The notes under the pieces were generated by a model. The model had not been told where the DNA came from and made no database searches. It saw nothing but the letters and a program-made list of their open reading frames with translations. This document shows, one piece after another, positions 1 through 64,000 of a stretch of 64,000 nt of DNA. The position numbers were made by a program, and so were the translations under genes. Source of the DNA: Pseudomonas grandcourensis (GTDB lineage Bacteria > Pseudomonadota > Gammaproteobacteria > Pseudomonadales > Pseudomonadaceae); NCBI RefSeq assembly GCF_039909015.1, contig NZ_CP150919.1, positions 6,672,501 to 6,736,500 of the forward strand, read 5' to 3'. Each line of letters begins with the position of its first letter. The stretch's first letter is position 1.

Positions 1-680
1 TTTCGTAGATGGTGGTGAAGCGTAGCGCCCGTTGACGCAGCAGCATGTTCACCGAACGGCCGAGAAACGCACCGGCACTGTACGCCAGTAGCGGCACGCT
101 GCCTTCGCCTTCCAGATCGAACAGGGGTTTGCCGTCGGCGTCGGCGGCGCAGACCGGCAGCATCTCGGTGTGGCCAAGGTGCAGCGAGGGGAAGATTTCC
201 GGGTCCATCTGCATCGCGGCATCAGGGTCGTAGAACGCCAGCATCAGATCGCAGCCGCCTTCACGCAAAGCATGCACGGCGTCGCCGACGTTGGTCGCCA
301 CCAGCCGCGTGGCGATGTTCAGGCCTTCGTTGCGCAACTGCGCGATCCAGCGAGGAAAGAAACCCAGTGCCAGGGAGTGTGCAGCCGCGACCTGCATCAC
401 TTCGCCCTGCCCGCCTTCAAGGTGATGCAGATGACGCAGCACTTCGCCGAGCTGTTCGACTACGGTGCGCGCGGTGACCAGAAACAATTGCCCTGCCGCC
501 GTCAGCTCCACCGGCGTGCGCGAACGGTTGACCAAGGTCAGCCCGAGCGCCGCCTCCAGGCTGCGGATTCGCCGACTGAACGCCGGCTGCGTCACGAAGC
601 GCCGCTCGGCCGCCTGGGAGAAACTGCGGGTGGCAGCCAGGGCACTGAAGTCCTCCAGCCATTTGCTTTCCAGATTCATC
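1..680 (-). CDS. LysR-family regulator, HypT/YjiE-like (partial, C-terminus outside window)
   Basis: The reverse strand from an ATG at 680 reads open to the window edge (226 codons). The product begins MNLESKWLEDFSALAATRSF, a LysR winged-helix domain (about residues 1-65), followed by the start of the effector domain. Stretches such as AAHSLALGFFP and LPVCAADADGKPLFDL, followed by LLAYSAGAFLGRSVN, resemble E. coli HypT (YjiE), the hypochlorite-responsive LysR regulator, as I remember it. It is divergent from aspA, and the 167-bp gap presumably holds both promoters. The family assignment is firm; the HypT subfamily is an inference from remembered sequence. Whether it regulates aspA cannot be told from the sequence. 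The gene is complete at its 5' end only. Confidence 0.8.
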
Positions 681-847
681 ACGTCCTCCCGGACACGCAC
701 CAATTTAGGTCACACGCTCGCCGTCAAGCCGGCGTCACACGGGCATTATGCCGAATATGCATAGCCTAGTGTTTAACAGCATTGGCCCAAAATTCTCCAC
801 AGGCCTAGCATTCGCAGCGTTCCGGCACAGACCGGGTCCATATTGAG

Positions 848-2284
848 ATGATTTCTATCATGTCCTCCGCTGCATCATTCCGCACAGAAAATGACCTGCT
901 TGGCGCCCTCGAAGTTCCGGCTCAAGCGTATTACGGTATCCAGACCCTGCGAGCGGTGAATAACTTCCGCCTTTCGGGCGTTCCGATTTCGCATTACCCG
1001 AAACTGGTTGTCGGCCTGGCCATGGTTAAACAGGCCGCCGCTGACGCCAACCGTGAGTTGGGTCACCTGAGCGAAGCCAAGCACGCTGCCATCAGCGAAG
1101 CCTGTGCACGTTTGATCCGCGGCGACTTCCACGAAGAGTTCGTGGTGGACATGATTCAAGGCGGCGCTGGCACTTCGACCAACATGAATGCCAACGAAGT
1201 CATCGCCAACATCGCGCTGGAGGCCATGGGTCACCAGAAAGGCGAGTACCAGTACCTGCACCCGAACGACGACGTGAACATGGCGCAGTCGACCAACGAC
1301 GCCTACCCGACGGCAATCCGTCTGGGTCTGTTGCTCGGTCACGACGCCCTGCTGGCCAGCCTCGACAGCCTGATTCAGGCGTTTGCGGCCAAGGGCCAGG
1401 AATTCAACCACGTCTTGAAGATGGGTCGTACCCAGTTGCAAGACGCCGTGCCGATGACCTTGGGTCAGGAATTCCGCGCTTTCGCCACCACCATGGGCGA
1501 AGACCTGGCCCGTCTGAAGACGCTGGCCCCGGAACTGCTGACTGAAGTGAACCTGGGCGGCACCGCGATCGGTACCGGCATCAACGCCGACCCGCGCTAT
1601 CAGGCCCTGGCTGTACAGCGCCTGGCGCTGATCAGTGGTCAACCGCTGGTTCCGGCGGCCGACCTGATCGAAGCCACTTCCGACATGGGCGCCTTCGTGC
1701 TGTTCTCCGGCATGCTCAAGCGCACCGCGGTCAAGCTGTCGAAGATCTGCAACGACCTGCGCCTGCTGTCCAGTGGCCCACGCACCGGCATCAACGAGAT
1801 CAACCTGCCGGCACGTCAACCAGGCAGCTCGATCATGCCAGGCAAGGTCAACCCGGTTATCCCGGAAGCCGTTAACCAGGTGGCCTTCCAGGTCATCGGT
1901 AACGATCTGGCGCTGACCATGGCAGCCGAAGGCGGCCAACTGCAACTGAACGTGATGGAGCCGCTGATCGCCTTCAAGATCTTCGACTCGATCCGCCTGC
2001 TGCAACGCGCCATGGACATGCTGCGCGAGCACTGCATCGTCGGCATCACCGCCAACGAAGCACGCTGCCGTGAACTGGTCGAGCACTCGATCGGCCTGGT
2101 TACCGCGCTGAACCCGTACATCGGCTACAAAAATGCCACCCGCATTGCCGGCCTCGCTCTTGAAAGCGGTCGTGGCGTGCTGGAACTGGTGCGCGAAGAA
2201 GGTCTGCTCGACGAAGCCATGCTCGCCGACATCCTGCGCCCGGAAAACATGATTGCTCCGCGTCTGGTGCCTCTGAAGGCATAA
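848..2284 (+). CDS. aspA: Aspartate ammonia-lyase
   Basis: A 478-residue fumarase/aspartase superfamily enzyme that reversibly deaminates L-aspartate to fumarate and ammonia in the cytoplasm. The superfamily signature GSSIMPGKVNPVIPE starts at G326 and forms the flexible active-site loop with the catalytic serine. GGAGTSTNMNANEV and MAQSTNDAYPT are the other substrate-binding blocks. Length and sequence match pseudomonad aspartases. An in-frame ATG at 860 (MSSAASF) is an alternative start; neither ATG has a strong Shine-Dalgarno, so the N-terminus is uncertain by four residues. With the asparaginase at 4377 it makes an Asn to Asp to fumarate route. A strong terminator follows at 2348. Confidence 0.97.
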   Translation: MISIMSSAASFRTENDLLGALEVPAQAYYGIQTLRAVNNFRLSGVPISHYPKLVVGLAMVKQAAADANRELGHLSEAKHAAISEACARLIRGDFHEEFVVDMIQGGAGTSTNMNANEVIANIALEAMGHQKGEYQYLHPNDDVNMAQSTNDAYPTAIRLGLLLGHDALLASLDSLIQAFAAKGQEFNHVLKMGRTQLQDAVPMTLGQEFRAFATTMGEDLARLKTLAPELLTEVNLGGTAIGTGINADPRYQALAVQRLALISGQPLVPAADLIEATSDMGAFVLFSGMLKRTAVKLSKICNDLRLLSSGPRTGINEINLPARQPGSSIMPGKVNPVIPEAVNQVAFQVIGNDLALTMAAEGGQLQLNVMEPLIAFKIFDSIRLLQRAMDMLREHCIVGITANEARCRELVEHSIGLVTALNPYIGYKNATRIAGLALESGRGVLELVREEGLLDEAMLADILRPENMIAPRLVPLKA

Positions 2285-2347
2285 CCCGACGCGTTACCTG
2301 TAGCACCGCTCACCAGGTCGAGGGACTAGACACCTCTCACCTTTTGA

Positions 2348-2381
2348 GGGCTTGGAGATCACTCTCCAGGCCCTTTTTTTT
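2348..2381 (+). terminator. Rho-independent terminator of aspA
   Basis: An inverted repeat GGGC-TTGGAGA / TCTCCAG-GCCC with a 4-nt loop is followed directly by a run of eight or more T. It lies about 65 nt past the aspA stop codon and ends aspA as a separate transcription unit. Confidence 0.9.
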
Positions 2382-2422
2382 AACTGTTTGATCCTGAGAA
2401 CCTATGTCTGGGGACTGACCAA

Positions 2423-2511
2423 TGTGGGAGCGGGCTTGCTCGCGAAGACGACGGCATATTCAACAAAGCCATATCTGATACACCGCTTTCGCGAGCAAGC
2501 CCGCTCCCACA
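2423..2511. repeat. REP palindrome pair (REP doublet)
   Basis: GTGGGAGCGGGCTTGCTCGC at 2424 and its reverse complement ending at 2510 face each other about 40 bp apart. This is the usual inverted doublet (REPIN-like) of fluorescent pseudomonads. It sits in the gap between aspA and the symporter gene. Confidence 0.9.
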
Positions 2512-2817
2512 GAAAAGCAATCTCCACATAAGCCCGACGCCGGTAACGTCGGGTGCTTCAAAGGCTTCGCTTCACCGAATGCACCACAACCGTGCAGACG
2601 GACGGCACTGTCATCGGTATAGTGCCGCCCCTCTTCGCGTGAGCGGTCGTCGGTAGCGAGGCCACAACCCATGCGAAACCCGAACTAATAACAAACCCGC
2701 GATATGAAACCGGGACGAACGTCGAACCGCCCGTTGTGCCGTGCGCCAAGGGGTGTAACTCGATGTGTCTGTCCGGCCAGCATTGTTGCCTACACAAAAA
2801 ACAGCGAGGAATAATCC
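2512..2817 (+). promoter_or_regulatory. Long structured leader/intergenic region before the symporter gene
   Basis: This 306-bp stretch has no convincing ORF. It contains three local inverted repeats: CCCGACG/CGTCGGG (2533-2553), TGCAC/GTGCA (2579-2595) and CGGCACT/AGTGCCG (2603-2626). It ends in a good Shine-Dalgarno (GAGGA) just before the ATG at 2818. The hairpins could belong to a structured 5' UTR. I could not match it to the glycine riboswitch consensus or to any other RNA family I know. The regulatory role is an inference. Confidence 0.35.
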
Positions 2818-4269
2818 ATGCTCGAAGTCATTAACGACTTCCTCTCAGGGAAAGTACTGATCGTGCTCATTGTCGGGCTCGGTAGCTACTTCACGATCCG
2901 CTCGCGTTTCGTTCAATTGCGTCACTTCTTCCACATGTTCGCGGTGTTCCGCGACAGCCTCAAAAGCAGCGCCGGGCAACTCAGTTCGTTCCAGGCCCTG
3001 ATGCTCAGCCTCGCCGGCCGCGTCGGTGCGGGTAACATCGCCGGGGTCGGCATTGCCGTGACCCTCGGCGGCCCCGGTGCCGTGTTCTGGATGTGGGTGA
3101 CCGCGCTGGTCGGCATGTCCAGCAGCTTCTTCGAATGCTCCCTCGGCCAGCTCTACAAGCGCTGCGATTCCGAAGGCCAGTTCCGTGGTGGCCCGTCCTA
3201 TTACATCCAGCATGGTTTGCAAAAACGCTGGTTGGGCATGCTGATGGCGTTCCTGCTGCTGGTGACGTTCGGCTTCGCCTTCAACGGCCTGCAGGCCCAC
3301 GCCGTGACGCACTCGCTGAACAACGCGTTCGGCCTCGACACCACTTACACCGGCATCGGTCTGGCCGTACTGCTGGGCCTGGTGTTCATCGGCGGGATCA
3401 AGCGCATCGCCAAGGTCGCCGACCTGTTGGTGCCGGTGAAAACCCTGGTGTACATCGGCGTGACCCTCTACGTGATCGTGCTGCAGTTCGACCACGTACC
3501 GGGCATGTTGATGACCATCGTCAAGAGCGCCTTCGGTCTGGACCAGGCCTTCGGCGGCCTGATCGGCAGTGCCATCGTCATGGGCGTGAAGCGTGGTGTG
3601 TTCGCCAACGAAGCAGGCCTGGGCAGTGCGCCGAACGTGGCTGCTGTCGCGGCGGTCGAGCACCCGGTGGCACAAGGTGTGGTCCAGGCATTCAGCGTGT
3701 TCCTCGATACCTTCGTGATCTGCACCTGCACCGCGCTGCTGATCCTGCTCTCCGGCTTCTACACCCCGGGCTTCGAAGGCGACGGCATTGCCCTGACCCA
3801 GAACTCGCTGGCCGCCGTGGTCGGTGACTGGGGCCGGATGTTCATCTCCGTGGCCCTGGCGTTGTTCGTGTTCACCTCGATCCTCTACAACTACTACCTG
3901 GGCGAGAGCAACCTGCGCTTTTTGATCGGTGAAAACCGCAAGGCGCTGATGGGCTATCGCGCGCTGGTACTGGTGCTGATTTTCTGGGGCGCCATCGAAA
4001 ACCTCGGCACCGTATTTGCCTTCGCCGACATCACCATGACCATGCTCGCGTTCGTCAACCTGATCGCGCTGTTCCTGCTGTTCAAGGTCGGCATGCGCAT
4101 CCTGCGTGACTACGATGACCAGCGCGCTGCTGGCATCAAGACCCCGGTGTTCGACTCTGCCAAGTTCCCTGACCTGGACCTGGACCGCCAAGCGTGGCCG
4201 GCCAACCCGCCTGCCGCTGTCGGCAAGGCTGAAGTTGAGCCGCAAGGTGTACCTGTAGCGCAACGCTGA
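2818..4269 (+). CDS. Sodium:alanine (glycine) symporter, AGCS family
   Basis: A 483-residue inner-membrane protein with about ten hydrophobic segments. It carries the AGCS hallmark GAGNIAGVGIAVTLGGPGA near residues 65-80 and a second conserved block GVFANEAGLGSAPNVAA near residue 265. Family members couple Na+ influx to uptake of alanine or glycine; which substrate is used here cannot be read from the sequence. The start at 2818 has GAGGA about 9 nt upstream. It lies between aspA and the asparaginase gene, suggesting a role in amino-acid uptake for catabolism. The C-terminal 40 residues are hydrophilic and probably cytoplasmic. No terminator is seen; a short REP-type hairpin follows. Confidence 0.93.
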   Translation: MLEVINDFLSGKVLIVLIVGLGSYFTIRSRFVQLRHFFHMFAVFRDSLKSSAGQLSSFQALMLSLAGRVGAGNIAGVGIAVTLGGPGAVFWMWVTALVGMSSSFFECSLGQLYKRCDSEGQFRGGPSYYIQHGLQKRWLGMLMAFLLLVTFGFAFNGLQAHAVTHSLNNAFGLDTTYTGIGLAVLLGLVFIGGIKRIAKVADLLVPVKTLVYIGVTLYVIVLQFDHVPGMLMTIVKSAFGLDQAFGGLIGSAIVMGVKRGVFANEAGLGSAPNVAAVAAVEHPVAQGVVQAFSVFLDTFVICTCTALLILLSGFYTPGFEGDGIALTQNSLAAVVGDWGRMFISVALALFVFTSILYNYYLGESNLRFLIGENRKALMGYRALVLVLIFWGAIENLGTVFAFADITMTMLAFVNLIALFLLFKVGMRILRDYDDQRAAGIKTPVFDSAKFPDLDLDRQAWPANPPAAVGKAEVEPQGVPVAQR

Positions 4270-4322
4270 CAGGTGAAATGACAGGCGCGTCCCCAGCGCC
4301 CGTCAGTTAAAGTTCGAAAAAC

Positions 4323-4351
4323 TGTGGGAGCACACTTGCTCGCTCCCACAG
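4323..4351. repeat. REP-like palindrome (single, short)
   Basis: TGTGGGAGC and GCTCCCACA form a compact hairpin with the REP half-site GCTTGCTCGC-like centre collapsed. It lies between the symporter stop and the asparaginase start and leaves the asparaginase Shine-Dalgarno (GGAGA at 4366) free. Confidence 0.75.
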
Positions 4352-4376
4352 GAACTATTCCTTTCGGAGAATCCCC

Positions 4377-5381
4377 ATGAATTCCTCGACCTACCCCGCC
4401 GCCCAGCACGTCATGGTGCTCTACACCGGCGGGACCATCGGCATGCAGGCCAGCGCCAACGGCCTGGCCCCGGCATCCGGCTTCGAAGCGCGGATGCACG
4501 ACTATCTGCACAGCCAGCCTGAGTTGGTAGTGCCGCATTGGCGCTTCCGTGAAATGTCGCCGTTGATCGACAGCGCCAACATGACCCCGACGTATTGGCA
4601 GCAGTTGCGTGAAGCGGTGGTCGATGCGGTCGATGTTCAGGGCTGCGACAGCGTGCTGATCCTGCATGGCACCGACACCCTGGCCTACAGCGCCGCAGCC
4701 ATGAGTTTCCAGTTGCTCGGCCTGCATGCCCGCGTGTGCTTCACCGGCTCGATGCTGCCGGCCGGCGTCACCGATAGCGACGCCTGGGAAAACCTCGGCG
4801 GCGCGCTGGTTGCACTGGGCCAAGGCCTGGCGCCGGGCGTGCATCTGTACTTCCATGGCGAATTGCTGGACCCGACCCGTTGCGCCAAGGTGCGCAGTTT
4901 TGGTCGGCATCCGTTCAAGCGGCTTGAGCGTCAGGGCGGCGGTATGAAGGCGACTTCGCTGCCAACACAGTTGAATTACAACCAGCCCAAACAATTGGCG
5001 ATCGTCGCCGTGCTGCCGCTATTTCCCGGCATCGGCGCCGAGGTGCTGGATGGTTTGCTCGACAGCGGCATTCAGGGTCTGGTGCTGGAGTGCTACGGCA
5101 GCGGCACCGGCCCGAGCGACAACCCCGGGTTTCTCGCCAGCCTCGGCCGTGCGCGGGACAACGGCGTGGTCGTGGTAGCGGTCACGCAATGCCACGAAGG
5201 CGGGGTTGAACTGGATGTCTATGAAGCCGGCAGTCGCTTGCGCGGTGTGGGCGTGTTGTCCGGTGGCGGCATGACCCGTGAAGCGGCGTTCGGCAAATTA
5301 CATGGGTTGTTGGGTGCGGGGCTTGAGGTGGGCGAAGTCCGTCGGCTTGTCGAACTCGACCTGTGCGGCGAACTGAGCTGA
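4377..5381 (+). CDS. ansA: L-asparaginase, type I (cytoplasmic)
   Basis: A 334-residue enzyme that hydrolyses L-asparagine to L-aspartate and ammonia. The two threonine motifs of the family are present: YTGGTIG at residues 16-22 (nucleophile T20 in the TGGTI block) and HGTDT with T99/D100. GSMLP follows about 30 residues later. There is no signal peptide, which together with the length points to the type I cytoplasmic class rather than periplasmic AnsB. The ATG has GGAGA 6-7 nt upstream. It shares the neighbourhood, but probably not the transcript, with aspA, which takes the product on to fumarate. A REP doublet separates it from the AraC gene. Confidence 0.93.
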   Translation: MNSSTYPAAQHVMVLYTGGTIGMQASANGLAPASGFEARMHDYLHSQPELVVPHWRFREMSPLIDSANMTPTYWQQLREAVVDAVDVQGCDSVLILHGTDTLAYSAAAMSFQLLGLHARVCFTGSMLPAGVTDSDAWENLGGALVALGQGLAPGVHLYFHGELLDPTRCAKVRSFGRHPFKRLERQGGGMKATSLPTQLNYNQPKQLAIVAVLPLFPGIGAEVLDGLLDSGIQGLVLECYGSGTGPSDNPGFLASLGRARDNGVVVVAVTQCHEGGVELDVYEAGSRLRGVGVLSGGGMTREAAFGKLHGLLGAGLEVGEVRRLVELDLCGELS

Positions 5382-5393
5382 CACCACACCACC

Positions 5394-5487
5394 CTTGTGG
5401 GAGCGAGCCTGCTCGCGATAGCGGTCTACCATTCACATTGATGTGACTGATCCACCGTCATCGCGAGCAGGCTCACTCCTACAAGGG
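5394..5487. repeat. REP palindrome pair (REP doublet)
   Basis: TTGTGGGAGCGAGCCTGCTC starting at 5395 and a diverged inverse copy (TCGCGAGCAGGCTCACTCCT, 5461-5480) flank a 40-bp spacer. The second copy has lost the canonical GTGGGAG end. Confidence 0.88.
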
Positions 5488-5543
5488 ACATCACCCGGCA
5501 TACAACTTGCTGCGTTCCAGCCACCCCTAGGCTGGAAGTCCTC

Positions 5544-6542
5544 ATGCTCCACTCCCACCTCACCACGCTCAACGCGGTCTCCCTGGTCCTCGATGCCTTT
5601 AAGGCACAAGGCTTGTCCAGCGAAGCGCTGCTGGCCGGCAGCGGTATCAGCGCGGCGGATCTGAACCGTGCCGACACGCGCATCACCACCAATCAGGAAA
5701 TGCAGGTCTGTGCCAACGCCGTTGCCCTCAAGCGTGACATCGGCCTGGAACTGGGCCGGCGGATGCACGTTTCCTGCTACGGCATGCTCGGTTACGCCCT
5801 GCTCACCAGTGCCACCTTCGGTGACGCTTTGCGTCTGGCGATGCGCTATCCGGCGCTGCTGGGAACACTTTTCGAACTGAGCCTTGAAGACGATGGCGAG
5901 CGCATCTGGTTCGCCGCCGCCGATTACCGCGAGAGCCCGGCCATGGCGGTGTTCAACGCCGAGTTCTGCCTGGTGTCGCTGAAAGTCACCTGCGACGACC
6001 TGCTCGGCCATTCCCTGCCCTTGCTAGGCGCACGCTTCGAACATGGCGCGCCCGACTACCAAGTGACCTACGCCGAACACTTCAACTGCCCGGTGCACTT
6101 CGGCGCGCGGAACAACGCCTTCGCCTTCGACAAGCACTGGCTCGACCAGCCACTGCCGCTGGCCGATGTCATCACCCATCAAGCCATGGCCGAACGCTGC
6201 CGCAAACAGAATATCGAGTTCACCGGGCGACAGGCCTGGCTAGGACGGATCCGCCAACTGCTCAGCGCGCAACTGAATGCCGCGCCCGGGCTGGAGGGGC
6301 TGGCCGAGCAAATGAACTGTTCGGCGCGGACCTTGCGCCGACATCTCAAGGACATGGGATGCAGCTATCAGGAACTGCTCGACGAACTGCGCTTCGAGCA
6401 GGCCAAGCAAATGCTTTGCGAGGATCAATTGCCGATCTATCAGATTGCCGAAGCGTTGGGCTTCAGCGAGACCGCGAGCTTTCGCCATGCCTTTGTGCGC
6501 TGGAGTGGTGTGGCGCCCAGTCAGTTCAGGCCACATGGGTAA
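5544..6542 (+). CDS. AraC-family transcriptional regulator (OruR/ArgR-type sensor domain)
   Basis: A 332-residue protein. The N-terminal 200 residues match the Arabinose_bd-type sensor domain common in Pseudomonas AraC regulators. The C-terminal 100 residues hold two helix-turn-helix units: LEGLAEQMNCSARTLRRHLK and IYQIAEALGFSETASFRHAF, ending WSGVAPSQFRPHG. It immediately precedes the acetylpolyamine amidohydrolase/polyamine-binding protein pair on the same strand, so a role in polyamine or arginine-related control is plausible but unproven. The effector is unknown. The ATG at 5544 lacks a strong Shine-Dalgarno, so the exact start is less sure than the gene. Confidence 0.9.
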   Translation: MLHSHLTTLNAVSLVLDAFKAQGLSSEALLAGSGISAADLNRADTRITTNQEMQVCANAVALKRDIGLELGRRMHVSCYGMLGYALLTSATFGDALRLAMRYPALLGTLFELSLEDDGERIWFAAADYRESPAMAVFNAEFCLVSLKVTCDDLLGHSLPLLGARFEHGAPDYQVTYAEHFNCPVHFGARNNAFAFDKHWLDQPLPLADVITHQAMAERCRKQNIEFTGRQAWLGRIRQLLSAQLNAAPGLEGLAEQMNCSARTLRRHLKDMGCSYQELLDELRFEQAKQMLCEDQLPIYQIAEALGFSETASFRHAFVRWSGVAPSQFRPHG

Positions 6543-6566
6543 TCCTGTGGGAGCGAGGGGCGAATT
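6543..6566. repeat. Degenerate REP half-site
   Basis: CCTGTGGGAGCGAGGGGCGAA right after the AraC stop codon resembles one arm of a REP element without an inverse partner. Confidence 0.5.
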
Positions 6567-6679
6567 TCGGTCAAACGTTTTGGCCATATCGATCCCCTTT
6601 TGGCCTTTCTTGCCGTTCTCCGTTTCGCCGTGCGCCGCAACACTGGGGGCAACCGAATCAGCCCTGCGGAGAACAAGAA

Positions 6680-7708
<1,029 letters not shown>

Positions 7709-7723
7709 TGAGGAAGTAGAAAA

Positions 7724-8824
7724 ATGAAAAGTCTTAAGCGTTTTATTTTTCCAGCCCTGTGCGCCACGCTGCTCAGCGGCACCGCACACGCTGAAGAGCG
7801 AACGTTGCGCGTCTACAACTGGTTCGACTACATCACCCCCAAGGCCTTGGAAGACTTCAAGGCCCAGAACACCCAGACCAAACTGGTCTACGACATTTTC
7901 GACACCAACGAGGCACTGGAAGCCAAGCTGCTGACCGGCAACTCCGGCTACGACGTGGTGGTGCCGTCCAACGTGTTCCTCGCCAAACAAATCGAAGCCG
8001 GGGTATTCCAGCCCCTGGACCGCAGCAAGCTGCCGAACTGGAACCACCTCGATCCCAAGCTGATGAAGCTGATCGAAGCCAACGACCCGGGCAACAAGTT
8101 CGCTGTGCCATACATGTACGGGACCATCCTGATCGGCTTCAACCCGGACAAGGTCAAGGCAGTCCTGGGCGCCGACGCGCCGGTAGACAGCTGGGACCTG
8201 ATCTTCAAGGAAGAGAACATCAGCAAGCTCAAGCAGTGCGGTGTCGCCCTGCTCGACTCGCCGTCAGAGATTTTGCCGCTGGCCCTGCAACACCTCGGCC
8301 TGGACCCCAACAGCAAGAAGCCTGCGGACTACGACAAGGCTGAAGCACTGCTGATGAAGATCCGTCCGTACATCACCTACTTCCACTCGTCCAAGTACAT
8401 GGCCGACATTGCCAACGGTGACATCTGCGTTGCAGTCGGCTATTCCGGCAGCTTCTCGCAAGCCGCCAACCGCGCCAAGGAAGCCAAGAATGGTGTGGTC
8501 GTCGACATGCGTTTGCCGAAGGAAGGCGCGCCGATCTGGTTCGACATGCTTGCGATTCCGAAGGGGGCGAAAAACCCCGAAGACGCCTACACCTTCATCA
8601 ACTACCTGCTGCAGCCGCAGGTGATTGCACCGGTCAGTGACTTCGTCGGCTATCCGAACCCGAACAAGGACGCCACGGAACTGGTCGACCCGGCGATCCG
8701 CAATAACCCTAACCTGTATCCGACCGATGCGGCGATGGGCACGCTCTACACCCTGCAACCGCTGCCGCGCGATGCCGAACGTGCGCGGACCCGGGCCTGG
8801 ACCAAGATCAAGTCCGGGACTTGA
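7724..8824 (+). CDS. Periplasmic polyamine-binding protein (PotF/SpuD family)
   Basis: A 366-residue solute-binding protein with a Sec signal peptide (MKSLKRFIFPALCATLLSGT, cleavage near AHA-EE). The mature protein starts RTLRVYNWFDYITP, the standard PotD/PotF opening. It is expected to capture putrescine, spermidine or acetylated polyamines for an ABC importer; no permease or ATPase genes are adjacent, so it must share a transporter coded elsewhere or serve sensing. GAGGAAG precedes the ATG, and the gene follows aphA by 15 nt. A strong terminator comes directly after. Ligand specificity cannot be told from the sequence. Confidence 0.93.
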   Translation: MKSLKRFIFPALCATLLSGTAHAEERTLRVYNWFDYITPKALEDFKAQNTQTKLVYDIFDTNEALEAKLLTGNSGYDVVVPSNVFLAKQIEAGVFQPLDRSKLPNWNHLDPKLMKLIEANDPGNKFAVPYMYGTILIGFNPDKVKAVLGADAPVDSWDLIFKEENISKLKQCGVALLDSPSEILPLALQHLGLDPNSKKPADYDKAEALLMKIRPYITYFHSSKYMADIANGDICVAVGYSGSFSQAANRAKEAKNGVVVDMRLPKEGAPIWFDMLAIPKGAKNPEDAYTFINYLLQPQVIAPVSDFVGYPNPNKDATELVDPAIRNNPNLYPTDAAMGTLYTLQPLPRDAERARTRAWTKIKSGT

Positions 8825-8831
8825 GATCAGA

Positions 8832-8865
8832 AAAACCTCCTGCCGTTGCTGGCAGGAGGTTTTAT
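8832..8865 (+). terminator. Rho-independent terminator of the aphA-potF operon
   Basis: A perfect 9-bp stem CCTCCTGCC/GGCAGGAGG with a 6-nt loop, followed by TTTTATTG, begins 11 nt past the stop codon. The A-run on the other side could also terminate the opposing gene ending at 8875. Confidence 0.92.
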
Positions 8866-8874
8866 TGTTGAAAC

Positions 8875-9333
8875 TCAGGCCAGGCGATGCAAATTTGTCA
8901 CTTTGAAAGTTGCTTCAATTTCTTTGTAAGGAGACTCTTTAATCAGTGTTACATTGAAAGAACCAGAGAACTCCTGTTGATTACCCTCACAACAAATACG
9001 AGCTCGACCAGACTCCGCAGGATATTCCAGATTCGGTTCCCCTGCATTTTCTATCATATAGCCGATGGTGACTTTTCCATCGAGACTGACATCATGCTCT
9101 CCGTCACCAAGATCTTCATCGGCCGCCACGGATATATATCGCCGATTATTTCCCTCATAAATGACTCCCACCACGATCCTTACACCAAAACTGATAAAGC
9201 CTTGAACGTCGTCGGCGTCAAAGGCAGCACCATCAATCGTTGCAGTAAAGTAGTCGCCCGTTACCTGTCGCAGGCCCTGGCACCTCGTTGCTTCCATCGC
9301 TGCTTTCAGGCACTTTGCGTGTAAATGTTTCAT
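8875..9333 (-). CDS. Hypothetical protein, AT-rich orphan
   Basis: A 152-residue protein that I do not recognise. The ATG at 9333 is chosen because AGGAA lies 7 nt upstream; a longer frame would need a TTG start. The product begins MKHLHAKCLKAAMEATRC and has no clear signal peptide. It is rich in alternating hydrophobic/polar stretches (FTATIDGAAF, GVRIVVGVIYEG, FSGSFNVTLI), suggesting a small beta-sandwich. The pattern faintly recalls DUF6252-type proteins, but this is not supported enough to name it. Base composition is clearly more AT-rich than its neighbours, and a potF-like fragment lies just beyond it, both signs of horizontal acquisition. Confidence 0.7.
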   Translation of the reverse strand: MKHLHAKCLKAAMEATRCQGLRQVTGDYFTATIDGAAFDADDVQGFISFGVRIVVGVIYEGNNRRYISVAADEDLGDGEHDVSLDGKVTIGYMIENAGEPNLEYPAESGRARICCEGNQQEFSGSFNVTLIKESPYKEIEATFKVTNLHRLA

Positions 9334-9580
9334 AGAAATATTCCTTGATGAGCTCAAGCAAAAAAAACGCCCGAATTCAGGTCATGACTTCATTGGGTCG
9401 AATGATAAATAGATATATAAAACGGCAATAAGGAGACACGAAAGCAATTATCGACTTTGCTAGCGCACACACTTTCTCCGTTACGCACTAATTATTTATG
9501 CGCATTAACAGGCCCGGTCAATCCTGAAAGTGTTTCATATAACTTTGTTACAACTACAACTACAACTTCGACGCTTAACT
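9334..9580. other. AT-rich intergenic stretch
   Basis: This is the upstream region of the orphan gene at 8875-9333. It has low GC and A-tracts and presumably carries that gene's promoter. No convincing ORF, repeat or stable hairpin is visible. Confidence 0.5.
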
Positions 9581-9655
9581 ATGCCCCCCGGCTACGACAT
9601 GGTGGGTTACCTGAACCCGAACAAGGACGACACGGAACTGGTCAACCCGTCGTTA
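9581..9655 (+). pseudogene. Decayed fragment of a PotF-like gene 3' region
   Basis: The frame starting at 9581 reads MPPGYDMVGYLNPNKDDTEL followed by VNPSL. The polyamine-binding protein upstream has FVGYPNPNKDATELVDP (DNA 8641-8695). The match is also clear at DNA level (GAACCCGAACAAGGACG in both). Weaker resemblance may continue to about 9760. There is no signal peptide, start site or remaining domain, so this is a remnant, either of a tandem duplicate or of a rearranged original potF end, left on the far side of the inserted AT-rich gene. Confidence 0.7.
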
Positions 9656-9789
9656 TCAAGACCTGCGTTTACGCGGTTTTTTGCCCGCAATACTTATTTA
9701 CCGCCAACACCGTCCTGCCCGTCACTACCTTGCGGGAGATCGCACACCGAACGTTCAACGGTGCCAATCCCCCAAACAGGATGTGACCC

Positions 9790-12700
9790 ATGCCCGATAC
9801 TTCAACCTCTCCTTCCGCTCCCGATCTCTCAGCCGATCAAGACGACTTGCTTACCCAATTGGTGGCAGGCCCCTCGATCAGGGAGGTCGCCACTCATGCC
9901 TTGCAACCGGCCCTGAAAGCGCTGTACCCGGACCTGCACATCGACCCGCGCCTGGCCATGGTGGTTACCCCGACCTGGACCTTTCACGAACAGCGTGTCG
10001 CCCCAGGACCACGCCGCTTTGAATCCTTGACCGACGCGTTGGTACGCCATGGTGTAGCAGCCACCCCCGTGATCTACCTCGATGGCGAGCACTACCTCAC
10101 GCTGCAACCGCTGAAACCGATTCCCGCGCAATTACCCGTCAGAATCGATGCCATCGGGCGACTGCTCAACGAGTTGGCGCCGCTGCTGTTTGTCGCGTTT
10201 CAAGAGCAACAGGTCGACTACTGGAACCAGTACACCCGAGCGTCCGCTCCACGGTGGAAAAGCCTGTCCAACTCGCTGCGCGAACTGTGGAACATCGAAT
10301 CGAACACGAACTGGGATACCGACCGCTACGCCATGGCCCGCAACCTGTTCGCTTACCCGGACAAAAGCACGCGCGAGCCTCACGACCCCTATCATTCACG
10401 GGCATGCCTGATCGACCTCGACGGCTTGAGCGACGGTGTCTCGACACACCTCAACATCCTCGACATGGCAGTACTGATCGGAACCCAGGGCACCCGCAGC
10501 CTCATCATTACTCACACCATTACCCACGGCTTTCAGACATACGACTCGTTGCAGGAACTGGGCGAATCCTTGCTGACGTACACCGACGGACAAACACCCG
10601 GAAACACCCTGCAATGGCGCCTGATCGAGCCGGAGGGCAATTACTTCGACCATCTGGCGTGCAACCTGATTGCCCTGCAAGCGGACTCGATTGGCGCCCT
10701 GGCGAACGATAGCGCGGCAGTGAATCCTGACCTGGCACCGCACATCAGCCGCTCAACGAGCGAGCTCGACCCAAAGGACAAACAAAATCCCTCTCGATTC
10801 AATCGGGTCGAGCAAGCATTGCCAGACTGGATGGCCAGCGCTTCCTCCAGCGATCTCACCGCTTACAGCCGTCACCTGATGGATCTGGCACAAGTACAGA
10901 ATCAGAACGCCGGTCAGTCGTTTCAGGACGGGATCAAGCCGATCCGCGAATTCGCCCTGGATCAACTGCACGATGCCATGCTCAAAGAGCACGCAGATGC
11001 CGCACAGTTGAATCTGGCGGACATCGAGATCGTGGTCGATAGCGTGGTGGTCTGGGGCGCCTTCGTGCCGCTGGTCGAGCCCGAGCGCACCACGCTGAGC
11101 CTGGCCGACCTTACACTGCAAAACCTGATTGCCCTGCCGCTGGGTAACAAAACCGTGCACAGCACCAGCGCCGCAGCGCTGCCGACATGGTTGACGGTGA
11201 GTTACCTGGAGGCGCTGATCACCAGCGTCGATATTGGCAAGACCTATCCGACGCTGATCAAAAGCAAACTGCTCGACGATCCCCTTGAGCGCCTGCGGCG
11301 CCAGAATCTGTTCACCAGCCACTTGCGGGTCGAGCTTCCGCTGCTGGCGTTGCAGCAAAAGATTCGCACACAGGGCGGGATTGATGAACGGGGTTACCGC
11401 TATGTCGCGGCTGTGGTTCAGGTGCTTGATGCCAACCGCTGGGTGGATGGCCAGGAAATTGTCATTCGCCCGCTGGCGTTCAAACCCGGCTGGCGCCTGA
11501 GTGCCTCTGCGGACGAAGTGGCCAACATGTTCGTGATCGGCCCACGGCAGATGGACAAAGGCCCGTGCCTGCTTTACCGCCCGCTGCTCGATCAGCAGTT
11601 GAACCAGTACCCGACAGCGGCCAACCTGGTCTATGCCATCAAACACACGCCGGCACTGCGTCAATCGGTGCTCGCCTGGTTGCCGGACAGCGTACGCGCC
11701 AATTACGCGAACTACGTGTTCACCGGCGATCGGCCTTCGGTCTGGTCCCTCTCGCAACTCCTGGCTGACCCACTGACCCCACTGCAAATGGGCGGCACGC
11801 TTTCCCTGGGTACCGGAATCGTCGCTTCCGATTACCTGGCCAACCTGTTCAAGGCCAACGTCAACGCGCTGGTCCAGCTGGCGCAACGGCAATCGGTGTC
11901 CAATACGCAGAATCGCTGGGCGACTTTCAAGCAAGCGGCGTGGATGATTCTAAACGCAGCGCTGCCTTTTCTCGGCCGCACCGTCGGCACGGCCGCCTGG
12001 ATCTGGCAGGTACTGGATGACCTGCAACAAACGGTGGACGCCGGCGAGAGCGGTGACCGACAGCAGCAGAAAACAGCGATGACTGACCTGCTGCTGACCC
12101 TGGCCATGGTGCTCGCCCACCACGCCAGCACGCGCCATGCGACTGCCCGCAGAGTCGAGGAAAAAACCTCACCAAAGGTCGCGACCGAAGTTGAGGACAA
12201 ACCGGCATCCCCGCCGGTTGTGGTTGTTCAGCTACCCGATACCGGCGTCGAACCAGCCTCTTCGCAGCATCGAATATCCGTGCTGACGGGTGCCGCCCTG
12301 AGCCTGGAGAAAACCCTGGATCGCTTCAAAGTCACCAAACCCGAACCACTCACCCCACCCGACAGCAATAACGGCGTCTACCGCCATCTCTATCGCCACG
12401 GGACCCAGTACTACGCCCCGGTCGGTGAGCGCTGGTTCGAAGTGGCCGTTGAGGAAACAGGTGAGGTATCGATGATCGACTCACAGCAGCCCCCCCCACA
12501 TAGCGGCCCAGCATTGATCAGCAATCAACGGGGTGATTGGTTTGTCGATACGCGCCTGCGTCTGCGGGGCGGCGGTTTGTCGAGTCGGCGCAAGGCATTG
12601 AAACAACAGAATCGCCAGCGCGTCACCGAGCTCAAACAGCAGTTGGCCGAATTCAATAACGAACGCGAAAGCGCACGTTCAGAGCTGACGGATGCCTACA

Positions 12701-14388
12701 ACCAAATGAAGGCCGCCAGCGACGAGACACGGCCTGCCATTCAACAGCAATTCCTCGACAAACTTGATGGACGCACCGCCCAATACGCGGCCCCCATTGA
12801 ACAATTGAAATCGCTGAACCTGCTCGATACGGTTTCCAGCTTCCGCACCGACATGGTCGAGATGCTCGGCACCCAACTGTTTTTCAACCAGACATGGCTC
12901 GATCAAAAAAAACCGATATTCACCCAAAACCTGCGCGAGACTCTGGCGCTGCTGGAGGCGGAAGAAACGGCAGACGGGACTGGCGGGCGAGCGAGCTATC
13001 AAAAAATGATCGACCTGACGGAGGACATGATCGGCAAAATCGAGTTTGCTCAATCACGCTTCCAGGAGTTGAGTCGACTAGGTAGAAGCGCTGCGGAAAT
13101 GGTCAGCACCTACAAGGCAAAACTGCCGGCTTACAGCCCGAACGAACTCAAGGCGCTTCAGGTTTCGCTGTCCCGCGGGGTATGCCTCAAAGAAGGTGAC
13201 AGCGTTGCGTTGAACGAAGCCCGAAGCGAATTCGAGCGCCTGCTCGACACGACCAATCTGGTTATCCAGACCTCGCAAGAGCTGATACTGCGAGATAACG
13301 CCTGGGCGTCAGGTGAACGCATCGATGCCCTCAATGGCATGCTCGAACAGTTCGTGGCCATCGATCAATCCTTCGATGACTTCGCCCTCAACCACAAGGA
13401 TGCAGCACACGAGCAACCGCTCAGGCATTTGCGCAACCGGGTCAGCGAATTCCAGCAGGACACCGAAGGCTGCCTGGCGCAGTTGCTGCGAGAGGAGCTG
13501 CCCAGGGAACCCAGGCCAGGAACTTCCAGACCTACACCGGCTTCGCGCAAACGGGTGGTGAAAACACGCTTCAATGGCACGGTCGTTGGCGAAGTCCGCC
13601 CTTCTGCACCGGGTGAGCCGGTTCTGCTTGATGTGCACGCGCCCGTGACCGGAAAAGTCATCGCCACCTTTCACGAAAAAACACCTGGGGTCTGGCTTGA
13701 ACGGGTTCCTGCCAGACGTCGCCGTCCGACGACTCCAGCACCGGCACTCAACACGCAAATGGCCCATGGCCGGATACTGCTCGATGGCCTGGAAAGCTTT
13801 ATCCAGCAATCCGAAGCGAGCGCAAAAAAGCCCGGCCGCATCCCGGTGGAAATCGAGGAACTGTTCCAGCAAAAAGCCGACCATTTCGACCAGAGTGCCA
13901 GGACCCTGGAACAATCCCTGATCAGCTCCAACAGCACCGATGAACCCGAAGTTGCCGCAACGCAGCTGGCTGCGGAGTTGAACCAGGCGCGAGATCGACT
14001 GTACGCCGAGGGTCAACGAATACGCATCGATATGACCAAACAGCAACCACCCACGGCCGCCCGCGTCGAATGGCTGCGAAGCAAAAATGAAATCGACATT
14101 GTGCGCAGCAGTGATCGACGCCGGCTCAAGGGCCCGCGCAAGGACTACATGCAGGAGTATGAAATTCGCGAACGCCGAAACCAGCAAGTGCTGTGGTATG
14201 CGCATTTCCACTACGCCAGCCAGGACGCGCCGGTCGACGCCTTCACCGCTGCACATCTGAAACTGCGGGATCAACGCCTGCTGACGGGCACATACGACCT
14301 GCGCTCGGCCACCACCAACCCGCAAGTGATTGCTATCTATCGCAGCCAGATCAGCCCGCAACTGGCACGTGCGCTGTTCTTCTCGTAA
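9790..14388 (+). CDS. Large dermonecrotic-toxin-like protein (DUF6543 type), 1,532 residues
   Basis: The N-terminal half resembles the dermonecrotic toxin N-terminal domain (DUF6543) of Pseudomonas: a YLDGEHYLTLQPL block near residue 97 and FQEQQVDYWNQY near residue 137. A hydrophobic segment (WMILNAALPFLGRTVGTAAW) lies near residue 718 and a second (LLLTLAMVLAHHAS) near 765. The block YYAPVGERWFEV near residue 876, then a coiled-coil-rich region (about 930-1150), leads to a C-terminal domain ending YEIRERRNQQVLWYAHFHY followed by a further 60 residues. Many relatives carry leucine-rich repeats and a NEL ubiquitin-ligase domain; neither is visible here. There is no signal peptide, so delivery would need a secretion system. 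It lies in the accessory block next to an orphan gene and a gene remnant. Biochemical activity is unknown. Confidence 0.8.
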   Translation: MPDTSTSPSAPDLSADQDDLLTQLVAGPSIREVATHALQPALKALYPDLHIDPRLAMVVTPTWTFHEQRVAPGPRRFESLTDALVRHGVAATPVIYLDGEHYLTLQPLKPIPAQLPVRIDAIGRLLNELAPLLFVAFQEQQVDYWNQYTRASAPRWKSLSNSLRELWNIESNTNWDTDRYAMARNLFAYPDKSTREPHDPYHSRACLIDLDGLSDGVSTHLNILDMAVLIGTQGTRSLIITHTITHGFQTYDSLQELGESLLTYTDGQTPGNTLQWRLIEPEGNYFDHLACNLIALQADSIGALANDSAAVNPDLAPHISRSTSELDPKDKQNPSRFNRVEQALPDWMASASSSDLTAYSRHLMDLAQVQNQNAGQSFQDGIKPIREFALDQLHDAMLKEHADAAQLNLADIEIVVDSVVVWGAFVPLVEPERTTLSLADLTLQNLIALPLGNKTVHSTSAAALPTWLTVSYLEALITSVDIGKTYPTLIKSKLLDDPLERLRRQNLFTSHLRVELPLLALQQKIRTQGGIDERGYRYVAAVVQVLDANRWVDGQEIVIRPLAFKPGWRLSASADEVANMFVIGPRQMDKGPCLLYRPLLDQQLNQYPTAANLVYAIKHTPALRQSVLAWLPDSVRANYANYVFTGDRPSVWSLSQLLADPLTPLQMGGTLSLGTGIVASDYLANLFKANVNALVQLAQRQSVSNTQNRWATFKQAAWMILNAALPFLGRTVGTAAWIWQVLDDLQQTVDAGESGDRQQQKTAMTDLLLTLAMVLAHHASTRHATARRVEEKTSPKVATEVEDKPASPPVVVVQLPDTGVEPASSQHRISVLTGAALSLEKTLDRFKVTKPEPLTPPDSNNGVYRHLYRHGTQYYAPVGERWFEVAVEETGEVSMIDSQQPPPHSGPALISNQRGDWFVDTRLRLRGGGLSSRRKALKQQNRQRVTELKQQLAEFNNERESARSELTDAYNQMKAASDETRPAIQQQFLDKLDGRTAQYAAPIEQLKSLNLLDTVSSFRTDMVEMLGTQLFFNQTWLDQKKPIFTQNLRETLALLEAEETADGTGGRASYQKMIDLTEDMIGKIEFAQSRFQELSRLGRSAAEMVSTYKAKLPAYSPNELKALQVSLSRGVCLKEGDSVALNEARSEFERLLDTTNLVIQTSQELILRDNAWASGERIDALNGMLEQFVAIDQSFDDFALNHKDAAHEQPLRHLRNRVSEFQQDTEGCLAQLLREELPREPRPGTSRPTPASRKRVVKTRFNGTVVGEVRPSAPGEPVLLDVHAPVTGKVIATFHEKTPGVWLERVPARRRRPTTPAPALNTQMAHGRILLDGLESFIQQSEASAKKPGRIPVEIEELFQQKADHFDQSARTLEQSLISSNSTDEPEVAATQLAAELNQARDRLYAEGQRIRIDMTKQQPPTAARVEWLRSKNEIDIVRSSDRRRLKGPRKDYMQEYEIRERRNQQVLWYAHFHYASQDAPVDAFTAAHLKLRDQRLLTGTYDLRSATTNPQVIAIYRSQISPQLARALFFS

Positions 14389-14463
14389 ACCCGGGAGCGC
14401 CAATTGGCCTCCTGGCACAACACAGGGAAGCCTATAAGCGTGCGGACTGCCAATCCGCGCGCT

Positions 14464-16017
14464 TCAGCCGGCACGCCACACCGCCCGCAACCGTTGCAAT
14501 GCCGCCTCGATGGCCTTTTCGGGCACTGCGGCAAAGCCCAGTACCAGACCGGCGCGTTGATCCATCGGGGTTGCGGACTCCGGCAACCAATAGCTGCTCA
14601 AGCCGTTGACCTCGACATCGACACCGCTCGCCAACTCGATTAGCTCGCGCTCACGGGCCACGCTGTCGACCGGCACGGTCATGTGCAGTCCCGCGGCGAC
14701 GGTGGGCAGCTTGCCGACGCCTGGAATATCCTGCGGCCAACCATTGAGCAAGGTGTTGCGCCGACTTAACGCCGCACGCCGCATGCGCCGGATGTGCCGC
14801 TGGAAATGCCCGGCCGCCATGAACTCGGCCATCACCACCTGGGTGCTGACTTCGGAATGCCGCACGTCCACCGCACGTCGCTGTGCAAAGGCCTGCACCA
14901 GCCCCGGCGGCAGCACCAGATAACCGAGACGCAACGCCGGAAACGCGACCTTGCCGAACGTACCGACATACAACACCCGCCCGTGACGATCGAGTGCCGC
15001 CAAAGGCGCCAGTGGCGCGCCGCTGTAGCGGTACTCGCCATCGTAATCATCCTCGACGATCCAGCCTTGGGTGCGCTCGGCCCAGGCCAGCAACTCCAGG
15101 CGGCGCGCCAGGCTCATGACCACACCGGTGGGATACTGGTGGGACGGCGTAACGTAGGTCAGCCGACAATCATCGAGTGCTGACAGTTCGCTGCAATTGA
15201 TGCCTTCGCTGTCCACCACTACCCCATGCAGCCGTGCGCCCGCCACGGCGAAGGCATGACCGGCTGCCCGATACCCCGGATTTTCAATCGCCACCCTGTC
15301 ACCAGGCTCTACCAGCAACTGTGCACAAAGGCTGATTCCCTGCTGCGCGCCACTGGTGATCAGAATTTGTTCAGCCGTGCACTGCATGCCCCGCGAACTG
15401 CGCAAATACGCAGCGATCATCCCGCGCAACCGTGCATCGCCTGCCGGGTCGCCGTAGCACAACTGTTGAAAATCCGGTTTGCGCCAGAAAGCCGCATTCA
15501 GCTTGGCCCAGACCTCGAATGGAAACAGATCGAACGCCGGGACACCGACCCGAAATGCCCGGGGTGGACCGCTCGGCGGACTGGCCAAATGGTTGTTTTT
15601 GACTCGAGTCAACGGATCGTTGTGGATAACTTTGCTGGATGGATCAACAGGTAAATCGGGGCAATTTGTGGATAAGGCTGTGGGTAACCCTGTTGAAAAC
15701 CCTGTGGATACATTTGTGGATAGTTTTTTTGCCGGTACGGTTGCCTGGGGCAATTGCGCCACATAAGTCCCGTCGCCTACCCGCCCTTCGATAAACCCTT
15801 CGGCGTACAACTGATCGTAGGCACGCACCACGCTGTTACGGGAAATCGCCAGCGCGGCGGCCAGATCACGACTGGCAGGCAGACGCGTACCGCTGGCCAG
15901 TCGCCCATCCAACACGCGCGTGCGCAATGCCTGGTAGAGCTGACGACTCAGCCCCTGGCGACGATCAAGTTCGATACCTGCGGGATTGAAGGTCAGGGAC
16001 AGTGGTTCGCTGGTCAT
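14464..16017 (-). CDS. MocR/PdxR-type GntR regulator with aminotransferase-like domain
   Basis: A 517-residue regulator. Residues 15-80 are a GntR winged helix (LYQALRTRVLDGRLASGTRL, ASRDLAAALAISRNSVVRAY). A long linker (about 90-150) leads to a fold type I aminotransferase domain with the PLP-lysine block YVGTFGKVAFPALRLGY and IVEDDYDGEYRY. Such proteins sense pyridoxal phosphate or amino acids. It is divergent from the PaiB-like gene, with starts 92 nt apart, so it probably controls that gene and itself. The linker is unusual: it is coded by a 12-bp tandem repeat (see the repeat at 15621-15726) giving S-T-x-x units. The start gives MTSEPLSLTFNPAGIELDR, as in relatives. Confidence 0.92.
   Translation of the reverse strand: MTSEPLSLTFNPAGIELDRRQGLSRQLYQALRTRVLDGRLASGTRLPASRDLAAALAISRNSVVRAYDQLYAEGFIEGRVGDGTYVAQLPQATVPAKKLSTNVSTGFSTGLPTALSTNCPDLPVDPSSKVIHNDPLTRVKNNHLASPPSGPPRAFRVGVPAFDLFPFEVWAKLNAAFWRKPDFQQLCYGDPAGDARLRGMIAAYLRSSRGMQCTAEQILITSGAQQGISLCAQLLVEPGDRVAIENPGYRAAGHAFAVAGARLHGVVVDSEGINCSELSALDDCRLTYVTPSHQYPTGVVMSLARRLELLAWAERTQGWIVEDDYDGEYRYSGAPLAPLAALDRHGRVLYVGTFGKVAFPALRLGYLVLPPGLVQAFAQRRAVDVRHSEVSTQVVMAEFMAAGHFQRHIRRMRRAALSRRNTLLNGWPQDIPGVGKLPTVAAGLHMTVPVDSVARERELIELASGVDVEVNGLSSYWLPESATPMDQRAGLVLGFAAVPEKAIEAALQRLRAVWRAG
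15621..15726. repeat. 12-bp tandem array with DnaA-box-like 9-mers inside the MocR gene
   Basis: TGTGGATAA, the reverse complement of the DnaA box TTATCCACA, occurs exactly at 15621-15629 and 15667-15675. Near copies are TGTGGGTAA (15679), TGTTGAAAA (15691), TGTGGATAC (15703) and TGTGGATAG (15715). The last five form a strict 12-bp tandem. In the MocR frame the tandem codes for [L/V/F]-[S/P]-T units, but the copy at 15621 is read in a different frame (V-I-H-N). A T-run follows at 15724. The array is certain; a DnaA-binding function is only a possibility. Confidence 0.85.
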
Positions 16018-16109
16018 CGCAATGGACCCATGAAATTGGTCATTAATGGCTCTTACAACAGACCAATAGCCTGCCTAGGATGCAAGCATTCGCCAAGGAA
16101 AATATCTCC

Positions 16110-16733
16110 ATGTACACGCCACGCGCTTTTGCCATCGACGAGTTGTCCCAACTGCATGAACTGATCCTCGCCACCCGCCTCGCCATATTGGTGACCCACG
16201 GTGAAAGCGGCCTGCAAGCCAGCCATGTACCGGTGCTGCTGCATTGCGAACAAGGCTCGAACGGCACGTTGTACGGGCATCTGGCCAAAGCCAATCCACA
16301 GTGGAAAGACCTGCGCGACGGCGCCGAAGCCCTGCTGATTTTTGCCGGTGCCGACGCCTACGTCAGCCCTGGCTTCTACCCGAGCAAGGCCGAACACGGC
16401 AAAGTCGTGCCGACCTGGAACTATGTCGCCGTACACGCCTATGGCCGAGCCGAAACCTTTAGCGATGGCGGGCGGCTGCTCGACATCGTCAGCACCCTCA
16501 CCGACCGTCATGAAGCTGGCCGCGCCCAACCGTGGTCAGTGGCCGATGCCCCCGCCGAATACATCGACGGCATGCTCAAGGCCATCGTCGGTTTCGCCAT
16601 TCCCATCGACCGCCTGGAAGGCAAGCGCAAACTCAGCCAGAACCGCAGCCCCGCCGACATCGACGGCGTGCGCAAAGGCCTGGCCGCCAGCCTAGACGTC
16701 AACGACCAAACCCTCGCCCAATTGATGCGCTAA
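16110..16733 (+). CDS. PaiB-like FMN-binding negative regulator family protein
   Basis: A 207-residue protein of the PaiB family (split-barrel, FMN-binding fold). It has the family start MYTPRAFAIDELSQLHELI, then ATRLAILVTHGESGLQASHVP and, near residue 100, VVPTWNYVAVHAYG. In Bacillus PaiB goes with PaiA, a polyamine acetyltransferase; here two GNAT acetyltransferase genes follow directly. The ATG at 16110 has AAGGAA 9 nt upstream; the earlier ATG at 16080 has an AGG touching it and gives a non-family extension. It is divergent from the MocR regulator, its likely controller. Confidence 0.9.
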   Translation: MYTPRAFAIDELSQLHELILATRLAILVTHGESGLQASHVPVLLHCEQGSNGTLYGHLAKANPQWKDLRDGAEALLIFAGADAYVSPGFYPSKAEHGKVVPTWNYVAVHAYGRAETFSDGGRLLDIVSTLTDRHEAGRAQPWSVADAPAEYIDGMLKAIVGFAIPIDRLEGKRKLSQNRSPADIDGVRKGLAASLDVNDQTLAQLMR

Positions 16734-16743
16734 GGAAGTCACC

Positions 16744-17190
16744 ATGAGTCAAATCGACATTCGCCAAGTCACCGCCGGTGATCACGCGGCCTGGTTGCCG
16801 CTGTGGCAAGCCTACCTGCGCTTCTACAAAACCGAATTGCCGGAGGCCGTCACCCAAAGCACCTGGCAGCGCATGCTCGATCCGAACGAGCCAACCCACG
16901 CCGCCCTCGCCCGGGTCGACGGTAAAGCGGTGGGCATGGTGCATTTCATCTACCATCGTTCGAACTGGGCCATCGAGAACTCCTGCTACCTGCAAGACTT
17001 GCTGGTGGTCCCTGAAACCCGTGGCACCGGCGTCGGCCGCCAGTTGATCGAGTTCGTCTACGCCACGGCCAAGGCCGACGGTTGCAACAAGGTTCACTGG
17101 CTGACCCACGAAACCAACGCCACCGCGATCCAGCTCTACGAGCGCATCGCCGAACGCCCGGGTTTCATCCAGTTTCGTAAAGCCATCTAG
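16744..17190 (+). CDS. GNAT-family N-acetyltransferase
   Basis: A 148-residue GNAT enzyme. The acetyl-CoA-binding motif is LLVVPETRGTGVGRQLIEFV (Q/RxxGxG/A), preceded by strand ENSCYLQDL; the C-terminal ATAIQLYERIAERPGFIQF is the usual last helix-strand. The ATG has AAGGAAG 5-6 nt upstream, and only 10 nt separate it from the PaiB-like gene, so the two are co-transcribed. The substrate is unknown. By analogy with paiA-paiB a polyamine or amino acid is possible. Confidence 0.9.
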   Translation: MSQIDIRQVTAGDHAAWLPLWQAYLRFYKTELPEAVTQSTWQRMLDPNEPTHAALARVDGKAVGMVHFIYHRSNWAIENSCYLQDLLVVPETRGTGVGRQLIEFVYATAKADGCNKVHWLTHETNATAIQLYERIAERPGFIQFRKAI

Positions 17191-17206
17191 GTTCAAGGAG
17201 AACAGC

Positions 17207-17878
17207 ATGTCGATTTCACTCGCCGACTGGAAAGGCGTCCCGGCCCCCACGACTCAACTGATCGAAGGGCGTTACATCCGCCTGGAAAAACTCGACCCGG
17301 CGCGCCACGGTGACGACTTGTTCAACGCCCTGCAAGGCCCCGGCGCCGACCCGAAACTCTGGGACTATCTGCCTTACGGCCCCTTCCCGGAGCGCAGCGT
17401 CTTCAACGACTGGCTGAACAACCACGCGGCCAGCAGCGACCCGTATTTCTTCAGCGTGATCGACCGCGCCAGCGGCGAGGTCCAGGGCATTCTCAGCCTG
17501 ATGTCCATCGTCCCGGCCCAGGGTCGCATCGAAATCGGCCACGTCACCTTCGGCGCCCCGATGCAGCGCTCGCCGAAAAGCACCGAGGCGGTTTACCTGT
17601 TGGCCAAGGAATCCTTTGCCCTGGGCTATCGTCGCCTGGAATGGAAATGCAACAACGCCAACGCCCGCTCCAAATACGCGGCCGAGCGCCTGGGCTTCAG
17701 TTTTGAAGGGGTGTTCCGTCAGCACATGGTGGTCAAGGGCCAGAATCGCGACACCGCGTGGTACTCGATTCTGGACTCGGAGTGGCCAGCGATTGGCGCG
17801 GGTTTCGAGAAGTGGCTGGGCGATGAGAACCAGACGGCTTCGGGGCAGGCAAAAACGTTGGCGGAATGTCGCAGCTGA
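17207..17878 (+). CDS. GNAT-family N-acetyltransferase (RimJ/RimL-like)
   Basis: A 223-residue protein with the RimJ/RimL-type layout: an N-terminal RYIRLEKLDPARHGDDLFNA block, IEIGHVTFGAPMQRSPKSTE in the cofactor-binding region, then RRLEWKCNNANARSKYAAERLGF split by the usual helix, and RDTAWYSILDSEW near the end. Members acetylate amino termini, amino acids or antibiotics; the substrate here is not evident. It follows the previous acetyltransferase by 16 nt with AAGGAGA as Shine-Dalgarno, as the fourth gene of the PaiB-led operon counting the divergent regulator. Confidence 0.9.
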   Translation: MSISLADWKGVPAPTTQLIEGRYIRLEKLDPARHGDDLFNALQGPGADPKLWDYLPYGPFPERSVFNDWLNNHAASSDPYFFSVIDRASGEVQGILSLMSIVPAQGRIEIGHVTFGAPMQRSPKSTEAVYLLAKESFALGYRRLEWKCNNANARSKYAAERLGFSFEGVFRQHMVVKGQNRDTAWYSILDSEWPAIGAGFEKWLGDENQTASGQAKTLAECRS

Positions 17879-17935
17879 CCATCTGAGCAAAACCTGTGGC
17901 GAGCAAGCGGACTTCCTCGCCATAGCCATGCGGAT

Positions 17936-18214
17936 TCAGCTGATATCACGCCGAATTCGCACCACCCCCATCTTCAATCCAAACGGCCTGAATACGGCGT
18001 TCAACGACTTCAGCGTCTGATTCCCTTCTCCGTGCTCGATATGCACCAGCGTACGCACCGATATTTTGCACATTTTCGCAAATTGAGTCTGGTGCAGGCC
18101 GGTAACCTCGACTCGCAATCGGCGAACCGCTTCGCCAATTTCAAGAGTGCCCTGAGCTAAATCTTCTTGAATGCTTTCTATGAGCACTGTGCGCTCAGCA
18201 ACGGTCATGCTCAT
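17936..18214 (-). CDS. hipB: HipB-like antitoxin, Xre-family HTH protein
   Basis: A 92-residue helix-turn-helix protein. TQFAKMCKISVRTLVHIEHG is the Xre/Cro HTH, near residues 45-64. The ATG at 18214 overlaps the hipA stop codon in an ATGA, a sign of translational coupling; an upstream in-frame GTG is a poorer choice. It is expected to bind and neutralise the HipA kinase and to repress the operon. Gene order is hipA then hipB, opposite to E. coli hipBA. The short C-terminus (KMGVVRIRRDIS) has no obvious extension. Confidence 0.82.
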   Translation of the reverse strand: MSMTVAERTVLIESIQEDLAQGTLEIGEAVRRLRVEVTGLHQTQFAKMCKISVRTLVHIEHGEGNQTLKSLNAVFRPFGLKMGVVRIRRDIS

Positions 18215-19563
18215 TTCAAGCCCCACTCTTTCAAACGTTGCTCCAGATTTCTCAATGCAATTTGCGGGTGATTCATGGTCGCGTCAGGCAGGCCGCTGGC
18301 AGCCAGAATATCGGGGAGCGCCATCAGACGATTTGCATCCTCACGCAATCGCTCAAATGAATCCTGTACGTCACTTAAAGCGGCTAATGGGTCTTCCGGG
18401 GCAGTGATGTCGGCCAATGTACGGCACACCCCACGCCAATTAACGTCACCCGCTCTCTCAAATTCTTTTGGCCACTTGGTGGTGCGTGTCACACCTTCGT
18501 CGTCCATCACCATGGGCGCCAGATCATAGATGGGTGCAAGGCGAAACGAGGCGTCATCACGGATGATTGCGGTATTGCGTCCGTGGTTATCCGAGTTGCC
18601 GAGGATTTTGTTGATCAGATCCCGACGAAGATAATCGGCAACGAGATTCGGAATTTGATCCGCCTGCCCCGCCTCCCGCCAAAGTCCTGCCAACAACCGG
18701 ATAACGTCCATGTGATTCAAAGCGCTACCCGGTGTCGTGATGTTTGCCAGCGAGTAGATTGACTCCACGGCAAAGCGTTCGACGCCTTGGGCGGTCACCT
18801 GGCGGTCAAAACGCTGCATCCACAAGCTGGGTTTGGTCGCTTCCTCCAGCGCAAGCCCTTCGACTGCCACAGTCTCGATCCCCAGACTCTGGATAGCCCG
18901 GTAGTAGTGATACTCGCTTCTGAGGATTACCTGATCCGTTTCCAGTCCTTTGTTGCGGGCGAACTTCACAAACCAATGTTGAGTGACATCGGCGTCGTCA
19001 AGTACTGCATCCGGGTACAGTAACCCCGCCTTGTTCTGGGCCAACAAAAGCTTCGGCGCCTCACCACCTGCACCTGTTGCTCCACCAATGGCAGCCCCCT
19101 GCTCATAGGCGTACTCAAGAAATCGATTATTGCGACTGATGACGTCCTGCCGCTCGAAACCTATCGGTTCACGCTGATCCACCGCTTCAGCAGATTCCTT
19201 GACCCGTATATTTCCAATCGGCGCCGGCGTGCTTCTCGCCAACAGGTAGAGGTCTGCATTGACGTCCGCGGGCTTGTCTTTGCCTATATGCGCCAAAAGG
19301 AACCTTTTGGCTGCACCGGCGGGTGCAATATCATGTACGAATGCTGGCGCATTGGATCGTCTGCCATCCCAATCCAAAGGGAATCTCGCGCTCACTGCCT
19401 TGGCGAACGGAGTTCCAATATCCTCGTAATTTTCAAAAAGATACGTTTGTTGATAGCCAAAACTGCAGCGACTTTCGAAGCCTTTTTCAGGGCTGTCGAA
19501 GCTCAAAACCATGGCGTCGTGCCAGTTTCCTGCCCAATAGATCTGTAAAGTCAGATCGTACAT
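18211..19563 (-). CDS. hipA: HipA-family serine/threonine kinase toxin
   Basis: A 450-residue HipA-like kinase. The N-terminal subdomain carries DIAPAGAAKRFLLAHIGKD. The phosphate-binding region has TGAGGEAPKLLLAQ, and the catalytic loop is GNSDNHGRN with D325, H327 and N330, followed by the metal-binding YDLAPMV. E. coli HipA phosphorylates glutamyl-tRNA synthetase and induces persistence; the target here is unknown. The ATG at 19563 (MYDLTLQIYW) is preferred because AGGTGG lies 9 nt upstream; the open frame extends 23 codons further through AT-rich DNA. It is first in a two-gene operon with the HTH partner. GC is lower than in neighbouring genes, consistent with acquisition. Confidence 0.85.
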   Translation of the reverse strand: MYDLTLQIYWAGNWHDAMVLSFDSPEKGFESRCSFGYQQTYLFENYEDIGTPFAKAVSARFPLDWDGRRSNAPAFVHDIAPAGAAKRFLLAHIGKDKPADVNADLYLLARSTPAPIGNIRVKESAEAVDQREPIGFERQDVISRNNRFLEYAYEQGAAIGGATGAGGEAPKLLLAQNKAGLLYPDAVLDDADVTQHWFVKFARNKGLETDQVILRSEYHYYRAIQSLGIETVAVEGLALEEATKPSLWMQRFDRQVTAQGVERFAVESIYSLANITTPGSALNHMDVIRLLAGLWREAGQADQIPNLVADYLRRDLINKILGNSDNHGRNTAIIRDDASFRLAPIYDLAPMVMDDEGVTRTTKWPKEFERAGDVNWRGVCRTLADITAPEDPLAALSDVQDSFERLREDANRLMALPDILAASGLPDATMNHPQIALRNLEQRLKEWGLK

Positions 19564-19584
19564 GACAACACCACCTGCATTAAA

Positions 19585-19720
19585 ATGCACATATCTCAGA
19601 ATAATTATCACACTGGATGCAATATAGTGCACATAAAGAAAGCAAGCACAGCGCCAATGTGTATTTAAATGCAGATACAGTCGCTTAAAAACATGAAAAA
19701 CGCAAAATAATGCAGATCCA
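19585..19720 (-). promoter_or_regulatory. Possible hipAB operator region with repeated TGCA motifs
   Basis: The AT-rich upstream region of hipA has recurring elements: AATGCACATAT (19584), AGTGCACATAA (19626), AATGCAGATAC (19668) and AATGCAGATCC (19709). The spacing of the first three is about 42 bp (four helical turns). Autoregulation by a HipB-type repressor is usual, so these are candidate sites, but they do not match the E. coli HipB operator. This is an inference from repetition only. Confidence 0.4.
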
Positions 19721-19802
19721 ACTGAACCAATAATTCGAGAGCAACAAAACCGAAAATTGTATTACTGACGATGCCGGGGAGTCTGATCGCCGAATACCGG
19801 GC

Positions 19803-19828
19803 AAAAAAAGGGGAGCACATGCTCCCCC
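19803..19828 (-). terminator. Rho-independent terminator of the pycA-pycB operon
   Basis: On the reverse strand GGGGAGCA-TG-TGCTCCCC is followed by seven T residues. It lies about 33 nt beyond the pycB stop codon. Confidence 0.9.
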
Positions 19829-19860
19829 GAGGTATAAAGCGTTGAATCGCGGCTGTTAAA

Positions 19861-21669
19861 TCAGCCTTCGATCTCGATCAGGATCTCGCCCGGGTTCACC
19901 CGGTCGCCCTTGGCCACGTGAATGGCGGTGACTTTACCGGCGATGGCAGCCTGGACTTCGGTTTCCATCTTCATCGCTTCGGTGATCAACACGGCCTGGC
20001 CTGCCTTGACGGTGTCGCCCTCCTTGACCAGCACGTCGACGATGTTGCCCGGCATGGTGGTGCTGACGTGACCCGGAGCAGTGGCTTGCTTGCGCTTGCT
20101 GCTGCCGCCACCGACGAATTCGTTGAGCGGTTCGAACACCACTTCTTCCGGCATGCCGTCGATGGACAGGTAGAAGTGACGCTTGCCCTCGGCCTTGACG
20201 CCCACACCGGTGATGTCGACGCGGTAGGTTTCGCCGTGAACGTCGATGACGAACTCGGTCGGTACGCCTTCGCCACCCGCCGAGGCGACGCCGCCGGCTT
20301 CAGGAATCGGCAACAGCACTTCAGGTGTCAGGGTGCCCGCAGCACGCTCTTCGAGGAACTTGCGACCGATGTCCGGGAACATGGCGTAGGTCAGCACGTC
20401 TTCTTCAGACTTGGCCAGTGCACCGATATCGGCGCGCAGCTTGGCCATTTCCGGCTTGAGCAGATCGGCCGGGCGAACGTCGATCACTTCTTCGCTGCCG
20501 ATGGCCTGACGACGCAGTTGTTCGTTCACGGTGCCCGGCGCCTTGCCGTAGCCGCCTTGCAGGTACAGCTTCACTTCATTGGTGATGGTCTTGTAGCGCT
20601 CGCCGGCCAGCACGTTGAAGAACGCCTGGGTGCCGACAATCTGCGACGTCGGGGTCACCAGCGGCGGGAAGCCGAGGTCTTCACGAACCCGCGGGATTTC
20701 GGCCAGCACTTCGCTCATGCGATTGAGTGCGCCCTGCTCTTTCAACTGGTTTGCCAGGTTGGAAATCATCCCGCCCGGTACCTGGTTGACTTGTACACGG
20801 GTGTCGACGGCGGTGAATTCGCTTTCGAACTGGTGGTACTTCTTGCGCACGGCGTAGAAGTACAGACCGATCTCCTGCAGCAGTTCCAAGTTCAGGCCGG
20901 TGTCGAACTCGCTGCCTTTGAGGGCGGCGACCATCGACTCGGTACCCGGGTGGCTGGTGCCCCAGGCGAAGCTGGAGATCGCGGTGTCGATGTGATCGGC
21001 GCCGTTTTCGATGGCCTTCATTTGGCACATCGCGGCCAGGCCAGCAGTGTCGTGGGAGTGAATGAACACTGGCAGCGATTGCTCGGCTTTCAGGGCCTTG
21101 ACCAGTTCGCCGGTGGCGTACGGGGTCAGCAGGCCGGCCATGTCCTTGATCGCTACCGAGTCGCAACCCATGGCTTCCATTTGCTTGGCCTGGTTCACGA
21201 AGGCCTCGATGGTGTGCACCGGGCTGGTGGTGTAGGCGATGGTGCCCTGGGCGTGCTTGCCGGCAGCTTTCACCGCTTCGATGGCCACGCGCAGGTTACG
21301 CACGTCGTTCATGGCGTCGAAGATGCGGAACACGTCGATGCCGTTGACCGCTGCCTTGGCGACGAAGGCCTTGACCACGTCGTCGCTGTAGTGGCGGTAG
21401 CCCAACAGGTTCTGACCGCGCAGCAGCATTTGCAGGCGGGTGTTAGGCAGCGCCGCGCGCAGCTGGCGCAGACGCTCCCACGGATCTTCTTTCAGGAAAC
21501 GTACGCAGGCGTCGAACGTCGCGCCGCCCCAGCACTCCAGCGACCAGTAGCCGACTTTGTCGAGCTTGTCGCAGATCGGCAGCATGTCTTCGGTGCGCAT
21601 GCGGGTGGCGAGCAGCGATTGGTGGGCGTCGCGCAGGATTGTGTCGGTAACGTGGATTTTCTTAGTCAT
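19861..21669 (-). CDS. pycB: Pyruvate carboxylase subunit B / oxaloacetate decarboxylase alpha-type subunit
   Basis: A 602-residue biotin enzyme subunit. The carboxyltransferase TIM barrel begins at ILRDAHQSLLATRM, continues with the conserved domain, and the protein ends in a biotinyl domain with AMKM at residues 565-568 (biotinyl lysine K567, 35 residues from the end). With the biotin carboxylase coded just upstream it forms the two-subunit acetyl-CoA-independent pyruvate carboxylase of pseudomonads, making oxaloacetate for gluconeogenesis and anaplerosis. It is often misnamed oxaloacetate decarboxylase; no membrane beta subunit is present, which argues for the carboxylase. The ATG at 21669 (MTKKIHVTD) has GAGGAAT upstream. 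It lies 11 nt after pycA. Confidence 0.94.
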   Translation of the reverse strand: MTKKIHVTDTILRDAHQSLLATRMRTEDMLPICDKLDKVGYWSLECWGGATFDACVRFLKEDPWERLRQLRAALPNTRLQMLLRGQNLLGYRHYSDDVVKAFVAKAAVNGIDVFRIFDAMNDVRNLRVAIEAVKAAGKHAQGTIAYTTSPVHTIEAFVNQAKQMEAMGCDSVAIKDMAGLLTPYATGELVKALKAEQSLPVFIHSHDTAGLAAMCQMKAIENGADHIDTAISSFAWGTSHPGTESMVAALKGSEFDTGLNLELLQEIGLYFYAVRKKYHQFESEFTAVDTRVQVNQVPGGMISNLANQLKEQGALNRMSEVLAEIPRVREDLGFPPLVTPTSQIVGTQAFFNVLAGERYKTITNEVKLYLQGGYGKAPGTVNEQLRRQAIGSEEVIDVRPADLLKPEMAKLRADIGALAKSEEDVLTYAMFPDIGRKFLEERAAGTLTPEVLLPIPEAGGVASAGGEGVPTEFVIDVHGETYRVDITGVGVKAEGKRHFYLSIDGMPEEVVFEPLNEFVGGGSSKRKQATAPGHVSTTMPGNIVDVLVKEGDTVKAGQAVLITEAMKMETEVQAAIAGKVTAIHVAKGDRVNPGEILIEIEG

Positions 21670-21680
21670 TGGAATATTCC

Positions 21681-23096
21681 TCACAGGCCTGCGTGGGCGG
21701 CGATGGCGGCGGCGATGGCCAGGGCCAGCTCTTCGGGTTTGCGCTTGATCGAGTAGTTGGTCAGTTCAGGGTGGCTTTCAACGAAGCTGGTGTTGAACTG
21801 TCCGCTACGGAATTCCGGATTGCGCAGGATTTCCTGGTAGTACGCGGCGGTGGTCTTGACCCCTTGCAGACGCATGTCGTCCAGGGCGCGCAAACCACGG
21901 TCCATCGCCTCTTCCCAGGTCAGCGCCCACACCACCAGTTTCAGGCACATGGAGTCGTAGTAAGGCGGGATGGTGTAGCCGGTGTAGATCGCCGTGTCGG
22001 TACGCACGCCAGGACCGCCGGGCGCGTAGTAACGAGTGATCTTGCCGAAGCTCGGCAGGAAGTTGTTCTTCGGGTCTTCGGCGTTGATCCGGAATTGCAG
22101 GGCGAAACCACGGTGCTGGATGTCTTCCTGTTTCACCGACAGCGGCAGGCCGGAGGCAATGCGAATCTGCTCACGGACAATGTCGATACCGGTGATTTCT
22201 TCGGTGATGGTGTGTTCCACCTGCACCCGGGTGTTCATCTCCATGAAGTACACCTCGCCCTCGGCGAGCAGGAACTCCACGGTACCGGCGTTCTCGTAAC
22301 CCACGGCCTTGGCTGCGCGCACCGACAGGTCGCCGATATAGGCGCGCTGTTCAGGGGTCAGTTGCGGGCTCGGGGCGATCTCGATCAGCTTCTGGTTGCG
22401 ACGCTGGATCGAGCAGTCACGCTCGAACAGGTGCACCACGTTGCCGAAGCTGTCGCCAAGAATCTGCGCTTCGATGTGCTTCGGATTGACGATGCATTTT
22501 TCCAGGAACACTTCCGCCGAACCAAAAGCCTTGGTGGCTTCGGAAATGACACGCGGGAAAGCCTGTTCGAGTTCTTCGCGGCTGTTGCAGCGACGAATGC
22601 CGCGGCCGCCACCACCGGACGTGGCCTTGAGCATTACCGGGTAACCGATGCGATCGCCTTCAGTCAGGGCTTCTGCGATGTCCGCGACGTTGCCTTCGGT
22701 GCCTGGAGTGACTGGCACACCGGCCTTGATCATGCTGCGGCGGGCTTCGGTCTTGTCGCCCATGCGGCGAATCACTTCAGCCGATGGACCAATGAATTTG
22801 ATACCGCGCTCGGCGCAGATGTCCGCCAGTTCGGCGTTTTCCGAAAGGAAACCGTAGCCGGGGTGCAGCGCATCGCAACCGGTTTCCACGGCCAGGTTCA
22901 CCAGCTTGCGCGGGTTCAGGTAACCGGCCAGCGGTTCGGCACCAATGCTGTGGGCCTCGTCCGCACGCTTGACGTGCAAGGCATGACGGTCGGCATCGGA
23001 ATAGATCGCGACCGAGCGAATGCCCATTTCGGCGCAGGCACGCACGATTCGTACGGCAATCTCACCACGGTTGGCGATCAGGATCTTTGTTATCAC
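21681..23096 (-). CDS. pycA: Pyruvate carboxylase subunit A (biotin carboxylase)
   Basis: A 471-residue ATP-grasp biotin carboxylase. It has KILIANRGEIAVRIVRACAE at the N-terminus, the glycine-rich ATP loop KATSGGGGRGIR and the active-site stretch EMNTRVQVEHTITEEITGID. The start is a GTG at 23096 with AAGGGA about 8 nt upstream, giving MITKILIANRGE. A longer frame from an ATG at 23168 would add 24 non-family residues and is rejected. The length matches the P. aeruginosa counterpart. It is the first gene of the operon and is divergent from its likely LysR regulator. Confidence 0.94.
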   Translation of the reverse strand: MITKILIANRGEIAVRIVRACAEMGIRSVAIYSDADRHALHVKRADEAHSIGAEPLAGYLNPRKLVNLAVETGCDALHPGYGFLSENAELADICAERGIKFIGPSAEVIRRMGDKTEARRSMIKAGVPVTPGTEGNVADIAEALTEGDRIGYPVMLKATSGGGGRGIRRCNSREELEQAFPRVISEATKAFGSAEVFLEKCIVNPKHIEAQILGDSFGNVVHLFERDCSIQRRNQKLIEIAPSPQLTPEQRAYIGDLSVRAAKAVGYENAGTVEFLLAEGEVYFMEMNTRVQVEHTITEEITGIDIVREQIRIASGLPLSVKQEDIQHRGFALQFRINAEDPKNNFLPSFGKITRYYAPGGPGVRTDTAIYTGYTIPPYYDSMCLKLVVWALTWEEAMDRGLRALDDMRLQGVKTTAAYYQEILRNPEFRSGQFNTSFVESHPELTNYSIKRKPEELALAIAAAIAAHAGL

Positions 23097-23287
23097 TTGG
23101 AGGTTCCCTTGAGCCGGTGGTACCCACGACCTGCTAGACCCAGGTCGACGCGTGACCAAATGTTTCAATTTGGTCGCAGGTCCACACTAGCGCCCACAAG
23201 GGATTAACAAAAATGAATAAAAATTGGGTCGTGCATAAGTAAAGACTTATAGTTGATTCACCAGCCAGCGACGAGAGCGACCCAATA

Positions 23288-24250
23288 ATGCGTAAGTCAT
23301 TGATGCGTATGACTTTGCGGCAATTGCAGATCTTCAACGAGGTCTGTGATTTGCGCTCCTACAGCCGTGCGGCCGAAGAAATGTCGCTCACACAACCTGC
23401 CGTCAGCCTACAGATTCGTCAACTTGAAGAGCTGATTGGCCAGCCTTTGTTCGATTACGTCGGCAAAAAACTCTACATGACCGAAGCGGCTGAAGCGTTA
23501 CAGCGGGCCAGTCGGGATATTTTCGGGCGCCTGGAAAACCTCGACATGCAGCTGTCGGACATGCAGGGCTCGTTGCAGGGGCAGCTGAAACTGGCGATTG
23601 AATCCAGCGCCAAATACTTCGTGCCGCATCTGTTTGCCGCGTTCAAACGCCAGCACCCGGAAGTGAACCTGCAACTGACGGTGGTCAATCGCGGCCAGGT
23701 CATTCGGCGTCTGTCGGACAACCGCGACGACCTGGTGATCATGTCTATGGTGCCTCAGGATATGGGCCTGGAATTCCTGCCGTTCCTGAACAACCCAATC
23801 GTCGCCGTGGCGCCACCGGATCATCCGCTGTGCCATATGGGACCGCTGCGCCTGCAGGATCTCGAGCCCTACACACTGCTGCTGCGCGAGCCAGGCTCCG
23901 GGACGCGGCTGGCGTGTGAAGAATACTTCAAAGAGAAGCGCGTGCACTTCAACCAGACCCAGGAGGTCTCGTCTGCCGAAGCTCAGCGTGAATGTGTACT
24001 GGCAGGCTTGGGCGTTGCGCTGTTGACGCGCCACGCCCTGAGCCTTGAACTGGCAACCGGTGGACTGATCGAGCTACCGGTTGAAGAGCTGCCACTGTTT
24101 CGCAGTTGGTGCCTGGTGCAGGCCAAGGCGAAACGCCTGTCACCGGTGGCTCACGCCTTCCTGGCGTTTATCCGCAGCGAACGGATTCAGATCAGCGCGC
24201 TGGTTGAGCGTTTCGACGGGACGCCGAGGGAGATGCCTGCCAGAAGTTGA
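23288..24250 (+). CDS. pycR: LysR-family regulator of the pyruvate carboxylase operon (PycR-like)
   Basis: A 320-residue LysR regulator. The HTH is TLRQLQIFNEVCDLRSYSRA, then AEEMSLTQPAVSLQIRQLEEL. The effector domain contains LREPGSGTRLACEEYF and VLAGLGVALLTRHAL. It is divergent from pycA across 191 bp. In P. aeruginosa the regulator at this position (PycR) controls pycA/pycB and influences lipid metabolism and virulence; equivalence rests on synteny and resemblance. The start could be the ATG at 23303 instead. Its last 59 nt overlap the 3' end of a small convergent gene. Confidence 0.88.
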   Translation: MRKSLMRMTLRQLQIFNEVCDLRSYSRAAEEMSLTQPAVSLQIRQLEELIGQPLFDYVGKKLYMTEAAEALQRASRDIFGRLENLDMQLSDMQGSLQGQLKLAIESSAKYFVPHLFAAFKRQHPEVNLQLTVVNRGQVIRRLSDNRDDLVIMSMVPQDMGLEFLPFLNNPIVAVAPPDHPLCHMGPLRLQDLEPYTLLLREPGSGTRLACEEYFKEKRVHFNQTQEVSSAEAQRECVLAGLGVALLTRHALSLELATGGLIELPVEELPLFRSWCLVQAKAKRLSPVAHAFLAFIRSERIQISALVERFDGTPREMPARS

Positions 24251-24401
24251 GTTCCAACTCCGGAAAATCGCCAATTTCGGCCAGAAGCTGACGGCGTTCG
24301 CAGCGATCTTCGATGGCGCGGCGGAATTCCATGCGGCGCTGATCTTCTTGCTGACGACGGGTTTTGACAGCGCTGTTGCGTTCTTCGTAGGGCATGGCCA
24401 T
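24192..24401 (-). CDS. Small conserved Pseudomonas protein, PA3496-like
   Basis: A 69-residue highly charged protein, MAMPYEERNSAVKTRRQQED then QRRMEFRRAIEDRCERRQLL and AEIGDFPELELNF. The RRQQEDxRRMEFRRAIED pattern recalls the small PA3496 family (putative envelope integrity) of pseudomonads. GGGAGA lies 6 nt before the ATG, and codon use is typical of the genus, unlike the two other open frames over the same DNA. The 3' part overlaps the end of the LysR gene on the opposite strand, which is unusual. The function is not known. Confidence 0.6.
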   Translation of the reverse strand: MAMPYEERNSAVKTRRQQEDQRRMEFRRAIEDRCERRQLLAEIGDFPELELNFWQASPSASRRNAQPAR

Positions 24402-24498
24402 TTCGAGTCTCCCAAGGCGAGTACGGGAGTTTCAAGATAGGCGCGAGGGATGACGGTTTGGCGGCTTGGGCGTTACAGGGAGATGAACATTCAGAAGC

Positions 24499-24579
24499 AA
24501 AGATCGCAGCCTTCGGTAGCTCCTACACAGGAACGCGAATACCTGTAGGAGCTGCCGAAGGCTGCGATCCTTTGATCTT
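24499..24579. repeat. Long inverted repeat (second REP class), likely terminator of hexR
   Basis: AAAGATCGCAGCCTTCGGTA (24499) followed by GCTCCTACACAGG pairs with CCTGTAGGAGC and TGCCGAAGGCTGCGATCCTT (to about 24572). The stem is roughly 30 bp with a 10-nt loop. It is a different family from the GTGGGAGC REPs. The right end touches the hexR stop codon, so the hairpin is transcribed and may end that gene's message. Confidence 0.88.
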
Positions 24580-25444
24580 AGTCGTCCAGCGCTTTCACCG
24601 ACTTGGGCGACAACCGCAAGCTGCGCAGGCTGCGCTTGACGCTCTTGAGGTGGTTGACCAGGCTCGGGCCACGCGCCATGGCCACGCCCATCGCCAGCAC
24701 GTCGATCACCACCAGGTGGGCGATGCGCGAAGTCAGCGGCGTATAGATTTCAGTGTCTTCATGAACATCGATCGCCAGATTGACCGTAGACAGTTCGGCC
24801 AACGGCGTCTGGCTCGGGCACAGGGTGATCAACGAGGCGCCGCTTTCGCGCACCAGGTTAGCGGTGATCAGCAGGTCCTTGGAACGCCCGGACTGGGAAA
24901 TGCAGATCGCCACGTCGGTTGGCTTGAGCGTCACGGCCGACATCGCCTGCATGTGCGGGTCGGAATACGCCGCAGCGGTAAGCAGCAAGCGGAAGAACTT
25001 GTGCTGAGCGTCCGCCGCGACCGCACCCGAGGCACCGAAGCCGTAGAACTCGACACGTTGGGCCTGGGACATCAGCGTCACCGCCCGCTGCAATTCCAGC
25101 GGATCGAGTTTCTCGCGAACTTCCATCAGCGTATGCAGGGTGGTGTCGAAGATTTTCAGGCTGTAGTCGGCGACCGAATCATCTTCATGGATCGCAAACT
25201 GGCCGAAACTCGCACCTGCCGCCAGGCTCTGGGCCAGCTTCAGCTTCAGGTCCTGAAAACCGGAACAACCGATGGCACGGCAAAAACGCACGATGGTCGG
25301 TTCACTGATGCCCACGCTGTGGGCCAGGTCGGCCATGGAGCTGTGCATCACGGCCGCAGGATCAAGCAGCACGTGGTCGGCGACCTTGAGCTCCGACTTG
25401 CGTAACAGGTGGCGAGACTGGGCGATGTGTTGCAGCAGATTCAA
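24578..25444 (-). CDS. hexR: HexR, RpiR-family regulator of central carbon metabolism
   Basis: A 288-residue regulator. The N-terminal HTH_6 domain has SMADLAHSVGISEPTIVRFC, and the C-terminal SIS domain (about 120-260) has EFYGFGASGAVAADAQHKFF and AICISQSGRSKDLL. HexR senses 2-keto-3-deoxy-6-phosphogluconate and represses zwf, edd and gap genes in Pseudomonas. A palindromic HexR-type operator lies at 25491-25507 upstream, supporting autoregulation. In P. putida and P. aeruginosa a zwf paralogue is divergent here; in this window no zwf follows and the next gene is a c-di-GMP enzyme. The stop codon lies in a long inverted repeat. Confidence 0.9.
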   Translation of the reverse strand: MNLLQHIAQSRHLLRKSELKVADHVLLDPAAVMHSSMADLAHSVGISEPTIVRFCRAIGCSGFQDLKLKLAQSLAAGASFGQFAIHEDDSVADYSLKIFDTTLHTLMEVREKLDPLELQRAVTLMSQAQRVEFYGFGASGAVAADAQHKFFRLLLTAAAYSDPHMQAMSAVTLKPTDVAICISQSGRSKDLLITANLVRESGASLITLCPSQTPLAELSTVNLAIDVHEDTEIYTPLTSRIAHLVVIDVLAMGVAMARGPSLVNHLKSVKRSLRSLRLSPKSVKALDD

Positions 25445-25490
25445 GGGGCTGGACTCTTTGTTATTGGCAGGTGCCGGGGATGTAGCACGC

Positions 25491-25507
25491 TTGTAGTTAT
25501 ACTACAT
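25491..25507. promoter_or_regulatory. HexR operator
   Basis: TTGTAGTTATACTACAT contains the perfect palindrome TGTAGT-TAT-ACTACA and fits the Pseudomonas HexR consensus TTGTAGTnnnACTACAA in all but the last base. It lies 47 bp upstream of the hexR start, where a repressor would block its promoter. Confidence 0.85.
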
Positions 25508-25644
25508 GAATTGGCTTTTTGCCTGCTCAATGCGTTACCGAATCCCTCGATTTCAGGTGCCCGCGCTTCATGTAGCACCCATGGCGCCTATCCAGCTGCG
25601 CCGGGTGCGCGTTTTACAGGACAAAAGCGCCTTACGTACCCTCG

Positions 25645-28515
25645 TCAACTTGCGGCTTGCGCGTGCAGCAAGCCGGCTAACGTCTCGGCCTCGACCGGGC
25701 GGCTGATCAAATAGCCCTGCACTTCATCGCAGCGCTCGGCTTTCAGGAACTCAAGCTGTTCTTCCCGCTCCACCCCTTCCGCCACGACCTTCAGCTTCAG
25801 GCCGTGAGCCATGGCAATGATCGCCCGTGTGATCGCAGCATCCTCGGTACCCTCTCCCAACCCGCGGATAAAGGCCTGGTCGATTTTCACGTAATCCACC
25901 GGGATGCGCTTGAGGTAGCTCAGGGATGAGTAACCGGTGCCGAAATCATCAATGGCCAATTTCACCCCGAGATCACGCAACTGCTGGAAGGTTGCGATGA
26001 TGTGTTCGACGCTGTCCAGCAACTGGCTTTCGGTGAGCTCCAGCTCAAGCAGTTGCGGCGCCAGCCCGGTCTCTTCCAGCACCTGCCGCACCAGACTGAC
26101 CAGCTTGCCCTGGCGCAATTGATGCACCGACAGATTGACCGACACCCTAATCGCTTCAAGCCCCTGCCGTTGCCACTCACAGGCTTGCCAGCAGGCCTGA
26201 CGCAGCACGAACTCACCGATCGGGCCGATCAATCCGGTTTCTTCAGCCAGGCCGATGAAATCCCCCGGCGGCACGCGGCCCATAGTCGGATGATCCCAAC
26301 GCACCAAGGCTTCGGCGGCATTCAACCTGCCAGTGGCCAGGCACAGTTTCGGTTGGTAAAACACCTTCAGCTGTTTGTCTTCGATGGCTTTGCGCAGGTG
26401 GTTTTCCAGCTGTAAACGCTCCAGCGTGCTGGCTTGCAAGCTGTCGGTGTAAAACTGGAAATTATCGCCACCCAGGTGTTTGGCGTGCTGCATGGCCATG
26501 TTCGACTGACTGACCAACGCGGAAATTTCCCGGGCGCTGTCCGGCAACAAGCTGATGCCCATCGACGCGCTGACCACCAACTCATGCCCGTCAATAGTCA
26601 CGGGCAAACGCAACTTGCTCGCCAGACGCGTCGCCACCCGGGCCAGGCTCGAAAGGTTGCCGTAGGCGTTGAACAGCACCGCAAACTCATCACCGGAAAG
26701 GCGCGCGATGGTGTCTGCCTCAGGCAATGCATTCACCAGTCGCCGGGACATTTTCTGCAACAACTGGTCGGCGACTTCATGCCCCAGGCTGTCGTTGAGT
26801 TGCTTGAACCGATCGAGATTGATGTGCAGCAACGCCAGGCTGCGATAACCGCCCTGTCGCACTCGTTGATGAGCCTCGCTGAGTCGTTCGCGGAACATCG
26901 CGCGGTTGGCCAGACCGGTAAGTTCGTCATAATGGGTCAGATAGCGCATGCGCTCTTCGGATTCTCGGCGAGCCGATAGATCAGCGAAGAAGCCTACAAT
27001 ATGGCTTACATTTCCCCGGGTATCGCGCACGGCATTCAGTTGCAACCATTGCGGATACATCTCCCCGTTCTTGCGGGTCTCCACCAATTCGCCCTGCCAG
27101 CTGCCTTCCTGCTCCAGCGCTTGATGTATTGCGGCGTAATGCCGACGTGCATCGCGACTGCATGGCAACTCAACGACATTGCGTCCGATCATGTCGTCAA
27201 TGTCATAGCCCGTCACCCGACTGAAGGCTTGATTGATCGCGATCAGGACGTAGTTCGGATCGAAAATCACAATCCCTTCGCTGGCCGCCTCGAACACGGT
27301 CGCCGCCAGTTGCCGCTGCTCTTCCAGGCCTTTGCTGGCGCTGATGTCGCGGCGAGTGCCGACCATGCGAATCACCCGGCCGTTGTCGGCACGCTCAACT
27401 GCCCGCCCACGGTCCTCGATCCAGACCCAGTGGCCGTCGCCATGCCGCACGCGGTACTCGATCTGATAGTCCTCGGTGCGACCCTTCAAATGCTCGACCA
27501 GCGCCCTTTTCAGCGCAGGAAGATCCTCATGATGAAGGCGCGGCTTGAGGTGGCGCAGTAATGCCGTGACCTGCTCCGGCTCCAGGCCGAACAATTCCTG
27601 AATTTGCGTGTGATGGACTTCGTCGGTTTGCAGATTCCAGTCCCACAATCCCAACTCACTGGCCTTCAATGCCAGCGCCAGGCGCGCCTCACTCTTGCTC
27701 AGTGCCTGGTTGGCGGCGTCCAGTTCCAGGCTGCGCTGGGCGACCCGGTCTTCCAGGTCGACCTGGATCTCTCGCAACTCGTCCTCGGCACGTCGACGCT
27801 GCTCTATTTCCTTGGCCAGCTTCTGATTGAGCTGATCACTGCAGCTTTGCGCCTGCTGTAGATGCTCGATCAGTGCCTGATTCTGAAAACGTCGCATCAA
27901 GCCCCGATCGATCAATCGATTGACTTGCCAGGCAACCACATTCAATGCACCGAGCAGGATCAGCCCGAACCAGCCCCAACCGTGCTGCTGTTCGTCAGCT
28001 CCCCAAAACATATAGGCGATGGCCGGCAACAGGCAGGGCAAGGTGAATGACAGAAAGGCCGGCAAGCTGACCGCATAAGCCACACTGGCCGAGAGCGCCG
28101 CAGCACCGATGAGGCCGAAGACCCAGGCTTGCTGAATGAAGTTGTCGGCGGGAACCAGCGCGATGCCGGCACCGGCCAGGGTCAGTCCGGTGAGGCCGGA
28201 ACCCAGCAAAAACATCCGCCACCAAATGGGATGGGCCTGACGATTGGGAATGGCCGAATCGAAGGCTGCGACCTGAATTACCCGCAATGCCACCAATGAC
28301 AACAACCACACCAGCCAGACACTGACCAGGAAATAGCGCTGTGGGCTCCAGAGCAAACCGGCACAGACCAGGCCATTGATCAGCATGAACAACGTGGGCA
28401 GCAGCGAGCCTTGATACAGCAGGCGCGTGCGTTCGACCGCCATTTCCATGGCGTACTGTTTACGGATCTCCCGGGGCTCCACAGTGGGGCCCGACAGGTC
28501 GAAGCTGAGGGTCAT
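25645..28515 (-). CDS. Membrane-bound PAS-PAS-GGDEF-EAL c-di-GMP enzyme
   Basis: A 956-residue protein. Six or so membrane segments (about residues 40-210) are followed by a coiled coil, two PAS domains (about 270-395 and 400-515), a diguanylate cyclase domain with SGDEF at 607-611 and a phosphodiesterase domain with E735-A-L, then ELTESQLL and DDFGTGYSS. Both catalytic signatures are intact; no RxxD inhibitory site is seen five residues before SGDEF. The net activity (synthesis or breakdown of c-di-GMP) cannot be read from the sequence. The ATG at 28515 (MTLSFDLSG) is preferred to an earlier ATG at 28581, though its Shine-Dalgarno is weak. Its position before uvrD is like PA5442-PA5443. Confidence 0.9.
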   Translation of the reverse strand: MTLSFDLSGPTVEPREIRKQYAMEMAVERTRLLYQGSLLPTLFMLINGLVCAGLLWSPQRYFLVSVWLVWLLSLVALRVIQVAAFDSAIPNRQAHPIWWRMFLLGSGLTGLTLAGAGIALVPADNFIQQAWVFGLIGAAALSASVAYAVSLPAFLSFTLPCLLPAIAYMFWGADEQQHGWGWFGLILLGALNVVAWQVNRLIDRGLMRRFQNQALIEHLQQAQSCSDQLNQKLAKEIEQRRRAEDELREIQVDLEDRVAQRSLELDAANQALSKSEARLALALKASELGLWDWNLQTDEVHHTQIQELFGLEPEQVTALLRHLKPRLHHEDLPALKRALVEHLKGRTEDYQIEYRVRHGDGHWVWIEDRGRAVERADNGRVIRMVGTRRDISASKGLEEQRQLAATVFEAASEGIVIFDPNYVLIAINQAFSRVTGYDIDDMIGRNVVELPCSRDARRHYAAIHQALEQEGSWQGELVETRKNGEMYPQWLQLNAVRDTRGNVSHIVGFFADLSARRESEERMRYLTHYDELTGLANRAMFRERLSEAHQRVRQGGYRSLALLHINLDRFKQLNDSLGHEVADQLLQKMSRRLVNALPEADTIARLSGDEFAVLFNAYGNLSSLARVATRLASKLRLPVTIDGHELVVSASMGISLLPDSAREISALVSQSNMAMQHAKHLGGDNFQFYTDSLQASTLERLQLENHLRKAIEDKQLKVFYQPKLCLATGRLNAAEALVRWDHPTMGRVPPGDFIGLAEETGLIGPIGEFVLRQACWQACEWQRQGLEAIRVSVNLSVHQLRQGKLVSLVRQVLEETGLAPQLLELELTESQLLDSVEHIIATFQQLRDLGVKLAIDDFGTGYSSLSYLKRIPVDYVKIDQAFIRGLGEGTEDAAITRAIIAMAHGLKLKVVAEGVEREEQLEFLKAERCDEVQGYLISRPVEAETLAGLLHAQAAS

Positions 28516-28771
28516 AGGCGATGTTCTTGTTCTTATAATGATGAGCATGGGCCCGAAACTGCTCGGAGCATACACAAGCATTTGCCCGGACCAAACTGCT
28601 GCTGATCAATAAATCGCCAAATATTTCAGCCGCCGATGCCCCCGAAAACGCGGGAGGCACGCCCCGCCAACGCCCGCAGCCGATGACTGACCGGTCGTCC
28701 TTCGCATAACTTTCATCGGTTAAAGCAAAGCGGGGTTTGCCCGGTGTGTCGCGGCCCCCTAGAATGCCCCG

Positions 28772-30955
28772 ATGCGCGATGATCTCTCCCTTCTGCTGAA
28801 CTCCCTCAACGATGCCCAACGTCAGGCCGTAGCGGCCCCCGTGGGTCGTCAGTTGGTCCTGGCCGGTGCTGGTTCCGGTAAAACCCGAGTGCTGGTGCAC
28901 CGTATCGCCTGGTTGATCCAGGTCGAAAACGCCTCACTCCACTCCATCCTGTCGGTGACTTTCACCAACAAGGCCGCTGCCGAGATGCGCCAACGCATCG
29001 AACAGTTGATGGGTATCAACCCGGCCGGCATGTGGGTCGGCACCTTCCACGGCCTGGCGCACCGCCTTCTGCGGGCACACTGGCAGGAAGCGGGCTTGAG
29101 CCAGACCTTCCAGATTCTCGACAGCGATGACCAGCAGCGGCTGGTCAAGCGGGTGATCCGCGAACTCGGCCTGGACGAACAGCGCTGGCCGGCCCGTCAG
29201 GCCCAATGGTTCATCAACGGCCAGAAAGACGAAGGCCTGCGCCCGCAACACATCCAGGCCAGTGGTGACTTGTTCCTGGCGACCATGCGCGGCATCTATG
29301 AAGCCTACGAGGCCGCCTGCCTGCGTGCGGGCGTCATCGACTTCTCCGAATTGCTGCTGCGCGCCCTCGATCTGTGGCGCGATCACCCAGGCCTGCTCGC
29401 TCACTATCAAAAGCGCTTCCGGCACATCCTGGTGGATGAGTTCCAGGACACCAACGCCGTGCAATACGCCTGGTTGCGCCTGCTGGCCAAGGGTGGCGAC
29501 AGCCTGATGGTCGTAGGCGACGATGACCAGTCGATCTACGGCTGGCGCGGCGCGAAAATCGAGAACATCTACCAGTATTCCGAAGACTTCCCGGACGCCG
29601 AAACCATTCGCCTGGAGCAAAACTATCGCTCCACCGCCGGCATCCTGAAGGCTGCCAACGCCTTGATCGCCAACAACACCGGGCGCCTGGGCAAAGAGCT
29701 GTGGACAGACGGCGGCGACGGCGAAGCGATCAACCTGTACGCCGCCTTCAACGAGCACGACGAAGCACGTTACGTTGTCGAAACCATCGAAAGTGCGCTG
29801 AAAACCGGCTTGTCACGTAGCGATATCGCGATTCTGTACCGCTCCAACGCCCAATCTCGGGTTCTGGAAGAAGCCTTGCTGCGCGAGCGCATTCCCTACC
29901 GCATCTATGGCGGCCAACGCTTCTTCGAACGCGCCGAAATCAAAAACGCCATGGCTTACCTGCGGTTGCTCGAAGGTCGTGGCAACGACGCCGCGCTGGA
30001 ACGGGTGATCAACGTACCGGCCCGTGGCATCGGCGAGAAAACCGTCGAAGCGATCCGCGACCATGCGCGCCACAGCGATGTGTCGATGTGGGAAGCGATG
30101 CGCCAACTGGTGGCCAACAAAGGCCTGACCGGTCGTGCGGCCGGCGCCCTGGGCGCGTTTATCGAGCTGATCGAGAACCTCGCCGCCAAGTGCATGGAAA
30201 TGCCACTGCACCTGATGACCCAGACCGTCATCGAGCAGTCGGGGCTGATTGCCTATCACGAAGCGGAAAAAGGCGAGAAAGGCCAGGCCCGGGTAGAAAA
30301 CCTTGAGGAACTGGTCAGCGCCGCGCGCAACTTCGAAAACAGCGAAGAAGACGAAGAGCTGACGCCATTGGCAGCGTTCCTCGGTCACGCATCGCTGGAA
30401 GCCGGCGATACGCAGGCCGACGAGCACGAAGACAGCATTCAACTGATGACCCTGCACAGCGCCAAGGGCCTGGAATTCCCTTACGTGTTCCTGGTGGGCA
30501 TGGAAGAAGGCCTGTTCCCGCACAAGATGAGCCTGGAAGAGCCCGGTCGCCTTGAGGAAGAACGTCGTCTGGCCTACGTTGGCATCACCCGGGCCATGCA
30601 GAACCTGGTGATGACCTATGCCGAAACCCGACGCCTTTATGGCAGCGAGACCTACAACAAGGTGTCGCGCTTCGTACGCGAAGTTCCGAAAGGCCTGATT
30701 CAGGAAGTGCGGCTGTCCAACAGCGTCAGCCGTCCGTTTGGTGGCAACCAGTCGATGAGTGGCAGCAACCTGTTCAGCGGCAGCGAGATTCCGCAGACCG
30801 GCTTCAGCCTCGGCCAGACCGTACGCCACTCGGTGTTTGGCGATGGCGTGATCCTCAACTTCGAAGGCGCCGGGGCCCAGGCCCGGGTGCAGGTGAACTT
30901 CAGCGAAGGCAGCAAGTGGCTGATGCTGGGGTATGCCAAGCTGGAAGCAATCTAG
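28772..30955 (+). CDS. uvrD: DNA helicase II (UvrD)
   Basis: A 727-residue superfamily 1A 3'-5' helicase acting in nucleotide excision and mismatch repair. Motifs seen are Walker A AGAGSGKT (31-38), SVTFTNKAAAEMR, VDEFQDTN, GDDDQSIYGWRGA, LEQNYRS, LMTLHSAKGLEF and AYVGITRAMQ. The C-terminal tail has the Tudor-like VRHSVFGDGVILNFEG, through which UvrD binds partners. Length and order fit UvrD rather than Rep (about 670 residues, different tail). I do not see a LexA box before the start. The ATG sits 190 nt from the divergent GGDEF/EAL gene. Confidence 0.96.
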   Translation: MRDDLSLLLNSLNDAQRQAVAAPVGRQLVLAGAGSGKTRVLVHRIAWLIQVENASLHSILSVTFTNKAAAEMRQRIEQLMGINPAGMWVGTFHGLAHRLLRAHWQEAGLSQTFQILDSDDQQRLVKRVIRELGLDEQRWPARQAQWFINGQKDEGLRPQHIQASGDLFLATMRGIYEAYEAACLRAGVIDFSELLLRALDLWRDHPGLLAHYQKRFRHILVDEFQDTNAVQYAWLRLLAKGGDSLMVVGDDDQSIYGWRGAKIENIYQYSEDFPDAETIRLEQNYRSTAGILKAANALIANNTGRLGKELWTDGGDGEAINLYAAFNEHDEARYVVETIESALKTGLSRSDIAILYRSNAQSRVLEEALLRERIPYRIYGGQRFFERAEIKNAMAYLRLLEGRGNDAALERVINVPARGIGEKTVEAIRDHARHSDVSMWEAMRQLVANKGLTGRAAGALGAFIELIENLAAKCMEMPLHLMTQTVIEQSGLIAYHEAEKGEKGQARVENLEELVSAARNFENSEEDEELTPLAAFLGHASLEAGDTQADEHEDSIQLMTLHSAKGLEFPYVFLVGMEEGLFPHKMSLEEPGRLEEERRLAYVGITRAMQNLVMTYAETRRLYGSETYNKVSRFVREVPKGLIQEVRLSNSVSRPFGGNQSMSGSNLFSGSEIPQTGFSLGQTVRHSVFGDGVILNFEGAGAQARVQVNFSEGSKWLMLGYAKLEAI

Positions 30956-30997
30956 CCTTTCTGTGCTGGCCTTAACTGATCTTGGAGGCGCAAACAC

Positions 30998-31438
30998 ATG
31001 GGCACAGGCTTTTTTTCTTCCTGGACATTCTGGGCCCTGTTATCGGCGGCATTCGCGGCAATGACCGCCATTTTCGCGAAAATCGGCATTGAAAGCGTCA
31101 ATTCCGACTTCGCCACCCTGCTACGTACGATAGTGGTATTGGTCAGCCTGGCCTTGATTTTGTACGCCACGGGCCAATATCAGTCATTGGGATCGATCTC
31201 TGCGAAGAGCTACCTGTTCCTGCTGTTGTCGGGCCTTGCCACCGGTGCATCGTGGATCTGCTATTTCCGCGCACTCAAGGTCGGCCCGGCGTCACTGGTT
31301 GCCCCAGTGGACAAACTCAGCGTGGTGCTGGTGGCTGTTCTTGGCGTTGTCCTGCTGGGCGAAAAACTCGACCTGCGCCAATGGGGCGGAATCGGCCTGA
31401 TCACGGCCGGGGTTGTCTTGCTTGCCTTGCGCCGCTAG
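30998..31438 (+). CDS. EamA/DMT-family transporter, single-domain (half-size)
   Basis: A 146-residue membrane protein with about five hydrophobic segments, equal to one EamA repeat of the drug/metabolite transporter superfamily. ALKVGPASLVAPVDKLSVVL and LLGEKLDLRQWGGIGLITAG are typical of the second half of EamA pairs. Full-length members have two repeats, so this one must act as a homodimer or with a partner. The ATG has TTGGAGG upstream. It follows uvrD by 42 nt, so read-through is possible. The substrate is unknown. Confidence 0.88.
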   Translation: MGTGFFSSWTFWALLSAAFAAMTAIFAKIGIESVNSDFATLLRTIVVLVSLALILYATGQYQSLGSISAKSYLFLLLSGLATGASWICYFRALKVGPASLVAPVDKLSVVLVAVLGVVLLGEKLDLRQWGGIGLITAGVVLLALRR

Positions 31439-31617
31439 GCAAGCGTCCTACAAATCCTGTCCACTCATCTGACAGATCAAAGTCAAAAGGCCTTATTGCA
31501 CTGACTGGAGCTGAACACGACCTGTCAGGCAAAAGCCCGAAACACTCTGCCGCTAGCCAGTAACACTTCAGCTGTGCAACATGGCGCGCGTGCCTTCCAC
31601 AAATGGGAATTCCCTTT

Positions 31618-32496
31618 ATGAAACGTTTTCTTAGCATCGCCATGGCGTTGTGCATCGGCCTGACGATGAGTCTCGACGTCAATGCCGCCAAGCGCTTCGG
31701 TGGTGGCAAAAGCGCAGGCGCTGCGCCGACTCACCAAACCAGCCAGATGGCTCCTTCTTCTCCAGGCATGGGCGGCGCTGCGGCGACCGCTGGTGCTGCC
31801 GGTGCCGCTGGTGCCGCTGCCAAAGCCGGTGGCGCTTCGCGCTGGCTCGGCCCTCTGGCCGGTATCGCGGCCGGTGGCCTGCTGGCCTCCATGTTCATGG
31901 GTGGCGGCTTCCAGGGCATGCAGATCTTCGACATCCTGATCATGGCCGTCATTGCGTTCCTGGCCTTCCGCTTTATCGCCGCCCGTCGTCGCAAGCAGCA
32001 GGGGCAGTACGCTCCGGCCGGTCACGCGCCGATGCAACGTGAGGCGTTCGAACAAAAGCCTGCCGGCGGTTCGATCTTCGGTGGTTCGGCAGCGCCTGTT
32101 GCGGCTCGCCCGGTGATCAACGCGCCAGCCTGGTTCAACGAAAGTAACTTCGTCGAAGCGGCACGCAATCACTTCCAGTCCCTGCAACAGCACTGGGACG
32201 CCAACGAAATGGACAAGATCGCCGAGTTCGTGACCCCGCAAATGCTGGAGTTCCTCAAGCGTGAGCGTGCTGACCTGGGCGACGGTTTCCAGTCCACCTA
32301 CATTGATAACCTCAATGTACAGCTGGACGGTGTGGACGATCGCGCCGAAAAGACCATTGCCACCCTGACTTTCACTGGCGTGTCGAAAACCTCGCGTTTC
32401 GACCAGGGTGAAGTCTTCAGCGAAAGCTGGAACATGGAACGTGCACAAGGCGAAAACCAGCCTTGGCTGGTAGCTGGTATCCGCCAGAACGGCTGA
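31618..32496 (+). CDS. Tim44-like domain membrane protein
   Basis: A 292-residue protein. It has a signal-like N-terminus (MKRFLSIAMALCIGLTMSLD, cleavage near NA-AK), then a Gly/Ala-rich low-complexity stretch. Two hydrophobic segments (RWLGPLAGIAAGGLLASMF; DILIMAVIAFLAFRFIAA) and a Tim44-like lipid-binding domain (about 170-290, NESNFVEAARNHFQSLQQHW onward) follow. Proteins of this type in pseudomonads are of unknown function, probably attached to the inner membrane. The ATG at 31618 is preferred to one five codons earlier, because it starts the hydrophobic N-terminus. A strong terminator follows. Confidence 0.88.
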   Translation: MKRFLSIAMALCIGLTMSLDVNAAKRFGGGKSAGAAPTHQTSQMAPSSPGMGGAAATAGAAGAAGAAAKAGGASRWLGPLAGIAAGGLLASMFMGGGFQGMQIFDILIMAVIAFLAFRFIAARRRKQQGQYAPAGHAPMQREAFEQKPAGGSIFGGSAAPVAARPVINAPAWFNESNFVEAARNHFQSLQQHWDANEMDKIAEFVTPQMLEFLKRERADLGDGFQSTYIDNLNVQLDGVDDRAEKTIATLTFTGVSKTSRFDQGEVFSESWNMERAQGENQPWLVAGIRQNG

Positions 32497-32525
32497 TATC
32501 GCGTAGAGCTCCATCTGCTGTAAAC

Positions 32526-32553
32526 AAAACCCCAGCCCTGGCTGGGGTTTTCT
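32526..32553 (+). terminator. Rho-independent terminator after the Tim44-like gene
   Basis: AAAACCCCAGCC-CTG-GGCTGGGGTTTT, a 12-bp perfect inverted repeat with flanking A and T runs, begins about 30 nt past the stop. It can work in both directions. Confidence 0.93.
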
Positions 32554-32634
32554 ATTTCGCGGTTGCATCTATAGCAAGCTACTGTATAAACCGCCCCATA
32601 TAAACCGCGCCATACAAGCAAGAGGATCCCGGAC

Positions 32635-33042
32635 GTGGAAGAAATCATCGAACAACTGCGTGAAGCCAACGAACCGGTACCGGTCCCCTTGGAATTGCCC
32701 GACGAAGACCTGCTGGTCGAAATCGAAGAACAACTGTTCATCGACATTCCATTCGTCTTCAGAGAGTTTCTGCTGACCGTCAGCGACGTGGTCTACGGCA
32801 GCCTGGAACCGGTTACCGTGACCGACCCGCAATCCCACACCTACCTGCCCGACGTTGCCGCCAATGCCTGGGACGCTGGTGTCGATCGTAGCCTGATCCC
32901 GATCTGCCAGGTCGGTGACGACTACTATCTGGTCGAAGAAGACGGCACCGTGGTGCTTTGGCAGGCCGAAGAAGAGCTGATCGCCGAGGAAACCTGGGAG
33001 TCGGTGTGGCACTGGGCGCGGGACGTCTGGCTGGAAAGCTGA
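32635..33042 (+). CDS. SMI1/KNR4 (SUKH) family protein
   Basis: A 135-residue acidic protein starting at a GTG with GAGGAT upstream. The product opens MEEIIEQLREANEPVPVPLE, then LPDEDLLVEIEEQLFIDIPF, and later LIPICQVGDDYYLVEEDGTV. This is the SUKH pattern, with the central strand CQVGDDYYLV and the [I/L]xxxxW tail. SUKH proteins are often immunity partners of polymorphic toxins; this one stands alone without a toxin next to it and resembles the housekeeping version common in pseudomonads. Its function is unknown. Confidence 0.85.
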   Translation: MEEIIEQLREANEPVPVPLELPDEDLLVEIEEQLFIDIPFVFREFLLTVSDVVYGSLEPVTVTDPQSHTYLPDVAANAWDAGVDRSLIPICQVGDDYYLVEEDGTVVLWQAEEELIAEETWESVWHWARDVWLES

Positions 33043-33064
33043 CCCAGTCAACGCCGCTGGGTGG

Positions 33065-34828
33065 TCATTGCCCGGACGACTCCTTGTGATTGTCGAGGGT
33101 CTCCAGCAACGCCACCTGCATCCGCGTATGCATACGAATGAACCAGCGCCACAGCAGCGCCGCCACGGCGGCCGCGACCACGGCGATCAGTACCAGCAAC
33201 TTGTTGGTCGGCAGAATACTGGCCGACAAGGCTGCCAACAGCAAAAAGATCACCAGCAGCGACAGGATCGGGATCACTTCGGCGATCACCCGGCGCACTC
33301 GCTGCGTGTGGCGCCCGGCCATCTCCGGCTTCACGCCCATTTCCGCCAGCAACATCGACAGTGCCTTTAGCTTGCGGTACGCCGCGATCAAAAAAGGCAG
33401 CGATAACAGCAGTGCCCCACCCCAGATCAACGCCTTTTGCCAGCTCGGATCGCTGATCCAGCCTTGCAGGTAAGCCGACATGCGTTCGGCGAAGTACGCG
33501 CCCGAGAAGAAAATCGCGATCACCAGTGCCAGATTGACTCCCACCTGCAGCAAAATCCTGCGAATCATGGATGCCAGTAACGCGCCCTCACCCTGAGGCT
33601 GGATGCTGCGCAGCCATTCGCCATACATCCCCAACACCCGTCTCATGCGCTCTGGCATAGCGTCAGCGAGCTTGATCGACAATGGATCGGCCGCACGAAT
33701 CAGATAAGGCGTCAGCAAGGTCGTGATCACCGAAACCGCCACAGCCACGGGGTACAGAAAGTTGCTGGTGACCTGCAACGTCATGCCCAGTGCCGCGATG
33801 ATGAAAGAGAATTCGCCAATCTGTGAAAGACCCATCCCGACCCGCAGTGAGGTACGTCCATCATTGCCGGCGATAAATGCACCAAGGCCACAGGACAGCA
33901 TCTTGCCGAGCACCACGGCTACGGTGATTACGGCGATGGGCCAGGCGTACTGAAGCAGGATCGCAGGATCGAGCATCAGCCCAATGGCCACAAAGAAAAT
34001 CGCGCTGAAAAGATCGCGGACCGGCTCAATCAATCGTTCGATTTTCAGCAGTTGCCGGGACTCAGCCATGATCGCGCCGATCAGGAATGCCCCGAGGACC
34101 ATGCTGTATTCAAGCTTGACCACCAGCAGGCAGAAGCCAAAACACAGGCCCAGCACGGTGATCAGCAGCATTTCGTTGCTTTCGAATCTGGCGACGTAGG
34201 CCAGCAGCCGCGGCACCATCAGGATGCCGATGACCAACGCGACGATCATGAACAGCGACAGTTTGCCGACCGTGGAAAACACTTCGCCGGAGCTGACCGT
34301 ACCGCTGACCGCGATGCTGGACAGCAGCGCGATGATGCCGATGCCCAGAATGTCCTCGACGATCAGCACACCGAATATCAACTGGGCAAATCGCTCGTTC
34401 TTCAACTTCAGATCGTTGAGCGCCTTGACGATGATAGTGGTCGAGGAAATCGCCAGGATCGCGCCGAGGAACAGTGAGTCCATGGTGTTCCAGTCAAACC
34501 AGCGACCAATCTCGTAGCCGATCCAGATCATCAGCACGATTTCCAGGAATGCCGCGATGAATGCCGTGGCACCGACCTTGAACAACTTGCGCAGGCTGAA
34601 CTCCAGGCCCAGGCAGAACATCAGGAATATCACCCCGAGCTCGGCCAGGGTCTTGATGGTTTCTTCGTCGTGGATCAGGCCGAATGGCGGGGTGTGCGGG
34701 CCAATGATGAAGCCGGCGACGATGTACCCCAGTACCACCGGTTGTTTCAGGCGATGGAAAACCACGGTGACCACACCTGCGATCAACATGATCACTGCCA
34801 GATCCTGAATGAAACTGATGGCATGCAT
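33065..34828 (-). CDS. CPA2-family cation:proton antiporter (KefB-like), without TrkA domain
   Basis: A 587-residue inner-membrane protein with 12 or more membrane segments of the CPA2 Na+(K+)/H+ exchanger fold. It shows GYIVAGFIIGPHTPP, ELGVIFLMFCLGLEFSLRKL, GAILAISSTTIIVKALNDLK and FGVLIVEDILGIGIIALL. The C-terminus has two to three more hydrophobic segments but no Rossmann TrkA-N domain as in KefB/KefC. Transported ions are probably K+ or Na+ against H+. The ATG at 34828 (MHAISFIQD) has GGGAG 7 nt upstream; the frame is open far upstream but without coding features. Confidence 0.9.
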   Translation of the reverse strand: MHAISFIQDLAVIMLIAGVVTVVFHRLKQPVVLGYIVAGFIIGPHTPPFGLIHDEETIKTLAELGVIFLMFCLGLEFSLRKLFKVGATAFIAAFLEIVLMIWIGYEIGRWFDWNTMDSLFLGAILAISSTTIIVKALNDLKLKNERFAQLIFGVLIVEDILGIGIIALLSSIAVSGTVSSGEVFSTVGKLSLFMIVALVIGILMVPRLLAYVARFESNEMLLITVLGLCFGFCLLVVKLEYSMVLGAFLIGAIMAESRQLLKIERLIEPVRDLFSAIFFVAIGLMLDPAILLQYAWPIAVITVAVVLGKMLSCGLGAFIAGNDGRTSLRVGMGLSQIGEFSFIIAALGMTLQVTSNFLYPVAVAVSVITTLLTPYLIRAADPLSIKLADAMPERMRRVLGMYGEWLRSIQPQGEGALLASMIRRILLQVGVNLALVIAIFFSGAYFAERMSAYLQGWISDPSWQKALIWGGALLLSLPFLIAAYRKLKALSMLLAEMGVKPEMAGRHTQRVRRVIAEVIPILSLLVIFLLLAALSASILPTNKLLVLIAVVAAAVAALLWRWFIRMHTRMQVALLETLDNHKESSGQ

Positions 34829-34920
34829 GGCGTGAGGCTCCCTGGATGGTATTGCTCGATCCCCGGACGCAGGAAAAGTCTGATCGAACAGAACAAAAAT
34901 CGGAATTGCACGTAGGAAAT

Positions 34921-34942
34921 GCCCTTGAGGCAGGGCTTTTTG
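34921..34942 (+). terminator. Terminator-like hairpin in the antiporter/thioesterase gap
   Basis: GCCCT-TGAGGC-AGGGC followed by TTTTT lies in the 286-bp gap between the divergent antiporter and thioesterase genes, reading rightward. No coding region on that strand ends here, so it may close a short leader or small RNA. The stem has only five pairs. Confidence 0.4.
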
Positions 34943-35114
34943 CAGGGTAACACCGCGACTTCTGGCAGAAAGGCGGTGCAATATATGGAAACAGATCGAT
35001 CCGGCGTGACGGCGACCCTGCACCCGGCGTCCCGATAACTGTTGGTTTGAAAAAACCGCCGAGGCACCCGCAGAGGTGCATCCCTCAAACCTGGCCTTGA
35101 CCCGTGAGAATGCT

Positions 35115-35597
35115 ATGGAACCCGGAAACGCCCAGCTGTCGATGACGGTATTGATGACCCCCGACATGGCCAACTTCTCTGGCAATGTCCACGGCGGCAC
35201 CCTGCTCAAATACCTCGACGAAGTGGCCTACGCCTGCGCCAGCCGTTATGCCGGCCGCTATGTGGTGACCCTGTCGGTGGATCAGGTCATTTTCCGTGAG
35301 CCGATCCATGTCGGTGAACTGGTGACCTTTCTCGCCTCGGTCAACTACACCGGCAATACCTCCATGGAGGTGGGCATCAAAGTGGTGACCGAGAACATCC
35401 GCGAACGCTCGGTACGCCACACCAACAGTTGCTTCTTCACCATGGTCGCGGTTGATGACCAGCGCAAACCCGCCTCCGTACCACCGTTGCAACCCCAGAA
35501 TAGCGAAGACAAGCGCCGTTACATGCAGGCCCAGCAGCGCCGGCAGATTCGTCAGGAGTCGGAAAAGCGCTATCAGGAGATCAAGGGCGACGTCTAA
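35115..35597 (+). CDS. Acyl-CoA thioesterase (hotdog fold, YciA/BFIT-like)
   Basis: A 160-residue single-hotdog protein. SGNVHGGTLLKYLDEVAYAC contains the HGG-x-x-x-x-x-D/E active-site helix, and VTLSVDQVIFREPIHVGELV is the following strand pair. The expected reaction is hydrolysis of acyl-CoA to acid plus CoA, as a hexamer in the cytoplasm. The ATG at 35115 (MEPGNAQLSM) matches relatives; the track-like extension of 13 residues upstream is not supported. The C-terminal 35 residues are charged (QAQQRRQIRQESEKRYQEIK). The preferred acyl chain is not evident. Confidence 0.9.
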   Translation: MEPGNAQLSMTVLMTPDMANFSGNVHGGTLLKYLDEVAYACASRYAGRYVVTLSVDQVIFREPIHVGELVTFLASVNYTGNTSMEVGIKVVTENIRERSVRHTNSCFFTMVAVDDQRKPASVPPLQPQNSEDKRRYMQAQQRRQIRQESEKRYQEIKGDV

Positions 35598-35616
35598 GGC
35601 AGGTCGCTCTCGCGCG

Positions 35617-35695
35617 ATCTTCGGATCGCTATCGCGAGCAGGCTCTCTCCCACAGGTACTGCACTAGCCTTGTGGGGGCGAGCCTGCTCGCGAAT
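35617..35695. repeat. REP palindrome pair with adjoining small hairpin
   Basis: GCGATC-TTCG-GATCGC (35617-35632) is followed by inverse REP ATCGCGAGCAGGCTCTCTCC (35631) and forward REP TTGTGGGGGCGAGCCTGCTC (35670). It lies between the convergent thioesterase and pdxY genes and probably ends transcripts from both sides. Confidence 0.85.
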
Positions 35696-35710
35696 GGGTT
35701 CAACGCTGAA

Positions 35711-36583
35711 TCAGAGACTGATTGGTGTAGCCTCGAACCGCACCCGCGGATGGGCAATCCGGTCCTGAGCCCGGACCAGTTCCAACTCGTAGCTGGCACA
35801 GGCCTGGGTTTCCAGCAGCACTTCATGCACCGCCGACGCCGTGAACTCGAACGCGGCCACCAGGCTGTCGCCCAACAGCACGCGCGCCAGGAACAGGCCG
35901 GACGTCAGATCGCCCACGCCCACCGGCTGACGCGGGAACGCCAGCAACGGGCGCTGCAAATGCCAGCTGCCTTCGGCCGTCACCAGCAGCATCTCGAAAA
36001 CCTCTGCCGATTTGCCTGGGTAGTCCAGATGCTTGACCAGCACCGCTTTCGGGCCGCGCACCAGTAATGCACGCGCCATGGCCAGGCAATCGAACAGCGA
36101 TTGCGGCTTGCGCCCGGAGAAGCTGTCCAGCTCCAACTGGTTCGGGCACATGAAGTCCGCCACGGCGGCGGCCTCTTCCAGCAGGAAATCACTGACCTCC
36201 GCCGGAACACTGCAGCCCTTCTCCGGATGCCCCATGACCGGGTCACACAGGTACAGTGCCTTGGGGTTCATCGACTTGATCCGCGCCACCCCCGTCAGGA
36301 TCGCCCGGCCCTGGGCCGCGCTGCCGAGGTAACCGGAGAGCACCGCATCGCAGTTGCCCAACTCACCAATCGCCGCAATGCCTTCGACCAGGTCGGGGAT
36401 CTGGTGCGGCGCCAGCACTTCACCGGCCCACTGACCGTATTGGGTGTGATTGGAGAACTGCACGGTGTTGAGCGGCCAGACATTCACCCCGACCCGTTGC
36501 ATCGGGAAAACCGCGGCACTGTTGCCGGCGTGACCGAATACCACGTGGGACTGGATAGCGAGCAAATGCGGAGTACGTTTCAT
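35711..36583 (-). CDS. pdxY: Pyridoxal kinase
   Basis: A 290-residue ribokinase-family enzyme that phosphorylates pyridoxal in the vitamin B6 salvage pathway. It carries the PdxY N-terminus [36 protein letters not shown] (substrate lid), [14 protein letters not shown] and the anion-hole motif [19 protein letters not shown], with the catalytic Asp in GDL. It fits PdxY length (about 287-290). The ATG at 36583 starts [13 protein letters not shown]. It is divergent from the DUF3301 gene and convergent with the thioesterase gene. Confidence 0.94.
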
Positions 36584-36702
36584 GCGGTGGATTTCCGTAA
36601 AACGATTGAAATTCTAGCCGCGCAGTATGCGACTAAACGCAGCCTGTACGACAGACCAGCGACGCAGTTAAGCTGACACTATCTTGTTGGAGCACCCTGT
36701 TG

Positions 36703-37116
36703 ATGCTGACCCTTGGAAATATATTCGTGCTGATGCTGTTCGCCACTGCCGGCGCATGGCTATGGCACAACCACGGCTTGCGCGAGCGCGCGCTGGAGCG
36801 GGTCAAGCAGCATTGCGGCAAGCTCGGGATCGAATTGCTCGACGGCAACGTGGCCTTGAAAAGAATCGCGTTCATCAGGGATGCCAGTGGTCGCCGACGC
36901 CTGGCCCGTGTGTATAACTTCGAATTCACCGTGACCGGCGAAACCCGACACAACGGCACCATCACCCAGTTCGGCGCTCACAGCGCACAGATTGAGCTGG
37001 CGCCCTACCCGGTCCCGTTCGACGAAACCGAGCCGGTGGTCGACGTGGTGAAACCTCGCGCGGAAGTGATCGAGCTGAGCCAGTGGCGTCAGGACCATAC
37101 CAAGTGGCGGCCATGA
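36703..37116 (+). CDS. DUF3301 membrane-anchored protein
   Basis: A 137-residue protein. It has one N-terminal membrane segment (MLTLGNIFVLMLFATAGAWL), then a soluble part with CGKLGIELLDGNVALKRIAF and RRLARVYNFEFTVTGETRHN. This matches the DUF3301 family of gamma-proteobacteria, whose function is unknown. The ATG at 36703 is preferred; a TTG directly before it is also possible (GGAG at 36689). It is convergent with the COG0523 gene with only 4 bp between stops. Confidence 0.85.
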   Translation: MLTLGNIFVLMLFATAGAWLWHNHGLRERALERVKQHCGKLGIELLDGNVALKRIAFIRDASGRRRLARVYNFEFTVTGETRHNGTITQFGAHSAQIELAPYPVPFDETEPVVDVVKPRAEVIELSQWRQDHTKWRP

Positions 37117-37120
37117 GCCG

Positions 37121-38092
37121 TTAACCCGATCCGGATCGGCACGCCGCCAACTCACGCTGCAGTCGTTCTGCATTCTGCGCTTCACTGAAAATCAGCTCGA
37201 TACGCGAATCCTGCCGCCATTCACTGGGCTTCCAGTCCAGCGCCGAGTTATCCACCGCGTTCGCCGAGACCCAGCCGTGGGCGCTGTGGATAACCAGCTT
37301 CGCCCGCCTCCAGGCAAGGCTTTCAAGCCACCGGCCAACCAGAGCGGCATCAAACACCTGGCTTGGGTGCCAACGCCATCCGATGCTCCAGCCTCCGCCC
37401 TGTTCCTGACTCAAGCAAATGGGCAGCGCGGGATCGCTCCATATCGCCGGCAACTGCGCCAATCCCTTGGGCACGACGAAGTTATCCACACCTGCCCGCG
37501 CTTTGGCATTCAGCCCCGGCAACTCGCTCAAAGGTAAAGCCGCCTGTTGCGTCCAGCACAGGGGGAGCGGCGGCAATTGTCCGGCAATTCGCTGACGGCT
37601 TTCTTCTTCGAGCCCCTCAGACTTGTTCAACAGCAGCAATCCCGCATGGCCCAGCGCTTGCTGTTGAACATCCGGCAGCGGTTTGCCAGCAGCGAGCGAC
37701 TGGGCATCCAACACCAGCACACAAGGCTGGACAGCCAACACGCCTTGCCACGGCGCTTCGCTTAATTGCCTGAGCAACTGCGCCGGATGCCCCAGCCCCG
37801 AGGGCTCGATGAACAACCGATCCGGTTGTGCCTTGCGCAACAAGCGCCCAAGACCAATCTGAAACGGCGCACCGTTGACACAACACAAGCAGCCCCCGGC
37901 CACTTCCCCCAGTGCGATACCATCGGCGTCCTGGGTCAGTAGTGCAGCGTCGAGACCGATCTGGCCAAACTCGTTGATCAACACCGCCCACCGCTCGCCA
38001 GCCGGGCGCTGGGCCAGCAGGTGCTTGATCAGGCTGGTCTTGCCGGCGCCCAACGGGCCGGCAATGACATGAGTGGGGATATTCTGCAGCAT
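37121..38092 (-). CDS. COG0523 GTPase (CobW/P47K family metallochaperone)
   Basis: A 323-residue G3E GTPase. Walker A is GPLGAGKTS (K18); the metal-binding CxCC motif is in GGCLCCVNG; VLINEFGQIGLDAALL and LFIEPSGLGHPAQLLRQL are family blocks, and NKSE stands for the NKxD base-recognition motif. COG0523 proteins deliver zinc or other metals to target enzymes, often under zinc limitation. It has no clear Shine-Dalgarno, and only 27 bp separate its start from the divergent small secreted gene. Transcription may come from the zigA side, running antisense through that gene. The client is unknown. Confidence 0.88.
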   Translation of the reverse strand: MLQNIPTHVIAGPLGAGKTSLIKHLLAQRPAGERWAVLINEFGQIGLDAALLTQDADGIALGEVAGGCLCCVNGAPFQIGLGRLLRKAQPDRLFIEPSGLGHPAQLLRQLSEAPWQGVLAVQPCVLVLDAQSLAAGKPLPDVQQQALGHAGLLLLNKSEGLEEESRQRIAGQLPPLPLCWTQQAALPLSELPGLNAKARAGVDNFVVPKGLAQLPAIWSDPALPICLSQEQGGGWSIGWRWHPSQVFDAALVGRWLESLAWRRAKLVIHSAHGWVSANAVDNSALDWKPSEWRQDSRIELIFSEAQNAERLQRELAACRSGSG

Positions 38093-38119
38093 GGTCGATG
38101 ATTTCTGAGGAGGTGGTGG

Positions 38120-38476
38120 ATGCGGTTGATCGGCTTGTCGTTGCTCCTGGCACTCGTTTCAAGCGAGGCGCTGGCCCAGGCTTGTGTGGTTCACAGCCAG
38201 GGCGAGCGGATTGATGTCCAGGTTTGCCAACAGAACCGCAACATCCCGCCAAAACTCTTCGCCGATGGTTTCTGCCAACCGAACCTGGCGGGGCAAAAAG
38301 TCGAGGTGCAGTATGTCGATCAATGTCCCGGCGGCGCATTTGGTATCTGCAGCAACGCCCAAGTCACCAATATGCCCTACCGACAGGATATTCACTATTA
38401 CGGCGTTGCCACCGACGCGGCGTATTTGCAGCCGTACTGCGAGGCCCAGAGCCAGGGCACCTGGCTCAAGCCTTGA
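38120..38476 (+). CDS. Small secreted six-cysteine protein
   Basis: A 118-residue protein with a clear signal peptide (MRLIGLSLLLALVSSEALAQ). The mature part has six cysteines (in ACVV, VCQQ, FCQP, QCPG, ICSN and YCEA), enough for three disulfides in the periplasm. GAGGAGG gives a very strong Shine-Dalgarno. Homologues in Pseudomonas are sometimes labelled NADH:ubiquinone oxidoreductase, but nothing in the sequence supports that. It is embedded between two COG0523 genes on the other strand, in the zinc-related block, so a role in zinc stress is possible by context only. Confidence 0.75.
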   Translation: MRLIGLSLLLALVSSEALAQACVVHSQGERIDVQVCQQNRNIPPKLFADGFCQPNLAGQKVEVQYVDQCPGGAFGICSNAQVTNMPYRQDIHYYGVATDAAYLQPYCEAQSQGTWLKP

Positions 38477-38491
38477 AGCGCCAGTAGTGTT

Positions 38492-39697
38492 TCAGGCGGC
38501 CTCTTCATACCAAGGGCCGAATGGATCAGGCAACAAACCCCAGCCCTCTACGCCAAGCGCCATTTCCTCATCGGTCAGCAGGCATGCGTCCAGTTCGGCC
38601 GTGAGCTGCGTGAAGTCAATGTTCTGGCCGATGAAAACCAGTTCCTGGCGACAGTCCCCGCTGTCGGCGGTCCAGTTTTTCATAATCCCGGCGGTACTTT
38701 CTTCGTCTTGCGGCCATTGGTTTTTCGGTACGAAACGCCACCAGCGCCCGGCAAAACCATAGCGCATCAAACCACCGGCCTGAGACCAACTGCCGGCGTC
38801 CATGTGCTTGCTCGCCAGCCAGAAAAAGCCCTTGGAACGCAGCAGCTTGCCGTTGTCCCAAGGACCGTCGATAAAATTGAAGAATCGCTGCGGATGGAAC
38901 GGCCGGCGAGCCCGGTAAGCACTGGAAGCAATGCCGTACTCTTCGGTTTCCGGCACGTGTTCGCCGCGCAGCTCCTGCAACCATCCCGGTGCCTGGGCAG
39001 CCTTTTCGAAGTCAAAACGACCGGTGTTGAGAATCTTGTTCAAGGGGATTTCACCCATCGCCATCGGAATGATTTCCGCCCGGGCGTTGAGCCGTTCAAG
39101 TATGGCGATCAGCTCCTCGCGTTGGTGGCTGCTGATCAAGTCGATCTTGCTGAGCAAAATCACATCGGCGAACTCGACCTGCTCGATCAACAGATCGGTA
39201 ATCGAACGTTCGTCTTCCTCCCCAAGGGTCTCTCCCCGGGAAGCCAGGCTTTCGGCAGCCTGGTAATCGAGCAGGAAGTTCATGCCGTCGACCACCGTGA
39301 CCATGGTGTCGAGACGGGCGATGTCATTGAGACTCTGGCCGTTTTCATCGCAGAAGGTGAAGGTTTCCGCCACTGGCAGCGGTTCGGAAATGCCGGTGGA
39401 CTCGATCAGCAGATAGTCGAAGCGACCCTCTCTGGCGAGTTGGCTCACCTCCTCCAGCAAGTCTTCACGTAACGTACAGCAAATACACCCGTTACTCATC
39501 TCAACCAACCGTTCTTCAGCGCGATTTAGGCTGACATCGCGCTGGACTTCGGCGCCATCGACGTTGATTTCGCTCATATCGTTGACGATGACTGCAACCC
39601 GCAAACCATCACGATTACGTAGTATGTAATTAAGAAGTGTACTTTTTCCGGCGCCAAGAAAGCCGGAGAGAACGGTCACGGGGAGTCGATTGGACAT
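38492..39697 (-). CDS. zigA: Zinc-responsive COG0523 GTPase, ZigA-like metallochaperone
   Basis: A 401-residue G3E GTPase with a CobW C-terminal domain. Walker A is [10 protein letters not shown] (11-20), the CxCC motif is in [11 protein letters not shown], and [14 protein letters not shown] carries the SKxD base-recognition motif. The C-terminus has [16 protein letters not shown] and ends [10 protein letters not shown]. The ZigA subgroup is induced by zinc starvation and supplies zinc to enzymes. A Zur-box palindrome lies 50 bp upstream (39747-39761). The ATG at 39697 (MSNRLPV) is chosen over ATG/GTG codons 2 and 5 positions earlier because GAGGAAT is then properly spaced. Confidence 0.9.
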
Positions 39698-39746
39698 CTG
39701 CATATTCCTCACAGGGATGCCCGGTCGCTGTGTCGGGCTTACACAA

Positions 39747-39761
39747 TGTTATACTGTAACA
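39747..39761. promoter_or_regulatory. Zur box between zigA and a secreted-protein gene
   Basis: TGTTATACTGTAACA is a near-perfect palindrome matching the gamma-proteobacterial Zur consensus core GTTATAnTATAAC at 12 of 13 positions counting the spacer. It lies 50 bp from the zigA start and 79 bp from the ATG at 39840, so it can control both divergent genes. Confidence 0.85.
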
Positions 39762-39839
39762 ACACAAATAAACCATCCCCTCTTGCTCAGCCGGGCAAAG
39801 GACAGGATGCTGAACACCGCTCCCCTCGTGAGAAAGCCC

Positions 39840-40220
39840 ATGCGCAACGCCCTTAAACCTGCATTGATCATGCTTTCCCTGCTGCTTTTGGCGGCCGAGG
39901 CGACGGCCCAGATCCCGAGCCTGGCCAAGTGCACCCGCAGTGCCAACCTGCTGGCCTGCGTGGATGCGGATGGCAATGCCTACAACGTTAACACCGCCGG
40001 CAGCACCCTCTATCTGCGGGGCTTCGAAACGGCCGGAAAACGCTATTGGGCACAGACCAACAGCCGCTACGGTCAGCTGACGTTTTTCACCGGTATCGCT
40101 TCCGATGGCGAGGCCTGGGTCGGTTACAACCGGCGCGTGGGCTGGACCACGATCAATCGGTTTTCCAGTTCCGGCGGCAGCAGCGCCAGGTTCACCTGCA
40201 GCCGGATCGCTGGCTGTTAG
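39840..40220 (+). CDS. Small secreted protein of the zinc-responsive block
   Basis: A 126-residue protein with a signal peptide (MRNALKPALIMLSLLLLAAE, cleavage near TAQ-I). The mature part has four cysteines in two pairs (KCTRSANLLAC near the start; TCSRIAGC at the very end) and aromatic glycine-rich strands, suggesting a small disulfide-linked beta fold. I do not recognise a named domain. An upstream in-frame ATG at 39807 is possible but would put 11 extra residues before the signal peptide. It is divergent from zigA and shares the Zur box at 39747, and is followed by the folE2 Zur box. Confidence 0.75.
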   Translation: MRNALKPALIMLSLLLLAAEATAQIPSLAKCTRSANLLACVDADGNAYNVNTAGSTLYLRGFETAGKRYWAQTNSRYGQLTFFTGIASDGEAWVGYNRRVGWTTINRFSSSGGSSARFTCSRIAGC

Positions 40221-40318
40221 GCCTCTTTGTTTTTCTGTTGATGGCGTGAAATCAGACTGAGCATGTGGCGGTTGCGCATGATGAAAGTCCGTTCATGAAA
40301 AAGGCATCGTCGATTGAT

Positions 40319-40335
40319 ATGTTATACTATAACAT
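40319..40335. promoter_or_regulatory. Zur box upstream of folE2
   Basis: ATGTTATACTATAACAT is a perfect 8-bp-arm palindrome around one central base and matches the Zur consensus GTTATAnTATAAC fully. It lies about 30 bp before the folE2 start, in position to repress the folE2-ABC transporter-gamma-CA operon when zinc is sufficient. Confidence 0.93.
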
Positions 40336-40365
40336 GTCAAACCAACTCCCACGATGGACCTGCTC

Positions 40366-41262
40366 ATGAATGCGCTGACTCTGCCGGATATCGCCGCGCA
40401 GGCCTCACGCCAAGCCCTGCCACTGGAGTGGGTGGGCATGTGCGGCATTGCTCTTCCCGTTTTGTTTGATGGCCAACGACTGAATGCAAAGGTCGATGCC
40501 GGCGTGAGCCTCGACGATGGCAACACGCGCGGCATTCACATGTCACGGCTCTATCTGGCGCTTGAATTGCTGGAGCAGGAAAACCTTTCACCGGCTTTAT
40601 TGCGGCGGGTTTTGCAGCGTTTTCTTGAGAGTCATGAAGGGCTATCCAGCAGCGCACACCTAACCATTCATGCCGATTTGTTGCTGAAAAGGCCGGCGCT
40701 GATCAGTCCATTGGCCGGCTGGAAAAGCTATCCGGTCAGCATCGAAGCGCGTTTGAAAAACGCAATGTTCCACGTGGAACTAAAAATCGACGTGCCTTAT
40801 TCCTCAACCTGCCCGTGTTCCGCGGCCCTTTCTCGACAGTTGATTCAGCAGCAGTTCGTCGATGATTTCGCCAACAAGCCACTGCAACACGCCGACGTTT
40901 TAGCCTGGCTCGGTTCCACGAACGGCATCGTCGCCACACCTCACAGCCAACGCAGCAGTGCAAAGTTGCGCGTACGTCTGGCTGATTTTCTGGACGAGTT
41001 GCCTCTGATCGCCGTCATCAACGACGCTGAAGCCGCACTCGGCACCGCCGTTCAAACAGCGGTAAAACGCGCCGACGAACAGGCCTTCGCCCTGGCCAAT
41101 GGTCAGAACCTGATGTTCTGCGAAGACGCCGCACGCCGTTTGAATCTGGCCCTCAAGCGGTCCACAGGCATCAGCGCCTTCCACATTCGTGTCATCCACG
41201 CCGAAAGCCTGCACGCCCACGACGCCGTAGCCGAAAGCCGTTTCAACTGGGAGGCCGCATGA
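40366..41262 (+). CDS. folE2: GTP cyclohydrolase IB (zinc-independent)
   Basis: A 298-residue GCYH-IB enzyme converting GTP to 7,8-dihydroneopterin triphosphate for folate synthesis. It uses Mn2+ or other metals instead of zinc and replaces FolE under zinc starvation. Family motifs are VDAGVSLDDGNTRGIHMSRL and YSSTCPCSAAL with catalytic C149. The ATG at 40366 (MNALTLPD) is preferred to one at 40354. It sits just downstream of a perfect Zur box and overlaps the next gene by ATGA. The ABC transporter, gamma-CA and probably the ThrRS-like gene are in the same direction. Confidence 0.95.
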   Translation: MNALTLPDIAAQASRQALPLEWVGMCGIALPVLFDGQRLNAKVDAGVSLDDGNTRGIHMSRLYLALELLEQENLSPALLRRVLQRFLESHEGLSSSAHLTIHADLLLKRPALISPLAGWKSYPVSIEARLKNAMFHVELKIDVPYSSTCPCSAALSRQLIQQQFVDDFANKPLQHADVLAWLGSTNGIVATPHSQRSSAKLRVRLADFLDELPLIAVINDAEAALGTAVQTAVKRADEQAFALANGQNLMFCEDAARRLNLALKRSTGISAFHIRVIHAESLHAHDAVAESRFNWEAA

Positions 41263-41927
41263 TTGCTTGCCACGCTTTGCGCTGGGGTGCACCGGGGCAG
41301 CCACTCACGCCAGCGCTGGACTTCGAACTGTCGAAGGGCAACCTGACTGCCATCATCGGTGCGAACGGCTCCGGGAAAAGCAGCCTGTTGAAGGTCATCG
41401 CCGGCTTGCAAAAACCGTTGGCCGGAAAGGTTCGACTGAGTGTTCCACTCAAGGGGGGTGTGTCGTTCCTGCCCCAGCAACAACACCTCGACAGACAATT
41501 CCCGATCAGCCTTCAGGCATTGGTCGCCGCCGGTTTCTGGGGCAACAAACAGTCACCACAGGTCCGTAGCCAACGACTGAAAACCGTCCTCGAAAACTGG
41601 TGCCTGAATGGCCTGGAAGATCGACCCTTGATGGCCCTCTCCGGCGGCGAATTGCAACGCGCCCTGCTCGCCCGATTGAGCCTGACCGACGCACCCTTGC
41701 TATTGCTCGATGAACCCCACGCGGCCCTCGATGAACTCGGCCAGGCATTGCTCTGGAAGCACATATACGAATGGCACCTCGAGGGCCGAACACAGGTGGT
41801 CGTGTGCCATGACCTCGCCGCTGTCCGCGAGCACATCCCACACACGTTGCTGATCAAAAGCAGTGGATGCGCATTCGGCCCGAGCACCGAACTGATCCGC
41901 CAACCACCACAAGCGCAGGTGGCCTGA
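41259..41927 (+). CDS. Metal ABC transporter ATP-binding protein (ZnuC-like)
   Basis: A 222-residue ABC ATPase. Walker A is GANGSGKSS, followed by SFLPQQQHLDRQFPIS (Q-loop), signature LSGGELQRALLARL, Walker B LLLLDEPHAALD and switch histidine in VVCHDLAAV. It belongs to the zinc/manganese importer class by its place with a cluster A-I binding protein and ABC-3 permease. The start overlaps the folE2 stop (ATGA) and the stop overlaps the permease start (TGATG), so the genes are translationally coupled. It is a second system beside the usual znuABC of Pseudomonas, under Zur control by context. Confidence 0.93.
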   Translation: MIACHALRWGAPGQPLTPALDFELSKGNLTAIIGANGSGKSSLLKVIAGLQKPLAGKVRLSVPLKGGVSFLPQQQHLDRQFPISLQALVAAGFWGNKQSPQVRSQRLKTVLENWCLNGLEDRPLMALSGGELQRALLARLSLTDAPLLLLDEPHAALDELGQALLWKHIYEWHLEGRTQVVVCHDLAAVREHIPHTLLIKSSGCAFGPSTELIRQPPQAQVA

Positions 41928-42793
41928 TGATCGCTGCCGCGCATCTCTGGCAACCGTTCCACGAGTTCGTGTTCATGCGTCGGGCGCTGCTCGGCGGTTT
42001 GCTCCTGGCGTGCAGTACGGCGCCCCTTGGGGTGTTTCTGATCCTCAGGCGCATGAGCCTGATCGGCGATGCCGTCGCCCACGGCATCCTTCCCGGTGCG
42101 GCTCTAGGTTTCTGGTTTGCCGGGTTGAGCCTCCCGGCGTTGACCATCGGCGGTCTCGGCGCCGGCCTGAGCATGGCCGGCCTCGCCGCCTGGATTACGC
42201 GGCGCACCGGCCTGCGAGAGGACGCCAGCCTCGCGGCGATCTACCCGATTTCCCTGGCCGGTGGCGTGCTGATTCTCGGCATCGCCGGCAAACGCCTGGA
42301 CCTGTTGCACCTGCTGTTTGGCTCGGCGCTGGCAGTCGACGGCCCGACCTTGACCGGCATGCTTTGGGTCTCGGGCCTGAGCCTGATTGCCATGGCGCTG
42401 ATCTACAAGCCACTACTGCTCGACACCCTCGACCCGCTTTTTCTGCAAACCGTCAGCCGACTCGGCCCACTGGCCCACGGCGTGTTCCTGACGCTGGTGG
42501 TGTTGAATCTGGTCATCGGTTTCCAGGCGATCGGCGCGTTGATGGTGGTCGGCCTGATGATGCTGCCTGCCGCTGCTGCGCGTTTCTGGAGTCGTCGCCT
42601 GCCGGTGCTGATCGTCGTCGCGGCGTTGCTCGGCAGCCTCTCGGTGTGGCTCGGTTTACTGATCTCGTTCTATTACTCGCTACCCAGTGGCCCGGCAATC
42701 GTGCTGGTGGCCGGCGGAGGGTATCTGTTGTCCGTGGTGTTCGGGCCGGTGCACGGCTTGCTGCGCCGCCCGCCTTTGCTCACATCCCAATGA
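41927..42793 (+). CDS. Metal ABC transporter permease (ABC-3/ZnuB-like)
   Basis: A 288-residue inner-membrane protein with about eight hydrophobic segments of the ABC-3 family. Features include FMRRALLGGLLLACSTAPLG, RRMSLIGDAVAHGILPGAAL (the coupling region), and FQAIGALMVVGLMMLPAAAA. The ATG at 41927 overlaps the ATPase stop codon; the frame is open 20 codons further up but that would lie inside the ATPase gene. It forms the membrane pore for zinc (or manganese) uptake with the ATPase and the binding protein on either side. Confidence 0.93.
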   Translation: MIAAAHLWQPFHEFVFMRRALLGGLLLACSTAPLGVFLILRRMSLIGDAVAHGILPGAALGFWFAGLSLPALTIGGLGAGLSMAGLAAWITRRTGLREDASLAAIYPISLAGGVLILGIAGKRLDLLHLLFGSALAVDGPTLTGMLWVSGLSLIAMALIYKPLLLDTLDPLFLQTVSRLGPLAHGVFLTLVVLNLVIGFQAIGALMVVGLMMLPAAAARFWSRRLPVLIVVAALLGSLSVWLGLLISFYYSLPSGPAIVLVAGGGYLLSVVFGPVHGLLRRPPLLTSQ

Positions 42794-42804
42794 GGTGTTA
42801 CCCG

Positions 42805-43680
42805 ATGCGCGCTTTACTCGTGCTGTTCAGCTTGATGGTGTCGATGTCGCTGTCTGCCGCCGAAAAACTTCAGGTGGTCACCAGCTTCAGCATCCTTGCC
42901 GACATGACCCGGCAGGTTGGCAAAGATCATATCCAGATCACCAACATGGTCGGCCCGGACGCGGATGCACATACCTACGAGCCGACACCGGACGACGCCA
43001 AAGCGCTGCTCAAGGCCAGGCTCATCATCAAGAACGGCCTGGGTTTCGAGCCCTGGCTGGATCGACTGGTGACGAGCACCGAGACCCGGGCGCAGGTCAT
43101 CAGCGCGAGTCGCGGTGTCATACCGCGCAGCCTGGATGAAGACGGCGAAACCGTTCCCGACCCGCACGCCTGGCATAACCTGGCGAACACCGAGCTGTAC
43201 ATCGCCAATATCACCAAGGCGCTGATCACCGCCGACCCGGCAAACACCGCCGACTATGAGCGCAACAGCCAGGCGTATCTGAAACAGGTCTATGCCCTGC
43301 TCGCCGAAGCCAAGGCCAAACTCGGTTCACTGTCACCGGGCAACCGCAAGATCGTGACCTCCCACGATGCCTTCGGTTATCTCGGCCAGGCCTACGGCAT
43401 CGAGTTCATGGCGCCTCAAGGCCTGTCCACCGAGCGCGAACCTTCAGCCGCCGAAGTGGCCGCACTGATCACCCAGATTCGTCAGGCCAAGGTCAAGGCG
43501 GTGTTCATGGAAAACATCAAGGACGCCCGCCTGCTCAAGCAGATCGCCGATGAAAGCGATGCGCAGATCGGCGGCACGCTGTACTCCGACGCCTTGGCGG
43601 CGAGCGGTCCGGCCAGCACCTTCACCGGCTTGTTCGAGTACAACCTCAACACCCTGTACAACGCGTTGAGCAAGCCATGA
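42805..43680 (+). CDS. Metal ABC transporter substrate-binding protein (cluster A-I, ZnuA/MntC-like)
   Basis: A 291-residue periplasmic protein with signal peptide (MRALLVLFSLMVSMSLSAAE). Metal ligands expected from the family are H56 (DADAHTYEP), H121 (DPHAWHN), H187 (TSHDAFGYL) and D262 (LYSDAL). The charged His-rich loop of typical ZnuA is missing, so zinc or manganese are both possible from sequence; the Zur box upstream favours zinc. The ATG at 42805 has GAGGTG upstream; a much longer open frame starting inside the permease gene is out of phase with it and rejected. The stop overlaps the gamma-CA start. Confidence 0.93.
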   Translation: MRALLVLFSLMVSMSLSAAEKLQVVTSFSILADMTRQVGKDHIQITNMVGPDADAHTYEPTPDDAKALLKARLIIKNGLGFEPWLDRLVTSTETRAQVISASRGVIPRSLDEDGETVPDPHAWHNLANTELYIANITKALITADPANTADYERNSQAYLKQVYALLAEAKAKLGSLSPGNRKIVTSHDAFGYLGQAYGIEFMAPQGLSTEREPSAAEVAALITQIRQAKVKAVFMENIKDARLLKQIADESDAQIGGTLYSDALAASGPASTFTGLFEYNLNTLYNALSKP

Positions 43681-44237
43681 TCCGCAAGAACCCTTCCGGA
43701 GATTTGCCGCGGATTGCGGAGTCGGCCTACGTCGACAAGACGGCGATCATCTGCGGCAAAGTGGTGATCGGTGAGAACGTGTTCGTCGGCCCCTATGCCG
43801 TGATCCGCGCTGACGAAGTCGATGACTCGGGCGACATGCAGCCGATCACCATCGGCGCCAACTCGAACATCCAGGACGGTGTGGTCATCCACTCCAAATC
43901 CGGTGCGGCGGTGACCATTGGCGAGTTCAGTTCGATCGCCCACCGCTCGATCGTGCATGGCCCCTGCACCGTGGGCAACCGAGTGTTCATCGGCTTCAAC
44001 AGCGTGCTGTTCAACTGTGTGGTCGGTGACGGTTGCGTGGTTCGGCACAACTCGGTGGTCGACGGTCGTGACCTGCCTGAGGCCTTCTACGTGCCCTCCA
44101 CCACGCGGATCGGCCCCAACACCGACCTCTCGCAATACCCGCCGGTGAGCGTCAGTGCCTCGGAGTTCTCCGAAGACGTAGCGCGCACCAACGTCGACCT
44201 GGTGCGCGGCTACAAAGCCCTGCAAAACGAGTTCTGA
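43677..44237 (+). CDS. Gamma-class carbonic anhydrase-like protein
   Basis: A 186-residue left-handed beta-helix protein with hexapeptide repeats (IGENVFVGPYAVIRAD; TIGANSNIQDGVVIHSK; TVGNRVFIGFNSVLFNCVV). The metal-binding histidines H72, H89 and H94 have the spacing of gamma-CA. It is related to the carbonate dehydratase coded near folE2 in P. aeruginosa (PA5540). Gamma-CAs can use Fe or Co in place of Zn, which would suit replacement of a zinc carbonic anhydrase in zinc-poor conditions; this is an inference. It overlaps the binding-protein gene by ATGA, so it is in the same operon. Confidence 0.92.
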   Translation: MIRKNPSGDLPRIAESAYVDKTAIICGKVVIGENVFVGPYAVIRADEVDDSGDMQPITIGANSNIQDGVVIHSKSGAAVTIGEFSSIAHRSIVHGPCTVGNRVFIGFNSVLFNCVVGDGCVVRHNSVVDGRDLPEAFYVPSTTRIGPNTDLSQYPPVSVSASEFSEDVARTNVDLVRGYKALQNEF

Positions 44238-44260
44238 CGCGGGTGGCCAAAAACAGCCAT

Positions 44261-44286
44261 CGTGTCAGGACAAATTGCCTGGCACG
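44261..44286 (+). other. Imperfect hairpin before the ThrRS-like gene
   Basis: CGTGtCAGG and CCTGgCACG pair across an 8-nt loop between the gamma-CA stop and the ThrRS-like start. There is no T-run, so it is not an obvious terminator; it could modulate read-through into the next gene. No Zur box is visible in this 120-bp gap. Confidence 0.4.
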
Positions 44287-44357
44287 ACAAACGTCTTAAT
44301 GTTTGCCCCTACGGTTTATGCGATAAAGCTCGTTAGAAGCACGTGAGTACGCCGACC

Positions 44358-45236
44358 ATGATCCAGATCACCCTGCCCGATGGTTCATTGCGTGAATACG
44401 ACCAGCCACTGTCCGTGCACGAGGTGGCCGCCAGCATCGGCGCCGAACTGGCCAGCGCGGCCGTAGCGGGAAGGGTCGACGGTGTACTGGTGGACTGCGA
44501 ATACCTGATCGAAGCGGATGCCCGGGTCAGCATTGTCACCCCCCGGGAGCCGGACGGCCTGGAGATCCTGCGCCGCTCCTGTGCATTGATGCTGGCCATG
44601 GCGGTCAAGCAACTCCACCCTCATGCGCAAATGCGTGCGGGAAAGGAGTTGGGTGACGGTTTCTTTTACGAGTTTACAGTCGAGCAACCGCTGACCCCGG
44701 CAGACCTGCCCCTCATCGAAGCGCGCATGCAGTCACTGGCCGCAACCAATCACTCGATCCGTCGTCGGCCGGCGCGCGAAGCAGTGCCGCTGTACCGTCT
44801 GGGGGACACCGAATACCAGAGCCACGGACCGCACGTCCCCACCACCAAAGTCTTGCAGGCGTTTGCCCTCGATCACATCAGCGGCACGTTACAGCAACGG
44901 ATCTACGGCACTTGCTGGTCCAGCCATCAGGAGCTGCAACACTGGCGTGTTCCACCCCACGTGGTTGTCGTGAGCATGGATGACCGCCAGGCGACTTATG
45001 CACAAGCGGTAACCGAATCCTTGCGCCAAAAAGGCGTGCGGGCCAAGGCCGACCTGCGAAACGAAAAAGTTCGCTACAAGATTCGTCAGCATAGCCAGAG
45101 CGTGCCGTACCTGGTCGTGGTTGGCGAAAAGGAAAAGGCCGGGGGGTTCGTCAGTGTGCGCAGTCGCACGGGGGAGGATTTTGGCCGGATGGCCGTCGAG
45201 GCGGCGTGTGAGTGGTTGAGTCGGCCGGGGATCTAG
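44358..45236 (+). CDS. Threonyl-tRNA synthetase-like protein lacking the catalytic core
   Basis: A 292-residue protein collinear with ThrRS but with the centre removed. It has a TGS domain (MIQITLPDGSLREYDQPLSV onward, residues 1-62), an editing-type N2 domain (about 63-185), a short hinge (LQQRIYGTCWSSHQELQHW), then directly the anticodon-binding domain (VPPHVVVVSMDDRQATYAQA and ADLRNEKVRYKIRQHSQSVP). The roughly 290-residue aminoacylation domain, with its zinc ligands, is absent. In N2 the HxxxH motif is replaced (RRSCALMLA) and the editing cysteine in MCRGPHVP is lost (QSHGPHVP). It cannot charge tRNA. It lies in the zinc-starvation block; the role is unknown. A GTG at 44343 is an alternative start. 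Confidence 0.85.
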   Translation: MIQITLPDGSLREYDQPLSVHEVAASIGAELASAAVAGRVDGVLVDCEYLIEADARVSIVTPREPDGLEILRRSCALMLAMAVKQLHPHAQMRAGKELGDGFFYEFTVEQPLTPADLPLIEARMQSLAATNHSIRRRPAREAVPLYRLGDTEYQSHGPHVPTTKVLQAFALDHISGTLQQRIYGTCWSSHQELQHWRVPPHVVVVSMDDRQATYAQAVTESLRQKGVRAKADLRNEKVRYKIRQHSQSVPYLVVVGEKEKAGGFVSVRSRTGEDFGRMAVEAACEWLSRPGI

Positions 45237-45249
45237 GGAGGCTGGAAGG

Positions 45250-45326
45250 ACGCCTTCGCGAGCAAGCCCGCTCCCACACTGGATCTGCGGTGTTCACAAA
45301 ACCAATGTGGGAGCGATCCTGTTCCG
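45250..45326. repeat. REP palindrome pair
   Basis: Inverse REP TTCGCGAGCAAGCCCGCTCC (45255) and a truncated forward REP AATGTGGGAGCGATCCTG (45304) lie in the convergent gap between the ThrRS-like and DUF3617 genes. Confidence 0.85.
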
Positions 45327-45347
45327 GGCGGCGATCCGACGAAGCTT

Positions 45348-45869
45348 TTAAGCTCTTGGCTTCACCGTGCCGCAATCCTGTCCCAACCAGACGGCGCGGG
45401 ATTCGAGGCTGCCCTTCTGCTGAATGCCGGTGGCATTGAATGTCCCGTTGACCTTGGTGGTGAATTCGCGATCACTGACGAATGTCGCCACACCGGCACC
45501 CTGGGCTCTCGGGCAGCTGAAACGGAATTTCCACTGATTGCCGGAGCGGTCGGTGATTTCCTGTTTGCAGCCCGACTGCGGATCGGTCAGCGGAATGTTG
45601 TCGGTCTTGACCTGTTCCGGGGTCAGGCACGCCCGGATCCCTTTGCCGCCCATGGTGATGCCCTGCTTTTCCAGCTGGGCACGCTGCTCGGGGGTCATCT
45701 GGTTCTGGAGCTGGCCGAGGATCAATTGCAGGTCCGGCATATTCTGCTCGTCGACCTTCATGTTGCTCGTGGTCAGCTCCCACAAACCTGGTTGCAGCAT
45801 TTGCGCGTGAGCCGCCACAGGAAGTGCCAAACCCAGTGCCATGGCCAAACCCAGCAGACGAACGTTCAT
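45348..45869 (-). CDS. DUF3617 periplasmic protein
   Basis: A 173-residue protein with signal peptide (MNVRLLGLAMALGLALPVAA, cleavage near AHA-Q). The mature part starts MLQPGLWELTTSNMKVDEQN, the DUF3617 opening, and has four cysteines (CLTPEQV, GCKQE, SCPRAQ, DCGTV), matching the two-disulfide pattern of the family. Function is unknown; it probably lies in the periplasm. It is convergent with the ThrRS-like gene and divergent from cls. Confidence 0.88.
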   Translation of the reverse strand: MNVRLLGLAMALGLALPVAAHAQMLQPGLWELTTSNMKVDEQNMPDLQLILGQLQNQMTPEQRAQLEKQGITMGGKGIRACLTPEQVKTDNIPLTDPQSGCKQEITDRSGNQWKFRFSCPRAQGAGVATFVSDREFTTKVNGTFNATGIQQKGSLESRAVWLGQDCGTVKPRA

Positions 45870-46001
45870 CGAGTAACTCCTGATCAGTAGTGGCCGTTAG
45901 ACGTCAGCCGCGAGCTTCGGTTCATGGGCGAATTAATTAGCGACATTCTGCACGGAACATGGTCTGTTAAGCACTGAATCTTCAGGAGCAAGGCAGCCCC
46001 C

Positions 46002-47441
46002 ATGGATTACTTCGGACCGCATATTTTCGGTTATACCATCGCCCTGTTGCACTCGCTGGGCATGATCGCGGCCATACACGCCGTGTTGACCGTCCGTACC
46101 GCCCAAGGCTCGATCGCCTGGGCCCTGTCGCTGTTTTTCATCCCTTACTTCACGCTGATCCCGTACCTGATGTTCGGCCGCAGCACCTTTGATGGCTACA
46201 TCAAGGCCCGGCGACAAGCCAACGAGGAGATGCGCAAGGCCGTTTCCGAACTCAACTGGCGACCCTGGGTAGAAGAAGCCCTCACCGCCCGCGCTTCTTC
46301 TGCCTACGCCTCACTCAGAGCGATGCCCAAGCTCGGACACATGCCCTGCCTGGCCAATAACCAGACACGGCTGTTGATCAACGGCCAGTCAACATTCGAC
46401 GCCATTTTCGATGCCATCAGCCAGGCGAAAGAAGCCGTGCTGATCCAGTTTTTCATCGTCCACGACGACCGCCTCGGCCAACGCCTGCAGACTTTGCTGT
46501 TGAAGAAAGCCGCCGAAGGCGTGGCGATCTACTTGTTGTATGACCGAATCGGCAGCCATTCCCTGCCCAACGGCTACGTGCAGGCCTTGCGTGATGGTGG
46601 GGTCGAGGTCAAGGCTTTCGGCCCCCGTAGTGGCTGGTTCAATCGCTTTCAGGTGAACTTTCGCAACCATCGCAAGATTGTGGTGGTGGACGGTATTCTC
46701 GGCTTCGTCGGCGGGCACAACGTCGGTGATGAATACATGGGCGAGAAACCGCCCCTGGCCCCTTGGCGCGATACCCACGTGCAAGTGCGCGGGCCCGTGG
46801 TGGCGTGCATGCAGGAATCTTTCGCTGAAGACTGGTTCTGGGTGGCTCATGCCCTGCCGCCACTGATCCTGCCCGAGGTTTATCCGGAAGACGGCGTGCT
46901 GTGTCAGTTGCTCGCCAGCGGGCCAGCAGACCCCTACGAAACCTGCTCTCTGTTCTTTGTCGAAGCGATCCATGCGGCGACGGAACGGGTCTGGATCACC
47001 AGCCCGTACTTCATCCCCGATGAAGCCGTGTTCGCAGCGTTGCGCCTGGCGGTACTGCGCGGTGTGGATGTGCGCCTGCTGTTGCCGTCCAGGCCCGACC
47101 ATCGAATCGTCTACGCCGCCTCCAGCCTCTACGCTTTCGAAGCCGTGCGCGCCGGTGTGCGGGTGTTCCGTTACGAACCCGGATTCCTGCACCAGAAAGT
47201 GGTGTTGATCGACAGCGAAATCAGCGCCATCGGCAGCGCCAACCTGGACAACCGTTCGTTCCGGCTGAATTTTGAAGTGATGTTGCTGACCGTCGATAGC
47301 GCCTTTGCCGCCGAGGTGGAACAGATGCTCAACGATGACTTCGCCAACGCCCACGAAATCGCCAAAGGAGAAGGCCGGGAGACCCACCGCCTGCAGCAGG
47401 TCGGCATGCGGGTCGCCCGGCTTATTTCGCCGATTCTCTAG
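46002..47441 (+). CDS. cls: Cardiolipin synthase A
   Basis: A 479-residue phospholipase D superfamily enzyme that joins two phosphatidylglycerol molecules into cardiolipin plus glycerol at the inner membrane. Two N-terminal membrane segments (about 8-28 and 37-60) are followed by two HKD motifs: [19 protein letters not shown] and [20 protein letters not shown]. Length and layout match ClsA. The ATG has AGGAGCAAGG upstream. It is convergent with the CFA synthase gene with 4 bp overlap of the stop codons; both act on membrane phospholipids. Confidence 0.95.
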
Positions 47442-48622
47442 AGGTAGATATCGTCACGGGTCCATGGCAGTTCGTGACTGCCATCGGCGTGGGCCTTCAC
47501 CGCGAGAATCTGGTGCAGGTTGATCCAGCCGCGGGCGAACGCGTAGGCGCAACCGGCCAGGTACAGCCGCCAGATGCGCAGGACTTGTTCCGGTACCAGT
47601 CTGGAAGCCGCTTCGAGGTTGTCTTCCAGGCGTTCGCTCCAGTGATCGAGTGTGCGTGCGTAGTGCAGGCGCAAGCTCTCGACGTCGACGATTTCAAGCC
47701 CCGCCTCACTGATCTCGGCAGAGATCATCGACAGGTGCGGCAGCTCGCCATTGGGGAACACATATTTCCCGATGAAATCTCCGGCACCACGTCCTACCGG
47801 ACGGCCATCAGTGTATTTGGCGGTGATCCCGTGATTCATCACCAGGCCGCCTTCTTTGACCGCGCCGAACAAGGTATTGCAGTACTCGGCCAGATTGGCA
47901 TGACCAACGTGTTCGAACATGCCGACGCTGACCACTTTGTCGAAACGGCCATCCTGCGGCAGATCGCGATAGTCGAGCAGTTGCAGTTCGACCAGGTCCT
48001 CCAGGCCCTCCGCTTTTACGCGTTCCCGGGCCAGGGCCAACTGCTCCTTGCTGAGGGTGATACCGAACACTCTCGCGCCAAATTCCCGCGCCGCAAAACG
48101 CGCCAATCCGCCCCACCCGCAACCCACATCCAGCAGATACTCGCCGGGCTGCAGGCGCAGCTTGCGGCACAGATGACGGAACTTGGCTTGCTGGGCCTGC
48201 TCGAGGCTTTCGCTGCCGGTCTCGAAGTAAGCGCAGGAATACGCCATGTCACTGTCGAGCCATAGCTGATAGAACGCGTTGGAAAGGTCGTAGTGGTAGG
48301 AGATCGCCTTGGCGTCTGTCTCTTTGTCGTGGGCGCTACGAACCGGCTGATTGTCGTCGTTTTCATCCAGCAACGCCTGGCTCCATTCATCGCAGACACG
48401 GATCACCTCGCTGATGGATCCTTCGAGCTCCAGCTTTCCTTCGACAAAAGCAGCACCGAGGGCGTCCAGGCTTGGATGGGTAAACTGGGTGACCATTTGT
48501 GGGTCCTTAACCACAATCGTGACACTGGGCGCCGGTCCCAGATTGAGTTCATGACCATCCCAGAGTCGCAGGCGAAGCGGTAATTGCAGATTCTGTAAGG
48601 CCGGTGGAAGATGCGCGAGCAT
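47438..48622 (-). CDS. cfa: Cyclopropane-fatty-acyl-phospholipid synthase
   Basis: A 394-residue SAM-dependent enzyme that converts unsaturated acyl chains of phospholipids to cyclopropane rings. Motifs are [20 protein letters not shown] (substrate region), [16 protein letters not shown] (SAM site) and [18 protein letters not shown]. The ATG at 48622 ([13 protein letters not shown]) has AGGGGAA upstream; the open frame extends 42 codons further without family resemblance. It resembles PA5546 in length. Stationary-phase control is usual for cfa genes, but I cannot firmly place a promoter. It overlaps the end of cls. Confidence 0.93.
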
Positions 48623-48840
48623 GGAGAATTCCCCTTGTTTCAGACGTCTGAACAGAGGGTAGACCATCTTTGAAAAATAGCTGGCTATCGAATTAATAGC
48701 CGTTTTCAATGATTCGCGACGCCTACACCTGCCGCCGCGAACACACAAAATGATGTGCCCTCATCTCCAATGACTACGAACCGGGCGCACAGTTCTAAAA
48801 AGTTTAAGCCCCGTGACTACCCGGTTTAGAGCATTCGCCT

Positions 48841-50751
48841 TCAGGTTTCGTCCTTGAGCTTGAGCAAAGGCTCCTGGAACCGCAACAAACGACCGGCATT
48901 GCCCAACACCAACAAGGTGCTGAGGTTATGCAGCAACGCCGCAATCATCGCCCCGGCAGCACCGAGCCAGCCGAACGCGGCGAAGGCCACGATCGCCAGG
49001 GTCCAGCCGAGCCCGATGATCACATTGACCTGCAATGTCTGGCGGCACTGACGACTCAGGCGCACGCAGGTGCCGAGACGGCGCAGGTCACTGCCGATCA
49101 GCACGATGTCCGCCGATGCCAGGGCGATGTCCGCACCGCCCGCGCCCATGGCTACACCGACCACACCCGCTTTGAGGGCCAGGGAGTCGTTGATGCCATC
49201 GCCGACCACCATCGGCCGGAAGCCGCTGTCGATTTCCTTGAGCACGCGGTTGAGTTTGTCTTCGGGCAAGGCTTGCGCTTCGACGTCACTGATCCCGACA
49301 TCCCGGGCCAACGCCTGCGCGACGCTGTGCCGGTCACCGGTGAGCAACAACTGGCGGCCCAACCCGAGGTCGCGCAATTCACCCAAGGCAAACTGCGCCT
49401 CGGGTTTGACGCTGTCGGCCAACAACAGCCAGGCGAGGAATTCACCATTGAGCGCCAACCCGGCAATCGGACCGTCGTGATCGGGAACCGTCGTTGTGCT
49501 GATGCCCAGTTGCGCAAACAACTCCGGTCGGCCGAGCGCCGCTTCGCCCTGCTCGGTCATCGCCACCACGCCCAGGCCCTGGCGCTCATGAATGTCAGAA
49601 AGCAGCAGGAAATGCTCTTGGGTCACCAACCCCGCGAGCGCACGGCTGACCGGGTGACTGCTGGCCGAGCCGAGGCTGGCAGCGAGCGCCTGGACATGGC
49701 TACGATCCTCCAGCGGACTGTCGATGGATTGCAGACGCAAGGTGCCGAAGGTCAGCGTCCCGGTCTTGTCGACCACCAACGAAGTCAGATCCGCCAGCTC
49801 TTCAAGGAACGCAGAACTGCGGATCAGAATCCCGTGGCGTGCCGCTACCGCCACCCCGGCAATAGCCGTCGCCGGTGCCGACAACACCAGCGCACAAGGA
49901 CAGGCCGCCACCAACACCGCGAGCATCGCTTGAGCGTTGTTGGTGATGAACCAGGTCACCGCCGCCAGCAGCAACACCAGCACCATATAGCTGCCGGCGT
50001 AACGCTCCAGCAAACGAGTGATCGGCGGTTTCGAGCGCTCGGCGTTTTGCATCAGGGCGATGACTTTGCCGAGGGTCGATTCCTGGCCGGTGCGGGTCAC
50101 TTCGATTCGCAGCAGACCGTCGAGGTTGATCGCGCCACCGAACACCGACATGCCGACGCCCGCCTCCATCGGCACCGATTCGCCGGTAATGGAGGCGGTG
50201 TCCAGACTCGCCTGGCCGGATAACACCCGACCATCCGACGGCACCCGGTCCCCGGCGCGGACCTCGACCAGGTCGCCCGCCTTGAGCGTGCCGTTGTCGA
50301 CTTCGATGATGGAGCCGTCCGCCTGAACCTTGCGCGCGTGGCTGCGGGTCAGTTTGCCGAGGGCGTGAATCGCCTCCTGGGAACCGATCACGCTGCGCTC
50401 CTCCAGCACGTGACCGAAGATCATGATGATCGGCAACAGGGCCGCCGTCAGCAGATCCCCGGTGGCCCAGGCACCCAGCATGGCCAAGGCAATCAATTGA
50501 TCGGTAATGCCGTGCAGGCTTGGATAACGCAGGCTGTACCAGGCCGAACGCATGACCGGTATGGCGACCAGCAGCGAGGCAAAACCCAGCAGCAGCTGAC
50601 TGACGCCAGTCTGCTCCGGCGCCAGCCAACGCCAGATCAAACCCAGCGCGAGCAGGCCCAACGCGAGCATGGCCAGGGTCAGTTGGCGCGCGGCGCTACG
50701 TTGTTCTGCCGAAGACAACATGCTCGGCGCGGTGGCGGTTTGCGCAGTCAT
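48841..50751 (-). CDS. hmtA: P1B-type metal-transporting ATPase, HmtA-like (zinc/copper import)
   Basis: A 636-residue P-type ATPase. It shows TGES in SITGESVPMEAG, the membrane metal site C284-P-C286 (AACPCALVLSAP), phosphorylation site D328 (DKTGTLTFG), the SHPV histidine-proline of P1B enzymes and VVGDGINDSLALKAG. The last membrane part has LLHNLSTLLVLGNAGRLLRF. There is no N-terminal HMA or CxxC metal-binding domain. P. aeruginosa HmtA (PA2435) is a member reported to import zinc and copper and is coded with SPFH-type genes, as here. It is last in a four-gene operon with ATGA overlaps and a Zur box at its head, which supports import rather than detoxification. Confidence 0.88.
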   Translation of the reverse strand: MTAQTATAPSMLSSAEQRSAARQLTLAMLALGLLALGLIWRWLAPEQTGVSQLLLGFASLLVAIPVMRSAWYSLRYPSLHGITDQLIALAMLGAWATGDLLTAALLPIIMIFGHVLEERSVIGSQEAIHALGKLTRSHARKVQADGSIIEVDNGTLKAGDLVEVRAGDRVPSDGRVLSGQASLDTASITGESVPMEAGVGMSVFGGAINLDGLLRIEVTRTGQESTLGKVIALMQNAERSKPPITRLLERYAGSYMVLVLLLAAVTWFITNNAQAMLAVLVAACPCALVLSAPATAIAGVAVAARHGILIRSSAFLEELADLTSLVVDKTGTLTFGTLRLQSIDSPLEDRSHVQALAASLGSASSHPVSRALAGLVTQEHFLLLSDIHERQGLGVVAMTEQGEAALGRPELFAQLGISTTTVPDHDGPIAGLALNGEFLAWLLLADSVKPEAQFALGELRDLGLGRQLLLTGDRHSVAQALARDVGISDVEAQALPEDKLNRVLKEIDSGFRPMVVGDGINDSLALKAGVVGVAMGAGGADIALASADIVLIGSDLRRLGTCVRLSRQCRQTLQVNVIIGLGWTLAIVAFAAFGWLGAAGAMIAALLHNLSTLLVLGNAGRLLRFQEPLLKLKDET

Positions 50752-51806
50752 TGTGCTGCTCCCTGAATGACCAGGCGGGAATCGTCTTTGGGATCGACCG
50801 TTGTGACTGAACCGGCCTGACCGAGAATTTTCGGCATCCGCTCGCGATAGATGCGCAGCAGCATTTGCGGGTCAGTACCCTGCTGTTGCGCCTTGGCCAG
50901 GCTCAACACCGTGGCCGTGTCGGTGGATGCTTTGGCCAGTCGTTCACTGGCCTGGGCATGGGCAACTTGCAGTGTTCTGTCGGCTTGCTCGTTGGCGGTT
51001 TGCGTCAGTTTTTCGGCTTCGGTACGCGCATTGGCCACAGCTTTGTCGGCCTGCTGGCTCGCTGTGAGGACCGCATTGAAAGCATTGACCGCCGGGCTTG
51101 GCAGACTCGATTGCACATCCACCCGAGCCACCTCGATCCCCAGTCCCTGCCCCGTCGCCGTGAGTTCGGCAAGACGCTGGTTGATGCCCTGCACCAGATC
51201 GCCTCGCAAGCGCTCGCGTCGTTCCGCCGCCTGACTGTCAGCGCCGATCAGCTCTGGCCGGGCGACCAGAATTGTGTCCAGATCCCGTGCGGCCGTGAGC
51301 GCGACTGCACTGCGGGTCACCAGACGATCCAGTGCCGGCAACACATGTTCGCCCTGAAGTACGAACGCATAGGGCTCGGTGACTTTATAGAAAACCCGCA
51401 CATCCAGTTGCACCACCCCGGCATCACCAGTCAGCAGATAACCTGAGCCTGCCAATGCATCACTGATTGGCGTGGCAAAACTGGCCACGCGATCTGCCTG
51501 GATCGCGGCGCCACTGCGCAACAGACCTTCCACTCGACGCTCGATCACCCGATCCGCCGCAGGCAACAAAATCACCTGCTCGAACGGTTGCGGCCAGGCC
51601 AATAACAGCCCGGCATTCTGAATGCGATCCAGCGCGCCGAAATGCAAAACCACTGCGCGATTTTGCGGATCGATCTGCCGTACATTGGAAAACGCCCACG
51701 CCAATGCCGCCAACACCGTTACTGCGTAAAGGGCGAGAAACGCCAAGCGCCCGGCCTGAATCCAGGGGCTGCTCAACTCATTTGTTCCACGTGGAACCAA
51801 ACTCAT
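50748..51806 (-). CDS. SPFH/Band-7 protein, HflC-like (third in hmtA operon)
   Basis: A 352-residue protein. One N-terminal membrane segment (RLAFLALYAVTVLAALAWAF) is followed by an SPFH/Band-7 domain (about 45-240: IDPQNRAVVLHFGALDRIQN and LDVRVFYKVTEPYAFVLQGE). A long coiled coil rich in A, Q, E (ASQQADKAVANARTEAEKLT) completes it. It resembles HflC/HflK but is not the hflX-linked pair. Its stop overlaps the hmtA start in an ATGA. It probably assembles with the two other SPFH proteins into a membrane cage around or near the ATPase; this is an inference. Confidence 0.87.
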   Translation of the reverse strand: MSLVPRGTNELSSPWIQAGRLAFLALYAVTVLAALAWAFSNVRQIDPQNRAVVLHFGALDRIQNAGLLLAWPQPFEQVILLPAADRVIERRVEGLLRSGAAIQADRVASFATPISDALAGSGYLLTGDAGVVQLDVRVFYKVTEPYAFVLQGEHVLPALDRLVTRSAVALTAARDLDTILVARPELIGADSQAAERRERLRGDLVQGINQRLAELTATGQGLGIEVARVDVQSSLPSPAVNAFNAVLTASQQADKAVANARTEAEKLTQTANEQADRTLQVAHAQASERLAKASTDTATVLSLAKAQQQGTDPQMLLRIYRERMPKILGQAGSVTTVDPKDDSRLVIQGAAQ

Positions 51807-52846
51807 GGCTGCGATCCGGACTTGTTGTCGAGGCTCGGCGGACCGTCAACCAACACCCGGAACGGTGCGGCATCGGTGCGCAGAATCAGCTTGGTCCCAG
51901 GCGTCACCACCGTGCCCAAGGTGTCGAGCGAGCGCAGCAGGTTGTAGAGCTGCGGCGATCCCGCGTAGGCGCGACCGTAAATCTGCGCCGCTTCGACGCG
52001 TGATTGCGCTTCGATATCCGCTGCTTTCACCGTGGCATCGGCCTGAACAATTCGCGCATCACGTTCAGCGGCTGAACGAATTTGCGCGGCCTCACGCTTG
52101 CCGATGGCCGTGCGCTCAGTGGCGATGGTTTCACGCTCGGCGCGCATCCGGTCGACCGTCGCGATGAGCGTCACCGAAGGCAGCGTCAATCGTTCGATAC
52201 CGACCTGCAACACGCGCACGCCATAAGTGGTGAGCAGCTGCTGATCGATTTGCTTGCGCAGCTGTGCTTCGAAATCAGCGATGCGCACCTGGCTGGCATC
52301 GGTATTGACCAGGTTCGCCAGATCAAAACTGCTGGCGGTGGTTTCCAGTGCCGAGCCGACAAAGGTGCGAATCTGCCGCGCGGCTTCATCCGGCTGGTTC
52401 TGCACCGCACGCATGAAACGTTGCACATTGTCCGGATCGCCCTGCACCTGCCACGCCACGTAGGCCTGAACGATGATGCGCAAACCGTCCCGCGTGCCGA
52501 CATCCTGCAAACCGCTGGACGTGGTACGCAGTCGTAGATCCACCGGAATCGCCGCTTCGAACGGTGCCGGCCAGCGCCAACCCAGTCCCGGCTCCAGCAA
52601 GACTCGCGATGGATTGCCGAAGCGCGTGATCACGGTGGCTTCACCCGAACGCACCTGCACCAGGCTCGCGGCGGCAACCGCAAACGCCACCAGCAATGCC
52701 GCCCACCCCATCCGACGCCAAGGGAATGGACCGGCTTCCTGAGGATCGCCGTGGTGATGATGGTGGTGGCCGTGGTGGTGCTGTCCGCCATGGCCGTGAT
52801 CGTGGCCGGCGTGGTCATCGTGATCGTGGGAATGGGACTGGCTCAA
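51803..52846 (-). CDS. SPFH/Band-7 protein with histidine-rich N-terminus (HflK-like)
   Basis: A 347-residue protein. The first 33 residues contain 16 histidines (MSQSHSHDHDDHAGHDHGHG onward, ending in a run of six His), a typical low-affinity zinc-binding stretch on the cytoplasmic side. One membrane segment (GWAALLVAFAVAAASLV) and an SPFH domain with SGEATVITRFGNPSRVLLEP follow, then a helical region (AAQIRSAAERDARIVQADAT). It overlaps both neighbours by ATGA. The His tail in an operon with a Zur box and a zinc-type ATPase suggests metal loading or sensing at the membrane. Confidence 0.87.
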   Translation of the reverse strand: MSQSHSHDHDDHAGHDHGHGGQHHHGHHHHHHGDPQEAGPFPWRRMGWAALLVAFAVAAASLVQVRSGEATVITRFGNPSRVLLEPGLGWRWPAPFEAAIPVDLRLRTTSSGLQDVGTRDGLRIIVQAYVAWQVQGDPDNVQRFMRAVQNQPDEAARQIRTFVGSALETTASSFDLANLVNTDASQVRIADFEAQLRKQIDQQLLTTYGVRVLQVGIERLTLPSVTLIATVDRMRAERETIATERTAIGKREAAQIRSAAERDARIVQADATVKAADIEAQSRVEAAQIYGRAYAGSPQLYNLLRSLDTLGTVVTPGTKLILRTDAAPFRVLVDGPPSLDNKSGSQP

Positions 52847-54801
52847 TTGGCAGCTCCTGGCTGAGCGGTTTTACGCGACGGCGCAGGGTCAACCGGCAGC
52901 GTGAAAGTACGGAGGTCGATGGTCGGCGCATTGCTGCTGCCGCCCAGACGATGATCGAGCACCAGCAATCTGGCGTTGGCCAAACCCTGGGACAACTGAC
53001 TGAAATACTGCTCCAGCACGAAAGCCTGGCCAGCGCTGGCATAGGCTTTCTTCTCGGCGTTGAATTTCAGGTCCGCGGCCTGGGCGCCAGCGTTGATTTC
53101 ACGGGCGCTGGCCGTCGCCTGATCGCGGGCGATGCTGGCCTGCAACTGCGCCTGGTTGGTGGCCTCGGCAGCGGCACCGCGTTCACGGGCGATCAAGGCT
53201 TGCGCGCCAATCTGCGCCGCTTGCACGCCGTGATAGGCATTGGCTGCACCGGCCGGCGGGTGAATAGCCTCGACCACCGTGGCGAGAATTTCCACACCGC
53301 TGTCGAGTTTTTGCAGGTCAGCCTGGACGGCGCGGCCGATTTCTTCGGCCAGCCCTACCCTGTCCTCGCCCAGCAAACCGTCGAGGGTGCGCGAGGCGAA
53401 GTCGTGAACCAGGATTCGGCTGGCGGTGCTGCGAATCAACATCGGCACATCGGCACTGTTATAGGTGGCGGCCAGCGCTGCCTCATCGCTCAGACCGATG
53501 CGATAGACGAAGCGCACGTCCATGTTGACGATCTGAAAGCTCTGCTTGTCGGCTCGGCTGCTCGCGATCACCTGGGATTTGTCGTTCACATGGCTGGCGT
53601 CCCACAGGCGATTGGCAATTGCCGGGGCCGGACCTTCGGCAGGGTCGGCCTGAGTGGGGGCTGTAGTTTCGCCGACACTGGTGGCCAACTCGTGAACCAC
53701 GCCATTCTCGACCCTCAACACCCGGCCCAAAGGCCAAGGCAAACCCATATGTAAACCTGGGCCGAACACCTCAACCGGCTTGCCGAATCGCTCGTAGATG
53801 CCACGCCCTTGCAGGGCAATTTCGTGAATGCCAGTCAGCGACCAGCCAACCAGCGACACCACCGCCAGCACCGGCAGGAACGCCCGACGCATGTAGGTGA
53901 AGGCCCAGATCTGCCGCAGATCGATGCCGAAACGGTTATGCAATTCGTGCTGCAACGCCAACAATGGCTGTGGTGGCCAGCGCAGCATGTCAGCGACAAA
54001 GCTGCGCGCCAACAGCTCCGGCTCAAGGCGTTCGCGGCGCGGGCTGAACAATGACAACAGCGCGCGCAGTAACAGTTCTGCCGCCACCAGCCCCGGCAGC
54101 AGACCGATCAACACCGCCAGGCGTACAGGCCATACCGAGGTTTCATCGGCAAACAATAGACAAAAAGCACTGAGCACCAGGCTGATGATCGCCACACGGA
54201 TCAATTGCGCCAATGTAGCGGCTTCAGGCCATTGCGCAGTGTTTTCCTGGGCCAGATGGCGTTCCATCACCAACAGGCCGAACGCCAACAGTAGGAAGCA
54301 CGCCGCCCCGACAGTGGCCGACAGGCCCAGCGCTGCCGGGGGCAACGTGAGGTTCCAGGCTTGTTCGACGCTCAATACCGCCAACAATGCCCAGCCGCCA
54401 AGCCATAGCGTCGGCGCGCCGATTTGCCCGAGCAGATGCTGCGATTGTCGGCTGATCCGGTCCAGCAATCGCTCATACCACCCCGATGGCGCGGCAGACT
54501 CGTCGACAACAACCACCGGCACTACGGGATTCATGGCACGGGCCCGCCACTGGGTTACCCACCAGGCCGATTGCAAACCGGCCATCAACACAACAGACGC
54601 CGCGCTCAGGTTCAGCAGCAACGCCGGCCACAGTGTTTGCGAGGAAAACAACCCGGCAAAAAACGCCAGCAGCACACCCACCGTCGCGAATACGCCCGCG
54701 CCGATGGCGAACTGGCGTAAACGCCGCCCTTGAATGAACGCCTGCTGAAAGCGCGGTAACCCGGCTAACGGCGCTTCATCAACATCGAGATCGACTTGCA
54801 T
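52843..54801 (-). CDS. Large SPFH/Band-7 membrane protein, first gene of hmtA operon
   Basis: A 652-residue protein. The N-terminal 340 residues hold about seven hydrophobic segments (for example FAIGAGVFATVGVLLAFFAG and AAALGLSATVGAACFLLLAF-like stretches). The C-terminal half is an SPFH domain (from GRGIYERFGKPVEVFGPGLH to about 540) plus an Ala/Gln-rich helix. This is a polytopic extension of an HflK-like protein. The ATG at 54801 (MQVDLDVDEAPLAG) has GGGGTGG upstream; the longer frame to 54876 is rejected because the Zur box at 54837 lies inside it. The stop overlaps the next gene. Confidence 0.85.
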   Translation of the reverse strand: MQVDLDVDEAPLAGLPRFQQAFIQGRRLRQFAIGAGVFATVGVLLAFFAGLFSSQTLWPALLLNLSAASVVLMAGLQSAWWVTQWRARAMNPVVPVVVVDESAAPSGWYERLLDRISRQSQHLLGQIGAPTLWLGGWALLAVLSVEQAWNLTLPPAALGLSATVGAACFLLLAFGLLVMERHLAQENTAQWPEAATLAQLIRVAIISLVLSAFCLLFADETSVWPVRLAVLIGLLPGLVAAELLLRALLSLFSPRRERLEPELLARSFVADMLRWPPQPLLALQHELHNRFGIDLRQIWAFTYMRRAFLPVLAVVSLVGWSLTGIHEIALQGRGIYERFGKPVEVFGPGLHMGLPWPLGRVLRVENGVVHELATSVGETTAPTQADPAEGPAPAIANRLWDASHVNDKSQVIASSRADKQSFQIVNMDVRFVYRIGLSDEAALAATYNSADVPMLIRSTASRILVHDFASRTLDGLLGEDRVGLAEEIGRAVQADLQKLDSGVEILATVVEAIHPPAGAANAYHGVQAAQIGAQALIARERGAAAEATNQAQLQASIARDQATASAREINAGAQAADLKFNAEKKAYASAGQAFVLEQYFSQLSQGLANARLLVLDHRLGGSSNAPTIDLRTFTLPVDPAPSRKTAQPGAAN

Positions 54802-54836
54802 ACCACCCCAGAGTGTCTTTCGCTTACAGGACAATT

Positions 54837-54851
54837 CGTTACGATATAACG
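54837..54851. promoter_or_regulatory. Zur-box-like palindrome upstream of the SPFH-hmtA operon
   Basis: CGTTACGATATAACG is a palindrome with arms CGTTA/TAACG. It agrees with the Zur core GTTATAATATAAC at 11 of 13 positions. It lies 36 bp before the ATG at 54801, where it would cover the promoter. It is weaker than the folE2 box. Confidence 0.75.
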
Positions 54852-55017
54852 AAAATGGTGAAATTTCCGTACTCACGCGCGCTATCTAAAGATGCCCAAC
54901 CTGTCGCTTACCTGAAGCCTTGACCGAAATGCTGCAGAACGCACATATTGCGCTCGTAATTTTATCCAGGAACTACTTTTACCCATCCCTACCCCCTTTC
55001 GATCCAGGAGTACATCC

Positions 55018-56418
55018 ATGAGCATTTATGACGTCGTGATACTCGGCGGTGGCCCCGGCGGTTACAACGCGGCGATCCGCGCCGGACAACTGGGTCTGAA
55101 GGCCGCCTGCGTGGAAGGACGCGCCACACTCGGCGGCACCTGCCTGAACGTCGGCTGCATGCCATCCAAGGCGTTGCTGCATGCCTCTGAACTGTACGAC
55201 GCGGCCATGGGGGCGGAATTCGCCAACCTGGGGATCGATGTCAAACCCAGCCTCAACCTCGCCCAGATGATGAAACAAAAGGATGAAAGCGTTACCGGGC
55301 TGACCAAGGGCATCGAATTTCTTTTCCGCAAAAACAAAGTCGACTGGATCAAAGGCTGGGGCCACATCGACGGACCGGGCAAAGTCACGGCGACCGATAG
55401 AGCCGGTGGCAAGACCGAACTGATCGCCAGGGACATCATCATTGCCACCGGTTCCGAGCCCATGCCCCTGCCTGGTGTGGACATCGATAACAAACGCATC
55501 CTCGACTCCACCGGTGCCCTGGCCCTGAGCGAGGTGCCCAGGCATCTGGTGGTGATCGGCGCCGGGGTGATCGGCCTGGAACTGGGTTCGGTCTGGCGAC
55601 GCCTTGGGGCACAGGTGACAGTGGTCGAGTTTCTCGACCGGATCTGCCCCGGCGTTGACATCGAAGCCGGCAAAACCCTGCAACGATCCCTGAGTAAACA
55701 AGGCTTGAGTTTCAAGTTGAGTTCTAAAGTGACCAGCGCCACCAGCTCAGCCAACGGCGTCCAGCTCAGCATCGAGCCTGCCGCTGGCGGTGCCGCCGAA
55801 CTGCTCGAAGCGGATTACGTATTGGTGGCCATCGGACGCCGACCTTATACACAGGGTCTGGGCCTGGAGAACGTCGGCCTCGCCACCGACAAGCGCGGCG
55901 TGCTCGCCAACAAAGGGCATCGCACCGAAGCCGCCGGGATCTGGGTAATCGGTGACGTGACCTCGGGCCCCATGCTCGCCCACAAGGCCGAGGACGAAGC
56001 CATGGCCTGCGTCGAGCAGATCGTCGGCAAGGCGGGCGAGGTCAATTACGACCTGATCCCCAGTGTGATCTACACCAAACCGGAACTGGCCAGCGTCGGC
56101 AAGACCGAAGAGCAACTCAAGGCTGAAGGCCGGGCGTACAAGATCGGCAAGTTTCCCTTCACCGCCAACAGCCGGGCGAAGATCAACCACGAAACCGAAG
56201 GCTTCGCCAAAGTGCTGGCCGATGAGCGCACGGACGAAGTCCTCGGCGTGCATCTGGTTGGCCCGAGCGTCAGTGAAATGATTGGCGAGTATTGCGTGGC
56301 CATGGAGTTCAGCGCCTCGGCCGAAGACATCGCCCTGACCTGCCACCCACACCCGACCCGCTCCGAGGCCTTGCGCCAGGCGGCGATGAATGTGGAGGGG
56401 ATGGCGACGCAGATGTAA
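55018..56418 (+). CDS. lpd3: Dihydrolipoyl dehydrogenase
   Basis: A 466-residue FAD disulfide oxidoreductase that reoxidises dihydrolipoamide of 2-oxoacid dehydrogenase or glycine cleavage complexes with NAD+. FAD-binding GGGPGGYNAA (10-19), redox disulfide C42/C47 (GGTCLNVGCMPSK), NAD-binding VIGAGVIGLELGSVW, and active-site HPHPTRSEALRQAA are present. It stands alone without E1/E2 genes, like Lpd3 (PA4829) of P. aeruginosa; that assignment is from overall resemblance. CAGGAGT gives the Shine-Dalgarno. It is divergent from the SPFH-hmtA operon. Confidence 0.93.
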   Translation: MSIYDVVILGGGPGGYNAAIRAGQLGLKAACVEGRATLGGTCLNVGCMPSKALLHASELYDAAMGAEFANLGIDVKPSLNLAQMMKQKDESVTGLTKGIEFLFRKNKVDWIKGWGHIDGPGKVTATDRAGGKTELIARDIIIATGSEPMPLPGVDIDNKRILDSTGALALSEVPRHLVVIGAGVIGLELGSVWRRLGAQVTVVEFLDRICPGVDIEAGKTLQRSLSKQGLSFKLSSKVTSATSSANGVQLSIEPAAGGAAELLEADYVLVAIGRRPYTQGLGLENVGLATDKRGVLANKGHRTEAAGIWVIGDVTSGPMLAHKAEDEAMACVEQIVGKAGEVNYDLIPSVIYTKPELASVGKTEEQLKAEGRAYKIGKFPFTANSRAKINHETEGFAKVLADERTDEVLGVHLVGPSVSEMIGEYCVAMEFSASAEDIALTCHPHPTRSEALRQAAMNVEGMATQM

Positions 56419-56446
56419 GTCTTGAAGTGCTGCAGTGACTGATCTA

Positions 56447-56517
56447 TCGCATTCGCGAGCAGGCTCGCTCCCACAAGGTTTGCGCTGTACCTGGGGGAGC
56501 GAGCCTGCTCGCGATGC
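56447..56517. repeat. REP palindrome pair
   Basis: Inverse REP ATTCGCGAGCAGGCTCGCTC (56451) and forward REP TGGGGGAGCGAGCCTGCTCG (56492) face each other 15 bp apart between the convergent lpd3 and Lrp genes. Confidence 0.9.
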
Positions 56518-56529
56518 AGACGACTCGGT

Positions 56530-57003
56530 CTAAAGCGGCAAATGCTCCAGCGGCAACGACCCCGGGGCCTTCACCGTGTGAATCGCAAAGTTGCTGCGAA
56601 TATCACTCACCCCCGGCAGCTTCAGCAATCGCCCGGTGAGAAAGCGGTCATAGCCACGCAAGTCCGGCACCACCACCTGCAACAAAAAATCCGATTCCCC
56701 TGACACCAGAAACGCCGAAATCACCTCGGGCAATGCCGTCACCGCGTGGCGAAAGGCTTCGGCTTGTTCGTCGTTATGACGCTCGACCTTGACCCCGACA
56801 AACACCGTCAGCCCCAACCCCACTTCGTCGCGGTCCAGGTTGGCCTGATAACCGCGAATCACCCCCGCCTCTTCCAGCATCCGCACCCGGCGCAAGCAAG
56901 GCGATGCCGACAGGCCGATCTCGTCTGCCAGTTGCACATTGCTCAGGCGGCCATCCCGTTGCAGTGCGGCGAGAATCTTGCGGTCGTAGGCGTCGAGTTT
57001 CAT
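56530..57003 (-). CDS. Lrp/AsnC-family regulator
   Basis: A 157-residue regulator. The N-terminal HTH has LDAYDRKILAALQRDGRLSN and VQLADEIGLSASPCLRRVRM; the C-terminal RAM/ligand domain (about 65-150) has VFVGVKVERHND and VSGESDFLLQVVVPDLRGYD. It is divergent from a LysE-family exporter gene 146 bp away, the usual arrangement in which the regulator senses an amino acid and switches on its export. The effector is not evident. Confidence 0.92.
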   Translation of the reverse strand: MKLDAYDRKILAALQRDGRLSNVQLADEIGLSASPCLRRVRMLEEAGVIRGYQANLDRDEVGLGLTVFVGVKVERHNDEQAEAFRHAVTALPEVISAFLVSGESDFLLQVVVPDLRGYDRFLTGRLLKLPGVSDIRSNFAIHTVKAPGSLPLEHLPL

Positions 57004-57149
57004 GGTTTGGCAGATCCTGATGGTTCAAGCTTGATTAAGTGGCAGGTTATGCCAATACACGACCCGATAGAAGCTGACAACGCAAGCACCTGCCCCGCCC
57101 TCCAGCCCTAGACTGGCAGGACCAAATCGACAACGAACGGGGGTGCAAC

Positions 57150-57779
57150 ATGCAAGGTCTCTGGCTGTTTTTCATGGCGCTGGCAGTGGTCTACCTGTTG
57201 CCGGGGCCCGACATGATCCTGCTGTTGCAGACCGGCGCCCGCCAAGGCAAAGGCGCCGCGCTGGCCACGGCCGTGGGCTTGGGCATCGCCCGGGGTTGCC
57301 ATGTGGCATTGGCGGCGCTGGGGCTGGCGGCACTGTTCAAGGCCGCGCCATGGACCTTCGACGTGGTGCGCCTGGCCGGTGCCGCGTATCTGTTGTGGAT
57401 CGGCATTCAGTGCCTGCGAACCACGATGCTGCCGAGCCTCACCAGCGCCGACGCAACCGGTGAAAAAATGCGCTGGGGTACAGCCATCCGACGCGGACTG
57501 CTGACCAACCTGCTCAATCCCAAGGCACTGTTGTTCTGCTCGGTGCTGCTGCCGCAATTCATCGACCCACAGTCTGGGCCGGTGCTCGGGCAATTTGCGA
57601 CCTTGGGCGTGGTGCTCGTTGGTGTCGGTTTGCTGTTCGACAGCGCTTACGCCCTGGTCGGCGCGGCACTCGGCCGTTGGCTGCAACGCAGCCCCTCAGC
57701 CCAGCGCCTGCAACAATGGTTGTTCGGCAGCCTGTTGATCGGTTTCGCCGTGCGGCTGACCTTTGTGCAACAGGCTTGA
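57150..57779 (+). CDS. LysE/RhtB-family amino-acid exporter
   Basis: A 209-residue inner-membrane protein with about six hydrophobic segments. The N-terminal VVYLLPGPDMILLLQTGARQ is the LysE signature PGPxxxxxxxxxxxxG; AAYLLWIGIQCLR and LLTNLLNPKALLFCSVLLPQ are further family blocks. It exports amino acids or derivatives. An Lrp-type regulator is divergent from it. It is convergent with the TPR gene, with 3 bp between stops. Confidence 0.92.
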   Translation: MQGLWLFFMALAVVYLLPGPDMILLLQTGARQGKGAALATAVGLGIARGCHVALAALGLAALFKAAPWTFDVVRLAGAAYLLWIGIQCLRTTMLPSLTSADATGEKMRWGTAIRRGLLTNLLNPKALLFCSVLLPQFIDPQSGPVLGQFATLGVVLVGVGLLFDSAYALVGAALGRWLQRSPSAQRLQQWLFGSLLIGFAVRLTFVQQA

Positions 57780-57782
57780 ACC

Positions 57783-59900
57783 TCACTGCGCCTTGCGGCG
57801 GCGACGTTTGAACATCAATAGCGCGGCTGCCGCGAACGCCACTACGCTACCGATCTGTAGCGGCGTCTTGTACGGTCGCAAGGCCGAACGCGCAGCGTCG
57901 GTGACTTGGGTCACGTAGCGTTTGTCGGCGTTCTCGAAGTCGGGGTACGGGCACTGGTGGCCGAAATCGGCGGCCCATTCCACGTAAGGCCCTTCTTTGA
58001 CATAACGCTGATAAATCGCACTTTGCTCCTCGAGGCTGCTGTTCCACCCCGACGCCTCGCACAGCACCGCCGCAAACGCCTGACTGGTGTGAGGCAAGTT
58101 ATCCGCCGCCTTGCTCGCCAGCGCCGTGGCCACGAAACGATAGTGATAACGCTGATCTGGCTGGGCAGCGCTGGCCTGCTGACGCTTCACTTCGTCCTCG
58201 GCCACCAATGGACCGACTTTGAGCTCGTCGTTTGCCAGGGTGAAGTTACCGCCGAAGGTGGCGTAATCCGGCGCCATCTCGTAGCCCAAGATGTCCATGC
58301 CCCACTCGCGTGCCGTCCAGGCCGCATTGAACAGCGCAGCGGCGCGACGGGTCGGCCACCAGGCTGAATCAGCCGCCAGACGTTGTTCGCCATACAATCT
58401 CGCCTTGTGCCGCAAGCCGTCATTATCGAAGTACGCCGGCGCTTGCTCGTAATGCCCCTCGCGCAACAAACGCCGCCCAAGCAGATTGCGCAGGCTCGCC
58501 GCCACCGGCAAGGGCACGTAGTTGTCGCGGTCCTGCTGGCTGAGCGGCGGCGGTGCCGGCACTTGCGTGTCGACGTAGTGCTTGAGTTCTTCGAGGGTCA
58601 ACACGCGCTCGGCAACAGTGGCGGCGTCGAACCAGTAAATGCTTTGGCTGCGATACAGCTGATCGAAGGCTTGCAGGTATTCCCCGCGTTGCAGAGCCAG
58701 GATCGCGCTTTCACCCTCGACCCGGCATTTGGGCTGAAGCGTTTCGTAATCGTAGTCCGGGGTCCGTCGCTCGCCCCAGGACTCATTCTGCGGGAAAGCC
58801 TGGGCCGCTTTGGCATAGGCTGCGGCAGCCGCACTCTTATCGCCCTCGCGCACCGCCAGTTTTGCCCGCAACCACCAGGCCAACCCACCATCGCCGGCAT
58901 GTTCGAGGAAAGCCTTGGCGCTGGCGTAATCACCCTGTTGATAATTCATCGCCGCCAGGCGGTCGGCGTTTTCGAGACTGCCACGGGTACTGTTTTGCAG
59001 CAGCTTGATCATTTTCTGTTCGTTGGGCGGTTGATCGCCGAACGACCAACCCAATCGGCTGATCAGCGATGCGGTCACCAATTGCTGTACGGGCTGGCCC
59101 TTGAGCAACTCGGCCACTTGATCATCCGGCAGGGTCATCAGGTCCGCCATCAGCAACTTCAGCGAGGTGTAGCCCACCGCGGAGCCGTGCAGATTTTGCG
59201 TGGCGTACAACTCGATGGCGCGATTCCAGTCGCCGGCGGCGCGCACCACCCGGGCTTCTTCGCCGAGGCTGGCGACACCCAGTTCCAGTGGATCGCTGAA
59301 GCCGTCGATGCTCAGTTGCCGGGCTTGCTCGAAGGCCTTGGCGGATTGCTCGAGCAGACCAGGGGCTGCGTTGGCTTCGGCGCTCATGGCGAACAACGCG
59401 CGACCCAACGAGTAAGCCGCCCAGGTGCTGTGCGAAGCCCGTTGCTCAGCAGGCAGGGCCAGCACCTTCTTGAAATACCCGGCGGCCAGGGCAGGATCAC
59501 CCGCGACAAATGCCACAGCACCGGCCAGGTACAACCTGAGCTCAGGCGGCAGTTGGGCCCCTTCGGTTTCAACCTGACGGGCATCGGTCAGGCTGCGAAG
59601 GTGTTTCACCAACACTTGTTGCTCGGCGGAAAGTCCGGCTTGCTCGGCCTGATCCCGCAGCGCTACTGGGTCAGTTTCATCCGCATAGTTGGCGCCAGCG
59701 GTGACATTCTTCAAGCCTTTGATGGCGTGGCCGAGGCGGCTGATTTCGAAGCTGAAGTTACCTTCCGGTAGTTCCGCCAGCGACTGGCCTCGGTTATCCA
59801 ACAGGCGCATGGGGAAGTCCGGGCCGCAGGCCAACGCCGAACCCAGCGGCAGGCTGAGGCTCAGGCAAAGCAGATGACGCGGCCAGTTACGGGTGAACAT
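57783..59900 (-). CDS. Periplasmic TPR-type repeat protein with C-terminal anchor
   Basis: A 705-residue protein. Signal peptide MFTRNWPRHLLCLSLSLPLG, cleavage near SALA-C, with a weak lipobox (ALAC). The body is helical with TPR-like units (ALAAGYFKKVLALPAEQRAS; AAYSLGRALFAMSAEANAAP; SAAAAAYAKAAQAFPQNE). The C-terminus has one membrane segment (QIGSVVAFAAAALLMF) and KRRRRK, so the protein may be held at the inner membrane from both ends. The ATG at 59900 has AGGAGG upstream and lies inside the end of the DUF3142 gene (14-nt overlap), so the two are co-translated. Function is unknown. Confidence 0.82.
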   Translation of the reverse strand: MFTRNWPRHLLCLSLSLPLGSALACGPDFPMRLLDNRGQSLAELPEGNFSFEISRLGHAIKGLKNVTAGANYADETDPVALRDQAEQAGLSAEQQVLVKHLRSLTDARQVETEGAQLPPELRLYLAGAVAFVAGDPALAAGYFKKVLALPAEQRASHSTWAAYSLGRALFAMSAEANAAPGLLEQSAKAFEQARQLSIDGFSDPLELGVASLGEEARVVRAAGDWNRAIELYATQNLHGSAVGYTSLKLLMADLMTLPDDQVAELLKGQPVQQLVTASLISRLGWSFGDQPPNEQKMIKLLQNSTRGSLENADRLAAMNYQQGDYASAKAFLEHAGDGGLAWWLRAKLAVREGDKSAAAAAYAKAAQAFPQNESWGERRTPDYDYETLQPKCRVEGESAILALQRGEYLQAFDQLYRSQSIYWFDAATVAERVLTLEELKHYVDTQVPAPPPLSQQDRDNYVPLPVAASLRNLLGRRLLREGHYEQAPAYFDNDGLRHKARLYGEQRLAADSAWWPTRRAAALFNAAWTAREWGMDILGYEMAPDYATFGGNFTLANDELKVGPLVAEDEVKRQQASAAQPDQRYHYRFVATALASKAADNLPHTSQAFAAVLCEASGWNSSLEEQSAIYQRYVKEGPYVEWAADFGHQCPYPDFENADKRYVTQVTDAARSALRPYKTPLQIGSVVAFAAAALLMFKRRRRKAQ

Positions 59901-61083
59901 TCGAACCTCCTTGATCAATGTGTGCGCAGCGAGCCCAACCAATGGCACGCTGCCCGCCGGCCGGTATTCGGCCATCGCGCAGGCGGGTGAAGGTAAGCAG
60001 ATCCGGACGCTGTTGCAACGCGTAACCGGCCAAGGCATCGGCCCCCTCACAACCGCTGACAGCCAGTGTCAGGCGTTCGGGCCAGGCGCGGTCGAGGTTG
60101 CCCTGGTTGCTGATGCCGATGTCATAGAGGCCATTGTCGGCCGAGAGTTTCAGGTTCAATTGACTGTCGAGCACATCACCGCGCGCCACGGCACGCAAGG
60201 TGGTCAGGCTCCAGGCACGACGGTCGTTGGCCAATGGCAGGCGAAACCAGATCAGGCCCGCCAGATGTTTCGGTGGATCGGCACGCAACTCGGTACCGAG
60301 GGTGCGTAACGACTGCGGATCGGCAAGTAATTCACGGCGCAGGCCTTCACGCTCCACCGTGACTTCGCTTTCCACAACAGGCGCGCCGTCCGCCGACGGC
60401 AGCAACGCCACGCCATAAGCCGGCAGCGCCAGATAGAAAGGTTTCGTCGTGACGCCGCTCCAGGCCTTCGCCCATTGCCGGGCCTGATCGGCATCGAATA
60501 AGCCACGACGCGGATCGCTCACCGCGTGCACCTGCAACACGCTGCTGTCGACTGTGGATAACAGCGCCGGCAGTTCACGACTGTCGAGCCAGGACGGCAA
60601 TGCGGTGATGCTCAGCGGCAGCGACGTCGGCAACGCTCCGCGCAACTGCGCGAGAAATTGGCGGTAGGCCGGTAGCCGAGCGTTTCCGGCGTCGTGGTCG
60701 ATCTCCACACCGGCGAGGTTCAACCCCTGCCCCTGCCAGTCGCTGATCACCTGCCGGACTTGCGCCGTAACCTCATCCTGATCCAGCGCCTTGAGCTGCC
60801 CATCCAGGCGAATCACCGCAATCACCGGCCGGCCATCACGCTTGACCAGTGCCGGGTCAATCCGGGCCCGACTCCAGCCGGCGTTGGGGAAAGCCTGCAA
60901 GGCCAGCACTCGCAACGTCGAAAAATCGGCGCGGCTGTCCCGGAGGGCGGCGTCGTGGGCTGGCGTCCACTGCCGCTGCCAGACGTAAAGCTGTTGATCC
61001 AGCGGCGGAGCATCCTGTCTTTCGCAACCGGTGGTGAGCGCCAGCGCCATCAGCAAGACCATCGAGCGAGTAAAAAAAACCAT
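59887..61083 (-). CDS. DUF3142 lipoprotein-like protein
   Basis: A 398-residue protein. The N-terminus MVFFTRSMVLLMALALTTGC ends in a lipobox-like ALTTGC, so it is probably a lipoprotein. The body has the DUF3142 blocks LYVWQRQWTPAHDAALRD and VEIDHDAGNARLPAYRQFL, with AVSDPRRGLFDADQARQW further on; the central part recalls a TIM-barrel glycosidase-like fold. The ATG at 61083 follows CAGGAACAGG. It overlaps the TPR gene start by 14 nt, a two-gene operon of unknown function, perhaps acting on an envelope or polysaccharide target (inference). Confidence 0.85.
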   Translation of the reverse strand: MVFFTRSMVLLMALALTTGCERQDAPPLDQQLYVWQRQWTPAHDAALRDSRADFSTLRVLALQAFPNAGWSRARIDPALVKRDGRPVIAVIRLDGQLKALDQDEVTAQVRQVISDWQGQGLNLAGVEIDHDAGNARLPAYRQFLAQLRGALPTSLPLSITALPSWLDSRELPALLSTVDSSVLQVHAVSDPRRGLFDADQARQWAKAWSGVTTKPFYLALPAYGVALLPSADGAPVVESEVTVEREGLRRELLADPQSLRTLGTELRADPPKHLAGLIWFRLPLANDRRAWSLTTLRAVARGDVLDSQLNLKLSADNGLYDIGISNQGNLDRAWPERLTLAVSGCEGADALAGYALQQRPDLLTFTRLRDGRIPAGGQRAIGWARCAHIDQGGSNVHP

Positions 61084-61107
61084 TGAAACGCCTGTTCCTG
61101 AAATGCA

Positions 61108-61132
61108 GAAAGGGCCTGTGCGGCCCTTTTTC
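61108..61132. terminator. Terminator-like inverted repeat before the DUF3142 gene
   Basis: AAAGGGCC-TGTGC-GGCCCTTTTT has an 8-bp stem and A/T flanks. Read leftward it follows the flavin/iron-sulfur gene by about 60 nt, so it can separate that gene from the DUF3142 operon. The T-run is longer in the rightward direction. Confidence 0.75.
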
Positions 61133-61192
61133 GTTCTGCTCACTACCCTACCCAGCCATCGACCGGCGGGCAATGTTCGCCTGCAATGATCG

Positions 61193-63223
61193 TCAGATAT
61201 CGAGTACCAACGGCTGCGCCCCCTGCGCCGGAATCGCACAACAAATCAGCACCTGTCCGTCATCCGGCACCTCCGCTGGCGGCAGTGGGTAATGCACCTG
61301 ACCGCTGATCAGGCGTGTGCTGCAGGTGCCGCAAGAACCGCCGCGACAACTGAATTCCGGACGCAGGCCACGGCTTTCCGCCAACTCCAGCAAGCTACCG
61401 CCGTCTGGCTGCCAGCGCGCCTCCTTGGCCGAACGCTGGAACACCACGGGCACGGACGTGGTGGCGGCTGGCGGTTGCTCGATCACCACCGCATCGGGGT
61501 CCGGTCGCCGGCGCAAGGTGGACGGGCCGAAGGTTTCGGCGTGAATCCGCGAATCGCGAATGTCCAACTCGCGCAAGCCGTCGTACAGCGACTGGGTAAA
61601 ACTCCCGGGACCACAGACGACAAAATCCAGCTGTTCGTAGTCCTCGACTGTCAGCAGATCCTTGAGCAGCGCGACGTCGATCCGTCCACTGAGGTCGAAA
61701 TCCTCTCCTTGTATTGCCTCGGCTTCCGGTTGGCTGAGCAACCGCACCACCCGCACCGCGTCCCCGGCATCCTCGAGCAAGCGATCCAGCTCCTGGCGAA
61801 ACGGCTGGTCGGCCAGCGTGCGCGAACTCTGGATGAACCATGTCGGCCGGATACGGCGGGTGCGCAATCCCTGGTAAACCACCTCCCGCAGCATCGACAA
61901 CAGCGGCGTGATGCCGACCCCGGCCGCCAGCAACACCAAAGGCCGACGCTCATGGGGCGCTACGGTGAAATGTCCTTGCGGCGCCCGCGCTTCCAACAGG
62001 TCGCCGACACGAATCTGCTCATGCAAATGCGTAGACACCTGCCCGTCACGCTTCACGCTGATGCGGAAAAAGTCATCGGACGGCGCGCTCGATAGGCTGT
62101 ACGTGCGAATGTGCACATCGCCGTCAATGTTGAAGCGCAGGGGCAAATGCTGCCCGGCCTGGAACAGTGGCAACCCGGCCCCATCGGCGGGCTCCAGGTA
62201 AATCGAGCGAATGCTGTGGCTTTGCGCTTCAATCCGCACCACCCGTAACGGCCGCCATTGATCGCCCAAGGCCTTGGCTTGCAAACGCGCCTTGGCCTGC
62301 TCCCATGTGCCGGTGAGCAAACTGGTCGGTGAAACACCGTCGAAGCGCCAGCGCAACGCCAGGGCGGCCGGGCGACGTACCACCTGCTCGACATCGATTG
62401 TCCACAGGCGCTCGGCCCCCTGGAACGCCTCGACCTGAGGGCCTTCCAGGATGATTTCGGTGCGCCCGCTGAGCTGCAGCAAATCACCGGTATTGAAATC
62501 GATGAACAACAACCCGGCCCGGGGATTGAGCAGCAGGTTGCCCAAGGTGTTGAAATGCAGGTTGCCGGCGAAGTCCGGAATGGTCAGGCGATTGCCTTCC
62601 ACCTGTACGAAACCGGCCTGACCGCCGCGGTGCGACACATCCACCGAACGTTCACCGTCGACATCCACATAACTGGCAACGAAGAACGTGTCCGCCTCGG
62701 CGATCATGGCTTTGGCCGCGTCATCCAGTTCGTTGAAATGCCGGGCGGCACGCGTCGAGGGATCGACCAGCGGCACCGAGCGAAACTGGCGCAACTGTAT
62801 GTACTGCGGGCAATTGCCGAAGGACTGATCCACCGTCACCGCGAAACCGTCCGAGGACATGGCGCGGACATGCCCATTGATGCGGTTGCGGCGGCGGGTG
62901 TGCAACTCGATGCCCAACAGACCGATGGCCGAACCGTCGCTCAACTGCGCGGGATCATCAAAGGCCGGAAGGCTGCGAAATTGCAGCAAGCCAGGTTCTG
63001 GCGAGTGTGCGAAACCGGGCTGGCCTTCGAGGATGCTGGCCCAGGGATGACCGTCGGCATCCACCGCTGCGTACAGCATGAACGGCAATTGCTGATAGAA
63101 GGTGCGGTGCTGGTCCGGCATCTCGCTGCGAATCACTTTACGACCGAACACCTCCATTCGTTCGGCAACGCCCACATGCGCCTGCAGTTGTTTCTCGCCG
63201 GCATGCCAGGGTGAACGGTCCAT
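61193..63223 (-). CDS. PNPOx-like / ferredoxin reductase / 2Fe-2S fusion oxidoreductase
   Basis: A 676-residue three-part protein. The N-terminal 310 residues are a pyridoxamine-phosphate-oxidase-like flavin split barrel (FYQQLPFMLYAAVDADGHPW and LNPRAGLLFIDFNTGDLLQL). From about 325 follows an FAD-binding reductase domain with HIRTYSLSSAPSDDFFRISV, then an NAD-binding domain with LLAAGVGITPLLSMLREVVY. The C-terminal 90 residues are a plant-type 2Fe-2S ferredoxin domain (FSCRGGSCGTCSTRL and LICC, four cysteine ligands). Electron flow NAD(P)H to FAD to 2Fe-2S is expected; the final acceptor is unknown. GGGAG precedes the ATG. It follows the GST gene by 63 nt. Confidence 0.9.
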   Translation of the reverse strand: MDRSPWHAGEKQLQAHVGVAERMEVFGRKVIRSEMPDQHRTFYQQLPFMLYAAVDADGHPWASILEGQPGFAHSPEPGLLQFRSLPAFDDPAQLSDGSAIGLLGIELHTRRRNRINGHVRAMSSDGFAVTVDQSFGNCPQYIQLRQFRSVPLVDPSTRAARHFNELDDAAKAMIAEADTFFVASYVDVDGERSVDVSHRGGQAGFVQVEGNRLTIPDFAGNLHFNTLGNLLLNPRAGLLFIDFNTGDLLQLSGRTEIILEGPQVEAFQGAERLWTIDVEQVVRRPAALALRWRFDGVSPTSLLTGTWEQAKARLQAKALGDQWRPLRVVRIEAQSHSIRSIYLEPADGAGLPLFQAGQHLPLRFNIDGDVHIRTYSLSSAPSDDFFRISVKRDGQVSTHLHEQIRVGDLLEARAPQGHFTVAPHERRPLVLLAAGVGITPLLSMLREVVYQGLRTRRIRPTWFIQSSRTLADQPFRQELDRLLEDAGDAVRVVRLLSQPEAEAIQGEDFDLSGRIDVALLKDLLTVEDYEQLDFVVCGPGSFTQSLYDGLRELDIRDSRIHAETFGPSTLRRRPDPDAVVIEQPPAATTSVPVVFQRSAKEARWQPDGGSLLELAESRGLRPEFSCRGGSCGTCSTRLISGQVHYPLPPAEVPDDGQVLICCAIPAQGAQPLVLDI

Positions 63224-63286
63224 ACGGCTGCTCCCTTGCGCCTCTGGCGCAGAACGGGGCGGCCCGGTGTTGCCGGGCCGCCAGCA

Positions 63287-63913
63287 TCAAGCGGTTTTTT
63301 GCAGACCGGCGACGGTGCGCGGCATGCCGACAAAACCCGGCAAGGCTTCGATACGGGCCAGCCAGGCGCGAATGTTGGCGTACTCGTCCAGCGACACATT
63401 GCCCTCGGGCGCGTGGGCGATGTAGCTGTAGGCGGCGACGTCGGCAATCGTCGGTTCAGTGCCGGCCAGGTAAGGCGTGTTGGCCAGTTCTTGATCGATC
63501 ACTTTGAGCACGGTATGGGCGTAGGCAATCACTTCCGCAGCGTTGTAAGGCGCGCCAAACACAGTGATCAATCTTGCCCGGGCAGGGCCGAAGGCAATCG
63601 GACCGGCAGCCGTCGACAACCAGCGCTGGACCTTGGCGGCCCCTACCGGATCAGCCGGCAGCCAGCGACCGTTGCCGTACTTTTGCGCCAGATAAACCAG
63701 AATCGCGTTGGAATCGGCCAACACCACGCCCTGGTCATCGATCACCGGCACCTGACCGAATGCATTGAGCGCCAGAAACGCCGGTTGCTTGTGTTCGCCC
63801 TTGGCGAGGTCAACGAAGATCAATTCGGTCGGCAATTTCAGCAGGGACAGCATCAACTCGACCCGATGAGCATGGCCGGAACGGGGGAAGTTGTAGAGTT
63901 TGATCGCTTGCAT
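63287..63913 (-). CDS. Glutathione S-transferase family protein
   Basis: A 208-residue GST. The N-terminal thioredoxin-like domain has [40 protein letters not shown] (the conserved VP and [DE]S glutathione-binding residues). The C-terminal helical domain has the N-capping motif [15 protein letters not shown]. The active residue may be S14/H16-type as in bacterial theta/beta-like GSTs. The ATG at 63913 has GAGGTG 6 nt upstream; a GTG three codons earlier overlaps that site and is rejected. It is first of a likely two-gene operon with the fusion oxidoreductase. Confidence 0.9.
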
Positions 63914-64000
63914 GGTCGACACCTCGGGGTGAGTGGTGCTGTTCAGGAGTGAGATGGGTCGTATCTTCTACTCACATCCAAAACAACAGAATCACCAGCC

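Follow-up and report, generated by a model that had tools for sequence, protein, structure and literature searches.

ThrRS is among the Zur-regulated paralogues, with its zinc residues conserved (Haas et al. 2009, PMC2770081), and the accessible part of that paper makes no mention of a core-less ThrRS. In Anabaena, a Zur-controlled second ThrRS (T2) works with the housekeeping T1 in low zinc (Rubio 2015, PMC4787780). The thrS operator of E. coli contains two anticodon-like hairpins that are recognised by ThrRS, leading to repression, and the dimeric ThrRS core is formed by the catalytic and anticodon domains (PMC11088916). ThrRS of E. coli without its N-terminal region loses thrS regulation (PMC7373986). 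A truncated ThrRS without a catalytic site is described in archaea as ThrRS-ed (PMC9976931); its editing domain is active and is a structural homologue of DTD (PMC7373986).

Here we analysed a window of 64,000 nucleotides from Pseudomonas grandcourensis. The original prediction placed in it a ThrRS paralogue with the whole core deleted, and both coordinates and anatomy are confirmed by Pfam and by alignment with E. coli ThrRS (Table 1).

Table 1. Features of the zinc operon and of the core-less ThrRS gene, in window positions; residue numbers are those of the 292-aa protein unless E. coli is named.
Feature	Position	Strand	Evidence or remark
Zur-like box GTTATACTATAAC, 0 mismatches, 20 bp before folE2	40321..40333	+	assumed consensus
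folE2, zinc-independent GTP cyclohydrolase, first gene of the predicted operon	40354..41262	+	NF010200 above cut-off
Metal ABC transporter ATPase, AztA/ZnuC-like	41259..41927	+	below AztA cut-off
Metal ABC transporter permease, AztB/ZnuB-like	41867..42793	+	below AztB cut-off
ZnuA-type binding protein frame (true start near 42.8 kb)	42010..43680	+	PF01297 at frame residues 289-552
cam, gamma-carbonic anhydrase-like, hexapeptide repeats	43677..44237	+	below NCBIfam cut-offs
3' remnant of deleted pyrC2 (Zur-type dihydroorotase), up to the stop codon	44259..44326	+	aligns locally with the tails of intact pyrC2 in L010 and L019
Core-less ThrRS paralogue, 292 aa	44358..45236	+	ATG 44358 to stop 45236
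TGS domain, aa 1-61	44358..44540	+	Pfam PF02824, aa 2-61; dN/dS 0.117
N2 (former editing domain), aa 62-192	44541..44933	+	alignment, residue counts, fold match to 1tje
Deletion junction, aa 195/196 = E. coli 231/536, catalytic core absent	44940..44945	+	E. coli ThrRS numbering
Anticodon-binding domain, aa 196-292	44943..45233	+	Pfam PF03129 (HGTP_anticodon), aa 202-288; conserved positions

The TGS, N2 and anticodon domains mark the protein as a descendant of ThrRS. E. coli residues 232-535 have no counterpart in it, the alignment jumping from 231 to 536; the 304 residues gone are close to the loss of about 290 first estimated. This gap opens where the N2-core linker begins and closes just ahead of the conserved W in the anticodon domain. 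Two smaller jumps, from 204 to 214 and from 138 to 166, remove 9 and 27 residues. There is no Pfam match to a class II synthetase core in the product of the 292-aa frame, for which an alternative start at GTG 44343 is possible. The protein lacks what defines a ThrRS enzyme, the catalytic core with the zinc ligands C334, H385 and H511, and these ligands are absent from all 64 core-less proteins aligned and present in 19/19 of the full-length ThrRS2. The suggestion of a zinc-status decoy is weak, because none of the three ligands remains. In terms of NCBIfam models, TIGR00418 (thrS) gives 102.8 bits, under its cut-off of 383.65, and NF011500 (Ser-tRNA(Thr) hydrolase) gives 26 bits against a cut-off of 362, with the anticodon domain alone matched. 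A separate full-length thrS is present elsewhere in the host genome (6.76 Mb, one contig). The core-less protein probably acts as a regulator that binds RNA and not as an enzyme.

The core-less gene is kept by purifying selection. Pairwise dN/dS (463 pairs with dS 0.1-1) is 0.166 overall, rising from the TGS domain, the most constrained part, through N2 (0.141) to the anticodon domain (0.205). For full-length ThrRS2 over the same columns (166 pairs) the values are 0.231 for TGS, 0.167 for N2, 0.310 for the anticodon domain and 0.233 for all; a “core” value, resting on 36 columns, is left out. All 64 aligned core-less frames are intact, down to 53% identity with the window protein. Codon use is like that of the ten neighbouring genes (CAI-like score 0.686 vs 0.62-0.78, with those same neighbours as the reference set). 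The view that this is no recent pseudogene and has good codon use is upheld by these values and by the intact orthologues described below.

The editing site of N2 is lost. The window protein has H73R and H77L, K156 is deleted and S stands in place of C182. Among the 64 core-less proteins, H73 is kept in 1, H77 in 0, K156 in 1, D180 in 1 and C182 in 4, whereas 47/47 of the full-length proteins aligned keep all five; H186 is kept in 61/64. The AlphaFold model of the core-less protein is compact (pLDDT 93.7, pTM 0.89), with a confident N2 fold matching 1tje at an rmsd of 1.6 over 188 residues. The “degraded editing domain” of the original prediction is thus right as to the active site but not as to decay, since the N2 fold is confident and the domain is constrained. 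In the anticodon domain, D572, R574, E576, K581, R583, G597, E600, R609 and G617 (E. coli numbering) are invariant in all 64, and K577 is kept in 61. We take E600 and R609 to be anticodon-reading positions, and which of the nine invariant positions touch RNA is likewise assumed.

Intact core-less orthologues were found at 42 named-genome loci among the best 80 matches of a longer list. Two of the 44 named core-less loci carry broken copies, by a frameshift (L052) and a deletion (L055). In a sample of 398 Pseudomonas genomes, 71 have a match, with 55 core-less and 16 full-length frames; with at most six candidates scored per genome and E <= 1e-50 required, 71/398 is a lower bound. Of the 55 core-less genomes, 23 were fetched and read, and the others were judged by a single match that reaches both ends within an open frame of 293-373 aa. 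In G108 the match covers residues 1-138 only, and the gene is core-less on reading, with 324 aa. Conservation across species, on which the original prediction depended, therefore holds, and the 42 intact named orthologues together with the 55 genomes exclude an assembly error. On the intact frames, orthologue counts and dN/dS, a pseudogene was likewise rejected.

The gene is nevertheless often absent, since a folE2 match at a wider threshold is present in 209/398 of the same genomes, against 71 with the ThrRS family. Where folE2 is at least 85% identical to that of the window (56 genomes), 41 have the core-less form, 8 the full-length form and 7 no match. Outside Pseudomonas, none of 368 other genomes of the class match at E <= 1e-52, a threshold that would miss distant independent cases. 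Mobile copies were looked for in plasmid records; tblastn of 72,556 records returned three alone, at 38.8-39.2% identity and each covering 67% of the query, and the idea was dropped. A sub-clade around P. canadensis (L043, L084-L087) has a 272-aa core-less ThrRS with H77S rather than H77L and without the WLAP stretch.

As for its origin, the closest full-length ThrRS2 proteins are encoded at nine named Pseudomonas loci (L045-L051, L054, L062) among the best 80 matches, their N-part being 54-57% identical to the window protein. There too the ThrRS gene follows cam and precedes DUF3617 and cls. Related strains thus do carry a full-length gene at this position, a finding that the original prediction would have taken for an assembly deletion; it holds in the evolutionary sense only. 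In six more full-length Pseudomonas loci (L056, L058-L061, L063) ThrRS follows folE2, most with importer genes, and cls was not found downstream in the stretch examined. A maximum-likelihood tree built on 289 shared columns groups all 64 core-less sequences in one clade (UFBoot 100), nested within that of zinc-locus ThrRS2. Since they form a single clade, the core was most simply lost once; several independent losses find no support in the tree. On this evidence the zinc-locus ThrRS2 is the presumed ancestor. One core-less protein, L092, retains the 27-residue N2 segment that the other 63 lack and is, judged from its sequence, an intermediate stage.

The prediction of a zinc-starvation block fits the boxes found, all matched to a consensus that we take to be that of Zur. 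A perfect box stands 20 bp before folE2, and all 65 core-less loci have a box with at most 2 mismatches within 8 kb upstream, the best one having 0, 1 or 2 mismatches in 50, 8 and 7 loci; among 90 shuffled stretches these levels are reached by 0, 1 and 5. Full-length ThrRS2 loci have a perfect box within 8 kb upstream in 24/25, and L105 has no Zur-like box in the stretch fetched. The whole window holds 7 boxes at up to 3 mismatches, where shuffles average 2.5 and 3/100 reach 7. A zinc-starvation context of the core-less gene is supported by these patterns, and the operon is predicted to be induced by zinc shortage. The stretch 43600-45400 showed no promoter- or terminator-like site.

Six upstream genes were scored in the 65 core-less loci (folE2, aztA, aztB, znuA, cam and pyrC2; 60% coverage asked). 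All six are present in 31, pyrC2 alone is missing in 11, cam and pyrC2 are missing in 7, folE2, cam and pyrC2 are kept in 3, one locus has folE2, aztA and znuA, and L023 has none. In a further 11 loci folE2 is the sole survivor, each with a box (0-2 mismatches) 1.06-1.22 kb upstream. Full-length loci have all six in 22/25. These loci were fetched via the ThrRS gene, some genomes twice and with at least L085 and L110 duplicating the protein of another locus, so the counts are no free test of the gene's retention. In the window itself, the interval from cam to the ThrRS gene contains the pyrC2 remnant of 68 bp, which aligns with L019 across a 13-bp gap; many relatives have an intact pyrC2 between cam and the core-less gene.

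Some further observations concern the same region and its relatives. In L011, L017, L018, L112 and L113 the operon is down to a Zur-like box, folE2 and the core-less ThrRS gene, and importer, carbonic anhydrase and pyrC2 genes were not found upstream. In the window, a ZigA zinc metallochaperone GTPase (38492-39712, minus strand) is divergent and has its own Zur-like box (39748-39760, 1 mismatch), and a second CobW-type GTPase lies at 37121-38092. An HflC-like SPFH protein with a long histidine-rich N-terminus (51803-52846, minus strand) has as neighbours a heavy-metal P-type ATPase (48841-50751) and an HflK-like protein (50748-51806). The two SPFH proteins score under the NCBIfam cut-offs and are possibly a metal-linked variant of HflKC.

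Next, the thrS leader of the host (L125; G000:C1, minus strand, just upstream of 4548560) contains two tRNA-Thr anticodon-arm mimics, with NGU loops at about -114 and -40. The proximal arm of the Pseudomonas leader can form a 7-bp stem and the 7-nt loop UUGGUAG (U33, G34 G35 U36 and A37 in tRNA numbering), directly before the Shine-Dalgarno sequence, and the E. coli leader has a homologous proximal arm with CGU. Leaders were taken from 57 loci of the genus, order and class, own genome apart; 55 were placed (L170 and L177 were not), and L156 and L163, whose thrS starts are misplaced, were scored as misses. A proximal NGU arm followed by CAC is present in 39/55 (18 of them Pseudomonas) vs 2/1100 mononucleotide shuffles. 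Over 41 arms, loop position 34 is G in 24, C in 16 and A in 1, with GU at 35-36 a requirement of the search. Stem cells are paired in 93.7%, with 17 compensatory cells over four pairs, counts that lean towards structure because the 25 arms were pre-picked for at least 6 of 7 pairs; further pair types number 10, no higher than in shuffles (10.2). The order-level relative L153 has tandem proximal arm mimics 68 and 34 bases before the thrS start, both CGU.

A distal NGU arm (UGU or CGU) at about -98 to -115 is present in 19/19 Pseudomonas leaders vs 50/950 shuffles; the same rule found no second arm in the E. coli leader. RNAalifold on 15 leaders keeps both hairpins and pairs the Shine-Dalgarno sequence with upstream bases. 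In this consensus the loop of the proximal arm is partly closed, giving 9 bp and a loop of 3 nt in place of 7 bp and 7 nt, and only 1/36 pairs shows a double change. Searching the host genome with an arm pattern close to the known thrS arm (at most 3 mismatches) gave one match, the thrS leader, and the backwards control also gave one. Rfam has no family matching the thrS leader in four loci including L126, the sole match being a tRNA in L144, and no match in the window.

Carriers of the core-less gene (L126, L130, L131) and genomes lacking a match (L127-L129) share an identical proximal arm, which would be expected of an arm used by ThrRS itself and does not speak specifically for the core-less protein. 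From their sequence, the leader arms are a possible target of this protein. The core-less and ThrRS2 genes were also considered as having a threonine-arm leader of their own. NGU arms within 150 bp upstream were found in 1/65 core-less and 1/25 full-length ThrRS2 genes, none followed by CAC, and the idea was rejected since shuffles have them more often (35/650 and 13/250).

Taken as a group, the ideas of a tRNA-Thr binder or a regulator of thrS mRNA, both already in the original prediction, appear the best supported by the sequence data. Within this group, we give a probability of roughly 0.4 to the core-less protein being an enzyme-dead, zinc-starvation-induced RNA binder that would regulate thrS via its leader. 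ThrRS2 would have been cut down in one event to TGS, N2 and the anticodon-binding domain. Zinc scarcity would most likely lift Zur repression from the folE2 operon and so bring about synthesis of the core-less protein, whose ligand would most likely be an RNA carrying a threonine anticodon arm (NGU loop). Among such RNAs the leader of the host's own thrS mRNA, with its two arms before the start codon, is the best candidate. The kept N-domain would make the protein a trans-acting repressor, adjusting how much of the zinc enzyme ThrRS is made to the supply of zinc. The steps that we infer are Zur control in the cell, the binding of RNA, its target and the direction of regulation. A more specific version, where a Zur-induced zinc-free repressor couples zinc to thrS translation and the ancestral ThrRS2 was both enzyme and repressor, the core-less form having kept the second role, must be seen as tentative.

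Two features of a thrS repressor are at hand, the anticodon-arm operator in the host leader and the conserved anticodon-domain positions. A third, the catalytic half of the dimeric core, is absent from the core-less protein, and this is the main weakness of the thrS reading. Repression of thrS in E. coli needs a dimer on both arms; if that requirement holds here too, a monomer may bind weakly. Further points against it are that the family is missing from many genomes, as the excess of folE2 over ThrRS carriers indicates, that the proximal arm is missed in 16/55 leaders under the rule used, and that N575 and R611 are kept in 43/64 and 38/64 core-less proteins, with the K/R at 589 mostly lost. 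The leader arms serve ThrRS itself, the distal-arm rule fails in E. coli, the backwards genome control is no emptier than the search, and co-transcription over the 120-bp gap before the ThrRS gene is assumed.

A doubtful alternative is that the protein binds tRNA-Thr itself, sequestering or protecting uncharged tRNA as zinc-starved ThrRS fails, with the thrS leader irrelevant. The same conserved anticodon-domain positions would serve, and a eukaryotic ThrRS-like protein has been hypothesised to recycle tRNA-Thr under stress (PMC9437257). However, with the core gone, binding would rest on the anticodon arm and on what N2 still holds, and the strong constraint on TGS and N2 is left without explanation. 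Less probable again, and argued by analogy, is a ribosome-associated zinc-starvation factor, in which a ThrRS N-part like that of mitoribosomal mL39 was recruited to the ribosome; the fold match to mL39 would be explained by shared ThrRS ancestry alone, and this model has no need for the kept anticodon domain. Both tRNA-Thr and ribosomes are less likely targets than the thrS leader.

Lower still we place a competitor or anti-repressor, which would occupy the leader arms without blocking the ribosome and so, in zinc-starved cells, raise the synthesis of ThrRS. In favour of this idea, the two arms seen in 19/19 Pseudomonas leaders could be bridged by a dimer and would not be by a core-less monomer; against it, the N-domain is kept and constrained, and it is reported as necessary for repression in E. 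coli (PMC7373986). Because the N-part is the most constrained, an active repressor fits better than a passive competitor.

Function-free decay of a ThrRS2 remnant would agree with the stepwise erosion of the editing site (the 27-residue segment in L092, gone elsewhere), with the two broken copies among the 44 named loci from the best 80 matches, and with the 7/56 genomes that have a close folE2 and lack the family. The constraint makes it unlikely, even if many genomes do without the gene: dN/dS is 0.166 over 463 pairs, the 64 frames stay intact despite their divergence with nine anticodon-domain positions invariant, and the gene is retained in the 11 loci reduced to folE2, a count biased by finding loci via the gene. 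Trans-editing of mischarged Ser-tRNA-Thr, as by ThrRS-ed, has the core-less architecture and the kept H186 on its side and was rejected as very improbable on the loss of H73, H77, K156, D180 and C182 in 60-64 of the 64 proteins.

We found no description of a core-less bacterial ThrRS in a zinc regulon among the matches listed from the open literature, and an earlier description elsewhere is possible. The nearest relative is the full-length ThrRS2 of Pseudomonas, with the same operon place, clade and TGS, N2 and anticodon domains, which differs in having the core, the zinc ligands and the editing residues. Anabaena T2, as far as the accessible text describes it, is a full dimerising enzyme (PMC4787780), and the Pseudomonas protein is without the core. 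ThrRS-ed also lacks a catalytic site, but its editing domain is active, in what is accessible of the reports cited above, whereas the editing site of the core-less N2 is lost.

In many aaRS-like proteins it is the catalytic fold that has survived, with other parts lost. Examples of proteins keeping this fold are given in PMC9437257; in the core-less ThrRS, selection kept everything but the catalytic fold. With the E. coli ThrRS repressor it shares the N-domain and the anticodon domain, and its host has a homologous arm leader; it differs in being a protein of its own, enzyme-dead and linked to zinc, that lacks the catalytic half of the dimer. If it is a thrS regulator, an enzyme and, under metal control, its catalytically dead paralogue would both read one RNA operator, which would suggest why ThrRS genes recur in Zur regulons.

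Lastly, mitoribosomal mL39 (MRPL39) is an independent core-less descendant of ThrRS, and the Pseudomonas protein shares its TGS and N2 fold without the core. mL39 is a part of the ribosome, and among the matches listed its match stops at model residue 234-236, leaving most of the anticodon domain uncovered. With a bacterial core-less ThrRS line beside mL39, the role of TGS and N2 alone becomes testable in an easy host.
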